Below, piece after piece: positions 1 through 64,000 of a DNA stretch of 64,000 nucleotides. The position numbers and the translations under genes were made by a program. The notes below the pieces were generated by a model. That model searched no databases, had not been told where the DNA came from, and was given only the letters and a program-made list of their open reading frames with translations. The stretch is from contig NZ_FNUS01000001.1 in assembly GCF_900108025.1 (NCBI RefSeq), positions 62,001-126,000 of the forward strand, written 5' to 3'. How positions within the stretch are numbered: the stretch's first letter is position 1; every line of letters starts with the position of its first letter. The DNA is from Halpernia humi (GTDB taxonomy: Bacteria; Bacteroidota; Bacteroidia; Flavobacteriales; Weeksellaceae).

Positions 1-1679
1 GTTGCGCTGTAAGGAATTGATTTCCCAGTATCAACACCATTAATGTAGATTTCTAAAACATTATTAGAAACATCAGCCGCAGCAGAATATTGCAATTGCG
101 TTGTAACGGTTAAACTTCCTATACCGTTCGGCGCTGATAGTGCAGTTAAAGAACCGTGTCTAATGGTAATTGCTCGGCCGTTAATGGTTAAATCTGTTCT
201 AGAATCTTCAGAAGTCCAAGAAATACCGTTACTCGTCCAGTTATAGGTGGAATAATTTGACGAAGCAGGTGGAATGGTTTCAAAATTTTCATTGCCGCAG
301 TCTGTCCCAATTGCTAAAGTGGTTCCCATAACGACGTTGCTTTTTGGCGAAGCATTTCCAGCCGCGTCTTTTGCAACTACGTAAATGTTATAGGTAGTGT
401 TTGGGTCTAAATTGGCGATATTAGAATCTGTAGAATCGGACGATCCAAATAACGCATCGTTTACATAAATTTCGTAAGATGTTACTTCTACATTGTCAGT
501 TGCTGCTGTCCATTGTATGGCGATATTATTACTACCGATTGAAGTGATAGTTAAATTTGTAGCAGCAGTTGGTGGTGTAATATCTACTAAGGTTGTTCCC
601 GTAGCGGTGTTGCTTTGCCCCGAAACATTTCCTGCAGCATCTACAGCGACTACATTAAAGTTAAAAGTTGTTCCTTGCGCTAAACCAGAAACCGTTGCAG
701 TAGTGCTAGAAGAGTTGGTTTTAAAGACACCATCTACAAAAATTTTGTAGTAAGCCACGCCAACATTATCAGTAGAAGCCGTCCAAGTTAAATTTGCTGT
801 AGCGCTTGTAGTAGATGTAACAGCTAGATTTGTAGGGGTAGAAGGAACTTCATTATCCACAACTTGTGTGCCCCAGATCTGTTGTACCCATTCTGGATGG
901 TCAATAAATGGGTTTCTGTTACCTTGAAAGACATAGGCGGCATTATTTCTTTCAATTTCACTTGGTGAAACTGGATCTTGTGCAGCCCAAGCTAGTAAAA
1001 CATCTCTTTCCCAAACTGTTAAACCAGGATAAGTTGTATTTCCTAACATATCGCCACTTGAAAAAGTGGAAAGTTTAGATTCGTATCTTGTTACAAAATA
1101 AAAAATCATTCTAGCGATATCACCTTTAAACTCATTTATGGGTTCACATGCTGAACCAGAATAACCTTTGGAGGAACTAGGGCCTACTTTTGTGCCATTT
1201 TTTGAGGTAAATGAAGGGCTTGAAACTAATGCATAAGGATAATTACTTCTCATACCATTCACCTTTCCATCAGTGGGACGGATGAAATTTATATCTGACA
1301 CCATCGGAGAGTTGGAGCCAAATAAACTTTGTGGCACCACGTGTTCTCTATTGTAGCAATCACCTTCTTTGCTATAATTTCCACATTTTTTTGTGCCATG
1401 TGTATAATTATATGGATCAGGGCCAGTTGGATTTTCGGAATACATATCTAAAACAGAACCATCATTTTCATAAAAATGATCAGAATCAGTAGTAGGATAA
1501 CCATTATATAAACCATTATAACCGTTGTCTCTGGATCCGTTTGTGATGATTTGGCTTAATTTTGTTTTTAATGCAGCACCAGTTAATCCTGCCGTTCCAT
1601 CATAATATCCTGCTGGAGCTTGGGCATTGGCAAAACTTAAAAGTAAAGTAATTGTAAATAGAGTAAAAAGTTTTTTCAT
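1..1679 (-). CDS. Secreted endonuclease I family nuclease with FnIII domains (3' end outside window)
   Basis: The reading frame is open from an ATG at 1679 to the window edge, giving about 559 residues. Residues 1-20 form a signal peptide ending in ANAQA. Residues ~20-270 are an endonuclease I (EndA/NucM/BsnA) domain; the family active-site motif is seen as NREHVVPQSLF at ~110-120, with the conserved NRNPFIDHPEW near 254-264 closing the domain. Two fibronectin type III domains follow (~278-365 and ~370-455), each with a TDNV..Y.I..D pattern, and then a beta-rich module that runs off the edge. The family degrades DNA (and often RNA) non-specifically outside the cell. Given the PorU/PorV genes in this window, secretion by the type IX system is likely, but the C-terminal sorting domain that would prove it is not included. 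Confidence 0.9.
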   Translation of the reverse strand, partial: MKKLFTLFTITLLLSFANAQAPAGYYDGTAGLTGAALKTKLSQIITNGSRDNGYNGLYNGYPTTDSDHFYENDGSVLDMYSENPTGPDPYNYTHGTKKCGNYSKEGDCYNREHVVPQSLFGSNSPMVSDINFIRPTDGKVNGMRSNYPYALVSSPSFTSKNGTKVGPSSSKGYSGSACEPINEFKGDIARMIFYFVTRYESKLSTFSSGDMLGNTTYPGLTVWERDVLLAWAAQDPVSPSEIERNNAAYVFQGNRNPFIDHPEWVQQIWGTQVVDNEVPSTPTNLAVTSTTSATANLTWTASTDNVGVAYYKIFVDGVFKTNSSSTTATVSGLAQGTTFNFNVVAVDAAGNVSGQSNTATGTTLVDITPPTAATNLTITSIGSNNIAIQWTAATDNVEVTSYEIYVNDALFGSSDSTDSNIANLDPNTTYNIYVVAKDAAGNASPKSNVVMGTTLAIGTDCGNENFETIPPASSNYSTYNWTSNGISWTSEDSRTDLTINGRAITIRHGSLTALSAPNGIGSLTVTTQLQYSAAADVSNNVLEIYINGVDTGKSIPYSA

Positions 1680-1785
1680 AAAAAAGAATTATTTTTTTCG
1701 GGCGATAAAGGTAAAAATTAATTTCCGATCAAAATCAATTATTTAAAAATTAACACTATTGTAATACTAAAAACGTCTGTATATT

Positions 1786-2991
1786 TTAGTTATTGATGAT
1801 ATTTCGTTTATTGATTTTAGAAAAAATGAGGGAAACTAATATTCCGAAAAAACCTGCGGTTAAACTAACAATAAGATAATTTTGCCATATAATTTTCACG
1901 GGAAAAGGTAGCGTTGCGCCTGCTTTGAAGAAACCAGTTTCAATTTGTAAAAAAGAAACCAAAGTTCCAAGAATTAAACCAGCAATAATTCCGAATAACA
2001 CGATTAGTAAACCTGTGTAGAAATAAACCATTCTCAAACTTCTCACTGGGAAACCTAAGGAAATTAAAGATTTTGCCTGCTCTTTTTTGTCTAATTGCAA
2101 AATAATAATTGCACCTGCCAAATTAAATGTAGTAATAAAAATAACGAGCGCAAAAATTAAATATATGAAGAATTTCTCCGTATTTATCATTTTCCAAAAA
2201 GCAGCATTTTCTTCTTTTTGAGTTTTTATCACCACTTTATTTCCTAATGAATTTTGCAAATCATTTTTAATTTGATCGGCTTGTGATGCGTCTTGTAATT
2301 TTATTACAATACTATAGGCCGAATTTTTGGGTAAGGACAAAAGCTCTTGCGCTAATTCTAGAGGTGAAATAATATAATTGTTGAGTTGGTCATTTCCGGG
2401 GAAAATCCCTGTTACATAAATATCTTTTTTATTAAAAATATCCGCTTCTTTGCTAATCATGCCAACACCAGATTTTGGCATCATCAAAGTTGCGGATGCG
2501 TTTTTAGAATTTACTGGGATTTCTAATCGGTCGTCTAACTGGCTTTCCATCAGCACTTCGTTCACATATTTAAAACTAGGATATGTGCCATAAAAAATAC
2601 TTTTATTGATAGGATTAACAGAAGTGTAGGCCGAATCTACGCCGCGCAAATAGGCAATTTCTCCTACATCGTTATAATCAATATAGACTTTTTCATCTAT
2701 CACTTTAGAAAAGTGAGCGATATTTTTATTGGCAGCAAGTTTTTTGGTAATAGTTGCTAAATCAGGTAAAGTTTTTCCAGTTTTACTTGTTATAGTAAGG
2801 TCTGCATGAAGGTTTGAAATTAAATCTTGGTTTAAAACTTCGAGGCCAGAAAATACAGAAACGATAATAAACATTGAGGCCACAGCAACCATCATTGCAC
2901 AGGCAGAAAGCCAAGTTATAAACGTTACTGCTGTACTTCCTTTTTTGGAAAGCAAATATCTGGATGCTATGTAGAACGCTGTGTTTTTCAA
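1786..2991 (-). CDS. LolC/LolE-type ABC transporter permease (FtsX/MacB fold)
   Basis: A 401-residue inner-membrane protein. One membrane helix at ~22-48 is followed by a large periplasmic MacB-type domain (~50-270), then three helices at ~274-300, ~320-348 and ~370-393, which is the FtsX/LolE topology. Such permeases work with a separate LolD-like ATPase to release lipoproteins from, or move other substrates across, the inner membrane; no ATPase gene is adjacent. The start is TTG at 2991, 6 nt after the rbfA stop codon, and gives the N-terminus KNTAFYIASRYLLSKK typical of the family; no ATG gives a complete first helix. It is probably co-transcribed with rbfA. The substrate is not known. Confidence 0.85.
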   Translation of the reverse strand: MKNTAFYIASRYLLSKKGSTAVTFITWLSACAMMVAVASMFIIVSVFSGLEVLNQDLISNLHADLTITSKTGKTLPDLATITKKLAANKNIAHFSKVIDEKVYIDYNDVGEIAYLRGVDSAYTSVNPINKSIFYGTYPSFKYVNEVLMESQLDDRLEIPVNSKNASATLMMPKSGVGMISKEADIFNKKDIYVTGIFPGNDQLNNYIISPLELAQELLSLPKNSAYSIVIKLQDASQADQIKNDLQNSLGNKVVIKTQKEENAAFWKMINTEKFFIYLIFALVIFITTFNLAGAIIILQLDKKEQAKSLISLGFPVRSLRMVYFYTGLLIVLFGIIAGLILGTLVSFLQIETGFFKAGATLPFPVKIIWQNYLIVSLTAGFFGILVSLIFSKINKRNIINN

Positions 2992-2997
2992 TTTTTT

Positions 2998-3357
2998 TTA
3001 AAGAATCGGATTGTCGCCTTCACCTTTTAATTCACGTTCTATAGCTTCTACATCATCCAAAGAAGTATCTAGAAAAAATGTAAGTTGCGGAATAATGCGC
3101 ACTTGCTTGGCCATTTTTTGGCCGATATAATTGCGGTATGTTGCTTTTTGCTCTTCAATTTCGTTCATTACCGCTTTTCTATTTTCTGGAGGGAAAATAC
3201 TTAAATATATTTTTGCTACACCCAAATCTGCAGAAATTTTCACATCAGAAACACTCACTAAAATCGTTTGCTTACTTTCTGCGGCTTGTTTTCTAAATAA
3301 TTCTGCTAAATCCTCTTGTAAGATTTGCGCTATTTTTCGTTGTCTGTTACTTTCCAT
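2998..3357 (-). CDS. rbfA: Ribosome-binding factor A
   Basis: This 119-residue protein has the RbfA KH-like fold: an N-terminal RQRKIAQILQEDLAELF, a central SADLGVAKIYLSIF strand and a C-terminal IPQLTFFLDTSLDD. RbfA binds the 30S subunit during late maturation of 16S rRNA (5' end helix) and is needed for growth in the cold. The length matches the family. It is the first gene of a two-gene unit with the downstream permease. A -7 box lies immediately upstream on the minus strand. Confidence 0.95.
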   Translation of the reverse strand: MESNRQRKIAQILQEDLAELFRKQAAESKQTILVSVSDVKISADLGVAKIYLSIFPPENRKAVMNEIEEQKATYRNYIGQKMAKQVRIIPQLTFFLDTSLDDVEAIERELKGEGDNPIL

Positions 3358-3364
3358 AATGCTG

Positions 3365-3372
3365 CAAATTTA
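3365..3372 (-). promoter_or_regulatory. -7 box (TAAATTTG) for rbfA
   Basis: On the minus strand the sequence TAAATTTG fits the Bacteroidetes TAnnTTTG -7 consensus and ends 7 nt before the rbfA ATG, implying a very short leader. Confidence 0.5.
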
Positions 3373-3397
3373 CTAAATTTGTGGGGATGTTTTTAAG

Positions 3398-3432
3398 GTA
3401 AAAGCAAAAAGTAGAAAGGAAAAAGTAAATCT
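3398..3432 (+). repeat. Degenerate heptamer array (5 units)
   Basis: Five consecutive 7-mers (gtaaaag, caaaaag, tagaaag, gaaaaag, taaatct) in the divergent gap between rbfA and the epimerase gene. The 7-bp phase is kept while the bases drift. See the heptamer finding. Confidence 0.6.
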
Positions 3433-3509
3433 TAAAAAGAAATTGTTTTTAGACATTTGAAAGCAATAGCACATTAAAATAAACAAAAATAAATAAAAAC
3501 CACACAATT

Positions 3510-3908
3510 GTGAAACTAGAACATATAGGAATCGCAGTAAAATCTTTAGAAACATCAGACCAATTATTTTCTAGATTACTCGGAAAAGACTTTTATAAGC
3601 AAGAAAGTGTGGAAAGAGAAGGCGTAAAAACCAGTTTCTACAAAGTAGGAGAGAGTAAAATAGAACTTTTAGAAGCCCAAAATAATGAAAGTGCCATTGC
3701 GAAATATTTAGATAAAAATAGGGAAGGCGTGCATCATTTGGCTTTTGGTGTAGAAAATATTTTAGAAGAAATTAAGCGTTTAGAAAATGCTGGCTTCCAG
3801 TTTATTTCTAAAGAGCCTAAAGTAGGGGCAGATAATAAACTCGTCGTTTTTCTACATCCAAAAACTACCAACGGCGTCTTGGTAGAAATTTGCCAAGAAA
3901 AAAACTAA
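3510..3908 (+). CDS. mce: Methylmalonyl-CoA epimerase
   Basis: A 132-residue vicinal-oxygen-chelate (glyoxalase fold) protein that interconverts the 2R and 2S forms of methylmalonyl-CoA, linking propionyl-CoA carboxylase to methylmalonyl-CoA mutase. The opening LEHIGIAV with His5, the acidic Glu52, His76 in VHHLAFGV and Glu126 in VLVEIC are the expected metal-binding positions, and length matches the family. The start is GTG at 3510; the N-terminus begins exactly where the fold begins. It is transcribed divergently from rbfA. Confidence 0.93.
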   Translation: MKLEHIGIAVKSLETSDQLFSRLLGKDFYKQESVEREGVKTSFYKVGESKIELLEAQNNESAIAKYLDKNREGVHHLAFGVENILEEIKRLENAGFQFISKEPKVGADNKLVVFLHPKTTNGVLVEICQEKN

Positions 3909-3984
3909 AAAATTTTTATTATTTCACAAAAAATATTAGATTTGCACACCAATAAAAACAGAAGCATAACTACTTCGCGTTTTA

Positions 3985-4058
3985 GGTCCTATAGCTCAGT
4001 TGGTTAGAGCACCTGACTCATAATCAGGTGGTCCCTGGTTCGAGCCCAGGTGGGACCA
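3985..4058 (+). tRNA. tRNA with CAT anticodon (Met, or Ile2 if lysidine-modified)
   Basis: A full cloverleaf can be drawn. The acceptor arm GGTCCTA pairs with TGGGACC with one G-T pair, the D arm holds AGCTCAGTTGGTTAGAGC, the anticodon stem CCTGA/TCAGG encloses loop CTCATAA with anticodon CAT, and the T arm holds CTGGTTCGAGCCCAG. The discriminator base is A at 4058 and CCA is not encoded. The CAT anticodon alone does not separate elongator Met from the tRNA-Ile2 that TilS modifies. Confidence 0.95.
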
Positions 4059-4066
4059 CAGCCTAA

Positions 4067-4094
4067 AAACCTTCGCTTTTTGCGAAGGTTTTTT
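4067..4094 (+). terminator. Rho-independent terminator after the tRNA
   Basis: A 10-bp perfect stem (AAACCTTCGC / GCGAAGGTTT) with a TTTTT loop, followed by a T run, begins 9 nt after the tRNA. Confidence 0.85.
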
Positions 4095-4372
4095 GTTTTA
4101 AAATCAATTTTATTGTTTAGATTATGCTTTGCTGTATTTTTTTAATAAAAAGCCAGTGAAAGAAAATTATTGATTTAAAGCAAAATCGCTTTATTTCGAA
4201 ACTAATTATTTATAAACCAGAAATAATGTGTTTTTTTTTAGAGATTTAAAATTGCTGAAAAATCAAATCTTTATTTGTAATGGTATGAAAATGTTATTCA
4301 ATATTATATTTCGTTAAAAAAACCAGCAAATTTTCCTTTTAATTCGCAAAATTTCATTTCAAAAAAAAGTAG

Positions 4373-4380
4373 TACTTTTG
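4373..4380 (+). promoter_or_regulatory. -7 box (TACTTTTG) that fixes the start of the HAD gene
   Basis: TACTTTTG matches TAnnTTTG. The implied transcript starts near 4386, so the open frame upstream of the ATG at 4399 cannot be translated. Apart from this box I see nothing in the ~300-nt AT-rich gap from 4095 to 4398. Confidence 0.6.
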
Positions 4381-4398
4381 CAACTTGAAAAAACAGTT

Positions 4399-4800
4399 AT
4401 GGAATTAAATTATTTAAATCATTTAAGCCCATCATTGAAAGATGGTGTAAAAAATTATTTGATAGATATAGACGGCACAATTACAGATGATGTACCAAAT
4501 GAAGAGCCAGAAAGAATGGTGGATTGTGAGCCCTATTTAGATGCGCTTCATACTATAAACAAGTGGTACGACGAAGGTCATCAAATTTGTTTTTTTACCT
4601 CTCGAACTGAAGATTTAAAGCAAATTACAATAGATTGGTTAGACAAAAATGGCTTTAAATACCACAGTGTTTTATGTGGAAAACCAAGAGGTGGAAATTA
4701 CCACTGGATTGATAATCATTTGGTAAAAGCGACCCGATACAAAGGGAAATTTACCGATTTGGTAGAAAAAAATGTAAGCATCGAAGTATTTAAAGATTAA
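4399..4800 (+). CDS. HAD-superfamily phosphatase-like protein
   Basis: A 133-residue protein with all four haloacid dehalogenase motifs: DIDGT (Asp23/Asp25), FFTSRT (Ser68), Lys95 in GKPRGG, and the acidic motif WIDNH (Asp105). There is little room for a cap domain, so the substrate may be a phosphoprotein or an extended molecule, or catalysis may be vestigial. It lies 41 nt before the SerA-like gene on the same strand. A link to serine synthesis through phosphoserine is tempting but is not supported by specific motifs. Proteins of this kind are, as I recall, sometimes labelled phosphoheptose isomerase; nothing here looks like a sugar isomerase fold. Confidence 0.75.
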   Translation: MELNYLNHLSPSLKDGVKNYLIDIDGTITDDVPNEEPERMVDCEPYLDALHTINKWYDEGHQICFFTSRTEDLKQITIDWLDKNGFKYHSVLCGKPRGGNYHWIDNHLVKATRYKGKFTDLVEKNVSIEVFKD

Positions 4801-4841
4801 TAATCTTACTATAATATTTAATAAAGAAATACAGAAAATTA

Positions 4842-5807
4842 ATGAAAATATTAGCAAATGATGGCATCAATCAATCTGGTATTGACGCTTTAGAAAAAGA
4901 AGGATTTGATGTAATTACGACAAAAGTTCCGCAAGAATTTTTAGCAGATTTCATTAATAAGGAAGGTATAAAAACGCTGCTCGTTAGAAGTGCCACTAAA
5001 GTTCGAAAGGAATTAATTGATATTTGTCCAGGTTTAGAAATCATCGGTCGTGGCGGCGTTGGTATGGATAATATAGATGTAGATTATGCCCGCTCAAAAG
5101 GGCTTCACGTCATCAATACGCCTTCGTCTTCATCAGAATCTGTAGCAGAATTGGTTTTTGCGCATTTATTTACGGGTGCTCGTTTTTTACAGCAATCAAA
5201 CCGAGAAATGCCATTAAAAGGAAACACAGAATTTGCAAAACTTAAAAAATCTTTCGAAGCCGGCACAGAACTTCGCGGCAAAACTATTGGTATTATTGGT
5301 ATGGGCAGAATTGGCCAAGAAGTAGCGAAAATTGCGCTGGGCCTTGGTATGAAAGTGATTGCCGCAGATAACCAAGTAGGAAGAGCAAGTATAAAGTTGA
5401 AATTTTATAATGGGCAATTCATTAATGTTGATATCGAAACTGAGCCATTGCAAGGCATTTTTAAACATGCAGATTTTATCACTTTGCACGTTCCAGCACA
5501 AAAAAATGGTTTTATGATTGGTGCACAAGAATTTGCTTTAATGAAAGATGGTGCAGCAATTATAAACTGTTCTAGAGGTGGCGTGATAGACGAAGATGCA
5601 CTTTTAGATGCTTTAGATTCTGAGAAAATTTCCTTTGCAGGTTTAGATGTTTTTATAAATGAACCAACGCCAAATGAGAAAATTTTAAATCATCCAAGAA
5701 TTTCGCTTACACCACACACAGGTGCTTCAACTTTAGAAGCGCAAGATAGAATTGGTATTTCTTTAGCCAAGCAAATTGCCAGTATTCTGCAAAATCAGAA
5801 CCATTAA
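4842..5807 (+). CDS. serA: D-2-hydroxyacid dehydrogenase, phosphoglycerate dehydrogenase (SerA) type
   Basis: 321 residues with the D-isomer-specific 2-hydroxyacid dehydrogenase fold. The NAD-binding glycine motif GMGRIG is at ~153-158. The catalytic triad is Arg245 (NCSRGGVIDE), Glu274 (FINEPTP) and His292 (TPHTGAST). The substrate-loop signature GRGGVGMDNID at ~69-79 is characteristic of 3-phosphoglycerate dehydrogenases. It would oxidise 3-phosphoglycerate to 3-phosphohydroxypyruvate, the first step of serine synthesis. It has no C-terminal ACT domain, so it is a short-type enzyme without that serine feedback site. serC is not adjacent, so a related hydroxyacid substrate remains possible. 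Confidence 0.85.
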   Translation: MKILANDGINQSGIDALEKEGFDVITTKVPQEFLADFINKEGIKTLLVRSATKVRKELIDICPGLEIIGRGGVGMDNIDVDYARSKGLHVINTPSSSSESVAELVFAHLFTGARFLQQSNREMPLKGNTEFAKLKKSFEAGTELRGKTIGIIGMGRIGQEVAKIALGLGMKVIAADNQVGRASIKLKFYNGQFINVDIETEPLQGIFKHADFITLHVPAQKNGFMIGAQEFALMKDGAAIINCSRGGVIDEDALLDALDSEKISFAGLDVFINEPTPNEKILNHPRISLTPHTGASTLEAQDRIGISLAKQIASILQNQNH

Positions 5808-5827
5808 GTAAACAAATATTCAAAAAA

Positions 5828-5867
5828 AAACTCGTCTCAAATATGTTTGAGACGAGTTTTTTTTTTT
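5828..5867. terminator. Bidirectional terminator between serA and mscL
   Basis: An 11-bp perfect stem (CTCGTCTCAAA / TTTGAGACGAG) with loop TATG is flanked by an A run on the left and a T run on the right, so it can end transcription from both convergent genes. Confidence 0.9.
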
Positions 5868-5884
5868 CAATTCAAAAGCAGAAA

Positions 5885-6256
5885 TTATTTTTTTAATAAA
5901 TCTCTTATCTCCATTAATAATTCTTCCTCTTTGGTTGGGCCTGCTGGAGCCGCTTCTACTTCCGGTTTTTTAGTTTTATTAACCGCTTTTATCACCAAAA
6001 ATAAAACAATGGCTACTAAAAGAAAACTAATTACTGCGGAAAGAAAATTACCATACATCACACCGTGCCAAGAAAGCAACTCTATTTTGTCTGCACCTGC
6101 CGCTTTCAAAGCCGGATTTAGCAATAGCGGTGTAATAACATCTGCCACTAAAGAACTAATTATCTTCCCAAAAGCAGCACCAATAATCACGGCAACAGCC
6201 AAATCTACAACGTTCCCTTTAAACGCAAATTCTTTAAATTCTTTTACTAATCCCAT
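5885..6256 (-). CDS. mscL: Large-conductance mechanosensitive channel
   Basis: A 123-residue MscL: short amphipathic N-terminus ([15 protein letters not shown]), first helix with [16 protein letters not shown] at ~17-40, periplasmic loop, second helix ~74-97, and a charged C-terminal helix [16 protein letters not shown]. The homopentamer opens at high membrane tension and releases solutes during osmotic downshock. Length and topology are normal. The gene is single and convergent with serA. Confidence 0.95.
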
Positions 6257-6330
6257 AATGTTTTTTTTGTTTTAATGTTATTTGTAACAAATGTATTAAT
6301 TTATATTAATAATTGAAAAAAATATCAAAT

Positions 6331-6927
6331 TTATCCTATAGAACGCTCCAAAAGAACCATCATCAATAAACTTAAAACCACCAAAGATTCATCATTTTCT
6401 GGTATATTGCTAATTTTACTAAGTTGAAACCTACGCCCAAATAAAGAAGGCATCTTTTTTAAGCGAAAAAGAATCTTATCATTATTATCTTTTACCAAAT
6501 AAGACGGATTTAGAAAATAACCTGTAAACATGCCAATTATAGGGATTTCACCAACCATTCCATCGAACATTTTTATCCATGGGTTTTCTTCTGTAATTTT
6601 ATAAACTTCATTTTTGTTTGTATCAAAAACATTATAAGTCGCGCGCCAAAAAGATTTCATCCCTTTTCGAGATACACTTCCCAAATTGGTTCCTGAATTT
6701 TCTTTAATTGAATAAGATGCATTAAAATCTATCCATTGGTTCGCATTAATATTATATAAAATTTCCGATTTTTTCTCATCCCGGTACACTTGTACATCAT
6801 CTTTTAATTTAAAAATTTTCGAGCGCACATAAGCCAGATGTTGTCCTTTGCTATCAGTCATGTTAAAATCACTGGCAAGCGTGGTGATTTTAAATTTTAA
6901 ATCTAAAGGATAGTTTAAGTTTTTCAT
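6331..6927 (-). CDS. LURP-one/YxjI-related (Tubby C-terminal-like) protein
   Basis: A 198-residue protein whose alternating beta strands (YPLDLKFKITTLASDFNM, GQHLAYVRSKIFKLKDDVQVY) fit the LURP-one-related/scramblase-like beta barrel. A hydrophobic helix-like stretch (EIPIIGMFTGYFLNPSYLV) lies at ~126-145 and a hydrophobic C-terminus follows. No signal peptide is seen. The biochemical role of bacterial LURP-one proteins is unknown. The family assignment rests on the overall strand pattern and is moderately sure. Confidence 0.6.
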   Translation of the reverse strand: MKNLNYPLDLKFKITTLASDFNMTDSKGQHLAYVRSKIFKLKDDVQVYRDEKKSEILYNINANQWIDFNASYSIKENSGTNLGSVSRKGMKSFWRATYNVFDTNKNEVYKITEENPWIKMFDGMVGEIPIIGMFTGYFLNPSYLVKDNNDKILFRLKKMPSLFGRRFQLSKISNIPENDESLVVLSLLMMVLLERSIG

Positions 6928-7133
6928 AGTTTTTTTTTTTTGATTTTAAAACGTTTATACAATCGCCAAAATTCATGCGTGAATATCTCTGAACTATTTT
7001 ATTATAATCAGAATCGGTGATTTTTCAATTGTTTGCAAACTTGCCAAATGCGATTTTATAATTTATGTTTTGTTTTGAATTAAAAATTGAAAGTACAAAA
7101 AATGTGTGAAATCGTAGAGATTTATTTTTTGCC

Positions 7134-7141
7134 TAAATTTG
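7134..7141 (+). promoter_or_regulatory. -7 box (TAAATTTG) that fixes the start of nnr
   Basis: TAAATTTG ends 21 nt before the ATG at 7162. It lies inside the longer open frame that begins at 7087, which argues that the first 25 codons of that frame are not translated. Confidence 0.6.
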
Positions 7142-7161
7142 TCTTAAACCCTTTTATTTTT

Positions 7162-8661
7162 ATGAAACTATTAAACGCCAACCAAATAAAATCTGCTGAC
7201 AAATTCACACTTGAAGAACAAAAAATATCGTCACTTCAATTAATGGAGCGCGCAGCAGAAACGGCGGTTGAGTATTTAATTTCTAAAATTAGAAACACGC
7301 AGAAATTTTGCATTTTTTGTGGAAAAGGAAACAATGGTGGCGACGGTTTTGCGATTGCGAGATTGCTTTATCAAAAATCGTATGATGTTGAGGTTTTTAC
7401 AGATTTATCAAACATAAATTTTTCTGATGAAGCCAAAACTAACTTTCAGAAAGTGAAAAGCATTTCTGGCATTGATTTAAATGATTTTTCTGAGGTTGAA
7501 AATATGAGGTTTAAGGCAAATTCAATTATTTTGGATTGTATTTTTGGAATTGGATTAAATCGGAAAATTGAAGGCAAAATTGAACGTTTGATTCAGGTTT
7601 TAAATACCATTAATTTAAAAAAAATTTCTATTGATATTCCATCTGGCTTACTTTCGGATGGCTTCACTCCGAACGACTTTACCGTATTAAAAGCCGATGA
7701 AACTTTGAGTTTTCAGTTTTGGAAAAAGGCTTTTTTTTATCCTGAAACTGGCAGATTTTGTGGAAAAATTCAAATTTTAAATATTGGTATTTCAGAAAAT
7801 TTTATTGCAAGTTCGGAAAGTACGGAATATATTATTGATGAGCATTTAATTAAAAATATTTATCAACCAAGAGAAGATTTTGTAAACAAAGGAACTTTCG
7901 GCAAAACGGTAATGATTGCCGGAAGTTATGGCAAAATTGGCGCTGCAGTTTTAGCAACAAAAGCGGCTTTAAAATCTGGAAGTGGTCTCACTTTTTGCGC
8001 CGCACCAAAATGTGGCTACAATGTTTTGCAAAATTCTGCGCCCGAAGCAATGTTTATAGAATCGGGTGAAAATTTTATAGAATTTTTAGATTTGCCGGAA
8101 GATGGTGTTTTGGGAATTGGCCCAGGTTTGGGAACTGAAGCAGACACAGAAAAAGTGGTTTTAAATTTAATTAAAAATCAAAAAATGCCAATGGTGATCG
8201 ATGCTGATGCTTTAAATATTTTATCTAAAAATAAAGATTTTTTAAAATATATTCCAACAAACTCCATTATTACGCCACATCCAAAAGAGTTTGAACGATT
8301 ATTTGGTGCAAGTAAAAATGCTTTTGAACGAACAGAATTGGCCAAGCGAAAAGCAAAGGAACTAAATATTTTTATAGTTTTAAAAGGCCATCACACGCAA
8401 ATTATTTCGCCAGAAAAAGAAGTTTTTTATAACATCACCGGCAACAGTGGCATGGCAAAAGGTGGTAGCGGCGATGCTTTGACGGGAATTATCACTTCAT
8501 TTTTAAGTCAGAATTATTCCCCAAAAAACGCCGCAATTTTTGGTGTTTGGCTACATGGAAAAGCCGGTGATTTTGCCGCCGAAAAATATTCTAAAGAATC
8601 TATTTTGCCTTCTGATTTAATAGAAAATATAGCTGAAGTTTTTAAGGATTTACAGCCTTAA
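7162..8661 (+). CDS. nnr: Bifunctional NAD(P)H-hydrate epimerase / ADP-dependent NAD(P)H-hydrate dehydratase
   Basis: A 499-residue fusion. The N-terminal epimerase domain (~1-210) carries FCGKGNNGGDGFAIAR at ~52-67 and DIPSGL; it interconverts the R and S forms of NAD(P)HX. The C-terminal kinase-like dehydratase domain (~225-495) carries IDADALN, TPHPKEF and the active-site loop MAKGGSGDALTG; it dehydrates S-NAD(P)HX at the cost of ADP. Together they repair damaged nicotinamide cofactors. The ATG at 7162 is chosen because the family starts at this MK(L/I)LxxxQI and because a -7 box lies just upstream. Confidence 0.95.
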   Translation: MKLLNANQIKSADKFTLEEQKISSLQLMERAAETAVEYLISKIRNTQKFCIFCGKGNNGGDGFAIARLLYQKSYDVEVFTDLSNINFSDEAKTNFQKVKSISGIDLNDFSEVENMRFKANSIILDCIFGIGLNRKIEGKIERLIQVLNTINLKKISIDIPSGLLSDGFTPNDFTVLKADETLSFQFWKKAFFYPETGRFCGKIQILNIGISENFIASSESTEYIIDEHLIKNIYQPREDFVNKGTFGKTVMIAGSYGKIGAAVLATKAALKSGSGLTFCAAPKCGYNVLQNSAPEAMFIESGENFIEFLDLPEDGVLGIGPGLGTEADTEKVVLNLIKNQKMPMVIDADALNILSKNKDFLKYIPTNSIITPHPKEFERLFGASKNAFERTELAKRKAKELNIFIVLKGHHTQIISPEKEVFYNITGNSGMAKGGSGDALTGIITSFLSQNYSPKNAAIFGVWLHGKAGDFAAEKYSKESILPSDLIENIAEVFKDLQP

Positions 8662-8674
8662 TTTTTAGAAAAAA

Positions 8675-9544
8675 TCATTCAGGTTTTGCAGATTCTTCAG
8701 GTGTAATTTTGTTGAATTTTGAATAATACATAATTACAAAACCCGCTATCATAAAGGGAATTGAAAGAACTTGCCCGGTATTTAAACCATCGAAATGTAT
8801 AAATTCATTACCTTGTGGTTCTTTTAAAAATTCTACAAAAAACCGTATCGCCCAAAGTAGGATGAAAAATAAACCAAAAAGCCAACCTTGTTGGTATTTT
8901 TTGTCGGTTTTGCGGTATAAAATCCATAATAAAAGTGCGAGTAAAAGATAGCCAGCCGCTTCAAATAATTGAGTTGGATATCTTGGGACAACCGGTCCGT
9001 ATTCCGAACTTTGTTGCGGAAAAAGAACCGCGAAAGCAGATCCAGCCGGCGTTGGTTTCCCGATAATTTCAGAGTTAAAAAAATTTCCAATTCTTACGAA
9101 CGCGCCGCCAAGAGCAACTACAATTCCGATTCTATCATAAACCCAAAACGGATTTTTTTTAATTATTTTGTAGGAATACCAAAGTGTGGTGAAAATAAGC
9201 GCAATGGTTGCACCGTGACTTGCCAAGCCAGAAAAACCAGTAAATTCAAAAGTTGGTTTTGTGCGGATTGGTAAAAATACAGACCAAAAATCTTGTTTAA
9301 ACAATTCTGGCTGGTAAAAAATAACATGGCCCATTCTCGCGCCAAATATCGTCCCAATAAGTGTCCAAGTAAATAATGGTTCTACATATTTTTCGTTTAC
9401 GTTATCTATTTTATAAATTTTTGTCATTAAAATATAACCCAAACCAAAGGCGATAATGAACATTAAACTATAAAAATGTAGCGTAACAGGACCAAGGTGA
9501 ATGCCAGTGGATGGATCCCATGTGAAAACTAAAAATTTGATCAT
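8675..9544 (-). CDS. lgt: Phosphatidylglycerol-prolipoprotein diacylglyceryl transferase
   Basis: A 289-residue inner-membrane enzyme with about seven helices. It carries the Lgt signature region as RIGNFFNSEIIGKPT and the downstream PVVPRYPTQLFEA. It attaches diacylglycerol from phosphatidylglycerol to the lipobox cysteine of prolipoproteins, the first step for the several lipoproteins in this window (GldJ, the L,D-transpeptidase and others). The 13-nt gap to nnr at the 3' ends is convergent. yidD starts its reading frame just upstream on the same strand, so the two are probably one operon. Confidence 0.95.
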   Translation of the reverse strand: MIKFLVFTWDPSTGIHLGPVTLHFYSLMFIIAFGLGYILMTKIYKIDNVNEKYVEPLFTWTLIGTIFGARMGHVIFYQPELFKQDFWSVFLPIRTKPTFEFTGFSGLASHGATIALIFTTLWYSYKIIKKNPFWVYDRIGIVVALGGAFVRIGNFFNSEIIGKPTPAGSAFAVLFPQQSSEYGPVVPRYPTQLFEAAGYLLLALLLWILYRKTDKKYQQGWLFGLFFILLWAIRFFVEFLKEPQGNEFIHFDGLNTGQVLSIPFMIAGFVIMYYSKFNKITPEESAKPE

Positions 9545-9551
9545 TTGAAAT

Positions 9552-9806
9552 TTATTTTTTTAAATTATATTTCGGAGGAACAGGATCATAACCACTTCCG
9601 CCCCAAGGATGACATTTTAAAATCCTTTTTACACCCAAATAAAAACCATAAAATAAACCATGAACACGCAGAGATTCAACCATATAATGACTGCAAGTAG
9701 GCTCATATCGGCAATTTTTTGGTAACCATGGTGAAATCGCCAACTGATAGAATTTTATTAAAACTACCAGAGGAAAAGTTAAGATTTTATTAAAGGTCAC
9801 TTTCAA
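9552..9806 (-). CDS. yidD: Membrane protein insertion efficiency factor YidD
   Basis: An 84-residue protein with the conserved core [18 protein letters not shown] and [14 protein letters not shown], unmistakable for YidD. It is a membrane-associated helper of YidC-dependent insertion. The start is TTG at 9806, giving the usual N-terminus ahead of [13 protein letters not shown]. It ends 7 nt before the lgt start codon, so co-transcription is likely. In many bacteria yidD lies next to rpmH-rnpA-yidC; here it is paired with lgt instead. Confidence 0.95.
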
Positions 9807-9895
9807 AACAGTGCAAAAATAGTTTAAATTATATTAAATTTGATTTTTTACAATTACTTTTAACTTAATTTTATAATCTTCATAGACTTCCGCGA

Positions 9896-11176
9896 ATGAA
9901 TTCTAGCACGCCACTTGCCGAACAATTGCGCCCAAAAAATTTAGATCAGGTTTTAGGGCAAGAGCATCTTACCGGAAAAACCGGAACGATTAGGAAAATG
10001 TTGGAAAACGACGCCCTAAACTCTCTCATTTTTTGGGGACCGCCGGGAACTGGCAAAACGACTTTAGCAGAAATCATTTCAGAGCATTCTGGGCGAAAAT
10101 TTTATAAGTTATCTGCCGTTTCTTCTGGTGTAAAAGATGTGCGCGATGTGATTGAAGATGCCAAAAAACAGAATCTTTTTTCGGGTAAATCGCCTATTTT
10201 ATTTATTGATGAAATTCACCGTTTTAATAAATCTCAACAAGATTCTCTTCTTCACGCTGTAGAAAAAGGTTGGATTGTTTTAATTGGTGCGACGACGGAA
10301 AACCCCAGTTTTGAAGTGGTTTCAGCGCTGTTATCCAGAAGTCAGGTTTATGTTTTAAAATCTCTTTCTTATGAAAAATTAGAAGAGTTGGCAGAAATTT
10401 CTTTAAATAAATTTAATGAAATTCATCAGAAAAAATTTATTTTAAAAGACAAAGAAGCCTTTATACAATATTCTGGCGGCGATGCAAGAAAATTAATTAA
10501 TTCGGTTGAATTGGTTTTAAGTCAATTTTTAAATTCAAAAAAGATAGAAATAAAGAATGAAGATGTGCTTTCGGTTTTGCAAGAAACGATGGCGATTTAT
10601 GATAAAAATGGCGAGCAACATTATGATATTATTTCCGCTTTTATCAAATCAATTCGTGGCAGTGATCCCAATGCGGCCGTTTATTGGCTAGCGAGAATGC
10701 TTGTGGGCGGCGAGGATGTGAAATTTATTGCACGGCGCTTGTTGATTTTAGCAGCAGAAGATGTGGGTTTGGCCAATCCAAATGCTTTGCAAATTGCCAA
10801 TAATTGTTTCCAAGCGGTAAATGTGATTGGAAACCCAGAATCTAGAATTATTTTGAGTGAATGCGCTGTTTATCTTGCTGTTTCGCCGAAAAGTAATTCC
10901 ACATACAAAGCGATTGATGAAGCGATTTCTTTGGTTAAAAAATCGGGAAATTTGCCCGTGCCACTTCATTTGCGAAATGCGCCAACAAAACTGATGAAGA
11001 ATTTAGATTATGGCAAAGATTACCAATATGCGCATTCCTACGAAGGAAATTTCGTTCAAGCCGAGTTTTTGCCCGAAGACATTTCAGGAACAAAATTTTA
11101 TAATCCCGGAAATAATTCTACTGAGAAAAAAATTAAAGAAGATTTAGAAAAAAAATGGAAAGGGAAGTACTTGTAG
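9896..11176 (+). CDS. rarA: Replication-associated recombination protein A (RarA/MgsA AAA+ ATPase)
   Basis: A 426-residue AAA+ ATPase of the clamp-loader clade. Walker A is GPPGTGKTTLA (~44-54), Walker B LFIDEIHRFNKSQQD (~102-116), sensor 1 GATTENPSFE, and the C-terminal MgsA domain includes RGSDPNAAVYWLARML. It acts at stalled replication forks as a tetramer together with SSB. The ATG at 9896 gives NSSTPLAEQLRPKNLDQVLGQ, the normal family start. Length matches. Confidence 0.96.
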   Translation: MNSSTPLAEQLRPKNLDQVLGQEHLTGKTGTIRKMLENDALNSLIFWGPPGTGKTTLAEIISEHSGRKFYKLSAVSSGVKDVRDVIEDAKKQNLFSGKSPILFIDEIHRFNKSQQDSLLHAVEKGWIVLIGATTENPSFEVVSALLSRSQVYVLKSLSYEKLEELAEISLNKFNEIHQKKFILKDKEAFIQYSGGDARKLINSVELVLSQFLNSKKIEIKNEDVLSVLQETMAIYDKNGEQHYDIISAFIKSIRGSDPNAAVYWLARMLVGGEDVKFIARRLLILAAEDVGLANPNALQIANNCFQAVNVIGNPESRIILSECAVYLAVSPKSNSTYKAIDEAISLVKKSGNLPVPLHLRNAPTKLMKNLDYGKDYQYAHSYEGNFVQAEFLPEDISGTKFYNPGNNSTEKKIKEDLEKKWKGKYL

Positions 11177-11231
11177 GAACGCGCCTCTAGGCACGCATAA
11201 ACGATTAATAAATAGTTTTAATCTTTAATTT

Positions 11232-12068
11232 TCATCCCAGAAGATATTCCTCATAATGCCCAAGAAGTCGAACTTCTGCGCCAATTGATTTTAATTCTTC
11301 CAAGGCATTTTCAGATATTGTTGGGTGCCATTCGCTTGCCACATTAATGTAGAAAAAATAATTTCCTAAACCGGTTTTTAGTGTTCGGCTTTCAATTTTA
11401 GATAAATTCATTTTTCGCCACGCAAATACAGATAAAACCTGATGTAATCCTCCGGCGTGATCTTCTGGCAAAGTAACCATCAGCGAAGTTTTTTCTCCCA
11501 AAATTTTATGTTTTAATTTTAAAGAATTTTTCACCAAAGAAATTACAATAAAACGGGTGTGATTATGCTCAAAATCGTGAATGTTTTTCTTTAAAATTTT
11601 TAAATCATACAATTTAGCAGCGTAAGAATTTGCAATAGCAGCGATTTTTTTTTCTGGATGTTCTGCCACATGTTTCGCAGCCGCAGCGGTGGAAGAGAAA
11701 TCTTTGCGCGCGCTATTTTTATAATTTTTTTCTAAAGTATGAAAGCATTGCGCCAACGCTTGCGGATGAGAAATAATCATATCAAAGTCAGAATTATTTT
11801 TATTCAGCAAAAGATGGTGGGCAATTGGCATGACGACTTCGGCTTCAATCGAAATATTTTTAAAATCATACAAATAATCTAAAGTCATAGAAACTGTGCC
11901 TTCTATAGAATTTTCTAAAGGAACGACTGCTTTTGCTACGTCACCATTTTTTACGGCTGTGAAACAATCCAAAATGCTGGATTTCGGAATTAATTTTTCA
12001 TCATTAAAAATTTGTGACGTGGCAAGTTGGGTAAAACTGGCTTCTGGGCCGAGATATGCAATTTTCAT
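11232..12068 (-). CDS. pheA: Prephenate dehydratase with ACT domain
   Basis: A monofunctional 278-residue P-protein with no chorismate mutase fusion. The periplasmic-binding-like catalytic domain starts AYLGPEASFTQLA and includes VPLENSIEGTV, FSSTAAAAKHVAE and the catalytic motif HTRF (~170). The ACT domain (~185-275) has HAGGLHQVLSVFA and ESR, which form the phenylalanine allosteric site. It makes phenylpyruvate from prephenate. It stands alone, convergent with rarA, with an upstream gene ended by a terminator, so it probably has its own promoter. Confidence 0.95.
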   Translation of the reverse strand: MKIAYLGPEASFTQLATSQIFNDEKLIPKSSILDCFTAVKNGDVAKAVVPLENSIEGTVSMTLDYLYDFKNISIEAEVVMPIAHHLLLNKNNSDFDMIISHPQALAQCFHTLEKNYKNSARKDFSSTAAAAKHVAEHPEKKIAAIANSYAAKLYDLKILKKNIHDFEHNHTRFIVISLVKNSLKLKHKILGEKTSLMVTLPEDHAGGLHQVLSVFAWRKMNLSKIESRTLKTGLGNYFFYINVASEWHPTISENALEELKSIGAEVRLLGHYEEYLLG

Positions 12069-12082
12069 AAAACAAAAATAAA

Positions 12083-12107
12083 AAAAGCCGCTTAATAAAC
12101 GGCTTTT
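12083..12107 (-). terminator. Rho-independent terminator after the DUF2911 gene
   Basis: AAAAGCCG and CGGCTTTT form an 8-bp stem around a 9-nt loop, followed on the minus strand by a T run. It lies between the DUF2911 gene and pheA. Confidence 0.8.
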
Positions 12108-12128
12108 AATTAATTTTTATTTAAAACT

Positions 12129-12731
12129 TTATTTCATTTTGCCAATGTCGGCTTTCACTTTATTGATGGCTTTTAATTGTTCCATAATTTTGCTAACTTC
12201 ATCCGGATGCGCCACCATAATTGGCACGCTTACTTTCGTTGTATCCCACATAAATATAAGATTTAATGATGTGTCCGTTAAATCATCTAAATCAATTTTA
12301 AACCATTCTTGCTTATTTGCCATTTTTATTACTGGCACTTTCGTTTCTACCACATTTTTTTTAGCATCAAAATTATACGCGCCCCATTGCTCAGAATCGC
12401 TGTTTAAAATAACCGTCCAATCCGTCGCTGTTGGTAGCACAAAAAGGCCGTAAGTACCTGCTTTTACTAATTTTCCACCAAACATAAAATCTTGCCCAAA
12501 AGTAATTTTTGTACAAGAATTTGCGCCCGCACGCCAAACCTCGTTAAACGGAACTAATTTCCCGAAAATTTCGCGACCTTTCATTGCAGGTCTGCCATAA
12601 TCTACTTTAATGTTTGAAATTGAAATTTGTTGTTCTACAGATTGCCGCGGACTTGCCACTGGAAGAGAATAATTTTGCGCTGTTAAAGATAAACCCGTTG
12701 CAAAAAGTAGCGAAAATAGTAATTTTTTCAT
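12129..12731 (-). CDS. Exported DUF2911 family protein
   Basis: A 200-residue protein with a signal peptide (MKKLLFSLLFATGLSLTAQ, cleavage near 19). The core YGRPAMKGREIFGKLVPF, VWRAGANSC and GTYGLFVLP is the hallmark of DUF2911, a Bacteroidetes-rich family of secreted or periplasmic beta-sandwich proteins with no known reaction. Some members carry TPR domains; this one does not. It is a single gene with its own terminator. Confidence 0.88.
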   Translation of the reverse strand: MKKLLFSLLFATGLSLTAQNYSLPVASPRQSVEQQISISNIKVDYGRPAMKGREIFGKLVPFNEVWRAGANSCTKITFGQDFMFGGKLVKAGTYGLFVLPTATDWTVILNSDSEQWGAYNFDAKKNVVETKVPVIKMANKQEWFKIDLDDLTDTSLNLIFMWDTTKVSVPIMVAHPDEVSKIMEQLKAINKVKADIGKMK

Positions 12732-12764
12732 ATTTTAAATTTGGTTAAAGATAAGTATTTTTAG

Positions 12765-12799
12765 GTAAAAAGTAAAACGTAAAAAGTAGAAAGTAAAAT
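12765..12799 (+). repeat. Heptamer array (5 units, gtaaaaa type)
   Basis: gtaaaaa, gtaaaac, gtaaaaa, gtagaaa, gtaaaat follow one another without gaps in the intergenic space between the batA-like gene and the DUF2911 gene. Confidence 0.75.
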
Positions 12800-12832
12800 T
12801 TCGACTTTAATTGGTTTTTTCTCTTTAATTAT

Positions 12833-13831
12833 TTAATTGAGCGTTCGATAAAAAACCCATCGCAAAAGCGCATCCATAACCAAAATGCCAAGTGCAATTA
12901 ATAGAAAAATTCTAAAATATTCCGTATAATTATAAAGTTTAGAGGTTTTGATATCCGATTTTTCTAATTGATTTATTTCATTATAAACCTGCGCCAAATT
13001 ATCTGTAGAAGTGGCTCTGAAATATTTTCCACCGGTCATATTTGCAATATCACGCAATGCAGATTCATCTATTTGTACGGGTTCCTCGGTGAAAATGAGT
13101 TCTCCAAAAATATCTCTTTGCGTCGGGAAAAGCGCATAGCCATTAGTACCAATACCAATTGTGTACACTTTTATATTGTTGTTTTTTGCGATTTCGGCGG
13201 CAACTTGCGGCGGCATTGCATTTTGCACATTACTCACGCCATCCGTCATTAAAATAATAATTTTACTTTTTGCTTTGCTTTTTAATAAATGATTGACGGC
13301 CACAGAAAGTCCGGTTCCAATCGCCGTTCCTTGGGTGAGGTCTGCGCCATTCAAATCATTTATTTCTTGTTTCACCACGTTATGATCGGTTGTAAGCGGC
13401 ACTTTCGTAAATGCGTCTGCTGCATATTCCACCAAACCAATTCTATCATTTGGTCGTTTATCTACAAAATCTATGGCGATTTTTTTTAACGCAGAAAGGC
13501 GATCGGGTTGCAAATCTTTAGCCAACATACTATAAGAAACGTCCACAGAAAGCATAATATCAATGCCTTTGCTCTCATCTCTGTCTTGGGAAATGGTGAA
13601 AGTTCTGGGCCTTGCGATGGCGATTATTAAACAAGATAAAATTAAATATTTTGAAATTTTTAGGAAAAACAAAACAGGCTTTATGCTTTGGTTGCCTTTC
13701 ATATTTTTAATGGAAGGCACATTTACACCGATTTGCTTTTTCTTACTTAAATCCCGAATTAATAGTGGAATAAATAATAAAAACAATAGCAGCAGCCATG
13801 GACTGTAAAATTCGAAATTAAGGTTAAACAT
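12833..13831 (-). CDS. batA: BatA-type von Willebrand factor A membrane protein
   Basis: 332 residues: two helices near the N-terminus (~10-27 and ~55-75), a cytoplasm- or periplasm-facing vWA domain (~90-290) with the MIDAS motif DVSYSM plus the later TDGVSN, and a C-terminal helix (~305-325). BatA belongs to the aerotolerance (Bat) complex usually encoded with MoxR; its exact function is unresolved. Its start overlaps the BatD-like gene by 8 nt, so the two are translationally coupled. It is the last gene of the operon here; the usual batB and batC do not follow. Confidence 0.88.
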   Translation of the reverse strand: MFNLNFEFYSPWLLLLFLLFIPLLIRDLSKKKQIGVNVPSIKNMKGNQSIKPVLFFLKISKYLILSCLIIAIARPRTFTISQDRDESKGIDIMLSVDVSYSMLAKDLQPDRLSALKKIAIDFVDKRPNDRIGLVEYAADAFTKVPLTTDHNVVKQEINDLNGADLTQGTAIGTGLSVAVNHLLKSKAKSKIIILMTDGVSNVQNAMPPQVAAEIAKNNNIKVYTIGIGTNGYALFPTQRDIFGELIFTEEPVQIDESALRDIANMTGGKYFRATSTDNLAQVYNEINQLEKSDIKTSKLYNYTEYFRIFLLIALGILVMDALLRWVFYRTLN

Positions 13832-14720
13832 CGCTTCTCAAATTTTCAAATTCTATATCTTTCGTCGAGCGTTTTACAACCTCTTTTATATTTTTAAAAT
13901 CGCTTTCCATTGCCTGTTGATCTGGGAAAGTTTTCGCAAATTTCACCAAATCGCCGCGTAAAAACACATCTTCAATCACCGTTTCATTTTCAGGTGAAAT
14001 GGTATTGTTTTTTTTCATAAAATCAATAAGATCATCGGTCAATAAAACATCTGCGGGAATTCTATATTGTGTCGTTATAAAATCTCTGCTGATGTCTAAT
14101 AATTCTACATAAAAAGCCCGATAATTGCCGTTTTCAATGTACTTTTTCTTTTTTAATAATTCTAAATCTTTCAGAGTTTTATTGCTGATAACTTTCGGCG
14201 TGTTTTTATCGCGTTTGCTGTAACGAATAAAATAATAAATAATAATAATTAATGCGATTAATGCAATTGCTCCAAGAACATAAAATTTATACAACAGCCA
14301 ATAGTCTTTAAATCCCAAATCAACAGTTTTATTATTCATAATGTCGCTAATTTGATCGTCTTTCTTCGCCGTATTCACCACTTCCACTTCATAAGGAATG
14401 GTTTTAAAAACTTTATCGCCAATTTTAAATTCAAGTTCGGGTATCTTAAAAGTGCCCTCGTCAAAAATCGCAAATTCTACCGTTCGGGAGTAAGAATCTG
14501 CTTGTTTGTTAATATCATCTTTTATCACATCAAAATGAAATGGCAACAATTCATTTTTAGGCGAAGATTTCACATCTTTTCCTTGCAAATTATCAATCGT
14601 TATTTTCAGAACTGCAGGTTCACCTAAAGCTAAAGTAGATTTATTTAAAGTAGATGAAAGGATTTGAGAAAACCCCAAAACCCCGATTAATAGAACGAAT
14701 AAAAAGACTATTTTTTTCAA
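13824..14720 (-). CDS. BatD-like membrane protein
   Basis: 298 residues: signal peptide (VFLFVLLIGVLGFSQ), an Ig-like periplasmic domain (~20-120) with a LALGEPAVLKITI strand pair typical of oxygen-tolerance BatD proteins, a single helix at ~148-168 and a cytoplasmic tail (~170-298). It sits between the DUF58 gene (5-nt gap) and batA (8-nt overlap). It is shorter than full BatD and may carry only part of that role. The start is TTG at 14720, directly ahead of KKIVFLF. Confidence 0.75.
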   Translation of the reverse strand: MKKIVFLFVLLIGVLGFSQILSSTLNKSTLALGEPAVLKITIDNLQGKDVKSSPKNELLPFHFDVIKDDINKQADSYSRTVEFAIFDEGTFKIPELEFKIGDKVFKTIPYEVEVVNTAKKDDQISDIMNNKTVDLGFKDYWLLYKFYVLGAIALIALIIIIYYFIRYSKRDKNTPKVISNKTLKDLELLKKKKYIENGNYRAFYVELLDISRDFITTQYRIPADVLLTDDLIDFMKKNNTISPENETVIEDVFLRGDLVKFAKTFPDQQAMESDFKNIKEVVKRSTKDIEFENLRSDV

Positions 14721-14725
14721 TGGAT

Positions 14726-15589
14726 TTACTTTCTTTGGAAATATTGGTATAAAATTTTAGAATAATCTTCAGAAGTATTGATGCTTAAAAAAGCAGCCGA
14801 AGCATTCTCGAAATTCTCTTTAATATGTCGTATTTTTTGTTTTTGTTTCTCTGCAAAATCATAGCGCCAGCGCGCGCTCGATGTATTTACCCAAATTTTT
14901 TCGCCCGTTTCTACATCGCTAAAATGTGCAAAACCAACATCTGGAATTTGCTCATCTTTTTCGTCGTAAATGCGCAACGCCAAGAGTTGATTTTTCTTTG
15001 CAGCCACTTTTAAAATCTTTTCGTTGTATGCGTCTTCAAAATCTGAAAACAAAAAAACAAGCGTTTTTTTCTTAAAAACATTCATCAGATAATCCAGCGC
15101 AACATCTATTTTACTTTCTGATGCAATATATTCTTCGCTAAAAATAGAACTTAAAATCGCCAAAATATGTTTTCTGCCTTTCTTTGGCGGAATTACTTTA
15201 TACACTTTATCGGCAAATAAAATTAAACCCACTTTATCATTATTTCCGGCGGCCGAAAATCCCAAACTCGCTGCAATTTCTGTTACAAATTCTTTCTTCA
15301 AGGCATTTTTGGTTCCATAATTCATAGAAGCCGAAATATCCACCAAAATCATCATCGTCAGTTCCCGTTCTTCTTCCATCACTTTCACGAAAGGTTCTCG
15401 GAAACGCGCAGTTTTATTCCAATCCATTCTGCGGATTTCGTCGCCATCTTGGTAAGGTCGCACTTCAGAAAACGTCATTCCTTGGCCTTTAAAAGCGCTG
15501 TGATATTGCCCCATAAGCGTTGCTTCCGTTCGCCGCCGCGTCCGGATTTCAATTTGCTTTACTTTTTTTATAATATCTTTTACGTCCAT
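14726..15589 (-). CDS. DUF58 (vWA-like) protein of the MoxR/Bat operon
   Basis: A 287-residue soluble protein with the DUF58 core GDEIRRMDWNKTARF at ~51-65 and a vWA-like MIDAS motif DISASM at ~88-93. No transmembrane segments are seen. Proteins of this type are encoded beside MoxR ATPases throughout the Bacteroidetes and are thought to be partners or substrates of the ATPase. A 253-nt gap that holds a large palindrome separates it from moxR. Confidence 0.88.
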   Translation of the reverse strand: MDVKDIIKKVKQIEIRTRRRTEATLMGQYHSAFKGQGMTFSEVRPYQDGDEIRRMDWNKTARFREPFVKVMEEERELTMMILVDISASMNYGTKNALKKEFVTEIAASLGFSAAGNNDKVGLILFADKVYKVIPPKKGRKHILAILSSIFSEEYIASESKIDVALDYLMNVFKKKTLVFLFSDFEDAYNEKILKVAAKKNQLLALRIYDEKDEQIPDVGFAHFSDVETGEKIWVNTSSARWRYDFAEKQKQKIRHIKENFENASAAFLSINTSEDYSKILYQYFQRK

Positions 15590-15762
15590 TTTTTATTACT
15601 AAAATTTTTTAGGAGCAAGTCGTTTATTTATTTGTTTGAAGATTAGTCCTGCTTTCCGTTGCAATCTTTTTTTTCAAAAAAGGATTTCCACTTCAATCAG
15701 GGCTAAAAATCAGGTTTATTTTATCTGTTCACATGTCATTGTGAGAAATTTTAAACTTTACC

Positions 15763-15796
15763 AAACCTCATAGGTTTTTAAAAACCTATGAGGTTT
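15763..15796. repeat. 34-bp perfect palindrome with nested arms
   Basis: A 17-bp arm (AAACCTCATAGGTTTTT) is followed immediately by its exact reverse complement. Each arm contains its own short inverted repeat (CCT..AGG). It lies between moxR and the DUF58 gene, both on the minus strand, so it could attenuate transcription or act as a mobile palindrome. It belongs with the palindromes at 22390, 40457 and 43711. Confidence 0.8.
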
Positions 15797-15841
15797 AAAA
15801 AAATACAAAACCTCAATAACTTAGAAACCCAATCACTCAAA

Positions 15842-16846
15842 CTACGGTGCCTGAACTTTTCCCAAAATTTTCTCAACAATATCGTCTGCTGAAACATTCT
15901 CTGCTTCCGCTTCAAAACTCAATCCAATTCTATGTCTTAAAACATCTTTCGCAATTTCCTTCACATCTTCAGGAATTACAAATGCACGACCTTTAATAAA
16001 CGCAAACGCGCGAGAAGCAACTGCTAAATTTATGGATGCCCGTGGCGAAGCACCAAAACTGATATAATTTTTTAGATCCGACATTCCATATTTTTCTGGA
16101 TATCTTGTGGCAAAAACCATATCTAAAATATATTTTTCTATTTTTTCGTCCAAATAGATTTGGTTAATAATTAATTTCGCGTCATTTATTTGTTCCAAAG
16201 ATATCACGGGTTTTATTTGCGGAATATCTTGTGTAGAAATCATGCGCATAATCTTTCTTTCGGCTTCAAAATCTGGATAATCAATCGTGCATTTTAGCAT
16301 AAAACGATCACTTTGCGCTTCCGGCAAAAGGTATGTTCCTTCCTGATCGATCGGGTTTTGCGTGGCTAAAACTAAAAAAGGTTTCGGCAAATACATGGTT
16401 TCATCGCCAATCGTGACTTGTTTTTCTTGCATCACTTCCAATAAAGCCGATTGCACTTTTGCTGGCGCTCTGTTGATTTCATCTGCCAAAACGAAATTCG
16501 CAAAAACAGGCCCTTTTTTTATAGAAAAATCATTGTCTTTTACACTGTAAATCTGCGTCCCGATTACATCTGCAGGAAGCAAATCTGGCGTAAATTGTAT
16601 TCTAGAAAATTTTCCATGTACGGCTTCAGCTAAAGTTTTAATTGCCAAAGTTTTTGCCAAACCAGGAACGCCTTCCAAAAGAACGTGTCCATTGCCCAAA
16701 AGTCCGATGAGCAAACGATCTATCATATATTCCTGCCCGATAATGGCGCGGTTGATTTCTTGTTTTAAAAGTGAAAAATAAATATTTTGCTCTTTCACTT
16801 TTTCCATTAAAAGTTTAATATCTTCTGCTTGCTGTAATTCTGCCAT
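15842..16846 (-). CDS. moxR: MoxR family AAA+ ATPase
   Basis: A 334-residue MoxR ATPase: Walker A GVPGLAKT, Walker B LADEIN, then RAPAKVQSALLEVMQE, sensor QNPIDQEGTY, and the C-terminal lid domain with SPRASINLAVASRA. MoxR proteins are chaperone-like ATPases that mature vWA-domain partners; here those would be the DUF58 and BatA-like proteins encoded downstream on the same strand. Confidence 0.93.
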   Translation of the reverse strand: MAELQQAEDIKLLMEKVKEQNIYFSLLKQEINRAIIGQEYMIDRLLIGLLGNGHVLLEGVPGLAKTLAIKTLAEAVHGKFSRIQFTPDLLPADVIGTQIYSVKDNDFSIKKGPVFANFVLADEINRAPAKVQSALLEVMQEKQVTIGDETMYLPKPFLVLATQNPIDQEGTYLLPEAQSDRFMLKCTIDYPDFEAERKIMRMISTQDIPQIKPVISLEQINDAKLIINQIYLDEKIEKYILDMVFATRYPEKYGMSDLKNYISFGASPRASINLAVASRAFAFIKGRAFVIPEDVKEIAKDVLRHRIGLSFEAEAENVSADDIVEKILGKVQAP

Positions 16847-17047
16847 AATTGCATTATAAAATAATGGGTAAATTTCCTACAAAATTGGGCATTATCAAAC
16901 TATTTAATGCTAATTTTGAGTTAAACTTTGTTAAAAAAAATCTACTAAAATGGATTCAATTTTAGACGATTCGGTCTATTTTTATTAAAATATGTTAATC
17001 TCTTTTTGATAGCAAGCATAATTTTATGCAATTCCATATAATTGAAG

Positions 17048-17055
17048 TATTTTTG
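17048..17055 (+). promoter_or_regulatory. -7 box (TATTTTTG) for the DinB-like gene
   Basis: TATTTTTG ends 19 nt before the TTG start at 17075 and supports that start. Confidence 0.5.
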
Positions 17056-17074
17056 AAGATTAAAATAATATCAA

Positions 17075-17545
17075 TTGAATTATCATTTTTCAGCACATCG
17101 GCAAACCAGAAATAATTTATTGCAAATATTACGCGAAACGTCTCACAAAGATTTGCTCACAATTCCGGATGGTTTTAATAATAATATTTATTGGAATATT
17201 GCGCATTGCGTTGCAACACAGCAACTCTTGCATTATTATTTAAGCGGAAATCCCTTTAGAATAGATAAGTATTGGGTAGAAAATTATAAAAAGGGAACGC
17301 TTCCAAATATGGATGTTCCAGAGTCGGAAATTGAAGATTTGGGATTTTTACTCACAGAAACTTCCAAAATTTTGATGAAAGATTACGATGATAATTTTTT
17401 TCCAGATTACACCCCTTATTCCACGAGTTATGGTATTGATTTAAAAAGTATTCAAGACGCCATTATTTTTAATAATTTGCACGAAACATTGCATTACGGC
17501 TATATTTTGGCCCAAAAAAGAGCGCTTTTAGCGGAACGAATTTAA
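17075..17545 (+). CDS. DinB superfamily protein
   Basis: 156 residues predicted to form the four-helix DinB/YfiT bundle. The helix-1 end HRQTRNNLLQIL, the helix-2 WNIAHCVATQQLLHYY and the C-terminal LHETLHYGYI supply the histidines that usually bind one metal ion. Related proteins include thiol transferases and damage-inducible proteins; no substrate can be read here. The start is TTG at 17075; no ATG precedes helix 1. It is followed by rlmB 27 nt later on the same strand. Confidence 0.75.
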   Translation: MNYHFSAHRQTRNNLLQILRETSHKDLLTIPDGFNNNIYWNIAHCVATQQLLHYYLSGNPFRIDKYWVENYKKGTLPNMDVPESEIEDLGFLLTETSKILMKDYDDNFFPDYTPYSTSYGIDLKSIQDAIIFNNLHETLHYGYILAQKRALLAERI

Positions 17546-17572
17546 TTTAAAACTTTCTCAAAGAGAAATTAT

Positions 17573-18319
17573 ATGAAAGAAAAAGACGATTTTATATTTG
17601 GTTTGCGACCTGTGATGGAAGCTTTAGAAGCAGGGAAAACCATTGACAAAATATTTTTGCAAAATGCTTTGCAAGGGCAAATTTATGCAGAATTAAAAGC
17701 CACTTTGGCAAAACATAAAATCCGCGCGAATTATGTTCCTGTGGAAAAATTAAACCGATTTACACGTAAAAACCATCAAGGCGTGGTCGCTTTTATTTCC
17801 GATGTTCCGTTTTATAATATTGAGAATGTTTTGCCGCAAATTTTTGAAGAAGGAAGAACGCCTTTTTTGTTAATGCTCGATAGATTGACAGATGTTAGAA
17901 ATTTTGGCGCGATTTGTAGAACAGCAGAATGCGTGGGAATCGATGCGATAATTATTCCCGAAAAAGGCGGCGCACCTATAAATTCTGACGCCATAAAAAC
18001 TTCAGCTGGCGCGCTTTATAATATTAAAATTTGTAAAGAAAAAAATTTGGCACATACGGTAGATTTTCTTCAACAATCGGGTGTTCAGGTTTTTGCAGCA
18101 ACTGAAAAAGCACAAAAATTAATTTACGAGGTTGATTTTTCAGGCCCTTCATTAATTGTAATGGGCAACGAAGAAACAGGAATTTCAAAAGAAGTTTTGC
18201 ACCATTCTGATGAGAAAATTAAATTACCACTGCAAGGTAAAACCCAATCTTTGAATGTTTCTGTGGCTTGTGGCGCAATTTTGTACGAAGCCGTTCGCCA
18301 AAAATTAACCATTGCTTAA
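17573..18319 (+). CDS. rlmB: 23S rRNA (guanosine-2'-O)-methyltransferase, RlmB type
   Basis: A 248-residue SpoU/TrmH (SPOUT) methyltransferase. The N-terminal substrate-binding domain begins FIFGLRPVMEALEAG; the knot domain has motif 1 NFGAICRTAECVG, motif 2 VMGNEETGIS and motif 3 IKLPLQGKTQSLNVSVACG. It methylates a guanosine in domain V of 23S rRNA (position 2251 in E. coli). Other TrmH-like targets cannot be excluded by motifs alone. Confidence 0.9.
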   Translation: MKEKDDFIFGLRPVMEALEAGKTIDKIFLQNALQGQIYAELKATLAKHKIRANYVPVEKLNRFTRKNHQGVVAFISDVPFYNIENVLPQIFEEGRTPFLLMLDRLTDVRNFGAICRTAECVGIDAIIIPEKGGAPINSDAIKTSAGALYNIKICKEKNLAHTVDFLQQSGVQVFAATEKAQKLIYEVDFSGPSLIVMGNEETGISKEVLHHSDEKIKLPLQGKTQSLNVSVACGAILYEAVRQKLTIA

Positions 18320-18435
18320 CTTTAATTAAAAAAAAATTAAATAGATTTATCGGAACCCTTTTTAGCAAAATTCTAAATGATATTAAACTTAAGAGATTTG
18401 CGATAAAAAAATACAAGAAAATTAGACAAAACTTT

Positions 18436-19494
18436 ATGAAAAATATTTTAGCCATTGCGCTTATTTCTTTAACAATCGTTTCTTGCAAAAAAGAAACAAA
18501 AAAAGTTACAAAAGTAGATCCAGCCACAGGAAAAACCATAACGGTAGAAGTTCCGGTGGTTGATTCTGCAAAAACGACACAAGTAAAAACAGAAAATTTC
18601 GCCATAAAAGATTCCGCAGGAATTTATAAACACACATTTCTTTTAGAAAAAGGCAAAACCTATCCCTTCGTTACCTACCAAAAAGATTTGCAAGAAGTTA
18701 CCGATCCAACTGGTAAAAAAGCGAGTGGAACAAGCGAAGCAACAGACGAAATGTCTTTTACAGTTAATGATTTTAAAAATAATATTTACGATATTTCAAT
18801 TAATTTAATCAGCAAAAGAAATTCGCAATCTAGCAATGGAAAAACGACGGTGGTTGATACGAAACAAGCCGCACCAAAAGACGAACAATTGAAAACAATG
18901 TGGACTATTAATAAGGCTTTGGTGGGAAACAAGCTCGATATGAAAATGAATAAAAACGGCAAAGTCATTTCTATCACTGGTTTTGATGCTGTTTATAAAA
19001 AAGTGAATGCTGCCGCGGCGTCAATCATTAAAGATGAAAAAACGCGACAAGGTTTTCTAGAAAATTTTAAACAAAATTTTGATGAGAAAATGTTGAAAGA
19101 TCAATTCAGCAAAAATCTGTCGTTTTTCCCTGCAAAAGGTGTGAAAATTGGCGAAAATTGGTCGGTTTCAGAAAATGCTTCACCGGATGGAAAAGTAAAA
19201 TTGACCACCAATTACACTTTAAAAAATGTAAAAAATGGTGTTGTTGAAATTTCTGTAAAAGGTGGGATTCCTACAAAATCGGATAAAAAATCTCAAAATG
19301 GCGTTACGCATTCGATGAGCACAGAATTGTCGCAAAATGGAACTATAAAATTTGACCAAAATTCTGGGTGGATTAAAAGCCAAAACATAGGCGTAAATAC
19401 GACGCAAAAAGAAAGCATTTCTGACGGTAAAAAATCGCAGTCGATGACCAGTAAATCTACGTCGTCTGTAATTATAAATCCTTCAAATAAATAA
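18436..19494 (+). CDS. Outer-membrane-type lipoprotein (possibly DUF6263 family)
   Basis: A 352-residue protein with a lipoprotein signal (AIALISLTIVSC, lipid-attached Cys17) followed by a very Lys/Thr-rich linker. The rest is beta-rich and repeats motifs of the form MSFTVNDF and FFPAKGVKIGENWSVS, seen in a family of Bacteroidetes lipoproteins that I recall as DUF6263; that name is unchecked. The ATG at 18436 is chosen because the frame upstream lacks any export signal and runs back into rlmB. The function is unknown. Confidence 0.75.
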   Translation: MKNILAIALISLTIVSCKKETKKVTKVDPATGKTITVEVPVVDSAKTTQVKTENFAIKDSAGIYKHTFLLEKGKTYPFVTYQKDLQEVTDPTGKKASGTSEATDEMSFTVNDFKNNIYDISINLISKRNSQSSNGKTTVVDTKQAAPKDEQLKTMWTINKALVGNKLDMKMNKNGKVISITGFDAVYKKVNAAAASIIKDEKTRQGFLENFKQNFDEKMLKDQFSKNLSFFPAKGVKIGENWSVSENASPDGKVKLTTNYTLKNVKNGVVEISVKGGIPTKSDKKSQNGVTHSMSTELSQNGTIKFDQNSGWIKSQNIGVNTTQKESISDGKKSQSMTSKSTSSVIINPSNK

Positions 19495-19516
19495 TTGTAA
19501 TTTTTTTATACTTGAT

Positions 19517-19747
19517 ATGTTTAAAGATATTTTAAGTTTAATACTTGCCATCATCATCATTTCTTACGTTTGGAAAATAATTAAAAATTTATTTTTCACA
19601 TCTTTAATGAAAAATTTTCAGCAGAAAAATCCTCAAAATGATACAACTGTGAAAAATCCACAAGGTTCAAATATCAATCAAAAAGTGCATTGGGACGCTG
19701 AAACTGTGGATTTTGAAGAAGTGAAAGAACCCAAAGATCAATCTTAA
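19517..19747 (+). CDS. Small membrane-anchored protein, DUF4834-like
   Basis: 76 residues: one N-terminal helix (DILSLILAIIIISYVWKII) and a short polar tail that ends in a strongly acidic segment (VDFEEVKEPKDQ). This architecture and its place beside a YfhO gene fit the DUF4834 family of Bacteroidetes. It lies 22 nt after the lipoprotein gene and 16 nt before yfhO, so it is probably co-transcribed with both. The function is unknown. Confidence 0.65.
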   Translation: MFKDILSLILAIIIISYVWKIIKNLFFTSLMKNFQQKNPQNDTTVKNPQGSNINQKVHWDAETVDFEEVKEPKDQS

Positions 19748-19763
19748 TAAATTCTGCAAAATA

Positions 19764-22325
19764 ATGCTGAAAAACAAAAATTATATTTTCATTGCTGCCA
19801 GTTTACTTGTATTTGTAATCTTGGCCATTGTTTACGCAAATCCAGTTCTAAACGGCAAGCAACTTTTTCAACATGATATTGTGCAATACCGTGGCGGCGC
19901 AAAAGAATTATTAGATTTCAGAGCCAACAACGGAAAAGAAACCTATTGGAGCGATTCTATGTTTGGCGGAATGCCGACTTACCAAATGGGCGCCCAGTTT
20001 CGTGGCGATTTAATCCGCAGCGTGGATGATTTTTTTATGCTTTTGCCGAAACCAGCCAATTATTTATTTCTTCTATTTTCTGGCTTTTTTCTTTTGGGAT
20101 TAGTGGTGGTTAGAAATTGGAAATATGCACTTTTGGGTGCTACTTTTTTCGGATTATCTACTTATTTTTATATCGCTTTGGCTGCCGGACATAACGGTAA
20201 AATACACACAGTGGCTTATTTTGCACCACTTTTAGCAGGTGTTTTACTCGTTTATGTAAGAAAAAAATATGTGCTTGGTTTTATTGTGACTACTTTTTTC
20301 ATGGCTTTGCAAATTTTTGCAAACCATCCGCAGATGACTTACTATTTCTTTATAGCGCTAGGATTTTTATTTTTATCGGAATTTTTACGGGCGATTTTAA
20401 AGAAAATTTCTTGGAAACATTTTGGGATTTCCACAGGAATTTTGGCCGTTGCTTTCACTTTGGGAATCGGGATGAATTCGCAAAGGATTATGGCAAATTC
20501 AGAATACATCAAAGAAACCGTGCGTGGAAAACAGATTTTGAATAGCGAAAACCAAGCAAACGGAAAATCTGGGATGGACAAAGAAAGTATGCTGATGTGG
20601 AGTTACGGCAAACTTGAAACTTTAAATTTATTTATTCCGCGTTTGATGGGCGGCGGAAGTCAGGAAGAAGGTTCGGAAAAAATGATGGGCGATATTCAGG
20701 AGTTGGTTCGGAATAATGCAACGTCACAAGAGGAAGTTAATAATATTGTAAAAGCGCTGCAAAGTCCTACTTATTGGGGCGACCAACCGGGAACTTCAGG
20801 GCCGGCTTATCAAGGCGCAGTTGTCATTTTTCTTGCAATTTTAGGCTTTTTCTTCGCATGGAAGAAATACAAATATTGGATTTTTGCCGCATCCGTTCTC
20901 ACCATATTTTTAGCCTGGGGAAGCAATTTTATGTTTGTCTCAAACTTTTTTATCGATTTTGTACCGTTTTACAATAAATTTCGCGCACCGAGTTCTATTT
21001 TAGTCGTTGTAGAATTATTGTTTCCATTGATAGCAATCATCGGGCTTTATCGCTTTTTTAATTCTGATGAAAAGATAGAAACTTCTGAAGAAAATATTTT
21101 GACAGCAGAATACAAGCAGAAAATTTTGATATACGTAAGTTCTGCAGTTTTGGGCATTACTCTAATATTATTACTTTTTGGGAAAAGCCTTCTCGGTTTT
21201 CATACAGATATTGAAAAAACCTATTTGCCGCCTTATTTGATGGACTATTTGGTAGATGCGCGTTATAAAGTTTTCCAAATTGATGCCTTGAAAGCCATTC
21301 TTTATGTAGCGCTTACCGCAGCAGTTCTTTATTTAAGTTTAAAGAAAAAATTATCGCAAAATTTGGCTTTAATTATGATTGGATTAATCAGTTTATTTGA
21401 TCTTTGGACGGTTAATAAACGCTATTTAAACAATGATAATTTTGTGGATAAAACTTTTGCTTTGCAACCTTTCCAAACCGAAACCTCAGATTTGTTGATT
21501 GATAAAGTGGGCGATAATCAAAATTTAAAATCTTTATTAAACAATGTTAACGTCAACAAAACTTTGGAAACCATTGCAGATAAAGACAAAACGCATTACC
21601 GAATTTTTAATAATATTTTAGGCACTTTTAGTGAGACCAACACGTCTTATTTTAAATCTTCCATCGGCGGCTATCACGCGGTAAAATTACGGCGATATGA
21701 TGATTTAATTAATGCCTATTTTTCTACTTTAGACTCTATAAAAACGCCAAAAATTTTAAATTTATTAGATGCAAAATATTTGGTTTTGGGCACGCCAGAA
21801 AAGCCACAAGCCGTTCCAAATCCTGAAAGCAACGGAAATGCATGGTTTGTTTCCAACCTAAAATTTGTAAAAACACCAAACGAAGAACTCAATTCTCTTG
21901 GCGAAATAGATTCTAAAAAAACAGCAGTAATTTCAGACTCGGATAAAAATTATTTTGATGGAAAAAATTTAGCAAAAGATTCTACAGCAATTATTAATTT
22001 AACAAAATACCAACCGAATTCTTTGGAATATAAAACTCAATCTAAAACGCCGCAACTCGCTGTTTTTTCCGAAATTTATTATCCTGAAGGTTGGAAAATG
22101 TTTATTGATGACGTAGAAGTTCCTTACATAAAAGCCGATTATTTGTTGCGCGCCGTTTATGTTCCCGCAGGAAATCACACAGTGCAAATGGTTTTTGAAC
22201 CTAAAGTAATCGCAACTGGAAAAATTATTTCATTGATTTCTCTTTTAATATTTTTAATTTTAAGCGGTTTGGGAATTTATTTTGTTTACCGTAAAAGAGA
22301 GCCACGAAGTGGCGAAATAAAATAG
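19764..22325 (+). CDS. YfhO family integral membrane protein
   Basis: An 853-residue protein with roughly a dozen helices in its first ~530 residues, a soluble beta-rich domain (~600-815) and a last helix at ~825-845. The opening DIVQYRGGAKELLDFR and the loop GGMPTYQMG are typical of YfhO proteins, which resemble GT-C glycosyltransferases and in Firmicutes glycosylate lipoteichoic acid; a role in surface-glycan or lipoprotein modification is an inference here. The final codons (REPRSGEIK) lie on a hairpin repeat, described separately, which suggests that the original C-terminus was replaced. Confidence 0.85.
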   Translation: MLKNKNYIFIAASLLVFVILAIVYANPVLNGKQLFQHDIVQYRGGAKELLDFRANNGKETYWSDSMFGGMPTYQMGAQFRGDLIRSVDDFFMLLPKPANYLFLLFSGFFLLGLVVVRNWKYALLGATFFGLSTYFYIALAAGHNGKIHTVAYFAPLLAGVLLVYVRKKYVLGFIVTTFFMALQIFANHPQMTYYFFIALGFLFLSEFLRAILKKISWKHFGISTGILAVAFTLGIGMNSQRIMANSEYIKETVRGKQILNSENQANGKSGMDKESMLMWSYGKLETLNLFIPRLMGGGSQEEGSEKMMGDIQELVRNNATSQEEVNNIVKALQSPTYWGDQPGTSGPAYQGAVVIFLAILGFFFAWKKYKYWIFAASVLTIFLAWGSNFMFVSNFFIDFVPFYNKFRAPSSILVVVELLFPLIAIIGLYRFFNSDEKIETSEENILTAEYKQKILIYVSSAVLGITLILLLFGKSLLGFHTDIEKTYLPPYLMDYLVDARYKVFQIDALKAILYVALTAAVLYLSLKKKLSQNLALIMIGLISLFDLWTVNKRYLNNDNFVDKTFALQPFQTETSDLLIDKVGDNQNLKSLLNNVNVNKTLETIADKDKTHYRIFNNILGTFSETNTSYFKSSIGGYHAVKLRRYDDLINAYFSTLDSIKTPKILNLLDAKYLVLGTPEKPQAVPNPESNGNAWFVSNLKFVKTPNEELNSLGEIDSKKTAVISDSDKNYFDGKNLAKDSTAIINLTKYQPNSLEYKTQSKTPQLAVFSEIYYPEGWKMFIDDVEVPYIKADYLLRAVYVPAGNHTVQMVFEPKVIATGKIISLISLLIFLILSGLGIYFVYRKREPRSGEIK

Positions 22326-22357
22326 CATAGGGTGAAACCCTATGAGCGAAATAAAAT
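22301..22357 (+). repeat. Two tandem GAA-loop hairpins with shared tail; the first encodes the YfhO C-terminus
   Basis: Hairpin 1 is GCCAC-GAA-GTGGC (22301-22313) followed by GAAATAAAAT. Hairpin 2 is CATAGGGT-GAA-ACCCTATG (22326-22344), then AGC and the same GAAATAAAAT tail. The loops and tails are identical while the stems differ, which marks them as members of one structured repeat family. The yfhO stop codon lies at 22323-22325 in the tail of the first unit. Confidence 0.75.
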
Positions 22358-22389
22358 GAATGATATATTCAATTTGTTTTTTGAATTAT

Positions 22390-22418
22390 CCTTGTCAAGG
22401 TTTTAAACCTTGACAAGG
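22390..22418. repeat. Nested palindrome (14-bp arms)
   Basis: CCTTGTCAAGGTTT, one T, then its exact reverse complement. Each arm carries the near-perfect dyad CCTTG-n-CAAGG. It lies between yfhO and the next gene, both on the plus strand. Confidence 0.8.
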
Positions 22419-22466
22419 CATAAAAGAAATGAATTTGTTAATGTTAAATTGAGTATTTTTTAAATT

Positions 22467-23135
22467 ATGAATAGTGAAGTGAAAATATTAGCAAGTTATG
22501 ATGTATTAGATGTTGAAGAGGTAATTACAGATATTGAGAAAAGTTTTAATATAAATTTTGAAGAAAACGAACTTGGGCATATAAAAACCTTTGGCGAATT
22601 TCAAGACTATGTAATTCAAAAAATGGAAGGCGATGAAAATTTTGATTGCACTTCACAGCAAATATTTTATAAATTAAGAAAAATAATTTCAGAAAATTTT
22701 AATTTTAAATCTGAAAATATAAACCCTAAAACTTCACTTAATGAAATATTCCCATTAAATAATAGAAGACAAAATGTTTCAAAAATGCAGAAGTTATTGA
22801 ATTTTAGTGGAAATATTTTAATATTGGACAATATTTCGCAAATAGTTCTTATTTCTGTTTTTACTATTTCAATTGTCGTATTTTTCTTTAATTTTTTTAA
22901 TGGCGCAATTATTTTTGTAATTGGCTTACTACTTTCAGAATTTTTAAAAGCCAATACTTTTAAAGTTAAAAATATAAAAGAATTATCATATTTAATTTTG
23001 AAAGAGAATTATGCAAATTCTCGTAGTGTTGCAAAAACATTTAATCCAAATGAAATTAGAAATGCAATTCAAGATATTTTTTCTGATAAACTTCAAATTG
23101 AAAAATCTAAACTTATTTACAACGCTCAATTATAA
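22467..23135 (+). CDS. Unknown two-helix membrane protein with acyl-carrier-like N-terminus; possibly frameshifted
   Basis: 222 residues. Residues ~13-100 have the helix pattern of a phosphopantetheine-type carrier or a related fold (DVEEVITDIEKSFNINF, then KTFGEFQDYVIQKM and CTSQQIFYKLRKII), but no DSL serine motif is present. Two helices follow at ~122-142 and ~144-160. After the stop at 23135 the +1 frame stays open to 23214 and would add about 25 residues ending KYFDELEL, so the C-terminus may have been cut by an indel near 23105-23130. I do not recognise the family and assign no function. Confidence 0.6.
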   Translation: MNSEVKILASYDVLDVEEVITDIEKSFNINFEENELGHIKTFGEFQDYVIQKMEGDENFDCTSQQIFYKLRKIISENFNFKSENINPKTSLNEIFPLNNRRQNVSKMQKLLNFSGNILILDNISQIVLISVFTISIVVFFFNFFNGAIIFVIGLLLSEFLKANTFKVKNIKELSYLILKENYANSRSVAKTFNPNEIRNAIQDIFSDKLQIEKSKLIYNAQL

Positions 23136-23281
23136 TTTTGACCAATCAAAAAATATTAATCATTTAGGTCAGGAAACTTTTATTAATAAATATTTTGACG
23201 AATTAGAGTTATAATTTTTGCTTTTGCTAACTTTTGAGAAATAATAAAAGAAAAACTTTGCCACTTTTGCGGTAGAAATTA

Positions 23282-24568
23282 ATGAATCAATCAAAAAAAA
23301 TATTAATAATTTCCTATTATTGGCCGCCTGCAGGTGGACCCGGAGTTCAGCGGTGGTTGAAATTCACAAAATATTTACCAGAATTTGGTTGGAAACCAAC
23401 GCTTTTTATTCCCGAAAATCCAAGTTATCCGATTATTGATAAAAGTCTTGAAAACGAAGTTTCACCAGATTTAGAAATTATTAAAACCAAAATTTGGGAA
23501 CCTTATCAACTGGCAGAAAAATTTGGAAAAGACAATAAAAAGTTCAAAGCAGGGCAGTTTGATGTGAAAGAAAACCAAACTTGGAAATCAAAATTATCAA
23601 TTTTCGTTCGTGGGAATTTTTTCATTCCAGATGCGCGTGTTTTTTGGGTAAAGCCTTCCATTAATTATTTAAAAAAATATTTAGCGGAAAATCATTTCGA
23701 TGCAATCGTCACAACTGGACCGCCGCATTCTATGCATTTGATTGGTTTAGGTTTAAAAAAAGAATTTCCGAATTTGAAATGGATTGCAGATTTCCGCGAT
23801 CCGTGGACGGAAATTTCCTATTATAAACATTTAAAACTGACAAATTCTGCGGATAAAAAGCACAAAAATTTAGAACAGAAAGTCTTTCAAAATGCAGATA
23901 TAACTTTGGCTACAAGTTTCGCAGATGCTGAAAATTTTAGAAGAAAAGGAGCAAATGCAATTTGCATTACGAATGGTTTTGATAAGATGGAGGTTGAGGT
24001 TGAGGTTGAAACTGAAAAATTCACTTTAAGTTATATTGGCGTTTTAGAACAATTGCGAAATCCTGAAAATTTATGGCAAGTTTTAAAAGATTTAATTGCT
24101 GAAAATCGAGAGTTTTCAAATGATTTTGAGTTAAAGTTTGTGGGAAAAATTGATGATTTGATTTTAAATAAATTGGAAAATTCTACTTTAAAAAATTCTA
24201 TCAAAAATGTAGGTTATTTATCTCACGAAGAATCTAATTTGGAAATGCAACAATCAGATTTGTTGTTGATTACCAATTTCCCTGAAGAAAAATCAAAAGG
24301 CATTATTCCCGGGAAATTGTTTGAGTATTTACAAACCGGAAATACGATCTTAAGTTTCGGGCCCAAAAACGCCGATGTTGAAAAAATATTGAATGAAACC
24401 AATTCTGGGAAACATTTTTCTTTTGAGGATTCTGAAAATTTAAAGCAATTTATTTTAGAAAAATACGAAGAGTGGAAGCGTGGCGAAACTTCATTAATTG
24501 AAAGAAATATTTCTCAATATTCACGCAGAATTTTAACTAAAAAATTGGTTGAAGTTTTAGAAAAGTAA
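23282..24568 (+). CDS. Family 4 (GT-B fold) glycosyltransferase
   Basis: 428 residues. The N-terminal Rossmann half starts with the GT4 glycine loop YWPPAGGPGVQRW (~10-22); WIADFRDPW lies near 162; the C-terminal half has IPGKLFEYLQTG (~341-352), the usual nucleotide-sugar-binding region. It would transfer a sugar in surface polysaccharide or glycolipid synthesis. The run EVEVEVETE is encoded by three tandem gaggtt hexamers (~23991-24008). The gene stands alone after the unknown membrane protein. Confidence 0.88.
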   Translation: MNQSKKILIISYYWPPAGGPGVQRWLKFTKYLPEFGWKPTLFIPENPSYPIIDKSLENEVSPDLEIIKTKIWEPYQLAEKFGKDNKKFKAGQFDVKENQTWKSKLSIFVRGNFFIPDARVFWVKPSINYLKKYLAENHFDAIVTTGPPHSMHLIGLGLKKEFPNLKWIADFRDPWTEISYYKHLKLTNSADKKHKNLEQKVFQNADITLATSFADAENFRRKGANAICITNGFDKMEVEVEVETEKFTLSYIGVLEQLRNPENLWQVLKDLIAENREFSNDFELKFVGKIDDLILNKLENSTLKNSIKNVGYLSHEESNLEMQQSDLLLITNFPEEKSKGIIPGKLFEYLQTGNTILSFGPKNADVEKILNETNSGKHFSFEDSENLKQFILEKYEEWKRGETSLIERNISQYSRRILTKKLVEVLEK

Positions 24569-24570
24569 AT

Positions 24571-24612
24571 TTTTCACGCAATGACCGCAAAGTTTTTCGC
24601 AATGAGCGCAAA
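24571..24612 (+). repeat. Tandem pair of TTTTC(AC)GCAATGAsCGCAAA units
   Basis: Two ~20-bp direct repeats (24571-24591 and 24594-24612), plus a shorter third match near 24619, directly after the glycosyltransferase stop codon. Confidence 0.65.
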
Positions 24613-24662
24613 TCAATATTCGCAATATTTAAAAATCTGCGAGAAACAAAAAAGTTTTTAAA

Positions 24663-24739
24663 ATCTTGATTCTTGTCTCTAAAATCTTGGTTCTTAATTA
24701 AACCAGTTCCAATTCATCACCCGAAATATACGTTTTAAA
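24663..24739 (-). repeat. 77-bp direct repeat, distal copy of the mutS2 3' end
   Basis: Matches 25762-25838 at 71 of 77 positions by eye. Read on the minus strand it carries FKTYISGDELELV plus a stop, i.e. the last codons of mutS2 (FKTQISGDELERV), followed by the same 35-nt heptamer-phased flank (atcttga, ttcttgt, ctctaaa, atcttgg, ttcttaa). It lies downstream of the ABC ATPase gene. Confidence 0.8.
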
Positions 24740-24783
24740 AGCGCTGAAATTTAACAAAAATTTGGTTCAAATTGGAACTTTAA

Positions 24784-25434
24784 CTATTTTAAATATCCAA
24801 AAAAACGCAAGTCTTCTTCTGATTTAATTATTTTTGTCGCGCTATCTTTAATTAAATAAATTTTATCCGAAATTGTCATTACATTTTTGTAGTTATGGTC
24901 TGTCAGAATTATACCTTTATCTTTTCTGCTTTTCAAGATTTCGTCTTTTACAATATCTATAAATTTTGGTGAAAGTGAAGCAAAAGGTTCATCTAAAATT
25001 GCAAATTTGCAATCGGAATAAATTACCATTAAAATTTCTATCAACCGTAATTCTCCGCCAGAAAGTTGCGAAAATTTTGCTTTTAGATGCGGTTTTATCA
25101 ATCTATTTTCCAATAAAACTTGAGCATTTTCATTATCGCAAAAAACGTTGATGAGATTTTCGATGGAAATATGCCGAGGTAAAAAACTTTGTTGTGGCAA
25201 AAGATGAATTAAATTTTTATTGTCAGAAATTGCTTTTATAATTTTTGTTCCAACTTTTACAAATTTGTTTTCTGCTTTTAAAGAACCAAAAATAATTTCT
25301 AAAAGTGTGGTTTTGCCACAACCATTTCTCCCAAGAATTCCTACGACTTCACCTTTTTCACAAGAAAGATAAATATCAGACAAAATTTTATGGTTTCCGA
25401 AATGTTTTTCAATACTATCAACTTGTAATTTCAT
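24784..25434 (-). CDS. ABC transporter ATP-binding protein of a mini-ABC cassette
   Basis: A 216-residue ATPase: Walker A GILGRNGCGKTT, Q-loop region LLPQQSFLP, signature QLSGGELRLIEIL, Walker B FAILDEPFASLSP, H-loop LTDHNY. All catalytic elements are intact. The ATG at 25434 is chosen: it overlaps the stop codon of the upstream gene (ATGA) and starts at MKLQVDSIEKHFG, where the domain begins. The only membrane partner in sight is the 88-residue protein just upstream. Substrate and direction are unknown. The cassette lies between mutS2-derived direct repeats. Confidence 0.9.
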   Translation of the reverse strand: MKLQVDSIEKHFGNHKILSDIYLSCEKGEVVGILGRNGCGKTTLLEIIFGSLKAENKFVKVGTKIIKAISDNKNLIHLLPQQSFLPRHISIENLINVFCDNENAQVLLENRLIKPHLKAKFSQLSGGELRLIEILMVIYSDCKFAILDEPFASLSPKFIDIVKDEILKSRKDKGIILTDHNYKNVMTISDKIYLIKDSATKIIKSEEDLRFFGYLK

Positions 25435-25697
25435 GAAAAATAAAATAAAAGAGTTGGTGGCGTGCAAGTTAGAACCCAAAGATTAACTCTACTAAAGCCA
25501 AAATTATTATAAAAATGATATTCATTTTTATATAGAATTTCGTAAATGATAAAATGAAAAAGAGGAACTAAAAGAAAAAATGAACGGGAAAAATTTTGAA
25601 GATTAAAACCAGTTAAACCTGCAATTATAATGGAGAATATAATTGATGGAATTAAAATAGGGTAGTAAAAATACCAAAATACAAGCACTTTTTTCAT
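25431..25697 (-). CDS. Small membrane protein coupled to the ABC ATPase
   Basis: 88 residues with two clear helices (~8-31 and ~37-56) and a third hydrophobic stretch at the C-terminus (~72-87). Between them lies YKNEYHFYNNFGFSRVNLW, an aromatic and charged segment that could be the coupling helix contacting the ATPase. It overlaps the ATPase gene by 4 nt (ATGA), so translation is coupled. It is far smaller than a normal ABC permease subunit, so it would have to oligomerise or use another partner. The role is inferred only from position. Confidence 0.7.
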   Translation of the reverse strand: MKKVLVFWYFYYPILIPSIIFSIIIAGLTGFNLQNFSRSFFLLVPLFHFIIYEILYKNEYHFYNNFGFSRVNLWVLTCTPPTLLFYFS

Positions 25698-25709
25698 TAT
25701 TTATTTCAT

Positions 25710-25751
25710 TTAAAACCAAACTAGTTTATCACCCGAAATCTGCGTTTTAAA
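25710..25751 (-). pseudogene. Degenerate extra copy of the mutS2 3' end
   Basis: Read on the minus strand these 42 nt give FKTQISGDKLVWF and a stop, closely matching the last 13 residues of MutS2. It lacks the flank shared by the other two copies and lies just ahead of the small membrane protein gene. Confidence 0.7.
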
Positions 25752-25761
25752 AGTTTTGAAA

Positions 25762-25838
25762 ATCTTGATTCTTGCCTCTAAAATCTTAGTTCTTAATTAA
25801 ACCCGTTCCAATTCATCACCAGAAATTTGCGTTTTAAA
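25762..25838 (-). repeat. 77-bp direct repeat, proximal copy (mutS2 3' end and flank)
   Basis: Contains the genuine last 14 codons of mutS2 and 35 nt beyond its stop, in heptamer phase. It pairs with 24663-24739, 1,099 bp away in the same orientation. Confidence 0.8.
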
Positions 25839-27950
25839 ACTGCCATAATTTATCGTCACTTTATTTTTTGAAATCTGTTCAATAGTTCCCACACTTGCTG
25901 AACCTTTTATGCGAACGCGTTGTCCGATTTTCATCCAAACGGCGCGTTCTGTAGATTTTTTTTCTTCAATTTTGGTGTTGGTTTCCTCGATCTTTTCTTG
26001 AACATCCACTTTTTTTAATTCCTGCGTGATTTTTCTTTTTACGACTTTCAACTTTTTTGTTTCGTTTTTATCACCACCTAATCTGCGAAATTTCTCTTGT
26101 TCTAAAATTTTAACAAAATCTTTCACCACATCTTTTCGGGATTTCCCTTTGGCGTATGCTTCTATAAAGGTTTCTACCTTGTTTCCAAATTGCAATTTTC
26201 GGTGTTCGTCTTCATATAATTTCTGGAAATTAAAGAGTTTTTGTTCTAATTGCTCGTTTAATTTTTGCAGATTTTCTTTCTTATTTTGGGCAGAATCTTT
26301 TTGCTCGGTAAGATTGGTTTTTAATTTTTCTACTTCAAATTTTTCCTGCTGAAGTTTCACGATGGTTTTATCTAAATTCACGATATCGTGTTCCACTTTC
26401 GAGCGCGCAGAATCTAAAATAAATTTCGGAATTTTATTTTTTTGCGCCACTTCAAATGTAAACGAACTTCCGGCTTGTCCGATTTCCAGTTTATACAAAG
26501 GCAACAAAGTATTTTCGTCAAAAAGCATAGCGGCATTTTGCGCGTTCGGCAATTGTTCTACAACTAATTTTATGTTGGTGTAATGCGTTGTGATAATTGC
26601 GAAACTTTTTTTGTCATAGAAAAATTCTAAAAATGCTTCAGCCAATGCGCCACCGAGTTCCGGATCAGAACCAGTTCCAAATTCATCGATTAAAAGCAGC
26701 GTATTTTCATCCGTTTTTTTAATCATTTCGCCCATTTTTTTTAGGCGAGAAGAATAAGTGGACAAATGGTTTTCAATAGATTGATTGTCACCAATATCGG
26801 TCATAATTTTATCAAAGAAAAACATCTCACTTTTCGGATGAACGGGAACTAAAATTCCAGATTGAATCATTAATTGAAGTAAACCAACCGTCTTTAAAGT
26901 GATGGATTTTCCGCCCGCATTTGGACCAGAAATGCAGATAATTCTTTTGTGTTCGGTAAAAGTTAAAGTCTGCGGAAAAATTTCTTTTTTCTCTTCCTGA
27001 TTGCTTAGCCAAAGCAAAGGATGAAACGCGTTCACCAAACGCATCGTTTGAAATTTGTTGATTTTTGGTAAAACACCATTTATTTTTTCGGCAAATTTTG
27101 CTTTTGCGCGAACGATATCTAAATCAAAAATATAGTTTTGATAAGTGGTAAGTTGCGGGAAAAATTCAGAAATTTCTGCGGTTAATTTCCGTAAAATTTT
27201 ATCAATTTCTTTTTTTTCTTCGTCTTCACTTTCTCTTAATTTAAAGTAATGTTTAACGACAGATTCGGGTTGCAAAAATGTGATTGAACCTGTTTTTGAA
27301 ACGCCCAAAACCCTGCCGGCAATTCGTTTTTTGTAGGCAGATTTTACGGCCAAAACGCGTTGGTCATCAATGACGGTTTCTTTAATATCATCCAAAAAAT
27401 CAGTGCCTGCAAAGGAAGATAATGCTTTGCTAAAATTCTGCTGAATGGCTTTTTTAGCGTGATTAATTTCAATTCTTAAAGATTTTAAAAGCGGTGAAGC
27501 ATCACTTTTAACTTCTTCAAAACGGTTAAAAACTTTGTCAATTTTATCAATTATCGTTTTTTGAAAATCTAATTCAGCAACTTCCTCCGTTAATATTGGA
27601 AAATTATCAATTAATTTTGGGAAGAAATTTTGAAGTTTTCCAATTTGCGAGGTAATATTTTTTATTCGAATGAAGGCTTTATTTTCCAGACGGAAATTCT
27701 CAATGTGCATGAGTTTTAATTCCGCTTCAATGTCGTCATAATTAGTGAAAGGAATAATATTTTCGCTTTCAAAAGAACTTAAATATTCCGATACTTTTTG
27801 CAAAGAAATCTGCGCTTCATCAAAATCTAAAGGTTTAATTTCTAAAATATTTTGCGCAGTTTTGGCCGTGAAAGCAAAAGGCGCAATCTCGGCTAAAAGT
27901 TGATCAAATTCTAATTCCTGTAAATGGTCTTTGGTAATATGCACGTGCAA
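25797..27950 (-). CDS. mutS2: MutS2 family ATPase/endonuclease
   Basis: A 717-residue MutS2: core and lever helices (~1-310), ATPase with Walker A ISGPNAGGKSITLKT (~335-349), LIDEFGTGSDPELGG and TTHYTNIK, a long coiled coil (~510-600), and a C-terminal KOW-like region ending NYGSFKTQISGDELERV. A full C-terminal Smr nuclease domain is not evident, so nuclease activity is uncertain; related proteins rescue collided ribosomes or limit recombination. The frame opens at TTG 27950; GTG at 27944, giving HITKDHLQELEF, may be the true start. The 3' end is duplicated downstream. Confidence 0.92.
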   Translation of the reverse strand: MHVHITKDHLQELEFDQLLAEIAPFAFTAKTAQNILEIKPLDFDEAQISLQKVSEYLSSFESENIIPFTNYDDIEAELKLMHIENFRLENKAFIRIKNITSQIGKLQNFFPKLIDNFPILTEEVAELDFQKTIIDKIDKVFNRFEEVKSDASPLLKSLRIEINHAKKAIQQNFSKALSSFAGTDFLDDIKETVIDDQRVLAVKSAYKKRIAGRVLGVSKTGSITFLQPESVVKHYFKLRESEDEEKKEIDKILRKLTAEISEFFPQLTTYQNYIFDLDIVRAKAKFAEKINGVLPKINKFQTMRLVNAFHPLLWLSNQEEKKEIFPQTLTFTEHKRIICISGPNAGGKSITLKTVGLLQLMIQSGILVPVHPKSEMFFFDKIMTDIGDNQSIENHLSTYSSRLKKMGEMIKKTDENTLLLIDEFGTGSDPELGGALAEAFLEFFYDKKSFAIITTHYTNIKLVVEQLPNAQNAAMLFDENTLLPLYKLEIGQAGSSFTFEVAQKNKIPKFILDSARSKVEHDIVNLDKTIVKLQQEKFEVEKLKTNLTEQKDSAQNKKENLQKLNEQLEQKLFNFQKLYEDEHRKLQFGNKVETFIEAYAKGKSRKDVVKDFVKILEQEKFRRLGGDKNETKKLKVVKRKITQELKKVDVQEKIEETNTKIEEKKSTERAVWMKIGQRVRIKGSASVGTIEQISKNKVTINYGSFKTQISGDELERV

Positions 27951-27956
27951 AGATAA

Positions 27957-28012
27957 TTAATTTGAGAATTTTAAAATTGCTTAATTTGAGAATTAAAATT
28001 GATTAAATTTGA
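27957..28012 (+). repeat. Three direct repeats with embedded -7-like boxes
   Basis: TTAATTTGAGAATT occurs at 27957 and 27981, each followed by AAAATTG, and a shorter TTAAATTTGA follows at 28003. It fills the divergent gap between mutS2 and the acetyltransferase gene; the last unit contains TAAATTTG. Confidence 0.65.
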
Positions 28013-28014
28013 AA

Positions 28015-28518
28015 ATGAATTTTGAAACCAAAAGATTAATTCTTAGAAGCATTACCGAAAATGATGCGCAAGATATTTTTGAGATTAGAAGCAACGAAAT
28101 TGTAAATCAATTTATCAAGCGAAAAAAGACAGAATCAATAAAAGATGCTTTAGATTTTATTCAATTAATTAATAAAAATGAAGAAAATAAAAAAGGCTTT
28201 TATTTTGGAATTTGTGAAAAAGAAAGTGATAAAATAATCGGAACGGTTTGTTTGTGGAAGTTTTCAGAAGATTTTAAAAAAGCAGAATTGGGTTATGAAT
28301 TGTTGCCACAATTTCACCATTTAGGAATTATGTCTGAAGCAGTTGGATTTATTATTAATCATGGTTTCAAGGTTTTAAACTTAGAAAGAATTGAGGCTTT
28401 CACCAGTAGAAACAATCAAAATTCCATAAAATTATTGTCGAAATTTAATTTTAATAGAAACGAAAAAAGATCCGATGAAAACAATGCTGAAAATCTTATT
28501 TTTGAATTGTCCTTATAA
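28015..28518 (+). CDS. GNAT family N-acetyltransferase (RimJ/RimL type)
   Basis: 167 residues with the GNAT fold: opening MNFETKRLILRSITENDA, beta-4 IGTVCLWKF, the acetyl-CoA loop region YELLPQFHHLGIMSEA, and the C-terminal VLNLERIEAFTSRNNQNSIKLL typical of RimJ-like enzymes. It should acetylate an amino group of a protein or small molecule. ATG 28015 is preferred over TTG 28009, which falls inside a TAAATTTG box. Confidence 0.88.
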   Translation: MNFETKRLILRSITENDAQDIFEIRSNEIVNQFIKRKKTESIKDALDFIQLINKNEENKKGFYFGICEKESDKIIGTVCLWKFSEDFKKAELGYELLPQFHHLGIMSEAVGFIINHGFKVLNLERIEAFTSRNNQNSIKLLSKFNFNRNEKRSDENNAENLIFELSL

Positions 28519-28532
28519 TAAAGCAACAAGTG

Positions 28533-28553
28533 TTTGTCATTCTGAAAGAATCT
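28533..28553 (+). repeat. Diverged copy of the GTCATTCCGTAGGAATCT repeat
   Basis: Matches 18 of 21 positions of the inverted repeat that flanks the GIY-YIG gene at 38145-38165. Here it lies alone between the acetyltransferase gene and ung. Confidence 0.6.
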
Positions 28554-28600
28554 CAGCGCTGAAATTTCTATGGATTAATAAAATTATTTTGAGTTTCGCT

Positions 28601-28642
28601 AAAATCTAAAATCTAAAATCTAAAATCTAAAATCTAAAAGCT
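28601..28642 (+). repeat. Heptamer array (6 units, aaaatct) before ung
   Basis: Five perfect aaaatct units and one aaaagct end 4 nt before the ung ATG, so the array occupies the place where a ribosome-binding site would be expected. Confidence 0.85.
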
Positions 28643-28646
28643 ATTT

Positions 28647-29288
28647 ATGACCTGGAAAGAAATTCTCGCCCCAATAAAAGAATCAGATTATTTTAAAAAC
28701 CTTTGGGAAACCGTAAAATTAGAATACAAAAAAAGTCCGTGTTTTCCGCCACCAAAACAAATTTTCCGAGCGTTGGAATTAACGCCATTTGATGAAATTA
28801 AAGTCGTCATTCTTGGTCAAGATCCTTATCATAATGATTTTCAAGCGAATGGTTTGTGTTTTTCTGTGTCTGAAAAAGTGGCAACTCCGCCATCTTTAAG
28901 AAATATTTTCACAGAATTGGAAAATGATTTGGGCATAAAAAGAACAAAAAAAGAATTGGATGATTGGGCGCAGCAAGGCGTTTTACTTTTAAATGCTACT
29001 TTGACGGTTCGTGCGCATGAAGCCAATTCTCACCAAAAACTCGATTGGGAAAAATTTACAGATTTTATTATTAAAGAAATTTCAGATAAAAAAGAGAATG
29101 TGGTTTTTGTTTTGTGGGGAAGTTTTGCTCAGAAAAAGTCTGTTTTAATCGATGAAAGCAAACATTTGATTTTAAAATCGGTTCATCCTTCGCCGCTTTC
29201 TTCTTACCGTGGTTTTTTTGGAAGCGCGCCTTTTTCTAAAATTAATGATTATTTAAAATCAAAAAAGAAAGAAATTATTCATTGGTAG
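28647..29288 (+). CDS. ung: Uracil-DNA glycosylase, family 1
   Basis: 213 residues with the water-activating motif GQDPYHNDFQANGLCFS (~57-73) and the minor-groove motif HPSPLSSYRGFFG (~177-189). It removes uracil from DNA as the first step of base excision repair. Length is slightly short but complete. Its last 14 nt overlap the convergent lipoprotein gene. The 5' region consists of the heptamer array. Confidence 0.96.
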   Translation: MTWKEILAPIKESDYFKNLWETVKLEYKKSPCFPPPKQIFRALELTPFDEIKVVILGQDPYHNDFQANGLCFSVSEKVATPPSLRNIFTELENDLGIKRTKKELDDWAQQGVLLLNATLTVRAHEANSHQKLDWEKFTDFIIKEISDKKENVVFVLWGSFAQKKSVLIDESKHLILKSVHPSPLSSYRGFFGSAPFSKINDYLKSKKKEIIHW

Positions 29289-29769
29289 CGGGCTTTTGTT
29301 TTTCGATTTTTAAAGCAATTTGATAGTGTCCTTTTAAATCTTCTTTTTTATCTTTTTGATTTGGATAAGGTAAAACTTGTTCTAAAGTAATGGTGTAACC
29401 AAAAATATCTTGTGTTTTTACTAGATTTTTCCCGTCTAAATTTACAGTGCTTAATTCTATTAACATCGGTCTTGAAGTGGTGGTCATGATTTCTACAGAT
29501 GCAGTTGCCGCGCCAGACCAAATGCAATTTACGCCAGTTGGACATCTGGAATCTGAAATAATTCCTTTAAAAGTAACATTCATTTGATACTCTTTTAAGA
29601 AAATGTTTTCGCCTTCATTTAGATAAATTAAATTTTGAGAATTATCAATTTTTGTTGAAGTTGCAACTTCATTTTTTGCTGAATTGTTTTCAGAATCTAT
29701 TATTTTTTGAGTTTGACAATTCATCAAAGTACAAAAACCAAGCGTTGAGAAAATTAATTTATTTAACAT
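29275..29769 (-). CDS. Lipoprotein with DSRCP..CIW motif
   Basis: 164 residues with a lipoprotein signal (LGFCTLMNC, lipid-attached Cys18), a low-complexity Ser/Asn/Thr linker and a beta domain (~48-155). That domain contains DSRCPTGVNCIWSGAA; the two cysteines probably form a disulfide. This motif occurs in many secreted Bacteroidetes proteins of unknown function. It starts 5 nt after the DUF456 gene and its 3' end overlaps ung by 14 nt. Confidence 0.75.
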   Translation of the reverse strand: MLNKLIFSTLGFCTLMNCQTQKIIDSENNSAKNEVATSTKIDNSQNLIYLNEGENIFLKEYQMNVTFKGIISDSRCPTGVNCIWSGAATASVEIMTTTSRPMLIELSTVNLDGKNLVKTQDIFGYTITLEQVLPYPNQKDKKEDLKGHYQIALKIEKQKPATNE

Positions 29770-29774
29770 GATTT

Positions 29775-30266
29775 TTAAGATTTAAAAAGATTAAAAATAA
29801 CAACCAATAACATTGCCAAACCAACTAAAAAATTAAAACCAGTTCCATAAAGAAAACCGATAAATGCACCTTTCATACTGTTAAATGCTTTCTTTTTATC
29901 TTTAAAATCATGCAATAATTCGCCAAGAAAAACGCCCGCAAACATTCCGATTAAAAACCCAAATGGAATTGGGATAAAAATCATTCCGAGAATTGTTCCG
30001 ACAAATGAACCAATACTTCCATAACGCGTACCGCCATATTTTTTATTGGTTTTTGCCGGGATGATGTAATTTAAAACCGTAGAAATTATTGTTAGAATTG
30101 AAAAAATCCAGATCCACAAAATACTTAAATCAGAATTGGTCCCGAATTTATATATCAACAAACCACATAAACTTAAAAGCAAACCAGGCAAAACTGGGAG
30201 GAAAGTTCCTAAAATACCTATAACAAGTAGAATTATGCTTAAAAGCCGAATTAAATTTTCTTCCAT
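29775..30266 (-). CDS. DUF456 family membrane protein
   Basis: 163 residues, almost entirely hydrophobic, with about four to five helices and the glycine-rich segments GTFLPVLPGLLLSLCGLL and GGTRYGSIGSFVGTILGMI typical of DUF456, a glycine-zipper family. The function is unknown. It is the first gene of a two-gene unit with the lipoprotein gene, and divergent from the channel gene. Confidence 0.88.
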   Translation of the reverse strand: MEENLIRLLSIILLVIGILGTFLPVLPGLLLSLCGLLIYKFGTNSDLSILWIWIFSILTIISTVLNYIIPAKTNKKYGGTRYGSIGSFVGTILGMIFIPIPFGFLIGMFAGVFLGELLHDFKDKKKAFNSMKGAFIGFLYGTGFNFLVGLAMLLVVIFNLFKS

Positions 30267-30326
30267 TTTTAATATGTTTCGAGTATAAAATTAGTTAAAT
30301 ATAAAGCATAGCCAAAAGTTATTTGG

Positions 30327-30334
30327 TATTTTTG
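30327..30334 (+). promoter_or_regulatory. -7 box (TATTTTTG) for the MscS gene, near-leaderless
   Basis: TATTTTTG ends 5 nt before the ATG at 30340, so the transcript would start at or next to the start codon. Confidence 0.5.
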
Positions 30335-30339
30335 CAGTT

Positions 30340-31599
30340 ATGGGCGAAGACTTAATAACAACTAAAGATTTACTGCAAAATATTAGTGACCAAATTCACT
30401 ATTTTGTAAAAGGAAATTTTCCAGATGATTTGGTTTTGTGGGTGCAAATTCTTGCGAAGTTTTTGCTTTTAGCGGCATTAATTTACTTGGTTAGTACTTT
30501 TTTTAAAATTATTTTCAAAATCGTTTTCAAATTTTTTGTGAATGAAGATCGGTTTCCTATTTTGATCTCGATTTACAAATCCCGCACTACAACTTCGATT
30601 GCGAGATTAATCGCTCTTTTTATCGGTAGTTACGCTTTATATTCAATATTTTATAGACATCCAAAAAGTTTCGATTTTTTAGAAATTATCATTAAAATTC
30701 TATTTGTTTTAGTGCTCGGAAATATGATTTTCAGAATGCTTAAAGCGGTTGAATTCTACTATTTACATAAAAAAGATTTTTACATTATAATGGCGCTTCG
30801 TGCCATTAACCAAACAGTAAAAATATTCGGAATTTTCATTTTTTCAATTATTGCGATTAGTATTTTATTCAGAATCAGTGGAACCGCAATTTTAGGAAGT
30901 TTAGGGGCAATTACGGCTGTTTTGGTCTTGGTTTTCAGAGATACAATTTTGGGCTTTGTAACGGGCATCCATGTCGCGACTTCTAAAAATTTAAAAGTAA
31001 ATGACTGGATCGGGATTCCAAAATATAATCTTGAAGGAACCATTTTAGACATTAATCTTTTAACCACGAAAATTTTAAACTTTGATAAAACTGTTTCCAC
31101 AATTCCAACTTATGATTTACTTTCTACGGAAATAAAAAACCTTCAAGTAATGTCCGAAACCAATACACGAAGAATTAAAAAATCGATTTTCTTTAACATC
31201 AATTCTTTTAGATTTATTGACAAGGAATTGTTTGATAAATTAAAACAGATCAATCTGATTTCTGATTATTTGGATGAAAAATCGGAAGAAATTAGAGATA
31301 GCAAAAAAGAAATGAGCCATTATGAAACCATTATAAATGGCGCGCAACTCACTAATATCGGGGTTTTTCGATATTATGCCATTCAGTATTTAAAACAGAA
31401 TAAACATGTAGATCAGGCGGGAACTTTGATGGTTAGGCAGTTGGATATTACGCCGCAAGGTTTGCCTTTAGAGATTTATTGTTTCACAAATGATTCTAAA
31501 TGGGAACATTTTGAGCAAATTCAAGCCGATATTTTTGATCATCTTTTGGTGGCTGCAAAAGAATTTGATTTAGAAGTGGTTCAATATACAAAAAATTAG
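30340..31599 (+). CDS. MscS family mechanosensitive ion channel (YbdG-like)
   Basis: 419 residues with about five helices (~35-55, ~82-100, ~112-130, ~147-175 and the pore helix ~178-210), then the MscS beta domain beginning FRDTILGFVTGIHVATS and NDWIGIP, and a C-terminal alpha/beta domain. The pore helix has the Gly/Ala-rich packing ILGSLGAITAVLVLVF. It should open under membrane tension to protect against moderate hypo-osmotic stress. Length is close to YbdG rather than to the short MscS. pdxJ follows after 2 nt, so they form an operon. Confidence 0.9.
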   Translation: MGEDLITTKDLLQNISDQIHYFVKGNFPDDLVLWVQILAKFLLLAALIYLVSTFFKIIFKIVFKFFVNEDRFPILISIYKSRTTTSIARLIALFIGSYALYSIFYRHPKSFDFLEIIIKILFVLVLGNMIFRMLKAVEFYYLHKKDFYIIMALRAINQTVKIFGIFIFSIIAISILFRISGTAILGSLGAITAVLVLVFRDTILGFVTGIHVATSKNLKVNDWIGIPKYNLEGTILDINLLTTKILNFDKTVSTIPTYDLLSTEIKNLQVMSETNTRRIKKSIFFNINSFRFIDKELFDKLKQINLISDYLDEKSEEIRDSKKEMSHYETIINGAQLTNIGVFRYYAIQYLKQNKHVDQAGTLMVRQLDITPQGLPLEIYCFTNDSKWEHFEQIQADIFDHLLVAAKEFDLEVVQYTKN

Positions 31600-31601
31600 A
31601 A

Positions 31602-32321
31602 ATGACAAAACTTAGCGTTAATATTAATAAAATTGCCACATTGCGAAATGCACGCGGTGGCGAATTTCCAAGTGTGACCGAAGCCGCAATTAAGTTGCAA
31701 GAATTTGGTGCACAAGGAATTACGATTCATCCAAGACCAGATGAAAGACACATTACCAGAAAAGATGTTTATGATTTAAAACCTTTAATAACTACAGAAT
31801 TTAATATTGAAGGCAATCCGCACCGCGATTTTATCGATATGGTTTTGAAAGTAAAACCCGAACAAGTCACTTTGGTTCCAGACGCGGATGATGCGATTAC
31901 ATCAAACGCCGGTTGGGATTGCAAAAAAAATCAGGATTTTTTAACGGAAATTATTTCTGAATTTAAAAATGCCGGAATTAGAACATCTGTTTTTCTTGAT
32001 CCAAATCCAGAAATGGTAGAATTTGCCGCAAAAACAGGAACAGATAGAATTGAACTTTACACCGAAGCCTACGCAAAAGACTATCCCAAAGATAAAAACT
32101 CAGCTATACAATCTTACGTTGAAACGGCGCAAAGATGTGTGGATTTTAATTTGGGCGTGAACGCAGGACACGATTTAAGTTTAGAAAATTTAAAGTTTTT
32201 TGCAGATGAAATCCCGAATTTATTGGAAGTTTCCATTGGTCATGCACTAATTTCGGAAGCACTTTATATGGGATTAGAAAACACGGTTCAGTCTTATTTG
32301 AAGCGATTGGCAAAATGGTAA
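31602..32321 (+). CDS. pdxJ: Pyridoxine 5'-phosphate synthase
   Basis: A 239-residue TIM-barrel enzyme: LSVNINKIATLRNARGG at the N-terminus, HPRPDERHI, the catalytic NIEGNP region, TLVPD, RIELYTEAYA and GVNAGHDLSLENL. It condenses 1-deoxyxylulose 5-phosphate with 3-amino-2-oxopropyl phosphate in the DXP-dependent vitamin B6 pathway. It begins 2 nt after the channel gene. It is usually followed by a hydrolase gene in relatives; here a two-gene toxin-like module intervenes. Confidence 0.96.
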   Translation: MTKLSVNINKIATLRNARGGEFPSVTEAAIKLQEFGAQGITIHPRPDERHITRKDVYDLKPLITTEFNIEGNPHRDFIDMVLKVKPEQVTLVPDADDAITSNAGWDCKKNQDFLTEIISEFKNAGIRTSVFLDPNPEMVEFAAKTGTDRIELYTEAYAKDYPKDKNSAIQSYVETAQRCVDFNLGVNAGHDLSLENLKFFADEIPNLLEVSIGHALISEALYMGLENTVQSYLKRLAKW

Positions 32322-32337
32322 AAATTGTGTAAATTTG
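32307..32337 (+). promoter_or_regulatory. Promoter (TTG -33, TAAATTTG -7) for the AbiEii module
   Basis: TTG at 32307-32309 and TAAATTTG at 32330-32337 are separated by 20 nt, matching the Bacteroidetes promoter pattern. The -33 element lies inside the 3' end of pdxJ and the ATG at 32342 follows by 4 nt, so the message would be leaderless. Confidence 0.6.
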
Positions 32338-32341
32338 GGTT

Positions 32342-32647
32342 ATGGGCAAAAAAATTACAGTGCAAGATTTTTCTCAACATCTCTTTTGGGATGTAGATTT
32401 AAAGACTTTTGATTTGGAAGTTCATAAAATATTTATGGTCGGTCGTGTTTTAGAATATGGATTAATTCAGGATTGGAAAAACTTAAAAAAACTTTATGGT
32501 TTACAGCAAATTAAAGAAATTTCTTTAAATCTTAGAAGTTTAGACGCGGTTACACTCTCGTTTGTTTCCACTATTTTCAATATTAATAAAACAGAGTTCA
32601 GATGTTACAAACACAGACAGTTAGTCCAGAATTACTGGAACTCTTAA
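32342..32647 (+). CDS. Small DUF6922-like protein, probable partner (antitoxin) of the AbiEii-type protein
   Basis: 101 residues with the conserved pattern LFWDVD...LEVHKIFMVGRVLEYG...DWKNLKKLYG and an LRSLDAVTLSF helix. I recall this pattern as DUF6922, encoded ahead of AbiEii-type nucleotidyltransferases; it is much shorter than the AbiEi antitoxin with its winged-helix domain. The 3' end overlaps the next gene by 46 nt, so the pair is co-translated. The antitoxin role is inferred from gene order only. Confidence 0.7.
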   Translation: MGKKITVQDFSQHLFWDVDLKTFDLEVHKIFMVGRVLEYGLIQDWKNLKKLYGLQQIKEISLNLRSLDAVTLSFVSTIFNINKTEFRCYKHRQLVQNYWNS

Positions 32648-33210
32648 GAAAAATTTCTAATTCTGATTTTTTTTCTGATTTCTTTTTGGTTGGCGGAACT
32701 GCATTAGCACTTCAAATAGGCCATCGTAACTCTATAGATTTGGATTTTTTTGCAAAAAAAGATATTGACGAAAATTTATTTCTTGAAAAATTGTCGGAAT
32801 TTGGAAAGGTAATTAAATTTAGTTCTTCCAAAAACATTTTAATTTGTTCAGTAAATGGTGTGAAAGTAGATTTTGTTAATCATATTTACAAGTTTTTAGA
32901 TGAACCATTAATTTTAGATGGAATAAAAATGGCTTCAAAAAGAGATATCTCTGCAATGAAATTGAACGCAATTGAAGGTCGCGGTTCAAAAAAAGATTTT
33001 ATTGATTTGTATTTTTTATTAAATTATATGTCTTTACCGGAAATGATTGAAGCTTACAAATTAAAGTACCCAAATCATTCAGAATTTATGATGTTAAAAT
33101 CTCTTACTTATTTTGAAGATGCAGATCATTTTCCACAACCGGAAATGTTTGCAGATTTCAATTGGGAGAATGCAAAACAGAAAATCATTCAAGAATTTTT
33201 AAAATTATAA
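32602..33210 (+). CDS. AbiEii/AbiGii-type nucleotidyltransferase (toxin-like)
   Basis: A 202-residue DNA polymerase beta-like nucleotidyltransferase. The motif GGTALALQIGHRNSIDLDFF carries the two metal-binding aspartates (Asp46, Asp48). A third acidic strand (VKVDFV) and the KRDISAMKLNAIEGRGSKKD segment complete the active site. AbiEii toxins use GTP or modify tRNA and cause growth arrest upon phage infection. The ATG at 32602 lies within the partner gene. The module separates pdxJ from a hydrolase gene and is probably a horizontally acquired defence or toxin-antitoxin unit. Confidence 0.85.
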   Translation: MLQTQTVSPELLELLRKISNSDFFSDFFLVGGTALALQIGHRNSIDLDFFAKKDIDENLFLEKLSEFGKVIKFSSSKNILICSVNGVKVDFVNHIYKFLDEPLILDGIKMASKRDISAMKLNAIEGRGSKKDFIDLYFLLNYMSLPEMIEAYKLKYPNHSEFMMLKSLTYFEDADHFPQPEMFADFNWENAKQKIIQEFLKL

Positions 33211-33214
33211 ACTA

Positions 33215-33994
33215 TTGGAAAATAATATACTACACTCAAAAATCTACGGAAAAGAAAAAGTCGGAATTCCACTTTTGGTTTTTCACGGTTTGTTCGGAAT
33301 GCTCGATAATTGGGGAAGTTTTGGGAAGGATTTTGGCGAAATAATGCCGGTTCATTTGATCGATTTAAGAAATCACGGCAAAAGTTTTCATTCAGGTGAA
33401 ATGTCGCATAATGATTTAGCGGAAGATATTTTAAATTATATGTCTGCCAATCAAATTGAAAAAGCACATTTACTCGGTCATTCTTTAGGCGGAAAAGCCG
33501 TGATGCAATTCGCCATGAAATATCCAGAAAAAATTGAAAAATTAATCGTCGTTGATATCGCCCCGAAATCTTATCCGCCACATCATCAGGGAATTCTGAA
33601 GGCTTTACAATCAGTGAATTTAGATGAGGTAAAAAGTAGAGGCGAAGTTGAAGATGTTTTAAGCCAATATATTCCGGAAAAATCGGTGGTTTATTTTTTA
33701 GCCAAAAGTCTTTATTGGAATGATGAAAAAAAATTAGCGTGGCGTTTTAATCTTCAAACATTAAATGATAAATATGCTGAGTTTGTCTCAAATGCGATTA
33801 AATTTGGCGTCTTTGAAGGTCAAACTTTATTTATTGCGGGTGCAAATTCCAATTATATTTTGCCACAGGATTCTTTATTAATAAAACAGCAATTTCCAAA
33901 TTCAAAAGTAATTACAATAAAAAACGCCGGCCATTGGGTGCAGGCAGAAAATCCAAAAGATTTTTTTAATGCAGTTTTAGAATTTTTAACTTGA
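33215..33994 (+). CDS. Alpha/beta-hydrolase (YbfF-like esterase)
   Basis: 259 residues with the hydrolase fold: oxyanion segment VFHGLFGMLDNWGS, nucleophile elbow LLGHSLGGKA (Ser ~91), acid region and the terminal His in NAGHWVQAENP (~240). DLRNHGKS near 46-53 is typical of YbfF/epoxide-hydrolase-like esterases. The substrate is unknown. The start is TTG at 33215, 4 nt after the nucleotidyltransferase gene; no ATG lies ahead of the first strand. Confidence 0.88.
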   Translation: MENNILHSKIYGKEKVGIPLLVFHGLFGMLDNWGSFGKDFGEIMPVHLIDLRNHGKSFHSGEMSHNDLAEDILNYMSANQIEKAHLLGHSLGGKAVMQFAMKYPEKIEKLIVVDIAPKSYPPHHQGILKALQSVNLDEVKSRGEVEDVLSQYIPEKSVVYFLAKSLYWNDEKKLAWRFNLQTLNDKYAEFVSNAIKFGVFEGQTLFIAGANSNYILPQDSLLIKQQFPNSKVITIKNAGHWVQAENPKDFFNAVLEFLT

Positions 33995-34035
33995 GTTTTC
34001 ATTTTTAATATGTTTGAGTTTTCCTTTTTAAACGC

Positions 34036-34043
34036 TATTTTTG
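34036..34043 (+). promoter_or_regulatory. -7 box (TATTTTTG) for the SDR gene
   Basis: It ends 13 nt before the TTG start at 34057 and supports that start over any later codon. Confidence 0.5.
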
Positions 34044-34056
34044 TAAAAATTCGGAG

Positions 34057-35103
34057 TTGAATCAATCATCAATTATCAATCATCAATCATCAGTTATTCT
34101 CGTAACTGGAGCCACAGGAATTCTCGGAAGAGTCATCGTTTTAGAACTTCTAAAGCGCGGAAAAACCGTTCGTGCAGCGAAAAGAACTTCAAGTAATATT
34201 GAAGAAGTCAAACATTCTTTTCAGTTTTACACAGAAAATCCAAAAGAGTATTTCGAAAAAATAAATTGGATCGATGTAGATTTTAGAGATTTAGATTCTA
34301 TAAAATTAGCGCTAGAAGGCGTTTCGGAAGTCTATCATTGTGCGGCGAAAGTCAGTTTTCATCCCGATGATAATCAAGAAATGCTAAAATGCAATATAAA
34401 ATTTACAGAAAATTTGCTGTACGCCTGTGAAAATTCGAGCGTAAAAAAGTTTCTTTTCGTGAGTTCAATTGCTGTTTTAGACAACGTAAATGAGCAGGGA
34501 ATTTTAGATGAAGATTCTAATTTTAATCCTAAAGAAAACCATTCAGATTACGCGCTTTCAAAGCATTTCGCGGAGATGGAAGTTTGGCGCGCTTCCGCAG
34601 AAGGTTTAAACACAATCATCGTAAATCCAGGTGTAATCGTCGGTTCTGGAAACTGGAAAAACAGCAGCGGAAAATTAATTGGTGAACTTCTCAATAATAA
34701 ATTCACGTTTTCTGGTGGAAGCGCTTATGTTGATGTGCGCGATGCTGCGCAGATTTCTATAGATTTAATGGAAAAAAATGCATTTGGCGAACGTTTTATT
34801 TTGATTTCTGAATCTAAAAGTTATTCAGAAACCGCCAATTTTTTAAGGGAAAAGGTGGGGAAATCTAAAGTAAAAATTTTACCAATTTGGATTTTGAAAA
34901 TAGGCGTAGTTTTAAATTTTTTCTTGGGCTGGCTCATAAAACCTTTAAAAATGCTAAACTCTGTAAACGTAAAATCCGTGAGTTACAAATCTGAAATTTC
35001 GAATGCAAAAATTTTGAATACATTAAATTTTAAATTTATTCCTGTTTTTGAAAGCTTGAATTTTCATCTTAAAAACTACCTTAAAGACCATACTTCAAAA
35101 TAA
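34057..35103 (+). CDS. Extended SDR / dihydroflavonol-4-reductase-like NAD(P)-dependent epimerase
   Basis: 348 residues: nucleotide-binding GATGILG (~18-24), YHCAAKVSF, active-site YALSK (~167-171), NPGVIVGSG and a C-terminal hydrophobic region with a possible membrane helix (ILKIGVVLNFFLGWLI, ~287-302). It should reduce or epimerise a carbonyl/hydroxyl substrate. The start is TTG at 34057, and residues ~2-12 (NQSSIINHQSS) are encoded by a heptamer array, so the N-terminus is probably repeat-derived. The acyl-CoA synthetase gene follows after 9 nt. Confidence 0.85.
   Translation: MNQSSIINHQSSVILVTGATGILGRVIVLELLKRGKTVRAAKRTSSNIEEVKHSFQFYTENPKEYFEKINWIDVDFRDLDSIKLALEGVSEVYHCAAKVSFHPDDNQEMLKCNIKFTENLLYACENSSVKKFLFVSSIAVLDNVNEQGILDEDSNFNPKENHSDYALSKHFAEMEVWRASAEGLNTIIVNPGVIVGSGNWKNSSGKLIGELLNNKFTFSGGSAYVDVRDAAQISIDLMEKNAFGERFILISESKSYSETANFLREKVGKSKVKILPIWILKIGVVLNFFLGWLIKPLKMLNSVNVKSVSYKSEISNAKILNTLNFKFIPVFESLNFHLKNYLKDHTSK
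34060..34094 (+). repeat. Heptamer array inside the SDR coding region
   Basis: Units aatcatc (34064), aattatc (34071), aatcatc (34078), aatcatc (34085) lie just after the TTG start and are translated. Confidence 0.8.
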
Positions 35104-35112
35104 AAATTTTAA

Positions 35113-36870
35113 ATGAATTTAGTAGAATTTCTCAATATAAACACAGAAAAATATTTAAAAAATCCTTCGATTGGATTTAAAAAACGCGAAAATTGGGAAA
35201 CGATTTCTTGGTTGCAACTTCGTACTTTGGTTTTTAAAACAGCAAATGCACTAAAGAAATCTGAAATTTCAGAAGGTGATAAAGTAGCCATTTATGCCGA
35301 TAATTCAGCAGAATGGATCATTTTTGATTTGGCAATTTTAAGTTTGGGCGCGGTTTCAGTGCCCATTTATTCTACCAATAATAAAGAGCAAACGCAATAT
35401 ATTTTAGAAAATTCGGAAGCCAAAATCGTGATGGTTGGAAACCAACAACAATATGACGATTGCTTGGAAATTTTACAGAATAGTGAATTTTTAAAGCAAA
35501 TTGTAGTTTCTAAAAAAGCCGTTTGGATCAAACAAGACAGTTCAATTTTTTTGGAAGATTACATTGCAAAAATTTCTTCCAATTTTGAAATTGTTGCTCG
35601 TGAAGAGCAAGATTTGGCCACCATCATTTACACTTCGGGCACAACAGGCGTTCCAAAAGGTGTGATGCTTTCCCATGGTAATTTTTTAAAAACCTTCAAA
35701 GCCCATCAAGATTTTTTTAAATTTAAAAATATTGAGTTTGAAAAATCTTTGGCGTTTTTACCTTTAAGCCACATTTTCGAGCGCAGTTGGACTTTATTTT
35801 GTTTACACGTTGGCGCAAAAGTTTATTTTTTAGAAGATACCAAAAAAATTGCACATGCCTTGCTAGAAGTGAAACCAACTTTTATGTGCGCAGTTCCAAG
35901 ATTTTATCAAAAAATTTATTCAGGGATCAACCAAACTGTCAACGAAGGTTCGGCGTTTAAAAAGAAAATTTTTAATTGGGCATTGAAAGTCGGAGGTGAA
36001 TTTTCGGAATTAAAAAGACAAAATCTAAAAATTCCTTTAGGTTTAAAGTTAAAGAATTTTACTGCCAATCAATTGGTTTTTAATAAAATAAAGAATAAAT
36101 TAGGCGGTCAACTTTGGTTTATGCCTTGTGGCGGTGCCTCATTGTCAGAAGATATTACGCGTTTTTTTGACGCTTTAGGAATTCACATTACCGTTGGTTA
36201 TGGTTTGACGGAAACCACGGCAACTTTGACGGCTTTTCCTTTTAAAAATTACAAACACGGCACTGCGGGAAAAGCCATTGGCGACACCGAAATTAAAATT
36301 GGCGAAAATGATGAAATTTTAATAAAAGGAAGCAGTGTGATGCAAGGTTATTATAAATTACCAAAAGAAACTTCCGAGGTTTTTACCGAAGATTTTTGGT
36401 TTAAAACGGGCGATGCAGGCGAACTCGATTCTGCCGGAAATCTCACAATTACAGATAGAATTAAAGATTTAATGAAAACTTCTAACGGGAAATATATTGC
36501 GCCGCAACCTTTAGAAAATGAACTTTCAAATGACGCATTCATCGATCAAATTATGTTGATTGCGGAAGGGAGATCTTTTGTAACAGCGCTTATTGTGCCA
36601 GATTTTGAAAATTTAGAAAAAGAATTAGAAAAATTAAATATTAAATTTACAGACTGGAAAACGGTTTTAAAAACAAATGAAATTCAGAAATTTTATAAAG
36701 AAAGAATTGATGAAATTCATAAAAATCTGACGGGTTTTGAAAAGATAAAGAAATTTATTCTAATGCCTGAATCCTTTGAAATTAGTTCGGGAGAAATTAC
36801 ACCAACTTTAAAAATAAAAAGAAAAGTGGTTTTGAATAAATATGCTGATTTAATAGAAGAAATGTATTAA
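35113..36870 (+). CDS. Long-chain acyl-CoA synthetase (AMP-dependent ligase)
   Basis: A 585-residue ANL-superfamily enzyme. AMP-binding motif TIIYTSGTTGVPKGVMLSHG is at ~176-195; GYGLTETTA is at ~362-370; GDAGELD, TDRIKDLMKTSNGKYIAPQ and the C-terminal domain lysine region complete it. It activates fatty acids to acyl-CoA. It belongs to the compact FadD15-like group common in Bacteroidetes. It lies 9 nt after the SDR gene and is probably co-transcribed with it. Confidence 0.92.
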   Translation: MNLVEFLNINTEKYLKNPSIGFKKRENWETISWLQLRTLVFKTANALKKSEISEGDKVAIYADNSAEWIIFDLAILSLGAVSVPIYSTNNKEQTQYILENSEAKIVMVGNQQQYDDCLEILQNSEFLKQIVVSKKAVWIKQDSSIFLEDYIAKISSNFEIVAREEQDLATIIYTSGTTGVPKGVMLSHGNFLKTFKAHQDFFKFKNIEFEKSLAFLPLSHIFERSWTLFCLHVGAKVYFLEDTKKIAHALLEVKPTFMCAVPRFYQKIYSGINQTVNEGSAFKKKIFNWALKVGGEFSELKRQNLKIPLGLKLKNFTANQLVFNKIKNKLGGQLWFMPCGGASLSEDITRFFDALGIHITVGYGLTETTATLTAFPFKNYKHGTAGKAIGDTEIKIGENDEILIKGSSVMQGYYKLPKETSEVFTEDFWFKTGDAGELDSAGNLTITDRIKDLMKTSNGKYIAPQPLENELSNDAFIDQIMLIAEGRSFVTALIVPDFENLEKELEKLNIKFTDWKTVLKTNEIQKFYKERIDEIHKNLTGFEKIKKFILMPESFEISSGEITPTLKIKRKVVLNKYADLIEEMY

Positions 36871-36871
36871 C

Positions 36872-36913
36872 AGAAATGAGATATTAGATATTAGAAATGA
36901 GAAATTAGACGTT
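36872..36913 (+). repeat. Heptamer array (6 units, agaaatg/agatatt type)
   Basis: agaaatg, agatatt, agatatt, agaaatg, agaaatt, agacgtt start 1 nt after the acyl-CoA synthetase stop codon. Confidence 0.8.
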
Positions 36914-36970
36914 AATGTAAAAAAGTTATTCTTAAAATTTTTAAAAAAATAAAAAACAGTCATACTCAAT

Positions 36971-37054
36971 TCTAACATCTAAAATCTAAAATCTAAAATC
37001 TAAAATCTAAAATCTAACATCTAACATCTAACGTCTAACATCTAAAATCTAAAA
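36971..37054 (+). repeat. Heptamer array (12 units, tctaaaa/tctaaca) ending in the mvaD start codon
   Basis: Twelve uninterrupted 7-mers: one tctaaca, five tctaaaa, then tctaaca, tctaaca, tctaacg, tctaaca, tctaaaa, tctaaaa. The last A of unit 12 is the A of the mvaD ATG, so the whole translation-initiation region is repeat. Confidence 0.95.
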
Positions 37055-38115
37055 TGACAAACAAAGATTTTTTTGGATCAGAAAACTTTCAACTTTCAAC
37101 GCAGAAAGTAGAAAATTCCTGTCCTTCAAATATTGCACTGATTAAATATTGGGGAAAATATGAAAACCAAATCCCGGCCAATCCAAGCATCAGTTATACC
37201 TTAAATGCATGTCGAACTTTAACGGAAATGCAGTTTTTCCCCGATCAAGAATTTTCAGTTTCAACTTTTTTAGCCGGAAAAGAAGAGAAAAATTTCGCCT
37301 CAAAAATTGAAAAATATTTTAAATCCATAGAAATTTATTTACCTTGGATTTTAAAAGGAAGTTACAAAATTTCGACCGTTAATACATTTCCGCATAGTTC
37401 GGGAATCGCCAGTTCAGCATCTGGTTTTGGTGCGCTTGCAAAATGTTTGATGGATTTGGATTTGCTTTTTAGCTCCGACAACCGACAACTGACAACTAAC
37501 AACCAAAAAGCCAGTTTTTTAGCGCGATTGGGAAGTGGAAGCGCGTGCAGAAGTTTGTACAATGGTTTGGTTGTTTGGGGCGAAACGCCAGTTGTGGAAG
37601 GAAGTTCAGACTTATATGCCGTAAAATATCCCGATAAAGAAATCCATCCGATTTTTAAAAATTTTAAAGATTGGGTTTTATTGATTCATGAAGGTGAAAA
37701 GAGCGTTTCTTCTACTGTTGGTCATGGTTTAATGAAGAATCACCCTTATTCAGAACAGCGTTTTCAGGAAGCAAAAGATCAATTTGTGCCGATGAAAGAT
37801 ATTTTGAAAAATGGTTATTTGGAAAAATTTATCACTTTGGTAGAACATGAAGCACTCACTTTACACGCCATGATGATGATGAGTGAACCCGCATTTATAC
37901 TCATGAAAACGGGAACTTTAGAGGTGATCAATAAAATTTGGGCATTCCGGAAAGAAACCAATTTATCTTTATTTTTCACTTTAGATGCCGGTGCAAATGT
38001 TCATTTACTTTTCCCAAATGACAATGACTGCGCAAAAATAGAAAATTTTATTATGACAGAATTGTTGCCTTTTACCAAAAAAGGTGGCGTAATGCAGGAT
38101 GAAATGAGGTTTTAA
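37054..38115 (+). CDS. mvaD: Diphosphomevalonate decarboxylase
   Basis: A 353-residue GHMP-kinase-fold enzyme: SNIALIKYWGK at ~24-34, the ATP loop PHSSGIASSASG at ~113-124, LARLGSGSACRS at ~150-161, and FTLDAGANVHLL near the C-terminus. It makes isopentenyl diphosphate in the mevalonate pathway. Two stretches are repeat-derived: FQLSTQ near residue 11-17 from aactttc units, and SDNRQLTTNNQ near 141-151 from gacaact units; both sit where loops can be tolerated. Only a heptamer array lies in front of the ATG. Confidence 0.93.
   Translation: MTNKDFFGSENFQLSTQKVENSCPSNIALIKYWGKYENQIPANPSISYTLNACRTLTEMQFFPDQEFSVSTFLAGKEEKNFASKIEKYFKSIEIYLPWILKGSYKISTVNTFPHSSGIASSASGFGALAKCLMDLDLLFSSDNRQLTTNNQKASFLARLGSGSACRSLYNGLVVWGETPVVEGSSDLYAVKYPDKEIHPIFKNFKDWVLLIHEGEKSVSSTVGHGLMKNHPYSEQRFQEAKDQFVPMKDILKNGYLEKFITLVEHEALTLHAMMMMSEPAFILMKTGTLEVINKIWAFRKETNLSLFFTLDAGANVHLLFPNDNDCAKIENFIMTELLPFTKKGGVMQDEMRF
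37477..37504 (+). repeat. Heptamer array within mvaD
   Basis: gacaacc, gacaact, gacaact, aacaacc are translated as part of SDNRQLTTNNQ, between the conserved motifs of the decarboxylase. A shorter pair of aactttc units lies at 37084-37097. Confidence 0.85.
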
Positions 38116-38144
38116 GACTATTTGAATTAATGATTTAAATAGAT

Positions 38145-38170
38145 TTTGTCATTCCGTAGGAATCTAAGCA
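38145..38170 (+). repeat. Left inverted repeat of the GIY-YIG unit
   Basis: 26 bp that read as the exact reverse complement of 38535-38560. The core ATTCCGTAGGAAT is itself a dyad (ATTCC-n3-GGAAT). It lies 22 nt past the GIY-YIG stop codon. Confidence 0.9.
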
Positions 38171-38192
38171 GCCCAAAATAAAGTGTAAAAAA

Positions 38193-38534
38193 TTATTTCA
38201 ATTCAAAAAGATGATTTAAAAAATCTAAATTTGGATTTTGTTTTCTAATTAATTCCAATTTCTTGTCTCTCGAAAAACTCTTTATTTCTTTTTCTCTTAA
38301 AATAGCGTTTTGGATCCATCCAAACTTTTCATAGTGTATAAGGAAGTGAGCGTTGTATCTACTCGTAAAACTTTTCTCATTTATATTTTTTGAATGCTGT
38401 TGCAATCTAATATGTAAATTATTTGTTACGCCTGTGTAAAGAACTGTTTTTCTCTGATTGGTTAAAATGTAAACGTAAAAAGTATAAATTCCTTCAGTAG
38501 TTTCATTCATAATTTTTGACTGTGTTAAATTCAT
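38193..38534 (-). CDS. Single-domain GIY-YIG nuclease
   Basis: 113 residues with an intact GIY-YIG core: FYVYILTN with the first tyrosines, LYTGVTNNLHIRLQQH holding the second tyrosine and the catalytic arginine, and the metal-binding glutamate in ILREKEIKSFSRDKK. Such stand-alone domains (YhbQ/UPF0213-like) nick or cut DNA, but their roles are unclear. The gene fills the space between perfect 26-bp inverted repeats and its first possible ATG (38534) abuts the right repeat; a second ATG at 38510 is an alternative start. Confidence 0.88.
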   Translation of the reverse strand: MNLTQSKIMNETTEGIYTFYVYILTNQRKTVLYTGVTNNLHIRLQQHSKNINEKSFTSRYNAHFLIHYEKFGWIQNAILREKEIKSFSRDKKLELIRKQNPNLDFLNHLFELK

Positions 38535-38560
38535 TGCTTAGATTCCTACGGAATGACAAA
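38535..38560 (-). repeat. Right inverted repeat of the GIY-YIG unit
   Basis: Exact reverse complement of 38145-38170, directly adjoining the first ATG of the nuclease gene. A further diverged copy in the same orientation lies at 38597-38617. Confidence 0.9.
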
Positions 38561-38596
38561 AATTCTGTAAATATTATTGCGCGTTATTCTTTTTTC

Positions 38597-38617
38597 ATTT
38601 TCCCACGGAATGACAAA
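38597..38617 (-). repeat. Diverged third copy of the GIY-YIG-associated repeat
   Basis: attttcccacggaatgacaaa keeps the ACGGAATGACAAA half exactly and differs in the other half. Confidence 0.6.
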
Positions 38618-38653
38618 AGGTAGTTTTAAATTTATTTTTATTTAAAATTACAT

Positions 38654-38661
38654 TAATTTTG
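38654..38661 (+). promoter_or_regulatory. -7 box (TAATTTTG) that fixes the start of the DUF1543 gene
   Basis: It overlaps the first codons of the longer open frame (TTG at 38659), so translation must begin at the ATG at 38677. Confidence 0.6.
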
Positions 38662-38676
38662 TACAACTTTTTAAAA

Positions 38677-39237
38677 ATGCAAAAACTCTTCTACGTCATC
38701 ATCGGTGCAACGCCGAAAGGCAGAACAACAGAGCAACACGATGTTTTCTTTGGAATTGCTGAACATATAAAAGATTTAATCCCCGAAATGAAAACATTTT
38801 GGCCGGAAACTAAAGGAAAATTTCATTTAGACGCTTACCAGGAAGTGAGATTTGTTGACGGTTTTGAACTTAAAATTGTTCCGAGAACTTCTACTAATGA
38901 AAATATTTCTAAACATTTATTTTTCATTAATCTTGGTGGCTACAAACCTGGCGTTTTTCAAGAATTTCATGAGATGCATTTAATGGCCGGGAAGAAAATG
39001 TCAGAAATTATCAAACGTGTCAAGAAAACCGAATTTTATAAAACCTTTGGTTTTACGGGCGCTGAAAGTCACATCGACGATAAATACGCCGTTGACATTG
39101 ATGATATTTACAAAGTTGATGATTTACTTTCGTTGAAAACAAAAGAAAAATACCAAATTATTTTAGTAAAATCTTCCGCAGAAAATCAGGAAAATATAAC
39201 GAATATTGGCTATTTCAGTTTAAAAAGTTTAAAATAA
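38677..39237 (+). CDS. DUF1543 family protein
   Basis: 186 residues beginning QKLFYVIIGATPKGR, followed by EQHDVFFGIAEHIKDLIPEM and later FINLGGYKPGVFQEFHE, the conserved blocks of DUF1543. No signal peptide or helices are seen, so it is cytoplasmic. The function is unknown. The ATG at 38677 is chosen because of the promoter box upstream. purK follows after 30 nt and may be co-transcribed. Confidence 0.85.
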   Translation: MQKLFYVIIGATPKGRTTEQHDVFFGIAEHIKDLIPEMKTFWPETKGKFHLDAYQEVRFVDGFELKIVPRTSTNENISKHLFFINLGGYKPGVFQEFHEMHLMAGKKMSEIIKRVKKTEFYKTFGFTGAESHIDDKYAVDIDDIYKVDDLLSLKTKEKYQIILVKSSAENQENITNIGYFSLKSLK

Positions 39238-39242
39238 TTTTG

Positions 39243-39263
39243 TCTCAAATCTCAAATCTCAAA
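39243..39263 (+). repeat. Heptamer array (3 units, tctcaaa) before purK
   Basis: Three perfect tctcaaa units end 4 nt before the purK ATG, in the position of the ribosome-binding site. Confidence 0.7.
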
Positions 39264-39267
39264 TAAT

Positions 39268-40377
39268 ATGAAAATCGGAATTCTTGGCGGCGGGCAATTG
39301 GGCAGAATGTTTATACAAAATGCGTTGAATTATGATGAAGAAATTTACACTTTAGATCCATCAAAAGAGTCTTCTTGTGCAACTATTTCGTATTTCACAC
39401 AAGGTGATTTTAATGATTATGAAACGGTTTTAAATTTTGGAATAGATAAAGAAGTTGTTTCCATTGAAATTGAACACGTGAATGTTGACGCGCTTTTTCA
39501 ATTGGAAAAAGAAGGCGTGAAAGTAATTCCATCTGCGGAAATTATTAAAATTATTCAGCAAAAAATTATGCAGAAGGAATTTTATTCAAATAATGATATT
39601 CCAAGTCCAGATTTTCAAATTATTCAAAATAAATCTGAGTTAAATTTTCCGTTTCCTTTTGTTCAAAAATTAAATACGGGCGGTTATGACGGCAAAGGCG
39701 TGCAAGTCATTAAAGATGAAAATGATTTAGAAAATCTTTGGAACGAGCCGTCGGTAATAGAAAGTTTGGTCGATATTGACAAAGAATTATCGGTAATTTT
39801 AGCCATCAATGAAAATGGGGAATGCAAAACTTTTCCAGTGACGGAAATGGTTGCCGATCCAAAATTAAATTTACTTGATTTTAATATTTGTCCAGCAGTA
39901 ATTTCCCAAAATATTGAAGATCAAATTTCAGAAATTGTTGAGAAATTTAAAAATGCTTCAAAATCTGCAGGTTTATTCGCAATAGAATTATTTTTAGATA
40001 AAAATGGTAAAATTTGGGTTAATGAAACCGCGCCAAGATTGCACAATTCTGGGCATCAAACGCAGGAAGGAAATGCTAATTCTCAGTTCGAACAAATGTA
40101 CCGCGTTTTAAAAAATCTTCCTTTGGCAGACACCGATTCATTTGGTTATAGCGGCATGCTAAATTTGGTGGGCGAAGAAAATTGTTTCGGAAAAGTTAAA
40201 TATGAAGGTTTGGAAGCAGTTTTAAATTTACCAAAAACTTACGTTCATCTTTATGGAAAAAAGGATACAAAACCCGGTCGCAAAATGGGACATATTAATG
40301 TTTTGGCAGATTCAAGAGAGGAACTTTTGGATAAATTAATCCATATAAAATCTTTGGTGAAAGTGGTTTCTTTCTAA
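39268..40377 (+). CDS. purK: 5-(Carboxyamino)imidazole ribonucleotide synthase
   Basis: A 369-residue ATP-grasp enzyme: GILGGGQLGRMFIQNA at the N-terminus, KLNTGGYDGKGVQVIK in the ATP-binding lobe, and VNETAPRLHNSGHQTQEG near the active site. It carboxylates AIR with bicarbonate and ATP in purine synthesis, working with PurE, which is not in the window. Length matches the family. Confidence 0.96.
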   Translation: MKIGILGGGQLGRMFIQNALNYDEEIYTLDPSKESSCATISYFTQGDFNDYETVLNFGIDKEVVSIEIEHVNVDALFQLEKEGVKVIPSAEIIKIIQQKIMQKEFYSNNDIPSPDFQIIQNKSELNFPFPFVQKLNTGGYDGKGVQVIKDENDLENLWNEPSVIESLVDIDKELSVILAINENGECKTFPVTEMVADPKLNLLDFNICPAVISQNIEDQISEIVEKFKNASKSAGLFAIELFLDKNGKIWVNETAPRLHNSGHQTQEGNANSQFEQMYRVLKNLPLADTDSFGYSGMLNLVGEENCFGKVKYEGLEAVLNLPKTYVHLYGKKDTKPGRKMGHINVLADSREELLDKLIHIKSLVKVVSF

Positions 40378-40456
40378 AAAGAAAATTCCTGATTTTTCTG
40401 ATTGGGCAGAATTAGAGTTCTTATTTTTAAGTAAAATTAAAAAAAATATTTAATGT

Positions 40457-40505
40457 AAAACTTTGTCAAAGTTACTATTGCGACGCTTTAAAACTTTGAC
40501 AAAGT
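40457..40505. repeat. 49-bp nested palindrome, copy 1 of 3
   Basis: Arm ACTTTGTCAAAGT, a loop containing actattgcgacgcttt, and arm ACTTTGACAAAGT; the arms pair over 13 bp and each is also a dyad. Copies 2 and 3 are at 40523-40571 and 40619-40667. They fill most of the ~394-nt gap between purK and the helicase gene. Confidence 0.9.
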
Positions 40506-40522
40506 GTAGTTTATACTCCCTA

Positions 40523-40571
40523 AAAACTTTGTCAAAGTTACTATTGTGACGCTTTAAAACTTTGACAAAGT
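40523..40571. repeat. 49-bp nested palindrome, copy 2 of 3
   Basis: Identical to copy 1 except one base in the loop (attgtgacgc in place of attgcgacgc). Confidence 0.9.
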
Positions 40572-40618
40572 GAGAGATAGCAAGAAATTTAAGTAAAAAA
40601 TGAAATTATAATTAATGT

Positions 40619-40667
40619 AAAACTTTGTCAAAGTTACTATTGCGACGCTTTAAAACTTTGACAAAGT
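40619..40667. repeat. 49-bp nested palindrome, copy 3 of 3
   Basis: Identical to copy 1, including the preceding taatgt, so the repeated segment is about 55 bp. Confidence 0.9.
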
Positions 40668-40744
40668 GAAAGAATGTATCGATAAAAAACGAAATCAAAC
40701 CATTTCAAACCATTTCAAATCTTTAGATTTCCCTTAATTATCCT

Positions 40745-40752
40745 TAAATTTG
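40745..40752 (+). promoter_or_regulatory. -7 box (TAAATTTG) for the UvrD-like helicase gene
   Basis: It ends 19 nt before the ATG at 40772, after the palindrome cluster. Confidence 0.55.
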
Positions 40753-40771
40753 TGTTACTTTAAAAAAATAA

Positions 40772-43102
40772 ATGGATTACTTAAAAGGCTTGAACGAGCC
40801 GCAACTTGAGGCTGTAACGACTTTAGAAGGCCCTTTAATGGTTCTTGCAGGCGCAGGTTCTGGGAAAACACGCGTGCTTACAATGCGAATTGCACATCTG
40901 ATTACAAATTTAGTAGATCCGTTTCATATTTTGGCTTTAACCTTCACCAACAAAGCCGCAAAAGAAATGAAAGAGCGGGTTGCAAAAGTTGTAGGGCAAA
41001 GTGAAGCACGTAATCTTTGGATGGGCACATTTCACTCTGTTTTTGCTAGAATTCTTCGCAGTGAAGCCCATTACATAGGTTTTCCTTCAAATTTCACCAT
41101 TTACGATTCACAAGATTCTTTGAATGTGATGAAGAAGGTCATTAAAGAATTAAATATTGATGCTGACCAATATAAAGCGAAAAAAGTACTTTCAAGAATT
41201 TCGCAGTATAAAAATAATTTAATTACCGTAAAGGCTTATTTCAATAATCCCGAATTGTTAGAAAATGATGAGCGCGCGAATCAGAAACACATCGGTGCGA
41301 TTTACCAGAAATATGTGGAAACTTGTTTTAAAAATGGAGCGATGGATTTTGATGATTTATTGCTTAGAACCAATGAACTTCTCACAAGATTTCCGGAAGT
41401 TTTGGCAAAATACCAAGATCGATTTCGCTATATTTTAGTAGATGAGTATCAGGATACAAACCATTCTCAATATTTAATAGTGAAAGCTCTCGCTTCAAAA
41501 TTTGAAAATATTTGCGTTGTGGGCGATGATGCGCAGTCGATTTACTCTTTTCGTGGTGCGAATATTTACAATATTTTAAATTTTAAAAAAGATTATCCAG
41601 ATGCCGTAACGGTTGCTCTGGAACAAAATTACCGCTCAACGCAAAATATTGTGAACGCGGCCAATGTGGTAATTGGTAAAAATCTTCAACAATTTAAAAA
41701 AAATGTCTTCAGTGAAAATGAAGTTGGAGAGAAAATAAAGGTTTATCGAAGTTTGTCTGACGCAGATGAAGCCGCTTTTGTTGCAAGCAATATTTGGCAA
41801 CTTCATAATTCTGAACAAATGAATTTTGATGATTTTGCAATTTTGTACAGAACCAATTCACAGACGCGTGCTTTTGAAGATGCTTTAAGAAAGAAAAATA
41901 TTCCTTACAGAGTTTATGGCGGTTTAAGTTTTTATCAACGGAAAGAAGTAAAAGATTTAGTCGCTTATTTGCGTTTATTGGTCAATCCAAATGATTCTGA
42001 AGCATTGTTTAGAATCATTAATTTACCAACACGTGGAATTGGTGATTCTACCCAAAATAAATTAATTGTTTTTGCTGATGCACACAATATTCCGGTTTCT
42101 GAAGTTTTAAATAATCTCGGGCAATTTGCGCCGAATTTGCAATTGAACAACGGAATCATCACTAAACTTGCTGATTTTTGGGCAATGATAAAAGCCTTTC
42201 AAGTAATGTTGAAAGAAGAAAATGCCTATACCGTTGCAATGGAAGTGGCGAAACGAAGTGGTTTAATAAAAAATTTAAAAGAAGATCAAACGCCTGAAGG
42301 AATTTCCCGAGTTGAAAATATTCAGGAGTTGATGAATTCTATGCAAGGCTTTATCGATGAGCAAATACAAGTGGAAGATGGCGACCCAAGTTTGTCTAAC
42401 TTTCTTGAAAATATCGCACTTTCTGCTGATACGCAAAAGGACAAAAAAGATGATGACTCGCCGAAAGTTTCATTAATGACGATTCACTTATCGAAAGGTT
42501 TGGAGTTTCCTGTCGTGCATTTGGTTGGTTTGGAAGAAAATCTTTTTCCCAGTTTTATGAGTAGTTCCACACGCGAAGAATTGGAAGAGGAAAGAAGACT
42601 TTTTTATGTGGCTTTAACCAGAGCAGAAAAGCGCGCCTATTTTAGTTATGCAATCTCTCGTTTCCAATGGGGGAAAATTACGGATGCTGAACCTTCGAGG
42701 TTTTTAAGTGAAGTAGATTCTGAATATTTAGAATTGATAAACCCTGCGATAGAAAGCAGGTTCGTCAATCATTCTGGTTTAAAATCTAATATTTTTGATG
42801 AAGCACCTTCAGAAACCCGATTTTTTAAAAAGAAAGAACCAAAAAAATCTTTAAACAGAGATGAACCACAGATTATTCCTAAAAATTTAAAACCAGTTTC
42901 TACCGCGAAAATCATTAATCCAAGTGGCAGTTCTTCGCAAGACATTGAAGTGGGAGATAGGGTTCGTCACGATCGTTTTGGTGTGGGCGAAGTTCAGTTT
43001 TTAGACGGAACCGATCCGCAAAATATTAAAGCAAAAGTGATTTTTCAACATGAAGGTGAGAAAAATTTAATTTTAAAATTTGCTAAACTTACTAAGATTT
43101 AG
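40772..43102 (+). CDS. UvrD/PcrA-type superfamily 1 DNA helicase
   Basis: A 776-residue 3'-5' helicase with all SF1 motifs: Q motif LNEPQLEAV, Walker A LAGAGSGKTRVL (~25-36), motif Ia TFTNKAAKEM, motif II DEYQDTN (~228-234), motif III GDDAQSIYSFRGA, motif IV EQNYRST, motif V SLMTIHLSKGLEF and motif VI YVALTRAEKRAY. The C-terminal ~60 residues form a Tudor-like segment (VGDRVRHDRFGVGEVQFL) as in PcrA, where it contacts RNA polymerase. It unwinds DNA in repair and clears protein from DNA. Confidence 0.95.
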   Translation: MDYLKGLNEPQLEAVTTLEGPLMVLAGAGSGKTRVLTMRIAHLITNLVDPFHILALTFTNKAAKEMKERVAKVVGQSEARNLWMGTFHSVFARILRSEAHYIGFPSNFTIYDSQDSLNVMKKVIKELNIDADQYKAKKVLSRISQYKNNLITVKAYFNNPELLENDERANQKHIGAIYQKYVETCFKNGAMDFDDLLLRTNELLTRFPEVLAKYQDRFRYILVDEYQDTNHSQYLIVKALASKFENICVVGDDAQSIYSFRGANIYNILNFKKDYPDAVTVALEQNYRSTQNIVNAANVVIGKNLQQFKKNVFSENEVGEKIKVYRSLSDADEAAFVASNIWQLHNSEQMNFDDFAILYRTNSQTRAFEDALRKKNIPYRVYGGLSFYQRKEVKDLVAYLRLLVNPNDSEALFRIINLPTRGIGDSTQNKLIVFADAHNIPVSEVLNNLGQFAPNLQLNNGIITKLADFWAMIKAFQVMLKEENAYTVAMEVAKRSGLIKNLKEDQTPEGISRVENIQELMNSMQGFIDEQIQVEDGDPSLSNFLENIALSADTQKDKKDDDSPKVSLMTIHLSKGLEFPVVHLVGLEENLFPSFMSSSTREELEEERRLFYVALTRAEKRAYFSYAISRFQWGKITDAEPSRFLSEVDSEYLELINPAIESRFVNHSGLKSNIFDEAPSETRFFKKKEPKKSLNRDEPQIIPKNLKPVSTAKIINPSGSSSQDIEVGDRVRHDRFGVGEVQFLDGTDPQNIKAKVIFQHEGEKNLILKFAKLTKI

Positions 43103-43126
43103 TTTGCGAGCCAAGAATCAAGATTT

Positions 43127-43690
43127 ATGAAATTTTCATTGATGTTTTTTGTTCTGTTTAGTTGTGCTAAGAAAAGTTCTTCAGAAAAATTCAGTAAAAT
43201 TGTAATTAATGAAGATATTCAAAAAAATGATACCATAAAACTTTTATCAAAATATCCGGAGCTTCAAAATGTCTTTAGGAAAAATGAAAATGATAAGAAG
43301 CGAAGTGCTTACATTCTGCAAACATTAATATTTAATTCAAAAAATTCAAGTCTTTACAATAAAAAAGAATATTTTGATAATTATATTTCGGAAGTCAAGA
43401 AAGTTGGCGATACTTTAGAAATAGCACTAAATAATAATAATGGATACTTTGGCAATGGTATTTTAATAAAATGTTTCAATGGAAATTATTTTATAAAAAA
43501 TTTCGATCCAAATGTTTTACATAATAAACAAAAACTTGTTGATTATGAATTATTAAAAGAAAAATTAATTTTAAATCGTTCAGATTTAAAAAAAGGAGAT
43601 AGTATTTTCGGTTTTATAAATTATACTTGCAAAGTCAGGAATTATTATTCGAAAAATATGACAGGCTATTTTAAATCTAAAATTGATTAA
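43127..43690 (+). CDS. Unknown lipoprotein
   Basis: 187 residues with a short lipoprotein signal (MKFSLMFFVLFSC, lipid-attached Cys13) and a Lys/Ser-rich linker. The remainder looks alpha/beta and has no motif I recognise. The gene starts 24 nt after the helicase gene, after a short agaatca/agattta heptamer-like stretch. Function unknown. Confidence 0.65.
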   Translation: MKFSLMFFVLFSCAKKSSSEKFSKIVINEDIQKNDTIKLLSKYPELQNVFRKNENDKKRSAYILQTLIFNSKNSSLYNKKEYFDNYISEVKKVGDTLEIALNNNNGYFGNGILIKCFNGNYFIKNFDPNVLHNKQKLVDYELLKEKLILNRSDLKKGDSIFGFINYTCKVRNYYSKNMTGYFKSKID

Positions 43691-43710
43691 AAAACTTTGT
43701 CTTAATTATT

Positions 43711-43743
43711 AAACCTTCAAGGTTTTTAAAACCTTGAAGGTTT
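43711..43743. repeat. Nested palindrome (16-bp arms) between convergent genes
   Basis: AAACCTTCAAGGTTTT, one T, then the exact reverse complement. It could double as a bidirectional terminator because the flanking genes converge. Confidence 0.85.
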
Positions 43744-43824
43744 GAATTAAAGGTTTGAAATTATTAGAAAAAAAACATTGAAGGTTTTTTAAAAGATTTC
43801 AAACGAAATAAAACATTTGGAACA

Positions 43825-45270
43825 TTAGTTTTTCACCGGAATATTCGCTAAAATTTCCTGTAAAAATTTCCAAAATTTTTGGGTTGAAGAAATACTTGCG
43901 CGTTCGTCTGGGGAATGTGCGCCGCGAATAGTTGGCCCAAAAGAAACCATTTCCATTTCTGGATAATTAGCGCCGATAATTCCACATTCTAAACCAGCGT
44001 GACAAGCGACAACTGAAGGCGTTTCTCCAAATTGTTTCTTATAAATTTCTGTCATAATCGTGATAATTTCTGCGCCTGGTTTTGGTTTCCAACCTGGATA
44101 AGAACCAGCAAAATCAACATTCATTCCTGCCAATTCAAAAACAGATTTTAATTGGTTTGCAACCGCTGTTTTTGAGGATTCAACAGATGAACGAGAAAGG
44201 TTTAAAATTTTCAATTCGCCGTCTTTTAACTCCACGCGTGCCACATTATTAGAAGTTTCTACCAAATCTTTTACGTCTGGCGACATTCTATAAACGCCAT
44301 TATGAGCGGCATTTAGAGCATAAATTATTTTTTTAGAATCTTCTTCTGAGATGGCTTTTTGTGCAGAACTTGTATTTTCAATATTGATTTGCAAATCTTT
44401 TTCAATCGTTGCAAATTCTTCTAAAATTTCAGATTTTAATTGAAGTGCTTTTTCAATAAATTCTACGGAATTTCTCACAGAAAAAACCGCATTTGCCTCT
44501 CGCGGAATTGCGTTTCTCAAACCACCGCCATCAATGGAAATTAACTGAATATTTTCATTTTCCAGTCCTAAAAATAATAATCTTCCAAGTATAATATTGG
44601 CGTTTCCAAAACCTTTAATGATATCCATTCCGGAATGACCGCCTTGCAAACCTTTAACGGAAATTTTCAAAATTTGTCCGCGAGATTCTTCTAAATTATA
44701 AGTTTGCGAAGCTGTAACATCAACTCCGCCTGCGCAACCGATATCAATTTCATCATCTTCTTCAGTGTCTAGATTTAATAAAATTTCACCGTTTAATTCA
44801 CCTGGTTTCAAACCGATTGCGCCTGTCATACCAGTTTCTTCATCAATGGTGAAAAGTGCTTCTAAAGCAGGATGTGGCAAATCTTTACTTTCTAAAACCG
44901 ACATAATTGCAGCAACGCCCAAGCCATTATCTGCGCCCAAAGTGGTGCCTTTTGCTTTAAGCCAATCTCCTTGAACTTCCATCTCAATGCCTTGTGTTTC
45001 GAAATCGAAATTTACGTCGTTGTTTTTTTGACAAACCATATCCAAATGACCTTGCATCACGATTGGCTTCCGATTTTCCATCCCAACGGTGGCTGGCTTT
45101 TTAATAATCACATTTCCTGTTTCATCTACTCGTGTTTCTAAACCTAAATCTTCGCCAAATTTTTTCATAAAAGCAATTACGCGTTCTTCTTTTTTCGAAG
45201 GTCGCGGCACGCTGTTTAAAGCAGCAAAATTTTTCCAAATAATTTGAGGTTCGAGTTGCGTAATATTCAT
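43825..45270 (-). CDS. pepD: Aminoacyl-histidine dipeptidase (M20 metallopeptidase)
   Basis: 481 residues of the PepD type. Metal-binding HLDMVCQKN (~74-82), TLGADNGLGVAA (Asp ~114), the catalytic DEETGMTGAIG (~143-153) and a late His in IRGAHSPDERASI are all present, and a lid domain is inserted (~205-390) with GGHSGMDI. It hydrolyses carnosine-like and other dipeptides using two zinc ions. The length and domain layout are normal. The 259-nt divergent gap to the L,D-transpeptidase gene shows no gene. Confidence 0.95.
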   Translation of the reverse strand: MNITQLEPQIIWKNFAALNSVPRPSKKEERVIAFMKKFGEDLGLETRVDETGNVIIKKPATVGMENRKPIVMQGHLDMVCQKNNDVNFDFETQGIEMEVQGDWLKAKGTTLGADNGLGVAAIMSVLESKDLPHPALEALFTIDEETGMTGAIGLKPGELNGEILLNLDTEEDDEIDIGCAGGVDVTASQTYNLEESRGQILKISVKGLQGGHSGMDIIKGFGNANIILGRLLFLGLENENIQLISIDGGGLRNAIPREANAVFSVRNSVEFIEKALQLKSEILEEFATIEKDLQINIENTSSAQKAISEEDSKKIIYALNAAHNGVYRMSPDVKDLVETSNNVARVELKDGELKILNLSRSSVESSKTAVANQLKSVFELAGMNVDFAGSYPGWKPKPGAEIITIMTEIYKKQFGETPSVVACHAGLECGIIGANYPEMEMVSFGPTIRGAHSPDERASISSTQKFWKFLQEILANIPVKN

Positions 45271-45529
45271 ATTGTTCTTGTTTTCCGTAAAGGTACGAAC
45301 TTAGCAAGTTTTTTTTAGTTAAAGAAATTCTAAATTATTTTTAAACATATCAGATTTTTCGAATTTCGATTTCTAAAATATTTCATTAAATCGTAACTTT
45401 TACCATTAAAAAAACAAAGGAATAATTGAAAATCTGTGGTTTTCTTGGCTTTTAAACTATTTTTAAAATGTAAGATTTATTTATTGTGTTCTTTGGTATT
45501 CTTTTTGTGATTATTTTAAAAACTATTAG

Positions 45530-46480
45530 ATGAAAATTAATTTAAACAAGAAAAAATTAAATATCTGTGCATTTTTAATTTTTTCACTTTTTTTGGTTCA
45601 GTGTAAAAAGGAGCGAAATTCGGTTTCTGCGCAAATTCCTTCAGTTAAAAGCGATATAAAAGAAATTCAAAAGCCGAAAAATATTAACAAAGAAGACTCT
45701 ATAAGTAAGTCTAAAATAGCATATTCCGCTTTTATTTTCCCGAAGAAAAAGAAAGATTCTGCAATGGCTGTTTTTAAAAAAAAATATTCTGAACCGGAAC
45801 GCTATACCATTTTAGCATTAAATCGATTAGATGAAAAAAACAGTTGGCGTGCAGATACTTTGATGATTCCAAGTAAATTTGAAGACAATTTTTTAAAATA
45901 TAGCCCATTTCCTGCCCAAATTTCTTTGCTCAAAGATGTAAAGAAATTTGTATTTTTTTCTTATCCAATTCAGGCTTTTGCTGTTTATGAAAATGGAGAA
46001 TTAAAAAAATGGGGACCGACAAGTATGGGAAAAAAAGCAGCCAAAACCGAAACAGGGTTGCATTTTACCAATTGGAAAAGTAAGGAAGCGACGAGCACGG
46101 TAGATGCTAGTTGGAAATTACCATTTAATGTGAATATCGCAAACCGCTTGGGAATCGGATGGCACGAGTACGATTTACCCGGTTTTCCTGCGTCTCATTC
46201 TTGTTTAAGATTATTGAGAAAAGATGCGGAATGGTTGTATAGTTTTGCAGACCAATGGATTTTATCTGCTGACGGAAATACGCTGAAAGCAAACGGAATT
46301 CCTGTAATTGTGTTTGGCGAATATGACTGGGGCGGACAAAAACCTTGGCGTAAATTGGCGCAAAATTCAATGGCTAATTATTTATCTGAAAGTGAAATGA
46401 ACAAAATTATTCAACCATATATTGATAGAATTTTAGCAGAGCAAAAAAAACGTGAAGAGGTGATTATGGCGCAGAATTAA
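45530..46480 (+). CDS. L,D-transpeptidase (YkuD) lipoprotein
   Basis: 316 residues: lipoprotein signal with Cys25 (LIFSLFLVQC), a ~45-residue linker and a YkuD domain (~135-270) with His212 in GIGWHEYDLP and the catalytic SHSCLRL (His223, Cys225, Arg227). It forms 3-3 cross-links in peptidoglycan or attaches proteins to it; the lipid anchor holds it at a membrane facing the periplasm. Its last 17 nt overlap the convergent gene. Confidence 0.9.
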   Translation: MKINLNKKKLNICAFLIFSLFLVQCKKERNSVSAQIPSVKSDIKEIQKPKNINKEDSISKSKIAYSAFIFPKKKKDSAMAVFKKKYSEPERYTILALNRLDEKNSWRADTLMIPSKFEDNFLKYSPFPAQISLLKDVKKFVFFSYPIQAFAVYENGELKKWGPTSMGKKAAKTETGLHFTNWKSKEATSTVDASWKLPFNVNIANRLGIGWHEYDLPGFPASHSCLRLLRKDAEWLYSFADQWILSADGNTLKANGIPVIVFGEYDWGGQKPWRKLAQNSMANYLSESEMNKIIQPYIDRILAEQKKREEVIMAQN

Positions 46481-47003
46481 TTTTTTTTGATTCTAAATGT
46501 AAAGTAGATTCTATTGCAAAATTGCGCAGTTCTTCCATTTGTTCTTTTCCTTTTTTTCTTCCAATTCTGCCGGCAATATAAGTAAGAAAGATTAATCCCA
46601 AAAATACCATAGATGTTGGAAAAGCCCACCCAAAACCATCGTGTTTGATCTGTTTTGCTACGAAAAATAAAGTGATACAAACCATCCAACAAATTCCGAA
46701 CGTAAAATAAAGAAACATAAAGAACGTCCAAACTGCGGAACTTGGGCCAAAAACGCCGCGGATACAAGTTTTATTTTCTTCTGCATCAAACTCTGTTCGC
46801 AAAGCCAAAAAGGGTTTCCAATAGTTGTCTGCCTTTGTTTTTACTGTAATTAAAGCCGTTTCATTATTGATATTCCCAGCGAAACGGTGTTCGTTTTTTT
46901 TAAGAAAACCTTTAAGAAGCAAAGTATATTCTTCTTTTTCAATGCTTGTAAAAAGTTTAAATCTCGGGCGAGAGCGGATTTGGTCGAAAGTAGATTGTTC
47001 CAT
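46464..47003 (-). CDS. Unknown two-helix membrane protein
   Basis: 179 residues. A soluble N-terminal part (~1-88) with an FRGxVxNNxxxI-like beta sheet resembles stress or cell-envelope sensor modules but matches nothing I can name. Two helices follow (~90-115 and ~128-147), then a charged, probably cytoplasmic tail beginning GRIGRKKGKEQ. It starts 1 nt after the retropepsin-PDZ gene, so the two are an operon. Function unknown. Confidence 0.7.
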   Translation of the reverse strand: MEQSTFDQIRSRPRFKLFTSIEKEEYTLLLKGFLKKNEHRFAGNINNETALITVKTKADNYWKPFLALRTEFDAEENKTCIRGVFGPSSAVWTFFMFLYFTFGICWMVCITLFFVAKQIKHDGFGWAFPTSMVFLGLIFLTYIAGRIGRKKGKEQMEELRNFAIESTLHLESKKINSAP

Positions 47004-47004
47004 A

Positions 47005-48339
47005 TTAGTCTTGATAGGGAATTGGGTCTTCTAGAGTAAAATTTAACTTTAAAATTTCAAATTTTCTTTGAATTTTAAAACTGATATTTCGGCCTTCAGA
47101 AGATTTTAATAAATTTAAAATATCTTGCAAACTAAAAGTTGATGCTTTTCTATTATTAATTTCTAGAATAGTGTCGTCTTTTTTAATGCCTGCACGAAAA
47201 GCAGGAGAATTTTCCCTTACAGCAGCGATAGAGAAAATTGGCTTTAATGTAAATTTATATTTGATAGCATTTTCGGCATTGTAAACTTGGATGCCGCCAT
47301 CGTTTTTTGTGTTATTTTCTGTTTTCACTTGCACCACATCTTTTTCCCACTGCATACCATCTTGCTTAATGTCTAATCCACTCATATTAAAGAGAAAAGG
47401 CTCATTGAAATTTCTATTTTTTTTGAGGTATATTTTAGAATTTGGATAATCAAAAATAACGGTAAAACGCCGCAAAACATCGTTTCCAATTGAACCCTTT
47501 CTGTCTTTGGCGATAGATAAATGCTGGATGGAATACTCGTCTGGCATTGCGGTAAGTGGTTTTTCTAAAGTAAAATCGCCGATGGATAATTCTTTAATTC
47601 TGCTTCTTTTGCCATAAATATCACCATTGAAACCGCGCCCCAAATAATCTTGAATATTTGGTCTGTTATACACAAAATCTTTGATCAATTTCGGGAAAAG
47701 CCAAATGGCATCGCTATTTCCTAAATCAAGAAGAAGTTTTGATGGTTTTGCTTCTTTAGACATTTTCACAGAAGCCATCATGTAGGGCTTTTTACCTTCT
47801 ATTGAGATATCAAATGCTTCAAATCTTCTTTTTTTTCTGTTAAAATAATTGTCATCGTTATAAATCGTGATTTTCTTTGAGATGTAATCAATTTTCACCT
47901 GATGATTCTTAAAAAAATTAAAGCCAATAATACCATTCACAGGAATACCCACGTGCGAAGAAAAATTGAACTCTTCGTTTAAAATTAAAAAAATAGTGTG
48001 CGCATGATCTTCAAAATCTTTTCCAATTTTCACCTCATTTTTTACAGATTTCAAACCATAAAGATCTACGGTTTCTCCCAAACCTGCAAATTTTACCTTT
48101 TCTGTATTTTTAAAAAGCACTTCTTTGTCGTCTAAACTAAACAAAATAGTTTCTGCAACACCCGAATCTAGAAGAAATGTGAGATTTACGCCATTTACAT
48201 TAACAGGAATAAAAATTAAATTGTTAATCAATTGGAAATGTACAACAGTTTTTTTTTCAGCGCGCGTTGCGAAGCCTAAATCTTGTGCTGAAGTAAGATT
48301 TAGAAGTGCTAAAAAAAATAAGATAAACCAACATTTCAT
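47005..48339 (-). CDS. Exported retropepsin-like aspartic protease with PDZ domain
   Basis: 444 residues: signal peptide (FILFFLALLNLTSAQ), a clan AA protease unit with LTFLLDSGVAET (Asp58 in DSG, flap region after it), a second related unit with LLLDLGNSDAIWLF in place of the usual DTG/DSG, and a C-terminal PDZ domain (~360-435) with FRAGIKKDDTILEINN. It should act in the periplasm or at the surface. The DLGNSD in the second lobe suggests that only the first lobe holds a catalytic aspartate, so either dimerisation is needed or the second lobe is structural. Confidence 0.85.
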   Translation of the reverse strand: MKCWFILFFLALLNLTSAQDLGFATRAEKKTVVHFQLINNLIFIPVNVNGVNLTFLLDSGVAETILFSLDDKEVLFKNTEKVKFAGLGETVDLYGLKSVKNEVKIGKDFEDHAHTIFLILNEEFNFSSHVGIPVNGIIGFNFFKNHQVKIDYISKKITIYNDDNYFNRKKRRFEAFDISIEGKKPYMMASVKMSKEAKPSKLLLDLGNSDAIWLFPKLIKDFVYNRPNIQDYLGRGFNGDIYGKRSRIKELSIGDFTLEKPLTAMPDEYSIQHLSIAKDRKGSIGNDVLRRFTVIFDYPNSKIYLKKNRNFNEPFLFNMSGLDIKQDGMQWEKDVVQVKTENNTKNDGGIQVYNAENAIKYKFTLKPIFSIAAVRENSPAFRAGIKKDDTILEINNRKASTFSLQDILNLLKSSEGRNISFKIQRKFEILKLNFTLEDPIPYQD

Positions 48340-48450
48340 TTATTGAAATTACAACTTTTTTTTATAATCTAATGTCATAAAATATATAAAATTCCTCCTT
48401 TTTTAAGTAACATTCGATCGTCTTATTCTACTAATTAGAAAAAATTTATA

Positions 48451-49365
48451 ATGCTGAAAGCAGAACATGTTACTAAAACTTATAATGCCGGCAAAAAACT
48501 AGCGCTGGAAGATTTTTCAATAGATGTTCCTGAAGCGTCAATCTACGGGCTTCTCGGTCCAAATGGCGCCGGAAAAACGACTTTTATTAGGATTATTAAT
48601 CAAATTACACAAGCCGATTCTGGGAAGGTTTTTATTGATGGAGAACTTCTAAACGCCTCTCATATTCGCCAAATAGGGTATATGCCAGAAGAGCGCGGTT
48701 TGTATAAAAATATGACGGTTGGCGATCAACTTTTGTATTTTGGGGAACTAAAAGGAATGTCTAAAAGCGACGCCTTGAATGAAGCCAAATATTGGTTTAA
48801 CCAGTTGCAAATAGACCAATGGTGGAAGAAAAAATTAAGTGAACTTTCTAAAGGAATGGCGCAAAAAATACAATTTGTAGTGACCGTCTTGCACCGGCCA
48901 AAATTGTTGATTTTAGATGAGCCTTTTTCTGGTTTCGATCCTGTGAATGCCAATTTAATTAAAGATCAAATTTTAAAATTAAAAGAAAGCGGCACCACAA
49001 TTATTCTCTCCACGCACCGAATGGAAAGTGTGCAGGAAATGTGCGATAAAGTGGCTTTGATAAATAATGCACGAAAAATAATTGACGGAAAAGTTTTTGA
49101 CGTGCGGGAGAAATTTAAGAAAAATATTTTTTCAATCACGATATCTGATGTTCAAAATGAGGCATTTGAACAGTTTAAAAATAAGTATGGAGTTGATAAT
49201 ATCTTAAAAGATAACCAACTGATTTCCTTTGAAATGAAAAGTGATATTTCCCAAAAAATCATTTTGGAAGATTTGCTTTCTAGCGGAAATATCCGAACTT
49301 ATGATGAGAAAATCCCAAGTATGAATGAAGTTTTTATTAATGCAGTAAGCGCACCAACAACTTAA
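48451..49365 (+). CDS. ABC transporter ATP-binding protein (NatA-like)
   Basis: 304 residues: Walker A GLLGPNGAGKTTFIR, signature ELSKGMAQKIQ (a LSKGM form common in ABC-2 exporters), Walker B LLILDEPFSGFDP and H-loop STHRMES, followed by a ~90-residue C-terminal extension. It pairs with the permease encoded 1 nt downstream. The pair resembles sodium-extruding NatAB, but the substrate is uncertain. Confidence 0.93.
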   Translation: MLKAEHVTKTYNAGKKLALEDFSIDVPEASIYGLLGPNGAGKTTFIRIINQITQADSGKVFIDGELLNASHIRQIGYMPEERGLYKNMTVGDQLLYFGELKGMSKSDALNEAKYWFNQLQIDQWWKKKLSELSKGMAQKIQFVVTVLHRPKLLILDEPFSGFDPVNANLIKDQILKLKESGTTIILSTHRMESVQEMCDKVALINNARKIIDGKVFDVREKFKKNIFSITISDVQNEAFEQFKNKYGVDNILKDNQLISFEMKSDISQKIILEDLLSSGNIRTYDEKIPSMNEVFINAVSAPTT

Positions 49366-49366
49366 A

Positions 49367-50683
49367 ATGAAAAATATAATCCTCATTACCAAACGCGAAT
49401 TTCTAACGCAAGTCAAAAAGAAATCTTTCGTAATTTTAACCCTTTTAGCGCCGGTTTTGTTTATTGCTTTTGGTGCAATTATCGCGTTTATGTTTAAAGC
49501 AAACCAAACGAAAAGCACTTTTGATGTGGTGGATAAAAGTGGTGTTTTTGCTGAGCATTTAAAATCTACAGAAAGTATAAAATATGTTTACGTACCGGAA
49601 AGCGCCGAGAAATCAATAGTTTCGGCATTAAAGGATATGAAAGGAACGGATGGTATTTTGATTTTGCCCACTTTAAAAAATAATGATTTTGATACTTTTG
49701 AAAAGGAAACAAAACTTCTATTAAATACTAAAATTGGTTTTGATACCAAACAGCAAATTGCTTCTGATATTTCTGGCTTGGTGAAAAAAGTAAAAATAAA
49801 GAATTTAGGCCTTACTGAAACGCAACTCGATGCTTTAGATAAGAAATTTGAGTTGAACACCAAAAATGTTTTAAACGACAATAAAAGTGATTCCGATTTA
49901 AGTTTTGGGGTGAAATCTGGTTTAAGCATGATTCTAATGTACGCTGTTTTTATGTTTATTATTATTTATGGCGTTCGTGTGATGCGAAGTGTTTTAGAGG
50001 AAAAAAACAATCGTGTTGTAGAAATTATCATCTCATCAGTAAAACCATTTGAGTTGATGATGGGCAAAATTTTAGGCGTTACTTTTGTTGCACTCACGCA
50101 ATTTTTGGTGTGGATAACTATGGCTGTGATTGGCGCATTGTTTTTAAATACAGGATTTTCTGCGATGAAAAATCAAGTTCCAGGCGGGCAAAATTCAGCA
50201 GAAATGATGAATAAATTTGATATCCAGCGTATTGCAACACAAATTTCTCATACTTTGCTAGATTTGAACTACGGTTTAATTATCATTGTTTTCATAGTAT
50301 TCTTTTTACTTGGATATATTTTTTACAGTTCTATGTACGCTGCAATCGGCTCGGCGGTGGATAACGAAACTGAAACGCAGCAGTTTACACTTTTTGCGAT
50401 TATCCCTTTAATGCTTGGAATGTATGGTAGTTTTACAATTATGAATAATCCCGATGGGCCGCTGGGATTTTGGCTTTCGATGATTCCCTTTACCTCGCCA
50501 GTTGCGATGATTGCGAGAATTCCGTTTGGCGTGCCGATTTGGCAAATTATTTTGTCGGTTTTAATTTTACTTGCTACTACTTTGTTAATGATTTTTATTG
50601 CTGCGAAAGTTTATCGGATTGGAATTTTAATGTATGGCAATAAAGCAACGGCAAAAGAACTTTGGAAGTGGATTAGAAGTTAG
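49367..50683 (+). CDS. ABC-2 type permease (NatB-like)
   Basis: 438 residues: first helix ~21-42, a large extracytoplasmic domain (~45-185), then five helices (~187-208, ~238-262, ~305-330, ~342-362, ~395-415). The coupling segment VMRSVLEEKNNRVVEIIISSVKPFELMMGK is characteristic of ABC-2 exporters of the NatB type. It forms the membrane part of the exporter with the ATPase encoded just upstream. Nothing recognisable follows in the 270-nt gap after it. Confidence 0.9.
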   Translation: MKNIILITKREFLTQVKKKSFVILTLLAPVLFIAFGAIIAFMFKANQTKSTFDVVDKSGVFAEHLKSTESIKYVYVPESAEKSIVSALKDMKGTDGILILPTLKNNDFDTFEKETKLLLNTKIGFDTKQQIASDISGLVKKVKIKNLGLTETQLDALDKKFELNTKNVLNDNKSDSDLSFGVKSGLSMILMYAVFMFIIIYGVRVMRSVLEEKNNRVVEIIISSVKPFELMMGKILGVTFVALTQFLVWITMAVIGALFLNTGFSAMKNQVPGGQNSAEMMNKFDIQRIATQISHTLLDLNYGLIIIVFIVFFLLGYIFYSSMYAAIGSAVDNETETQQFTLFAIIPLMLGMYGSFTIMNNPDGPLGFWLSMIPFTSPVAMIARIPFGVPIWQIILSVLILLATTLLMIFIAAKVYRIGILMYGNKATAKELWKWIRS

Positions 50684-50953
50684 TTTTAAAGTTGTCTAAT
50701 TTGGAAGTTAATATTTTGACCGCGATAGTTTTATCAAAATAAATTAATATTTTTAGAAAAGAATATCCATTAAAATTTTAGAAAAAAATTAACCATTAAT
50801 TTAGTTGATTTTTTTTAATTATTTACAAATTTGAGGTCGATTATTAAATAATTTTGAAACATAAATTGGAAAGTGCTAAAGATTGACACAATTAGCTTGC
50901 AATTCATTGATAATCATAAAATTAATTTAAAGATCGAAATCAGGCTCTAAAAG

Positions 50954-51778
50954 TTATTTTTCCACAAAAATTTCTTTTCTGAAACTCCCGTCTTTATTGG
51001 GTAATTCTATAACCAAATTTTCGTTTTCCAAATATCCTAAAGTAGTAGTTCCATCTCTTAAAATGATATGATAAACATCTTTTTTAGATGATTCGCGAAA
51101 AGTAGCAAAAGGAGTTGAAGTATCAGGAGAAATTAAAATAAATTGGCCACTTCCGATTGGTTTTTTTTGATATTTCGTATTATTATTAAAATAGTTTTGA
51201 TTTTTGGCGGGAGATATAATATCAGAATACGGTTTTTTTGTCTTATCTTCAATAATTGCTGATTCTTTTTTATTTGTTTTTTCGTTAGACTTTTTATCTA
51301 AATTGGCAATTTTTGATGATGAATTTTCATTTGCTAAATCTACTTTAACTTCGGATATTTCTTTAATTGGTGAAGATTTTTGGAGATTTACCATACTTTT
51401 CTGAAGCGCTTGCTGATAGCCAATTTCATAATCTTTCTCACTAGATTTACCTTCTTGGGAGAGGAATGCCTTACCATTACAATCTGTGGCTTCAAAAGTT
51501 AATTTATTCGTAAATATATTTCCGGATTTTAAAATATTAATTTTTGCCACTTTACAAGGATTTTGTTTCAGTTCTTCTGGCCAGTTGCCTTGCACTTCTT
51601 GTAAAACTTGGTATCCTTTTTCTTTTAATTTAGAAACCAATGTAGAGTTTAAATGGTATTGATTGTTTTCAAATTCTTTAAAATCTTTGGGCACATAGAC
51701 GTATTTGTAGTCAGAAAGTTGCTGTGCCGTGCAGTTTGCAGAACTTATAATTAAAAGAATGTAAAGAAGATTTTTCAT
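50954..51778 (-). CDS. Unknown exported protein
   Basis: 274 residues: signal peptide (MKNLLYILLIISSANCTAQ; a cysteine at ~16 is not in a convincing lipobox), an N-terminal alpha/beta domain (~20-135) with YVYVPKDFKEFENN and LKEKGYQVLQE, a long Lys/Ser/Asn-rich linker (~140-200), and a small C-terminal beta domain (~205-274) with GTTTLGYLENENLVIELP. I recognise no family. It is in the same direction as gldJ but is separated from it by a terminator. Confidence 0.65.
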   Translation of the reverse strand: MKNLLYILLIISSANCTAQQLSDYKYVYVPKDFKEFENNQYHLNSTLVSKLKEKGYQVLQEVQGNWPEELKQNPCKVAKINILKSGNIFTNKLTFEATDCNGKAFLSQEGKSSEKDYEIGYQQALQKSMVNLQKSSPIKEISEVKVDLANENSSSKIANLDKKSNEKTNKKESAIIEDKTKKPYSDIISPAKNQNYFNNNTKYQKKPIGSGQFILISPDTSTPFATFRESSKKDVYHIILRDGTTTLGYLENENLVIELPNKDGSFRKEIFVEK

Positions 51779-51947
51779 TTTTAGATTTTTTTAAAGTCAT
51801 ATGTTATCGCCTTAATCTTCATTTGCGTTGGTTTGCAAACTTTTTAATGGCGATTTCATAATTAAATAATTCTATAAAGATATTGAATTCAAATTTTAAA
51901 GTAATCTAGACGGATGATTTTTAGAGAATTAATTTAAAGATAACAAA

Positions 51948-51975
51948 AAAACCTAAATCTTACGATTTAGGTTTT
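51948..51975 (-). terminator. Rho-independent terminator after gldJ
   Basis: A 12-bp perfect stem (AAAACCTAAATC / GATTTAGGTTTT) with a 4-nt loop lies 19 nt past the gldJ stop codon. Confidence 0.88.
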
Positions 51976-51993
51976 AATATTAATATTTTGAAA

Positions 51994-53604
51994 TTATCTT
52001 TTCGTTCTGCCTTTTCCTTGTGATTTTGCATCTTGTGCTACACGGAAACCGATCCACCCAAAAGCGCGGGTTTCATCTTTAAATCTTCTTTGTCCTGGAT
52101 CTAACCAGTAAGCCGTATCTAGCCAAGATCCACCTTTCACAACACGAACTTCGTCTGAGATTCTTGTAGTTCTAGAAACAGGATCTTTTTGCAGTATAAC
52201 ACGTCCTTTAGCGTCCACAATAAATTTCTTTCTGTTGGCATTATACATATTGTAATCTGCATTTGTGCTATCTTGCTCGCGTCCGTAACCAGCGTCTAAA
52301 GAAGATTGAAAATCACCATCTCTAAAGTTTCTGTCATCGGAGGTTACTTCTCTCGCATATTGACCCGGAAGTCCTTTGTAAACCAATCTTCCATCAGCAA
52401 GTGTATCGTATTTTACGGTATTGTCTTCTACTTTTTTATAAGTTCCATCTGCATTTTTTTCTGTAGATCTAGTTACATTTCCTCGGTAATAATTGAAATC
52501 ACTAGCTTCTTCATCAATAATCGGTCGATAAACATCCGCCGTCCATTCTGCAACGTTTCCAAACATACCATAAATACCTAAATCATTAGATGGAAATTGT
52601 TTTACGTCAGATGTCGTCGGTGCACCATCGTTTTTCCAGCCTGGAACACCAGAATAATCTCCTGCGCCCATTTTGAAATTTTCTAGATACATTCCTTTAT
52701 TACGTCCTTTGGTACCTTTCAGTTTGTCAACTTCTGGTTCTTTTCCTTTAGTTAAATTATAGACTCTATTTTTTTGCTGTCCAAGTGCAGCAAATTCCCA
52801 TTCCACTTCGGTTGGCAATCTAAATTTTTCTACTAAACCAGCAGAGGCGTTTCTGTTCGCTGCGGCAATTCTTGTGTTGGTGGTTTTTATACCAGTAGAT
52901 TTTTGCAATTTATTTTTATCTAATAATCCATCCAAATCGGCATCGTTTGCCTTGTATTTGTCTAAATTAAAAGCATTTCCACCTTGGTTGTTGGATTCAT
53001 TTGTATAATAATCTTTAGGAAGAACACCTTTATCCATTAATGCTTTTTCGTTAGCGCGATCCGTCAGCCAATCACAATACCGTGAAGCTTGTAGCCAAGT
53101 TACGCCTACTACCGGATAATAATCATATTCTGGAGATCTAAAATAGGTTTCAGCGAAATCATTTCGCGAAAGTTTATTATTCCAAACCAAAGTATCTGGC
53201 AAAGCACCAGTATAAATGTCTTTATAATTGGGATCTGATGGTGGAAAAACAAATTTCAACCAAGTTACATATTCTCTGTATTCGTAATTTGTAATTTCAG
53301 TTTCACCCATAAAAAAGGAACTGACCTGCATTCTGTGCGGCGTATTATTCCAATCGTGCATTACGTCATCTTTTACCAATCCCATGGTAAAAGTTCCGCC
53401 TTCCACATAGACCATTCCTGGCCAGCCTTTTTGTTTTTGCTGTTTTCCGGTAAAAAACCAACCTTTTTGGTCGTTTGGTTTCCATCCTGTTTTACTGGTA
53501 AAACGCTTTGTTCCGCCTCCTTTTTTGGAATTGCCTCCGCCACAACTCGTGAGCATAAAGGCTGCGCTTAATGTTATTAGGAAAAACGACTTGAGTTTTT
53601 TCAT
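51994..53604 (-). CDS. gldJ: Gliding motility lipoprotein GldJ
   Basis: 536 residues with a lipoprotein signal (FFLITLSAAFMLTSC, Cys21) and a formylglycine-generating-enzyme-like (sulfatase-modifying factor) domain split by a long insertion: GMVYVEGGTFTMGLV at the start, ITNYEYREYV, FRLPTEVEWEFAALG, GMFGNVAEWTADVY and KGGSWLD...FGWIGFRVA at the end. GldJ is part of the helical track and of the type IX secretion and gliding machinery in Flavobacteriia. ATG 53604 is chosen over 53631 because the lipoprotein signal begins there. porU and porV are divergent next door. Confidence 0.95.
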   Translation of the reverse strand: MKKLKSFFLITLSAAFMLTSCGGGNSKKGGGTKRFTSKTGWKPNDQKGWFFTGKQQKQKGWPGMVYVEGGTFTMGLVKDDVMHDWNNTPHRMQVSSFFMGETEITNYEYREYVTWLKFVFPPSDPNYKDIYTGALPDTLVWNNKLSRNDFAETYFRSPEYDYYPVVGVTWLQASRYCDWLTDRANEKALMDKGVLPKDYYTNESNNQGGNAFNLDKYKANDADLDGLLDKNKLQKSTGIKTTNTRIAAANRNASAGLVEKFRLPTEVEWEFAALGQQKNRVYNLTKGKEPEVDKLKGTKGRNKGMYLENFKMGAGDYSGVPGWKNDGAPTTSDVKQFPSNDLGIYGMFGNVAEWTADVYRPIIDEEASDFNYYRGNVTRSTEKNADGTYKKVEDNTVKYDTLADGRLVYKGLPGQYAREVTSDDRNFRDGDFQSSLDAGYGREQDSTNADYNMYNANRKKFIVDAKGRVILQKDPVSRTTRISDEVRVVKGGSWLDTAYWLDPGQRRFKDETRAFGWIGFRVAQDAKSQGKGRTKR

Positions 53605-53759
53605 ACTGTCATAAATATTTTCAGGATACAAAGAAAAAATAAATAATCCGATTAATCAAATAATGATTTAGGTTTTTTGAAAAACGTCGCTAAATAAATT
53701 TTATTGTATGATAAGATTATTTTAAATTTTTCGTTTAATTTGCAGTTCATTTACAATCT

Positions 53760-56700
53760 ATGAAACGCAATTTACTTTTAATTATTTTTCTATCACTTTA
53801 TTCCTTGGCATTTTCGCAGAATATTGCAATAAAATGGGATGGTGCTAAAACTATGGATTTTGGTGCAGAAAGCAAAAATTTGCCTTTTTTTTCAAATGCG
53901 GGGTATAATTTTGAGCAAGGAAATGTTTATATTCGAGTAGAAACAAAAACTTCAGACAATTTAACTGCGGATAATTTAAAATGGGAACCAATTGCAGAGA
54001 AAGATCTTTTTGATATTACTAAATATGATTTATTACCATATAATGATATAAGTTCTGGTTCATACGTAAAGGAGGGAGAAAGTTACTCTTCAGTTCGCAT
54101 TGCTACTTTTAAAATAGAAAATAACCAAATCTTTAGGCTTTCGAGTTTTAATTTGGTTAAAGAAAAAGTTTCGCAAAGAAGTAATTCTTCGAAAAACCTT
54201 GGCACCACAGATAATCCTTTAAAAACAGGAACTTTTTATAAAATAAAAGTTGATAAATCGGGTATTTTTAAAATTACAACTCAATTTTTGCGCGCTAATG
54301 GCATTAACCCTTCTGATATAAATCCAAAGAATTTTAGAATTTATGGAAATGGCGGTACAATGTTGCCAGAATATAACCAAGATAACTACTACAAATCTTT
54401 GCAAGAAGATGCAATAGAAGTTAAAGGTGAAGATGATGGTGTGTGGAATGATGAGGACTATGCACTTTTTTATGCGCAAGGTCCTAACGGTTTCAATTTA
54501 TATAAAGGTGCGCTTGGCTCTGCAACAAATAGATTGACGGAAACGCGAACTGATCGCAGCCTTAATGTAAAAAACATCTATGAAGATTTTTCTTATTATT
54601 TCATCAATTTTGACACAGGACCAGGAAAAAGAGTTCAAAACCAAGATGCTAATTTACCTTCACAATTACTAACGAATTATGATGATTACCAAGTCTTAAA
54701 TGAAGATAAAACCAACTTATTGAATATAGGCCGTGTATTCTTAGGCGATTTTTTTAATACCAATAAAACCGTTTCGTTTACAACACGTTTGCCATTAAAG
54801 GCAACAGATAGGGTGACTTATAAGGCGCAACTGGCACCTTACCAATTTCAAGGGAATTCTATTAAAATTGATATCAATGGATTGGCTGAAACTAATTATA
54901 GTTTTAGTTCAACTACACAAGATTATGTCTTAACCGATTATCTTGGTACTGTAAGCAATATTACAGGAAACCAAATAAACTTTAATTTTAACCCCACTTT
55001 TGGAACAAATCCAAATGGTATCGTTTACCTTAATTACGCTGAAGTAAGTTATAAGCAAGATTTAATTTTTAATGGTACACAAATGAATTTTCGGAGTTAT
55101 GATATTTCCGAGAATAGCAATACACTTTACGGTTTTAGCCTTTCTGATACTTCTTCTTTGGAGGAGGTTTGGGATGTTTCTGATGTTACAAATGCAAGCA
55201 GAAAAGTAAATAAATCCACAGCTGGTAATTTTGATTTTGGCTATTTAGCAAATACAAACTTTAATAATGAATTTGTCGCTTTTAATAATTCGGCTGCTTA
55301 TGACCCAATTTTTGTGGGTAAAATAGATAATCAAGATTTGTCTTCACTTTCAAACATCGATTACCTTGTAATCACCGTGCCAGAAATGATGGGGCAAGCG
55401 CAACGCTTGGCTGATTATCATAAAATTAATGATAATTTTAATGTTGCAGTAGTTGATATTAATAAAATTTATAATGAATTCTCTAGCGGTAGTCAAGATA
55501 TTACAGCCATCAGAAATTTCGTAACAAGATTGAATACTACAAATGGCAATTTGAAATATTTAATGATTTTGGGTGATACATCTTTTGATTACAAAGGAAT
55601 TGAATACCCAAATTCACAAGTCGTACCAAGTTATGAAAGTGAGTATAGCCAAAGTTTTGTATCATCTTTTGTAACTGATGATTATTATGTGATGACTTCT
55701 CCCCAAACTTATACTAATGTGCAAAGTCTTTTGCCCGATCTACCAGTAGGAAGATTGCCAGCAGCTAATGTGGCCGAAGCAAAATTATTGGTAGATAAAA
55801 CACTGGCTTATTATAATGCTTTGCCTGGCCAATCTACACCATTTGGCGAATGGCGTATGAAATTAGATTTCGCTGCAGATGATGATAATGATGGCGGAAC
55901 ACCTTTCCATACCGTGATGAACAATGCTATTGTAGCAAATTTTGAAACCGCAGCCACGGATAAACCAGAATATAATATTCGTAAATTATACCTAGACTCT
56001 TTTCCTGCAGTAAATACAGCAGGTGGGCAAAGATATCCACAAGTAAATCAAGCCATTAGTAGTGATATTAGCAATAGTTTATTTTTGTTTTATTTCGGGC
56101 ATGGCGGCATAAACGGTTGGGCACAAGAGCGCGTACTCACAAGCGCAGAAGTAGATAATTTTAATAATTATAATAATGTTTATAGCAGGTTTCCATTGGT
56201 TTCTACCATCACCTGCGAATTTACACTTTGGGATGATCCGGCTACATTTTCCACAGGAGAGCAAACAATAAAATCTAAAACTGGCGGTGCAACTACGATG
56301 ATTACTTCTAGCAGAGCCATCGGTGTAGGTTATGGTGTAGAACTTACGCGCTTATTTATCGACCAAATATTTAAACTTGATAATGATGATTTTAGAAGTT
56401 TAGGAGACGCCTTCTTGCAAACTAAATTATTAAAAGGTCCAAATTCTAACCATTTTAAAGTTAATTTTTTAGGAGATCCTGCCATGAAACTAAGCAGACC
56501 ACAAAAATTAATTACAATTGATAATATAGAATCGCCAGTTCCAGGGCAATTGCGGGCACTAGATTTCGTTACTATTACTGGAGAAGTGAAGAAAAAAGAC
56601 GGCACCTTGGATACTAATTTTACAGGGAGAGTGTCAATTAATATTTTTGATAAAAGAATAGATAAAAAAACGCTAAATAATGACGGTAATCTCACACCAA

Positions 56701-57632
56701 TTTTAAATTACACAGAAGAAGGAAGCCCAATAGTAAAGACATCTGGCGTAGTAACTAATGGTAAATTTGCCGTTAAATTTTACGTTCCAAAGGATATTAA
56801 TTATACCATCGGAACGGGCAGAATCTTGGCTTATGCAGATAATAAGCAACGTGATGTATTTGTAAATCAGCCTTACCAAATCGGAGATATTAATCCAGAT
56901 GGCCTTAATGATAATACGCCGCCTGTCGTTCATCTTTTTATGAACAATACCAATTTTGCAGATGGTGGAATTACCGATCAAAACCCCACACTTCTGGCTT
57001 GTGTGAGTGATAATACGGGCATTAATTCTACAGGTTCAGGTATCGGGCACGACATTACTGTAATTCTTGATGGGCAAGTTATCAACACAACTGTTTTAAA
57101 TGATTTTTATTTTTCAGGAGAGGGAAATGGCTGCGTGAATCCTACTTTAGAAGATTATCAAAAAGGAAATGTGTCTTATCCGTTCAGAAATTTAGCAGTA
57201 GGTCCACATCAATTGGTATTTAAAATTTGGGATATCAACAATAATTCTACCACCGCAACGTTAAACTTTATAGTAAAGGATGAAAGCAATCAGCAATTAA
57301 TTGTTAAAAAATTACTAAATTGGCCAAATCCTTTTACAGATAAAACTTATATTCAATTTGAGCATAACTGCGCAGATATTTTAGATGTAAATGCACAAAT
57401 TTTCACCATCACCGGAAAACTAGTGAGAACAATTTCCACACAAGTTACGGCAGAACCTTTTTTCCAAGGATTTAGAACGCCAAGAACTGCAATAGAATGG
57501 GATGGAAAAGATGATTTTGGCGATACTGTTGCAAAAGGCGTCTATATTTTTAAAATATTTGCTCGCAGCCAAAACCAAGATAAATGCAAAGGAAGCGCTA
57601 CTGCAGTTGAAAAAATGGTGCTGTTAAAATAA
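53760..57632 (+). CDS. porU: Type IX secretion system C-terminal signal peptidase PorU
   Basis: 1,290 residues: signal peptide ending SLAFSQ (~20), a beta-rich N-terminal part, a C25 gingipain-like peptidase domain (~540-925) with the catalytic dyad His781 in YFGHGGINGW and Cys819 in TITCEFTLWDDP, Ig-like modules, and a C-terminal domain with NWPNPFTDKTYIQFEHN and AKGVYIFKI, i.e. a type IX sorting-domain form. PorU sits on the cell surface with PorV, removes the sorting domain from cargo and attaches cargo to the surface. Cargo such as the FnIII endonuclease may be processed by it. Confidence 0.93.
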   Translation: MKRNLLLIIFLSLYSLAFSQNIAIKWDGAKTMDFGAESKNLPFFSNAGYNFEQGNVYIRVETKTSDNLTADNLKWEPIAEKDLFDITKYDLLPYNDISSGSYVKEGESYSSVRIATFKIENNQIFRLSSFNLVKEKVSQRSNSSKNLGTTDNPLKTGTFYKIKVDKSGIFKITTQFLRANGINPSDINPKNFRIYGNGGTMLPEYNQDNYYKSLQEDAIEVKGEDDGVWNDEDYALFYAQGPNGFNLYKGALGSATNRLTETRTDRSLNVKNIYEDFSYYFINFDTGPGKRVQNQDANLPSQLLTNYDDYQVLNEDKTNLLNIGRVFLGDFFNTNKTVSFTTRLPLKATDRVTYKAQLAPYQFQGNSIKIDINGLAETNYSFSSTTQDYVLTDYLGTVSNITGNQINFNFNPTFGTNPNGIVYLNYAEVSYKQDLIFNGTQMNFRSYDISENSNTLYGFSLSDTSSLEEVWDVSDVTNASRKVNKSTAGNFDFGYLANTNFNNEFVAFNNSAAYDPIFVGKIDNQDLSSLSNIDYLVITVPEMMGQAQRLADYHKINDNFNVAVVDINKIYNEFSSGSQDITAIRNFVTRLNTTNGNLKYLMILGDTSFDYKGIEYPNSQVVPSYESEYSQSFVSSFVTDDYYVMTSPQTYTNVQSLLPDLPVGRLPAANVAEAKLLVDKTLAYYNALPGQSTPFGEWRMKLDFAADDDNDGGTPFHTVMNNAIVANFETAATDKPEYNIRKLYLDSFPAVNTAGGQRYPQVNQAISSDISNSLFLFYFGHGGINGWAQERVLTSAEVDNFNNYNNVYSRFPLVSTITCEFTLWDDPATFSTGEQTIKSKTGGATTMITSSRAIGVGYGVELTRLFIDQIFKLDNDDFRSLGDAFLQTKLLKGPNSNHFKVNFLGDPAMKLSRPQKLITIDNIESPVPGQLRALDFVTITGEVKKKDGTLDTNFTGRVSINIFDKRIDKKTLNNDGNLTPILNYTEEGSPIVKTSGVVTNGKFAVKFYVPKDINYTIGTGRILAYADNKQRDVFVNQPYQIGDINPDGLNDNTPPVVHLFMNNTNFADGGITDQNPTLLACVSDNTGINSTGSGIGHDITVILDGQVINTTVLNDFYFSGEGNGCVNPTLEDYQKGNVSYPFRNLAVGPHQLVFKIWDINNNSTTATLNFIVKDESNQQLIVKKLLNWPNPFTDKTYIQFEHNCADILDVNAQIFTITGKLVRTISTQVTAEPFFQGFRTPRTAIEWDGKDDFGDTVAKGVYIFKIFARSQNQDKCKGSATAVEKMVLLK

Positions 57633-57654
57633 AACAAAACGAAAAAAAATATTT

Positions 57655-58818
57655 ATGATGTTAAATAAAAAACTATTATTAACTCTTGGTCTTGGCTTAA
57701 GCGTCACCGCTTTTGCCCAAAATTTAGAAGACATTAGGCCAGTTCTTACGGGTGCTCCATTTTTAAGAATTTCTCCAGATGCACGTGCCGGAGGGATGGG
57801 CGACCAAGGTGTGGCCACTTCTTCAGACGCATTTTCGCAATTTTGGAATGCGGCTAAATATCCGTTTAGCAAAACAACTTCCGCAGTTGGGATTAATTAT
57901 ACACCGTATCTTGGTAAATTAACCAACGATGTATTTTTACTTTACGGCGCTTATCACCAGTTTTTGGGAGATGAAGAGCGTTCCACCATTTCTGCCAGTT
58001 TATATTATTTTAATTTAGGCTCTGTAGATTTAACGAAATTAGTAGGTAGCGAAGTCGTTTCAGAAGGTACCGCAAAACCAAACGAATTTTCAATAGATGT
58101 TGCGTATGGTTTAAAATTAACCGATAATTATTCCATGGCGGTTACAGGTCGTTTTATTAGATCAGATTTATCTGGCGGCTTTAATTCTGATAATACTTTA
58201 AAACCCGCAAACTCTTTTGCTGTAGATGTTTCTGGTTATTTTTTAAGCAATAGAGGACAAAGTTTTGGCGATTATGAAGGACAAGCGAGAGCAGGTTTCG
58301 CCATTCAAAATTTAGGGCCGCGTTTAGATTATACCGGTAATGATGAATCTAAATCTTATCTGCCTACCACTGCAAGAATTGGTGCAGGTTATGATCTTTA
58401 TATTGATGATTTAAACAAAGTAGGCATTAGTGTAGAAGCCTCAAAACTTTTGGTTCCTGGCCCAGAAATTACTGGTACAGACTTAAACGGAAGCCCAATC
58501 TATAACGTGCCAAATGTAGGCGTAATCGAAGGAATTAGTAAATCTTTCAATAATCCAAAAAGTACCATGATAAGTGGAGCGTTAGAATATTCTTACGACA
58601 ATGCTTTTTCTTTAAGAACAGGCTATTTCCACGAGAGTGCAGAGCAAGGCGGCAGACAATATGCCACAGTTGGTCTAGGCTTAAAATACCAATCTTTCGG
58701 TTTAGATCTGTCTTATTTAATTAATACTTCAAAAATAAACTCAGCATTAGACAATACTTTACGATTCGGCCTTACTTGGACGATTGGTGAAGAATCCTCA
58801 AACGCACAAGATTATTAA
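57655..58818 (+). CDS. porV: Type IX secretion system outer-membrane protein PorV
   Basis: 387 residues: signal peptide ending TAFAQ (~22-24), then FLRISPDARAGGMGDQGVATS, the conserved PorV opening, and an outer-membrane beta barrel of the FadL-like type with alternating strands to the C-terminus. PorV shuttles cargo from the translocon to PorU. It starts 22 nt after porU, so they are an operon. The ATG at 57655 and the one at 57658 are equally possible. Confidence 0.95.
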   Translation: MMLNKKLLLTLGLGLSVTAFAQNLEDIRPVLTGAPFLRISPDARAGGMGDQGVATSSDAFSQFWNAAKYPFSKTTSAVGINYTPYLGKLTNDVFLLYGAYHQFLGDEERSTISASLYYFNLGSVDLTKLVGSEVVSEGTAKPNEFSIDVAYGLKLTDNYSMAVTGRFIRSDLSGGFNSDNTLKPANSFAVDVSGYFLSNRGQSFGDYEGQARAGFAIQNLGPRLDYTGNDESKSYLPTTARIGAGYDLYIDDLNKVGISVEASKLLVPGPEITGTDLNGSPIYNVPNVGVIEGISKSFNNPKSTMISGALEYSYDNAFSLRTGYFHESAEQGGRQYATVGLGLKYQSFGLDLSYLINTSKINSALDNTLRFGLTWTIGEESSNAQDY

Positions 58819-58844
58819 AAATTATTTTTTTTAAACTAAATTTT

Positions 58845-58875
58845 AAAGGAGTCTCCATGGTGAGGCTCTTTTTGT
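58845..58875 (+). terminator. Rho-independent terminator after porV
   Basis: AAAGGAGTCTC pairs with GAGGCTCTTT (two G-T pairs) around loop CATGGT, followed by T residues. Confidence 0.75.
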
Positions 58876-58886
58876 TTAAAGAAGTT

Positions 58887-58894
58887 TAATTTTG
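58887..58894 (+). promoter_or_regulatory. -7 box (TAATTTTG) that fixes the start of the FUSC gene
   Basis: It includes the TTG at 58892 that opens the longer frame, so translation should begin at ATG 58913. Confidence 0.6.
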
Positions 58895-58912
58895 CTAAAA
58901 GTTTTCAAACTA

Positions 58913-61165
58913 ATGTCTTATACTTCAGATTTAAAACGTTTCATTACCAGCCAGTATATTTATGCTGCCGTGCGCGTTACTTTGGCCGTTGTAGTTCCTA
59001 GTATTATTTTGGCTTATTTTGGCTTGCTAAAAGAGTTTTTTTTATTTCCACTTGCTACTACTTTTATTGGGCTTACCGATCAACCTGGCCCTGTAATTAG
59101 ACGTAGAAATGCAATGTTACTCGCCGTTTTTTGCTTTATTATTACGGCTACAATTGCAAGTTTAGCCAAAGAAATACCTCTTCTAATTTTTTTAGAACTT
59201 TTAGTTTTTGGCTTTTTTTATAGTATGATTGGCGTTTATGGGCAGCGCTTATCGTCAGTTGGATCTATAACATTAATCGTGCTCGCTATTTTTATAGACG
59301 GCCATCTTACTGGTAATAATACTTTAAAAAGTTTGATTACTTTTCTGGCTGGAAGCCTATGGTTTGTCTTAGTTTTTTTAATTTTAACACGGCTTCAACC
59401 TTACAAATTAGCCAGTCAGCAAATAGGTGAAAACTATATTTTATTGGGCGAGTATCTTAAAATTAGAGCGCAACTATATCTTCCAAACCCCAATTATGAA
59501 TCTATTTCCCATGAAATTATTTCGCATCAAATTAAAATAAAAAACCTGCAAGAAGACACACGCGAAACCGTTTTCCGAACACGCGAAATAGTGCGAGAAT
59601 CTACAACCACAAGCCGTTTGCTGATGTTGATGTTTCTCAATTCTATAGATTTACACGAAAAATTAATGACTTCCGAAAGCGACTACAAAGCGCTGCATCA
59701 AGATGCAAGGAACCAAGATGTTCTTTCTGCAATGAATGTTTTTCTCTTAAATTTGGCCACAGAAATCACGAATATTGGGATAGATTTGCAATCTGGCACC
59801 AAAGCAAAGCCTTTAGCCAATTTAGATAGTGAACTCGAAAAACTTTATACCGTTTACTACAACTACAGAAACACTAAAATGGGTAGCGAAAATTTGGAGA
59901 ACTTTATGATTTTGCGCCAGATTCTGATGCGAATCACCGACCTTAATTCGGAAATAAAAAAAATCTACACCATTTTTTCACAAGATGTAAAATTAGCAAA
60001 AAGTCTCTCTTCTGGTTTAGATGTACGAAAATTTTTGAGTACAGAAGAAAAATTAAACTTTAAAGTTTTTCGAAATAATTTAAGCCTAGATTCAAAACAA
60101 TTTCGCCACGCCATTCGCGTCACTTCCGCCTTAATAATAGGTTATGGCATCACAAGGTTTTCATTTTTTCCTGTTGGCCATGCTTATTGGGTTTTAATTA
60201 CAATTGTAGCCATTATTCGCCCCAATTATAGCATCACAAAACATCGAAATTATGTTCGATTATTCGGCACTATTTCGGGCGCCATCATCGCTTATTTGTT
60301 ATTATGGCAAATTTCTAACAATACAATTCTGCTGTTTTTCTTGTTGGCGAGTATGATTTTAGCATTCACTTTTTTAAAAAGCAAATATTTTTGGTCGGTT
60401 TTGTTTATTACGCTTTACGTTTTTTTAGCCTTTAATTTTTTGAAACCAGGCAACATCAATGTTATATTTAGAGATAGAATTTTTGACACTTTTGTGGGCG
60501 GTTTTGTGGTTTTTTTAGTTTCCTATTTCATTTTGCCAGTTTGGGAGCATACCCAAAATATAGATTTAATGAAGGTTGCAACGCAAGATAATATCAATTA
60601 TTTTAAAGTTGTGATGCAAAATTTTGAGGTTGAAAAGTCTGAACAAAACGTTCAAGATTATAAAATGAAAAGAAAGGCCGCTTTGGTTTCTCTGGCCAAT
60701 TTATCAGATAATTTCCAACGGATGCTTTCCGATCCCAAAAATCAACAAAAAAAATTAGAAAAAGTGCACCAATTTGTAACCACTGCGCATCTTTTTACCG
60801 CTTATTGTGCATCTCTTTCCCAATATTTTAATGGCAAAAATTTCAAAAAATATCCTGAAATAGATGCCAAAAATTGGACTGCAATTATAACTGCAGAACT
60901 TCAAAAATCTTTAGCTATTTTAAATAATGTGAAGCAAGATTTTCCCACAGAAGATTTAAAAATTCCTGAAAATGAATTAGAATTTTTATTAAATAAAAGA
61001 AAAGCCGAATTGGATGAAAATGAACCGACCGACCGCCGAGATCCTACAAAAATTTCACATTTAGCAGAATTGAAAAACATGACTGAACTTTTAGAATTAA
61101 TGTCTGACGTAGCCCGCGAACAAAGAAAAGCACTGAAAGATTTTCAAAATTTTGTTGAAGTTTAA
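58913..61165 (+). CDS. FUSC family (YccS/aromatic acid exporter-like) membrane protein
   Basis: 750 residues with the duplicated FUSC layout: an N-terminal set of about six helices (~20-165), a soluble helical domain (~170-395), a second set of about five to six helices (~400-545) beginning RHAIRVTSALIIGYGI and WVLITIVAIIRPNYS, and a charged C-terminal helical domain. Relatives export aromatic acids or act in lipid and cell-envelope homeostasis; the substrate here is unknown. In my recollection cytidine deaminase often follows porV in relatives; this gene takes that place. Confidence 0.9.
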   Translation: MSYTSDLKRFITSQYIYAAVRVTLAVVVPSIILAYFGLLKEFFLFPLATTFIGLTDQPGPVIRRRNAMLLAVFCFIITATIASLAKEIPLLIFLELLVFGFFYSMIGVYGQRLSSVGSITLIVLAIFIDGHLTGNNTLKSLITFLAGSLWFVLVFLILTRLQPYKLASQQIGENYILLGEYLKIRAQLYLPNPNYESISHEIISHQIKIKNLQEDTRETVFRTREIVRESTTTSRLLMLMFLNSIDLHEKLMTSESDYKALHQDARNQDVLSAMNVFLLNLATEITNIGIDLQSGTKAKPLANLDSELEKLYTVYYNYRNTKMGSENLENFMILRQILMRITDLNSEIKKIYTIFSQDVKLAKSLSSGLDVRKFLSTEEKLNFKVFRNNLSLDSKQFRHAIRVTSALIIGYGITRFSFFPVGHAYWVLITIVAIIRPNYSITKHRNYVRLFGTISGAIIAYLLLWQISNNTILLFFLLASMILAFTFLKSKYFWSVLFITLYVFLAFNFLKPGNINVIFRDRIFDTFVGGFVVFLVSYFILPVWEHTQNIDLMKVATQDNINYFKVVMQNFEVEKSEQNVQDYKMKRKAALVSLANLSDNFQRMLSDPKNQQKKLEKVHQFVTTAHLFTAYCASLSQYFNGKNFKKYPEIDAKNWTAIITAELQKSLAILNNVKQDFPTEDLKIPENELEFLLNKRKAELDENEPTDRRDPTKISHLAELKNMTELLELMSDVAREQRKALKDFQNFVEV

Positions 61166-61314
61166 CCATTGAAAATAAGAGTTTTCTACAAAGAATAAAT
61201 AGATTTGCAAGCATTTCAAAGAAGTCAAAAAAAATTTATCTGCTCTAAATAAAGACCAATATTTAAAATCTCTAATGTGACTTACGTGTTAAAAAAAACT
61301 TCGAGGTTATAACC

Positions 61315-61926
61315 TCAATCCACAATCGTAAAACAAAAATCCTCAAAAAACTTCACCCGCGCTGAAAAATGGTCGCAATTGTTGTCATCATAAACAGAGC
61401 AATTTATTTTGTTTAAATTTTTCAAATCAAACGGCTCCACTTTATAATTTCGTTTTAAAGACCAATAATTAGAATGGTGAATTTTGTATAAACTTTCCTT
61501 CACAGACCAAATTACCGTTAAATATTCCATTTTATCTTGTTCAGAAAAAAAAGTGGCTTCATCTGGATAGATAAATTTATGCTCGATTCTTAAAATTTTT
61601 GGGTTGAATTTTTCCATATCAATTCCTATTTTTTCTTTAGAAACTGCAACAGCGGCGAAGGGAAACGAATGCGTAATAGAAATACAATAATCTTTCGGCA
61701 CGAGGAAAGGCTCTCTCTCTTTGTATAAAATTTTATGAGAAGGTAAAATACTTTTCAAGGCTTTTCTTACCAAAAGTGCTTCTGTTATTTTAGTAGGATG
61801 GTAATTTTTTATTTTTTCTAGATTTTCTGTTTCAATTAAATTTTCAAAATCTAACTCTTCGTCTTCATCAAACTTCCAGAGCAAAATAGTGGCTTTTTCA
61901 TCGGAAAAATCTTTATAAAGTGGCAT
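61315..61926 (-). CDS. 4'-Phosphopantetheinyl transferase
   Basis: 203 residues with the Sfp-type motifs: ISITHS (~82-87), IGIDMEKF (~98-105) and WSVKESLYK (~140-148). It transfers phosphopantetheine from CoA to acyl or peptidyl carrier proteins. It is somewhat shorter than Sfp but keeps all three motifs. I recall this gene being next to ahcY in Flavobacteriia; here two paralogous genes lie between them. Confidence 0.92.
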   Translation of the reverse strand: MPLYKDFSDEKATILLWKFDEDEELDFENLIETENLEKIKNYHPTKITEALLVRKALKSILPSHKILYKEREPFLVPKDYCISITHSFPFAAVAVSKEKIGIDMEKFNPKILRIEHKFIYPDEATFFSEQDKMEYLTVIWSVKESLYKIHHSNYWSLKRNYKVEPFDLKNLNKINCSVYDDNNCDHFSARVKFFEDFCFTIVD

Positions 61927-62038
61927 AGTATAAAATAGTTTCGAGCAAAAATAAGCATTCTTACAAAAGAGAAAGAATTATATGTGTTTTTTTTAAAATG
62001 CTGAAATATAGTGATTTGCGAGTTTTAAGATTAATTAT

Positions 62039-62046
62039 TATATTTG
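62039..62046 (+). promoter_or_regulatory. -7 box (TATATTTG) for the first paralogue
   Basis: It ends 24 nt before the ATG at 62071 and overlaps the opening of the longer frame at 62044. Confidence 0.55.
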
Positions 62047-62070
62047 GTTTTAACTATAAAAACAGCGATT

Positions 62071-62883
62071 ATGAACAGGAAAAAATTTTTGAAACGAGCG
62101 TCTTCTGGCGTTTTTGCAGCGGCTTTGCTCCCTATTTTATCATTCAAGAAAAGTAAAGGTGTAACTCTTGATAAATTTATTAGCGAACATTCTTACAGAG
62201 TTAAAAATATTAAAATCTATCTCACTTTTACAATTACAAAGTATTTTTTCGAAAATTATGAAAACGCGCGGAAATATATAGTTTTATCTGCTAAAGATAA
62301 CAATGAGATAAGCGGAGAGTACGATTTTGTCTCTAAAATCACAAAAAAAAGAGATGGTAAAGATGTCTTTATTATTGATTGTAAATTTTCTTCTTACAAA
62401 AAAACTTTTAAAAATGAAGATATAATTTATGGATTTTTTGGTAATAGAATCACGCTAGAAATTCAAGACAAAAAATATGCAATTATTACAGATTCAAATG
62501 GGAAAAAGAATTATTTCAAATTTTTATCAACTATAGTTGATAATACTGATGATGGATATTATGACGATTGTTTTTTAACTTCTGCATGTGTTGCTCACAA
62601 GGGTTTTGCAGACGATTGCAAGGAATTAACAACTTTAAGAAATTTGCGCGAAAATATTATGAAGCCCGATATTAATTACAAAAATTTAATTTCAGAATAT
62701 GAAGAAATCGCCCCGAAAATGCTTTTAAATATTAATCGCGCGTCGAACAAAGGGGAAATTCTAGATAGCATTTATGAAAATTTAGTTTTGCCCTCAGTGT
62801 CAATGGTAGAAGCGGGTGATAATATCAAAGCCATCGAACATTACAGAGATTTTGTGGAAGAAATGAAAACGCTTTATTTATAA
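62071..62883 (+). CDS. Exported protein with C-terminal CFLTSACV domain, paralogue 1
   Basis: 270 residues. The N-terminus NRKKFLKRASSGVFAAAL is Tat-like (R-K in place of twin arginine). The middle (~35-160) is beta-rich and differs from paralogue 2. The C-terminal ~100 residues begin CFLTSACVAHKGFADDCKEL, then TLRNLRENIM, and end IEHYRDFVEEMKTLYL, almost identical to paralogue 2. The block with its spaced cysteines resembles Cys-rich CFI-type C-terminal boxes, but I do not assign a function. ATG 62071 is chosen because the signal starts there. Confidence 0.8.
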   Translation: MNRKKFLKRASSGVFAAALLPILSFKKSKGVTLDKFISEHSYRVKNIKIYLTFTITKYFFENYENARKYIVLSAKDNNEISGEYDFVSKITKKRDGKDVFIIDCKFSSYKKTFKNEDIIYGFFGNRITLEIQDKKYAIITDSNGKKNYFKFLSTIVDNTDDGYYDDCFLTSACVAHKGFADDCKELTTLRNLRENIMKPDINYKNLISEYEEIAPKMLLNINRASNKGEILDSIYENLVLPSVSMVEAGDNIKAIEHYRDFVEEMKTLYL

Positions 62884-62947
62884 TTATAAGCAAATTAAAG
62901 GGTTCCACTTTATCTTATTAGGATAGATGAATATTAAGATTATTTTT

Positions 62948-62955
62948 TAAATTTG
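62948..62955 (+). promoter_or_regulatory. -7 box (TAAATTTG) for the second paralogue
   Basis: It ends 21 nt before the ATG at 62977, so the second copy has its own promoter. Confidence 0.55.
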
Positions 62956-62976
62956 AAATAACCAAAAATTACATCT

Positions 62977-63777
62977 ATGAACAGAAAAAAATTTTTAAAA
63001 CAAGCCTCTTCTGGTGTTTTGGCAGCGGCTTTGCTCCCGATGTTATCATTCAAGAAAAGTAAAGGCACCTCACTTGATAAGTTTAGTACGGATGATTTTT
63101 ACAAGGTTGGTGAATTTACCCAAGCAAAATTTATTTTTGAAGTGGATTCGGAATTATTTAATCCTAATATTTCATCCCGAGATTGGGTTTTCGTATCATT
63201 AACACTTACCAATCCGCCAGATTCTACCTATGAATTCATTTCGAAAACTTCAAAAAACAAAGGTGGAAAAAAAATGCTTGTGATTGATTGTAAATTTTCA
63301 ACAGACCAAGCAAGTCACGATCCTGATGATATAATTATCAATCGGTTTGGGAGAAATTTCACATTAGAAATTTTAGAAAAAAAATATGCTACTATTAAAA
63401 CAATATATGGAAAAAAATATCGATTCAGTTACACAGAAACCGTAGAAGATAATCCTATGGGTTGTTTTTTAACTTCTGCATGTGTTTCGCACAAAGGTCT
63501 TCCAGATGATTGTGATGAATTGACGAAACTAAGAAATCTAAGAGAAACCGTGATGAATCCAAATCCGGAATATTCAAAATTAATTAATGAATACAAAATC
63601 ATTGCACCAAAAATGCTTTTAAACATCAATAAATCTTCAAATAAAGATGAAATTTTTAATGTTATTTATGATCAATTAGTTACGCCGTCAATTGCACTTA
63701 TCGATTCGGGCAAAAACAAAGAAGCCATCGAACATTACAGAGATTTTGTGGAAGAAATGAAAACGCTTTACTTGTAA
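62977..63777 (+). CDS. Exported protein with C-terminal CFLTSACV domain, paralogue 2
   Basis: 266 residues with the same layout as the upstream gene: NRKKFLKQASSGVLAAALLP signal, a diverged middle (~35-155), and CFLTSACVSHKGLPDDCDEL, TKLRNLRETVM and the same C-terminal helix. The first ~90 nt and the last ~54 nt are nearly identical to the first copy while the middle is not, which points to tandem duplication with later gene conversion at both ends or relaxed selection in between. Function unknown. Confidence 0.8.
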   Translation: MNRKKFLKQASSGVLAAALLPMLSFKKSKGTSLDKFSTDDFYKVGEFTQAKFIFEVDSELFNPNISSRDWVFVSLTLTNPPDSTYEFISKTSKNKGGKKMLVIDCKFSTDQASHDPDDIIINRFGRNFTLEILEKKYATIKTIYGKKYRFSYTETVEDNPMGCFLTSACVSHKGLPDDCDELTKLRNLRETVMNPNPEYSKLINEYKIIAPKMLLNINKSSNKDEIFNVIYDQLVTPSIALIDSGKNKEAIEHYRDFVEEMKTLYL

Positions 63778-63914
63778 TTTTTCAAATCAAAACTTTTATG
63801 ATTTGCATAAGATAAGTTTAATTTTTAAATGTTAAAAAGTATTACTAATTAAAAATAAATAGTAAGATTTTGTAATAATGTACGACTAATTTTGGCTGTG
63901 AAATTATTAGTTCG

Positions 63915-63922
63915 TAAATTTG
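63915..63922 (+). promoter_or_regulatory. -7 box (TAAATTTG) for ahcY
   Basis: It ends 26 nt before the ATG at 63949. I see no convincing SAH riboswitch fold in the 170 nt upstream. Confidence 0.5.
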
Positions 63923-63948
63923 CACTTAATTATAAATAAAATATTTTA

Positions 63949-64000
63949 ATGAATACACAAACCACTTATTTGCCTTATAAAGTTAAGGACATTAGTTTAG
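63949..64000 (+). CDS. ahcY: Adenosylhomocysteinase, first 17 codons only
   Basis: The ATG at 63949 opens NTQTTYLPYKVKDISL, the usual N-terminus of S-adenosylhomocysteine hydrolase in this class (xxPYKVKDISLAxWGR in full). The enzyme removes SAH by hydrolysis to adenosine and homocysteine. The rest lies beyond the window, so the call rests on these few residues and the -7 box. Confidence 0.7.
   Translation, partial: MNTQTTYLPYKVKDISL

Follow-up and report, generated by a model that had tools for sequence, protein, structure and literature searches.

Repeats at a GIY-YIG locus of Halpernia humi

We analysed a window of 64,000 nucleotides (the whole stretch of DNA studied) from Halpernia humi, in which a small GIY-YIG nuclease gene is enclosed by short palindromic repeats. 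The features are as follows.

28534..28552, + strand: solo unit without a gene, a compensated stem variant GTCATTCT-GAA-AGAATC (stem TTCT/AGAA)
38144..38170, + strand: left flanking repeat unit TTTTGTCATTCCGTAGGAATCTAAGCA, with the outer tag TTTTGTC, the hairpin GTC-ATTCC-GTA-GGAAT-C at 38148-38164 and the tail TAAGCA towards the gene
38193..38534, - strand: GIY-YIG nuclease gene, 113 aa, single domain (PF01541, E=2.7e-12)
38535..38561, - strand: right flanking repeat unit, an exact inverted copy of TTTTGTCATTCCGTAGGAATCTAAGCA with the tag outermost and the hairpin at 38541-38557
38598..38616, - strand: third repeat unit TTGTCATTCCGTGGGAAAA, partly decayed, with the hairpin core retained and the tail gone

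The locus is an inverted repeat pair with the nuclease gene as its loop. A preliminary description of this DNA had reported exact inverted repeats around an intact, single-domain GIY-YIG gene, and our analysis confirmed it: the right copy is the perfect reverse complement of the left, and the PF01541 ORF between them is intact. The two diverged copies listed there as lacking the gene are also real, one with a compensated stem and one partly decayed. The right repeat, described as touching the start codon, does adjoin the first ATG of the ORF, but close homologues of the protein begin at residue 9 (~38510), so the true start is probably at that residue, about 24 bp inside the ORF. With up to three mismatches allowed, the window contains four matches to the repeat versus 0.72 expected, and the largest count in 100 shuffles was three.

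The repeat is dispersed beyond this locus. The pattern TTGTCATTCCNNNGGAATC has 30 exact matches in the 3.12-Mb genome and 34 matches with at most one mismatch, versus none for the reversed control, and the window repeat with at most three mismatches has 78 matches versus 6 for the control. Units of this type have the tag TTTGTC, with TGTC unpaired at one end, a 5-bp stem, a 3-nt loop and the tail TNANC. Most exact copies form inverted pairs with the tags outermost and a loop of 10-25 nt between them, and 28 of the 30 lie outside ORFs of at least 100 aa. The window gene is the sole GIY-YIG gene of this genome flanked in this way, and tagged hairpins are absent from the flanks of the others. Adjacent GIY-YIG matches at C2:571833-572402 (L032/L035) belong to another subfamily and have flanks without tagged hairpins.

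The nuclease protein

Alignment of 23 sequences from many phyla revealed the invariant residues Y22, Y33, R43, H47, E81 and N100 (numbering in the window protein). The dN/dS ratio was 0.03-0.20 in 13 of 14 close pairs, and the exception (0.64) was a pair with few changes. Judged by these ratios, the nuclease is under purifying selection.

The closest structure to the fold predicted for the window protein (mean pLDDT 84) is UPF0213 1zg2 (Foldseek E=6e-4), to which the sequence match is weak (E=0.012). Next nearest are the branched-DNA nucleases Slx1-Slx4 (Foldseek E=0.009-0.1). This places the protein in the Slx1-like, structure-selective branch of the GIY-YIG fold. No C-terminal RING domain was found in its 113 residues, which form one domain, and no NCBIfam family matched it. 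A 2006 survey placed minimal prokaryotic GIY-YIG proteins in the Slx1 lineage (PMC1564403), and a term search of that paper gave no hit for palindromes or inverted repeats.

Repeat types in the host's family

We inspected 70 GIY-YIG loci from 148 genomes of the host's family. Inward-pointing hairpins with the same stem were present on both sides of 38 of the 70, versus none of 30 rpsT control loci, and the nearest hairpin had its tail towards the gene on 78 of 101 sides. Five repeat types occur near these genes: type I, the window type, with its 3-nt loop; type II (GTCATTCTGAAC...GAAGAATC); type III (GTCATTGCGAG...GAAGCAATC); type IV (GTCANNNNGAGCYTGTCGANNNN); and type V (GTCANNNNGAA..TTTCNNNN). 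Types II-V have longer or two-part stems.

The repeat type changes four times on the nuclease protein tree, the minimum for five types, versus a mean of 36.9 changes after shuffling; the tree is built on only 102 columns and its deep nodes are weakly supported, near-copies exaggerate the difference from the shuffles, and types were assigned by a rule composed after inspecting the loci. Every nuclease clade has its own repeat type, which supports the pairing of nuclease and palindrome proposed in the preliminary description.

Two further arrangements were observed. In one genome (G107:C25:85263-86486), type-I units stand in a regular series round a GIY-YIG gene, about 172 bp apart on its right. 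One genus carries a second repeated unit of ~100 bp (TTGGGCAGCTATTTCCGCCTTCCG...CTCAAGTCGGGCTGC) just upstream of a type-I pair and in the same orientation. Its loci, chosen by BLAST similarity, are L250, L254, L257, L259, L261, L262, L268 and L276 in genome G131 and L287, L294, L303 and L321 in genome G134. Together, the unit and the pair form a mosaic that recalls the neisserial NIMEs.

Spread across phyla

From 84,980 species genomes, 80 loci were picked by protein similarity alone. They include Cyanobacteria, Chloroflexi, Planctomycetes, Omnitrophota, Clostridia, Nitrospirae, Elusimicrobia, Proteobacteria and candidate phyla. An inverted-repeat score of at least 34 was reached at 32 of 78 cross-phylum loci and at none of 60 pairs of control segments 1 kb away. 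Hairpins were present within 300 bp on both sides of 51 of 78 loci versus 1 of 136 shifted controls; about one third of the genes have no hairpin on one or both sides. In both the family and the cross-phylum samples, inverted copies hence enclose GIY-YIG genes much more commonly than control genes, a favourable outcome of a check proposed in the preliminary description. The tail of the nearest hairpin pointed towards the gene on 96 of 122 sides, a polarity expected if the nuclease gene is the loop of an element. Chance adjacency or an artefact could appeal to the short length of the repeat and to nothing else; we give this reading practically no weight, as the controls were at or near zero in every test.

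The same layout was found at plasmid-collection loci of N. gonorrhoeae, Aeromonas, Azospirillum and Sphingobium, and the Neisseria, Aeromonas, Azospirillum and Sphingobium loci carry a CGTC tag. On the Azospirillum lipoferum plasmid AZO_p3 (L144), the GIY-YIG gene with its flanking CGTC-type pairs lies between sufB and sufC. The gonococcal units fit dRS3, which is defined as ATTCCC-N8-GGGAAT (PMC9778887, PMC3898611) and occurs in ~200 copies in the gonococcus and up to ~700 in the meningococcus (PMC9778887). We counted 111 repeat copies in the gonococcal record and 106 in Omnitrophus magneticus, with none for the reversed control; the GIY-YIG genes of both are flanked by such repeats. A search of phages gave a single weak match.

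We also searched the surroundings of the genes, without bias, for the perfect hairpins of greatest length. Their commonest 5' neighbour was TGTC, on 17 of 145 sides versus ~0.6 expected if all tetranucleotides are equal, and many of the hairpins matched are unrelated palindromes. The scope of the preliminary description was therefore too small, as the pattern occurs in many phyla and resembles the published CGTC-tagged super-family of REPs.

Conservation of the hairpin fold

Type IV copies were gathered with a pattern that left the stem free and demanded no pairing. The 44 copies have 13 different 5' stems, yet 173 of 176 pairs are kept, versus 116 on average and at most 138 when the partners were shuffled. 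The simplest inference from these sequences is that a folded strand with a fixed tag and loop would be recognised, because a protein that reads only the duplex sequence should not permit so variable a stem. Unit ends are conserved as far as the TTT before GTC, which suggests that this TTT is the outer edge of the element.

Conserved pairing, together with the intergenic position of the hairpins next to coding sequences, would also suit an element acting at the RNA level, with the hairpins serving as terminators or as signals for mRNA processing or autoregulation and the nuclease acting on RNA. We regard this as very improbable. The fold family acts on DNA, the inverted hairpins on the two sides of the gene mean that one copy would be read as its complement, and no Rfam family matched at its gathering score. 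The sub-threshold Rfam matches were to animal RNA models only and were taken as chance. One of them, between a neisserial repeat (L137:2002-2117) and MIR8670 (E=8.6e-5, 41.5 bits, gathering score 150), is probably a chance likeness between palindromes.

Gene presence and repeat copy number

The median number of type-I copies was 23 in genomes with an intact type-I gene (n=16) versus 0 in the others (n=132; Mann-Whitney p=7e-7). Copy number and the type-I gene were also associated in a within-genus permutation (p=0.002). At least three copies were found in 7 of 7 genera with the gene or a pseudogene versus 3 of 26 without (p=3e-5). However, 29 of the 132 genomes without a type-I gene have at least five copies, one of them 74. 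That maximum comes from a genus rich in copies in which only 2 of 20 sampled species have the gene. The preliminary description had proposed that the nuclease may recognise and spread the palindrome; the tests of association favour this, and the abundance of repeats in gene-less species of one genus partly matches what that description named as a refutation. By analogy with REPs in genomes that lack RAYTs, the copies in gene-less genomes are most readily taken as orphans that outlived a lost gene.

Turnover of repeats and element edges

At the site of the G131 GIY-YIG gene, one sister species has the repeat pair only, one has no repeat and one has another insert. Of the 40 repeat loci in G131, about 17 recur at the matching position in G134; at the syntenic place of several others the repeat is missing. 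Occupied sites, element-free sites and sites with a single fused palindrome coexist on Sphingobium plasmids. L145 and L146 are two such plasmid loci with one fused palindrome where relatives have the GIY-YIG element (CCGTCACCCCGGGTCAAGCCCGGGGTGACGG in L146). A fused palindrome is expected either from arm-arm recombination or from a solo unit that preceded insertion. At another site (site C in Sphingobium TomTYG74, L352), a GGGCTGAGCTTGTCGAAGCC-type pair stands where other strains have a CCCGGG-type pair.

Neither the Sphingobium plasmids nor the sister species offered a clean empty site from which a junction could be defined, because their flanks are too diverged for the junctions to be placed. 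Target-site duplication gave no signal in ~55 repeat pairs (110 rows, each pair counted in both orientations), for which there was no clean empty site to compare; the best of 48 combinations of offset and length reached z=2.9, which is not significant for so many. The bare pair at one locus of a sister species indicates that the flanking could in part reflect preferred insertion into existing repeats.

The main rival to mobilisation holds that the nuclease acts on extruded REP hairpins or cruciforms in the manner of Slx1, cutting or resolving them, and so limits or recombines the repeats rather than spreading them, and that the gene sits between repeats because their recombination moves or protects it. 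Branched-DNA nucleases among the nearest folds, fused palindromes that resemble arm-arm recombination and the persistence of repeats without the gene would all fit. Such a role gives no reason for the gene to lie between copies of its own substrate in many phyla or for the tails to point inwards, and genomes with the gene have more copies of the repeat, not fewer. We therefore consider it unlikely, though it deserves more weight than the other alternatives.

Y1 transposases as a possible driver

Genes for Y1 transposases (PF01797) are present in 9 of 10 genomes checked. Many Y1 loci have their own inverted repeats, such as TAGCTCCGTAGGAGCGACCTGTTAATAG (L353-L372). RAYT genes often do, so two REP systems coexist in these genomes. 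None of 20 Y1 loci had type-I units within 500 bp, and one genome with a GIY-YIG gene and 47 repeat copies had no Y1 match. On these two grounds, a RAYT was ruled out as the driver of the type-I repeat. The preliminary description had called the nuclease unrelated in fold to RAYTs while likening the layout to theirs, and both statements hold: the window protein matches PF01541 only, PF01797 genes lie elsewhere and not near the repeat, the gene sits between inverted, dispersed hairpins, and the clade of the enzyme matches the type of the repeat.

The gene could instead be a passenger, trapped between repeats that another enzyme (such as a RAYT) or recombination has spread. The frequency of RAYTs in the genomes checked and the sister species with only a repeat pair at the gene's site point this way. 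Yet the RAYTs have different repeats, one genome with gene and repeats has no Y1 match, the nuclease clade predicts the repeat type, and the nuclease is under purifying selection. Di Nocera et al. 2013 likewise saw no case of CGTC repeats on either side of a tyrosine transposase gene (PMC3733652). A passenger gene is, in our judgement, rather improbable.

Proposed mechanism and significance

We consider it likely that the GIY-YIG gene encodes the cognate enzyme of the (T/C)GTC-tagged hairpin family and, in a RAYT-like way, spreads the pairs in trans. This small nuclease probably supplies the enzyme that had long been missing for a widespread class of palindromic repeats in bacteria, because it is flanked by dispersed hairpins and each of its branches has its own repeat type. 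We infer that it binds, cleaves and mobilises them. Each repeat is a short hairpin whose 5' tag is unpaired, most repeats stand as inverted pairs with their tags on the outside, and at the nuclease locus the gene takes the place of the loop. In the proposed mechanism, hairpins would extrude from single-stranded or supercoiled DNA, and the nuclease would most likely bind the extruded single-stranded or cruciform hairpin via its tag, loop and stem shape, and cut at or near the tag or tail. Host enzymes would copy or rejoin the released or nicked pair elsewhere. The outcome would be excision of pairs, or their copying in trans into new intergenic positions, a model already put forward for RAYTs and GTAG-REPs. 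GIY-YIG enzymes are hydrolytic cutters without the covalent intermediate of HUH transposases. Rejoining would therefore differ from that by HUH enzymes and would need host enzymes.

More tentatively, Slx1-like GIY-YIG nucleases may constitute a second, independent class of hairpin mobile system, hydrolytic and structure-selective. Such nucleases would have created the CGTC/TGTC-tagged REPs found in most bacterial phyla, dRS3/NIME and the rickettsial palindromes among them, and would be spreading them to this day. This broader reading is possible, and we hold it less firmly than the cognate role.

CGTC-tagged REPs are among the commonest short bacterial repeats and are involved in genome rearrangement. 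The study that defined them left their mobiliser open (PMC3733652), and the GIY-YIG nuclease is a specific candidate. As it is matched clade by clade to the repeat, it lends itself to a direct bench test. If the proposal is true, a very widespread small family annotated only as 'GIY-YIG nuclease' gains a function, and the partnership of REP and enzyme arose more than once, from unrelated folds. Searches of 5.4 million open papers, which did not extend to bioRxiv or subscription journals, turned up none that connects GIY-YIG with these repeats, and priority is uncertain.

Comparison with known systems

MITEs with DDE transposases are also short inverted-repeat elements with a gene-bearing version, but the locus has no DDE transposase and no target-site duplication was detected in the ~55 pairs. 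GIY-YIG homing endonucleases share the catalytic domain and a tie to mobile DNA. They differ in that the window gene is intergenic, with no intron or intein and no extra DNA-binding domain, and the target here appears to be a hairpin. The Slx1/UPF0213 lineage shares the fold, the minimal single domain and the catalytic residues (PMC1564403). The eukaryotic form of Slx1 has a C-terminal RING domain and an Slx4 partner, whereas the window protein has no RING, and bracketing by repeats is a feature of the present genes, to which no function had been assigned before.

The REP/RAYT systems (TnpA-REP, REPINs, GTAG-tagged REPs) are alike in their tagged hairpins, inverted pairs with short loops, low-copy nuclease gene between inverted units, dispersed and orphan copies, and matching of enzyme and repeat. 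The RAYT/REPtron enzyme is an HUH Y1 transposase (PF01797), whereas the window enzyme is a GIY-YIG protein with PF01541 only, and the tag of RAYT REPs is GTAG, whereas here it is (T/C)GTC, or TTTGTC in the window type. The system would operate in the manner of RAYT/REP, yet its different enzyme and tag place it outside that group.

In the scheme of Di Nocera et al. 2013, REPs fall into two super-families, tagged with GTAG or with CGTC; the latter was reported to have no dedicated transposase and includes neisserial dRS3/NIME and rickettsial RPE (PMC3733652). GIY-YIG is not mentioned in that paper. Its CGTC-REP carriers include Neisseria, S. meliloti and A. lipoferum, and GIY-YIG loci of all three were examined in the present analysis. 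CGTC-tagged REPs are defined by a stem of 8-9 bp, a loop of 4-5 nt and a CCA tail (PMC3733652), and the window type differs with its 5-bp stem, 3-nt loop and TNANC tail. In both, an unpaired CGTC/TGTC/CCTC tag precedes a stem that begins with A-T pairs, the units form inverted dimers in intergenic DNA, and no Y1 locus is flanked by them (for type-I units, those 20 loci). Several other GIY-YIG loci come close to the CGTC-REP definition of stem, loop and tail.
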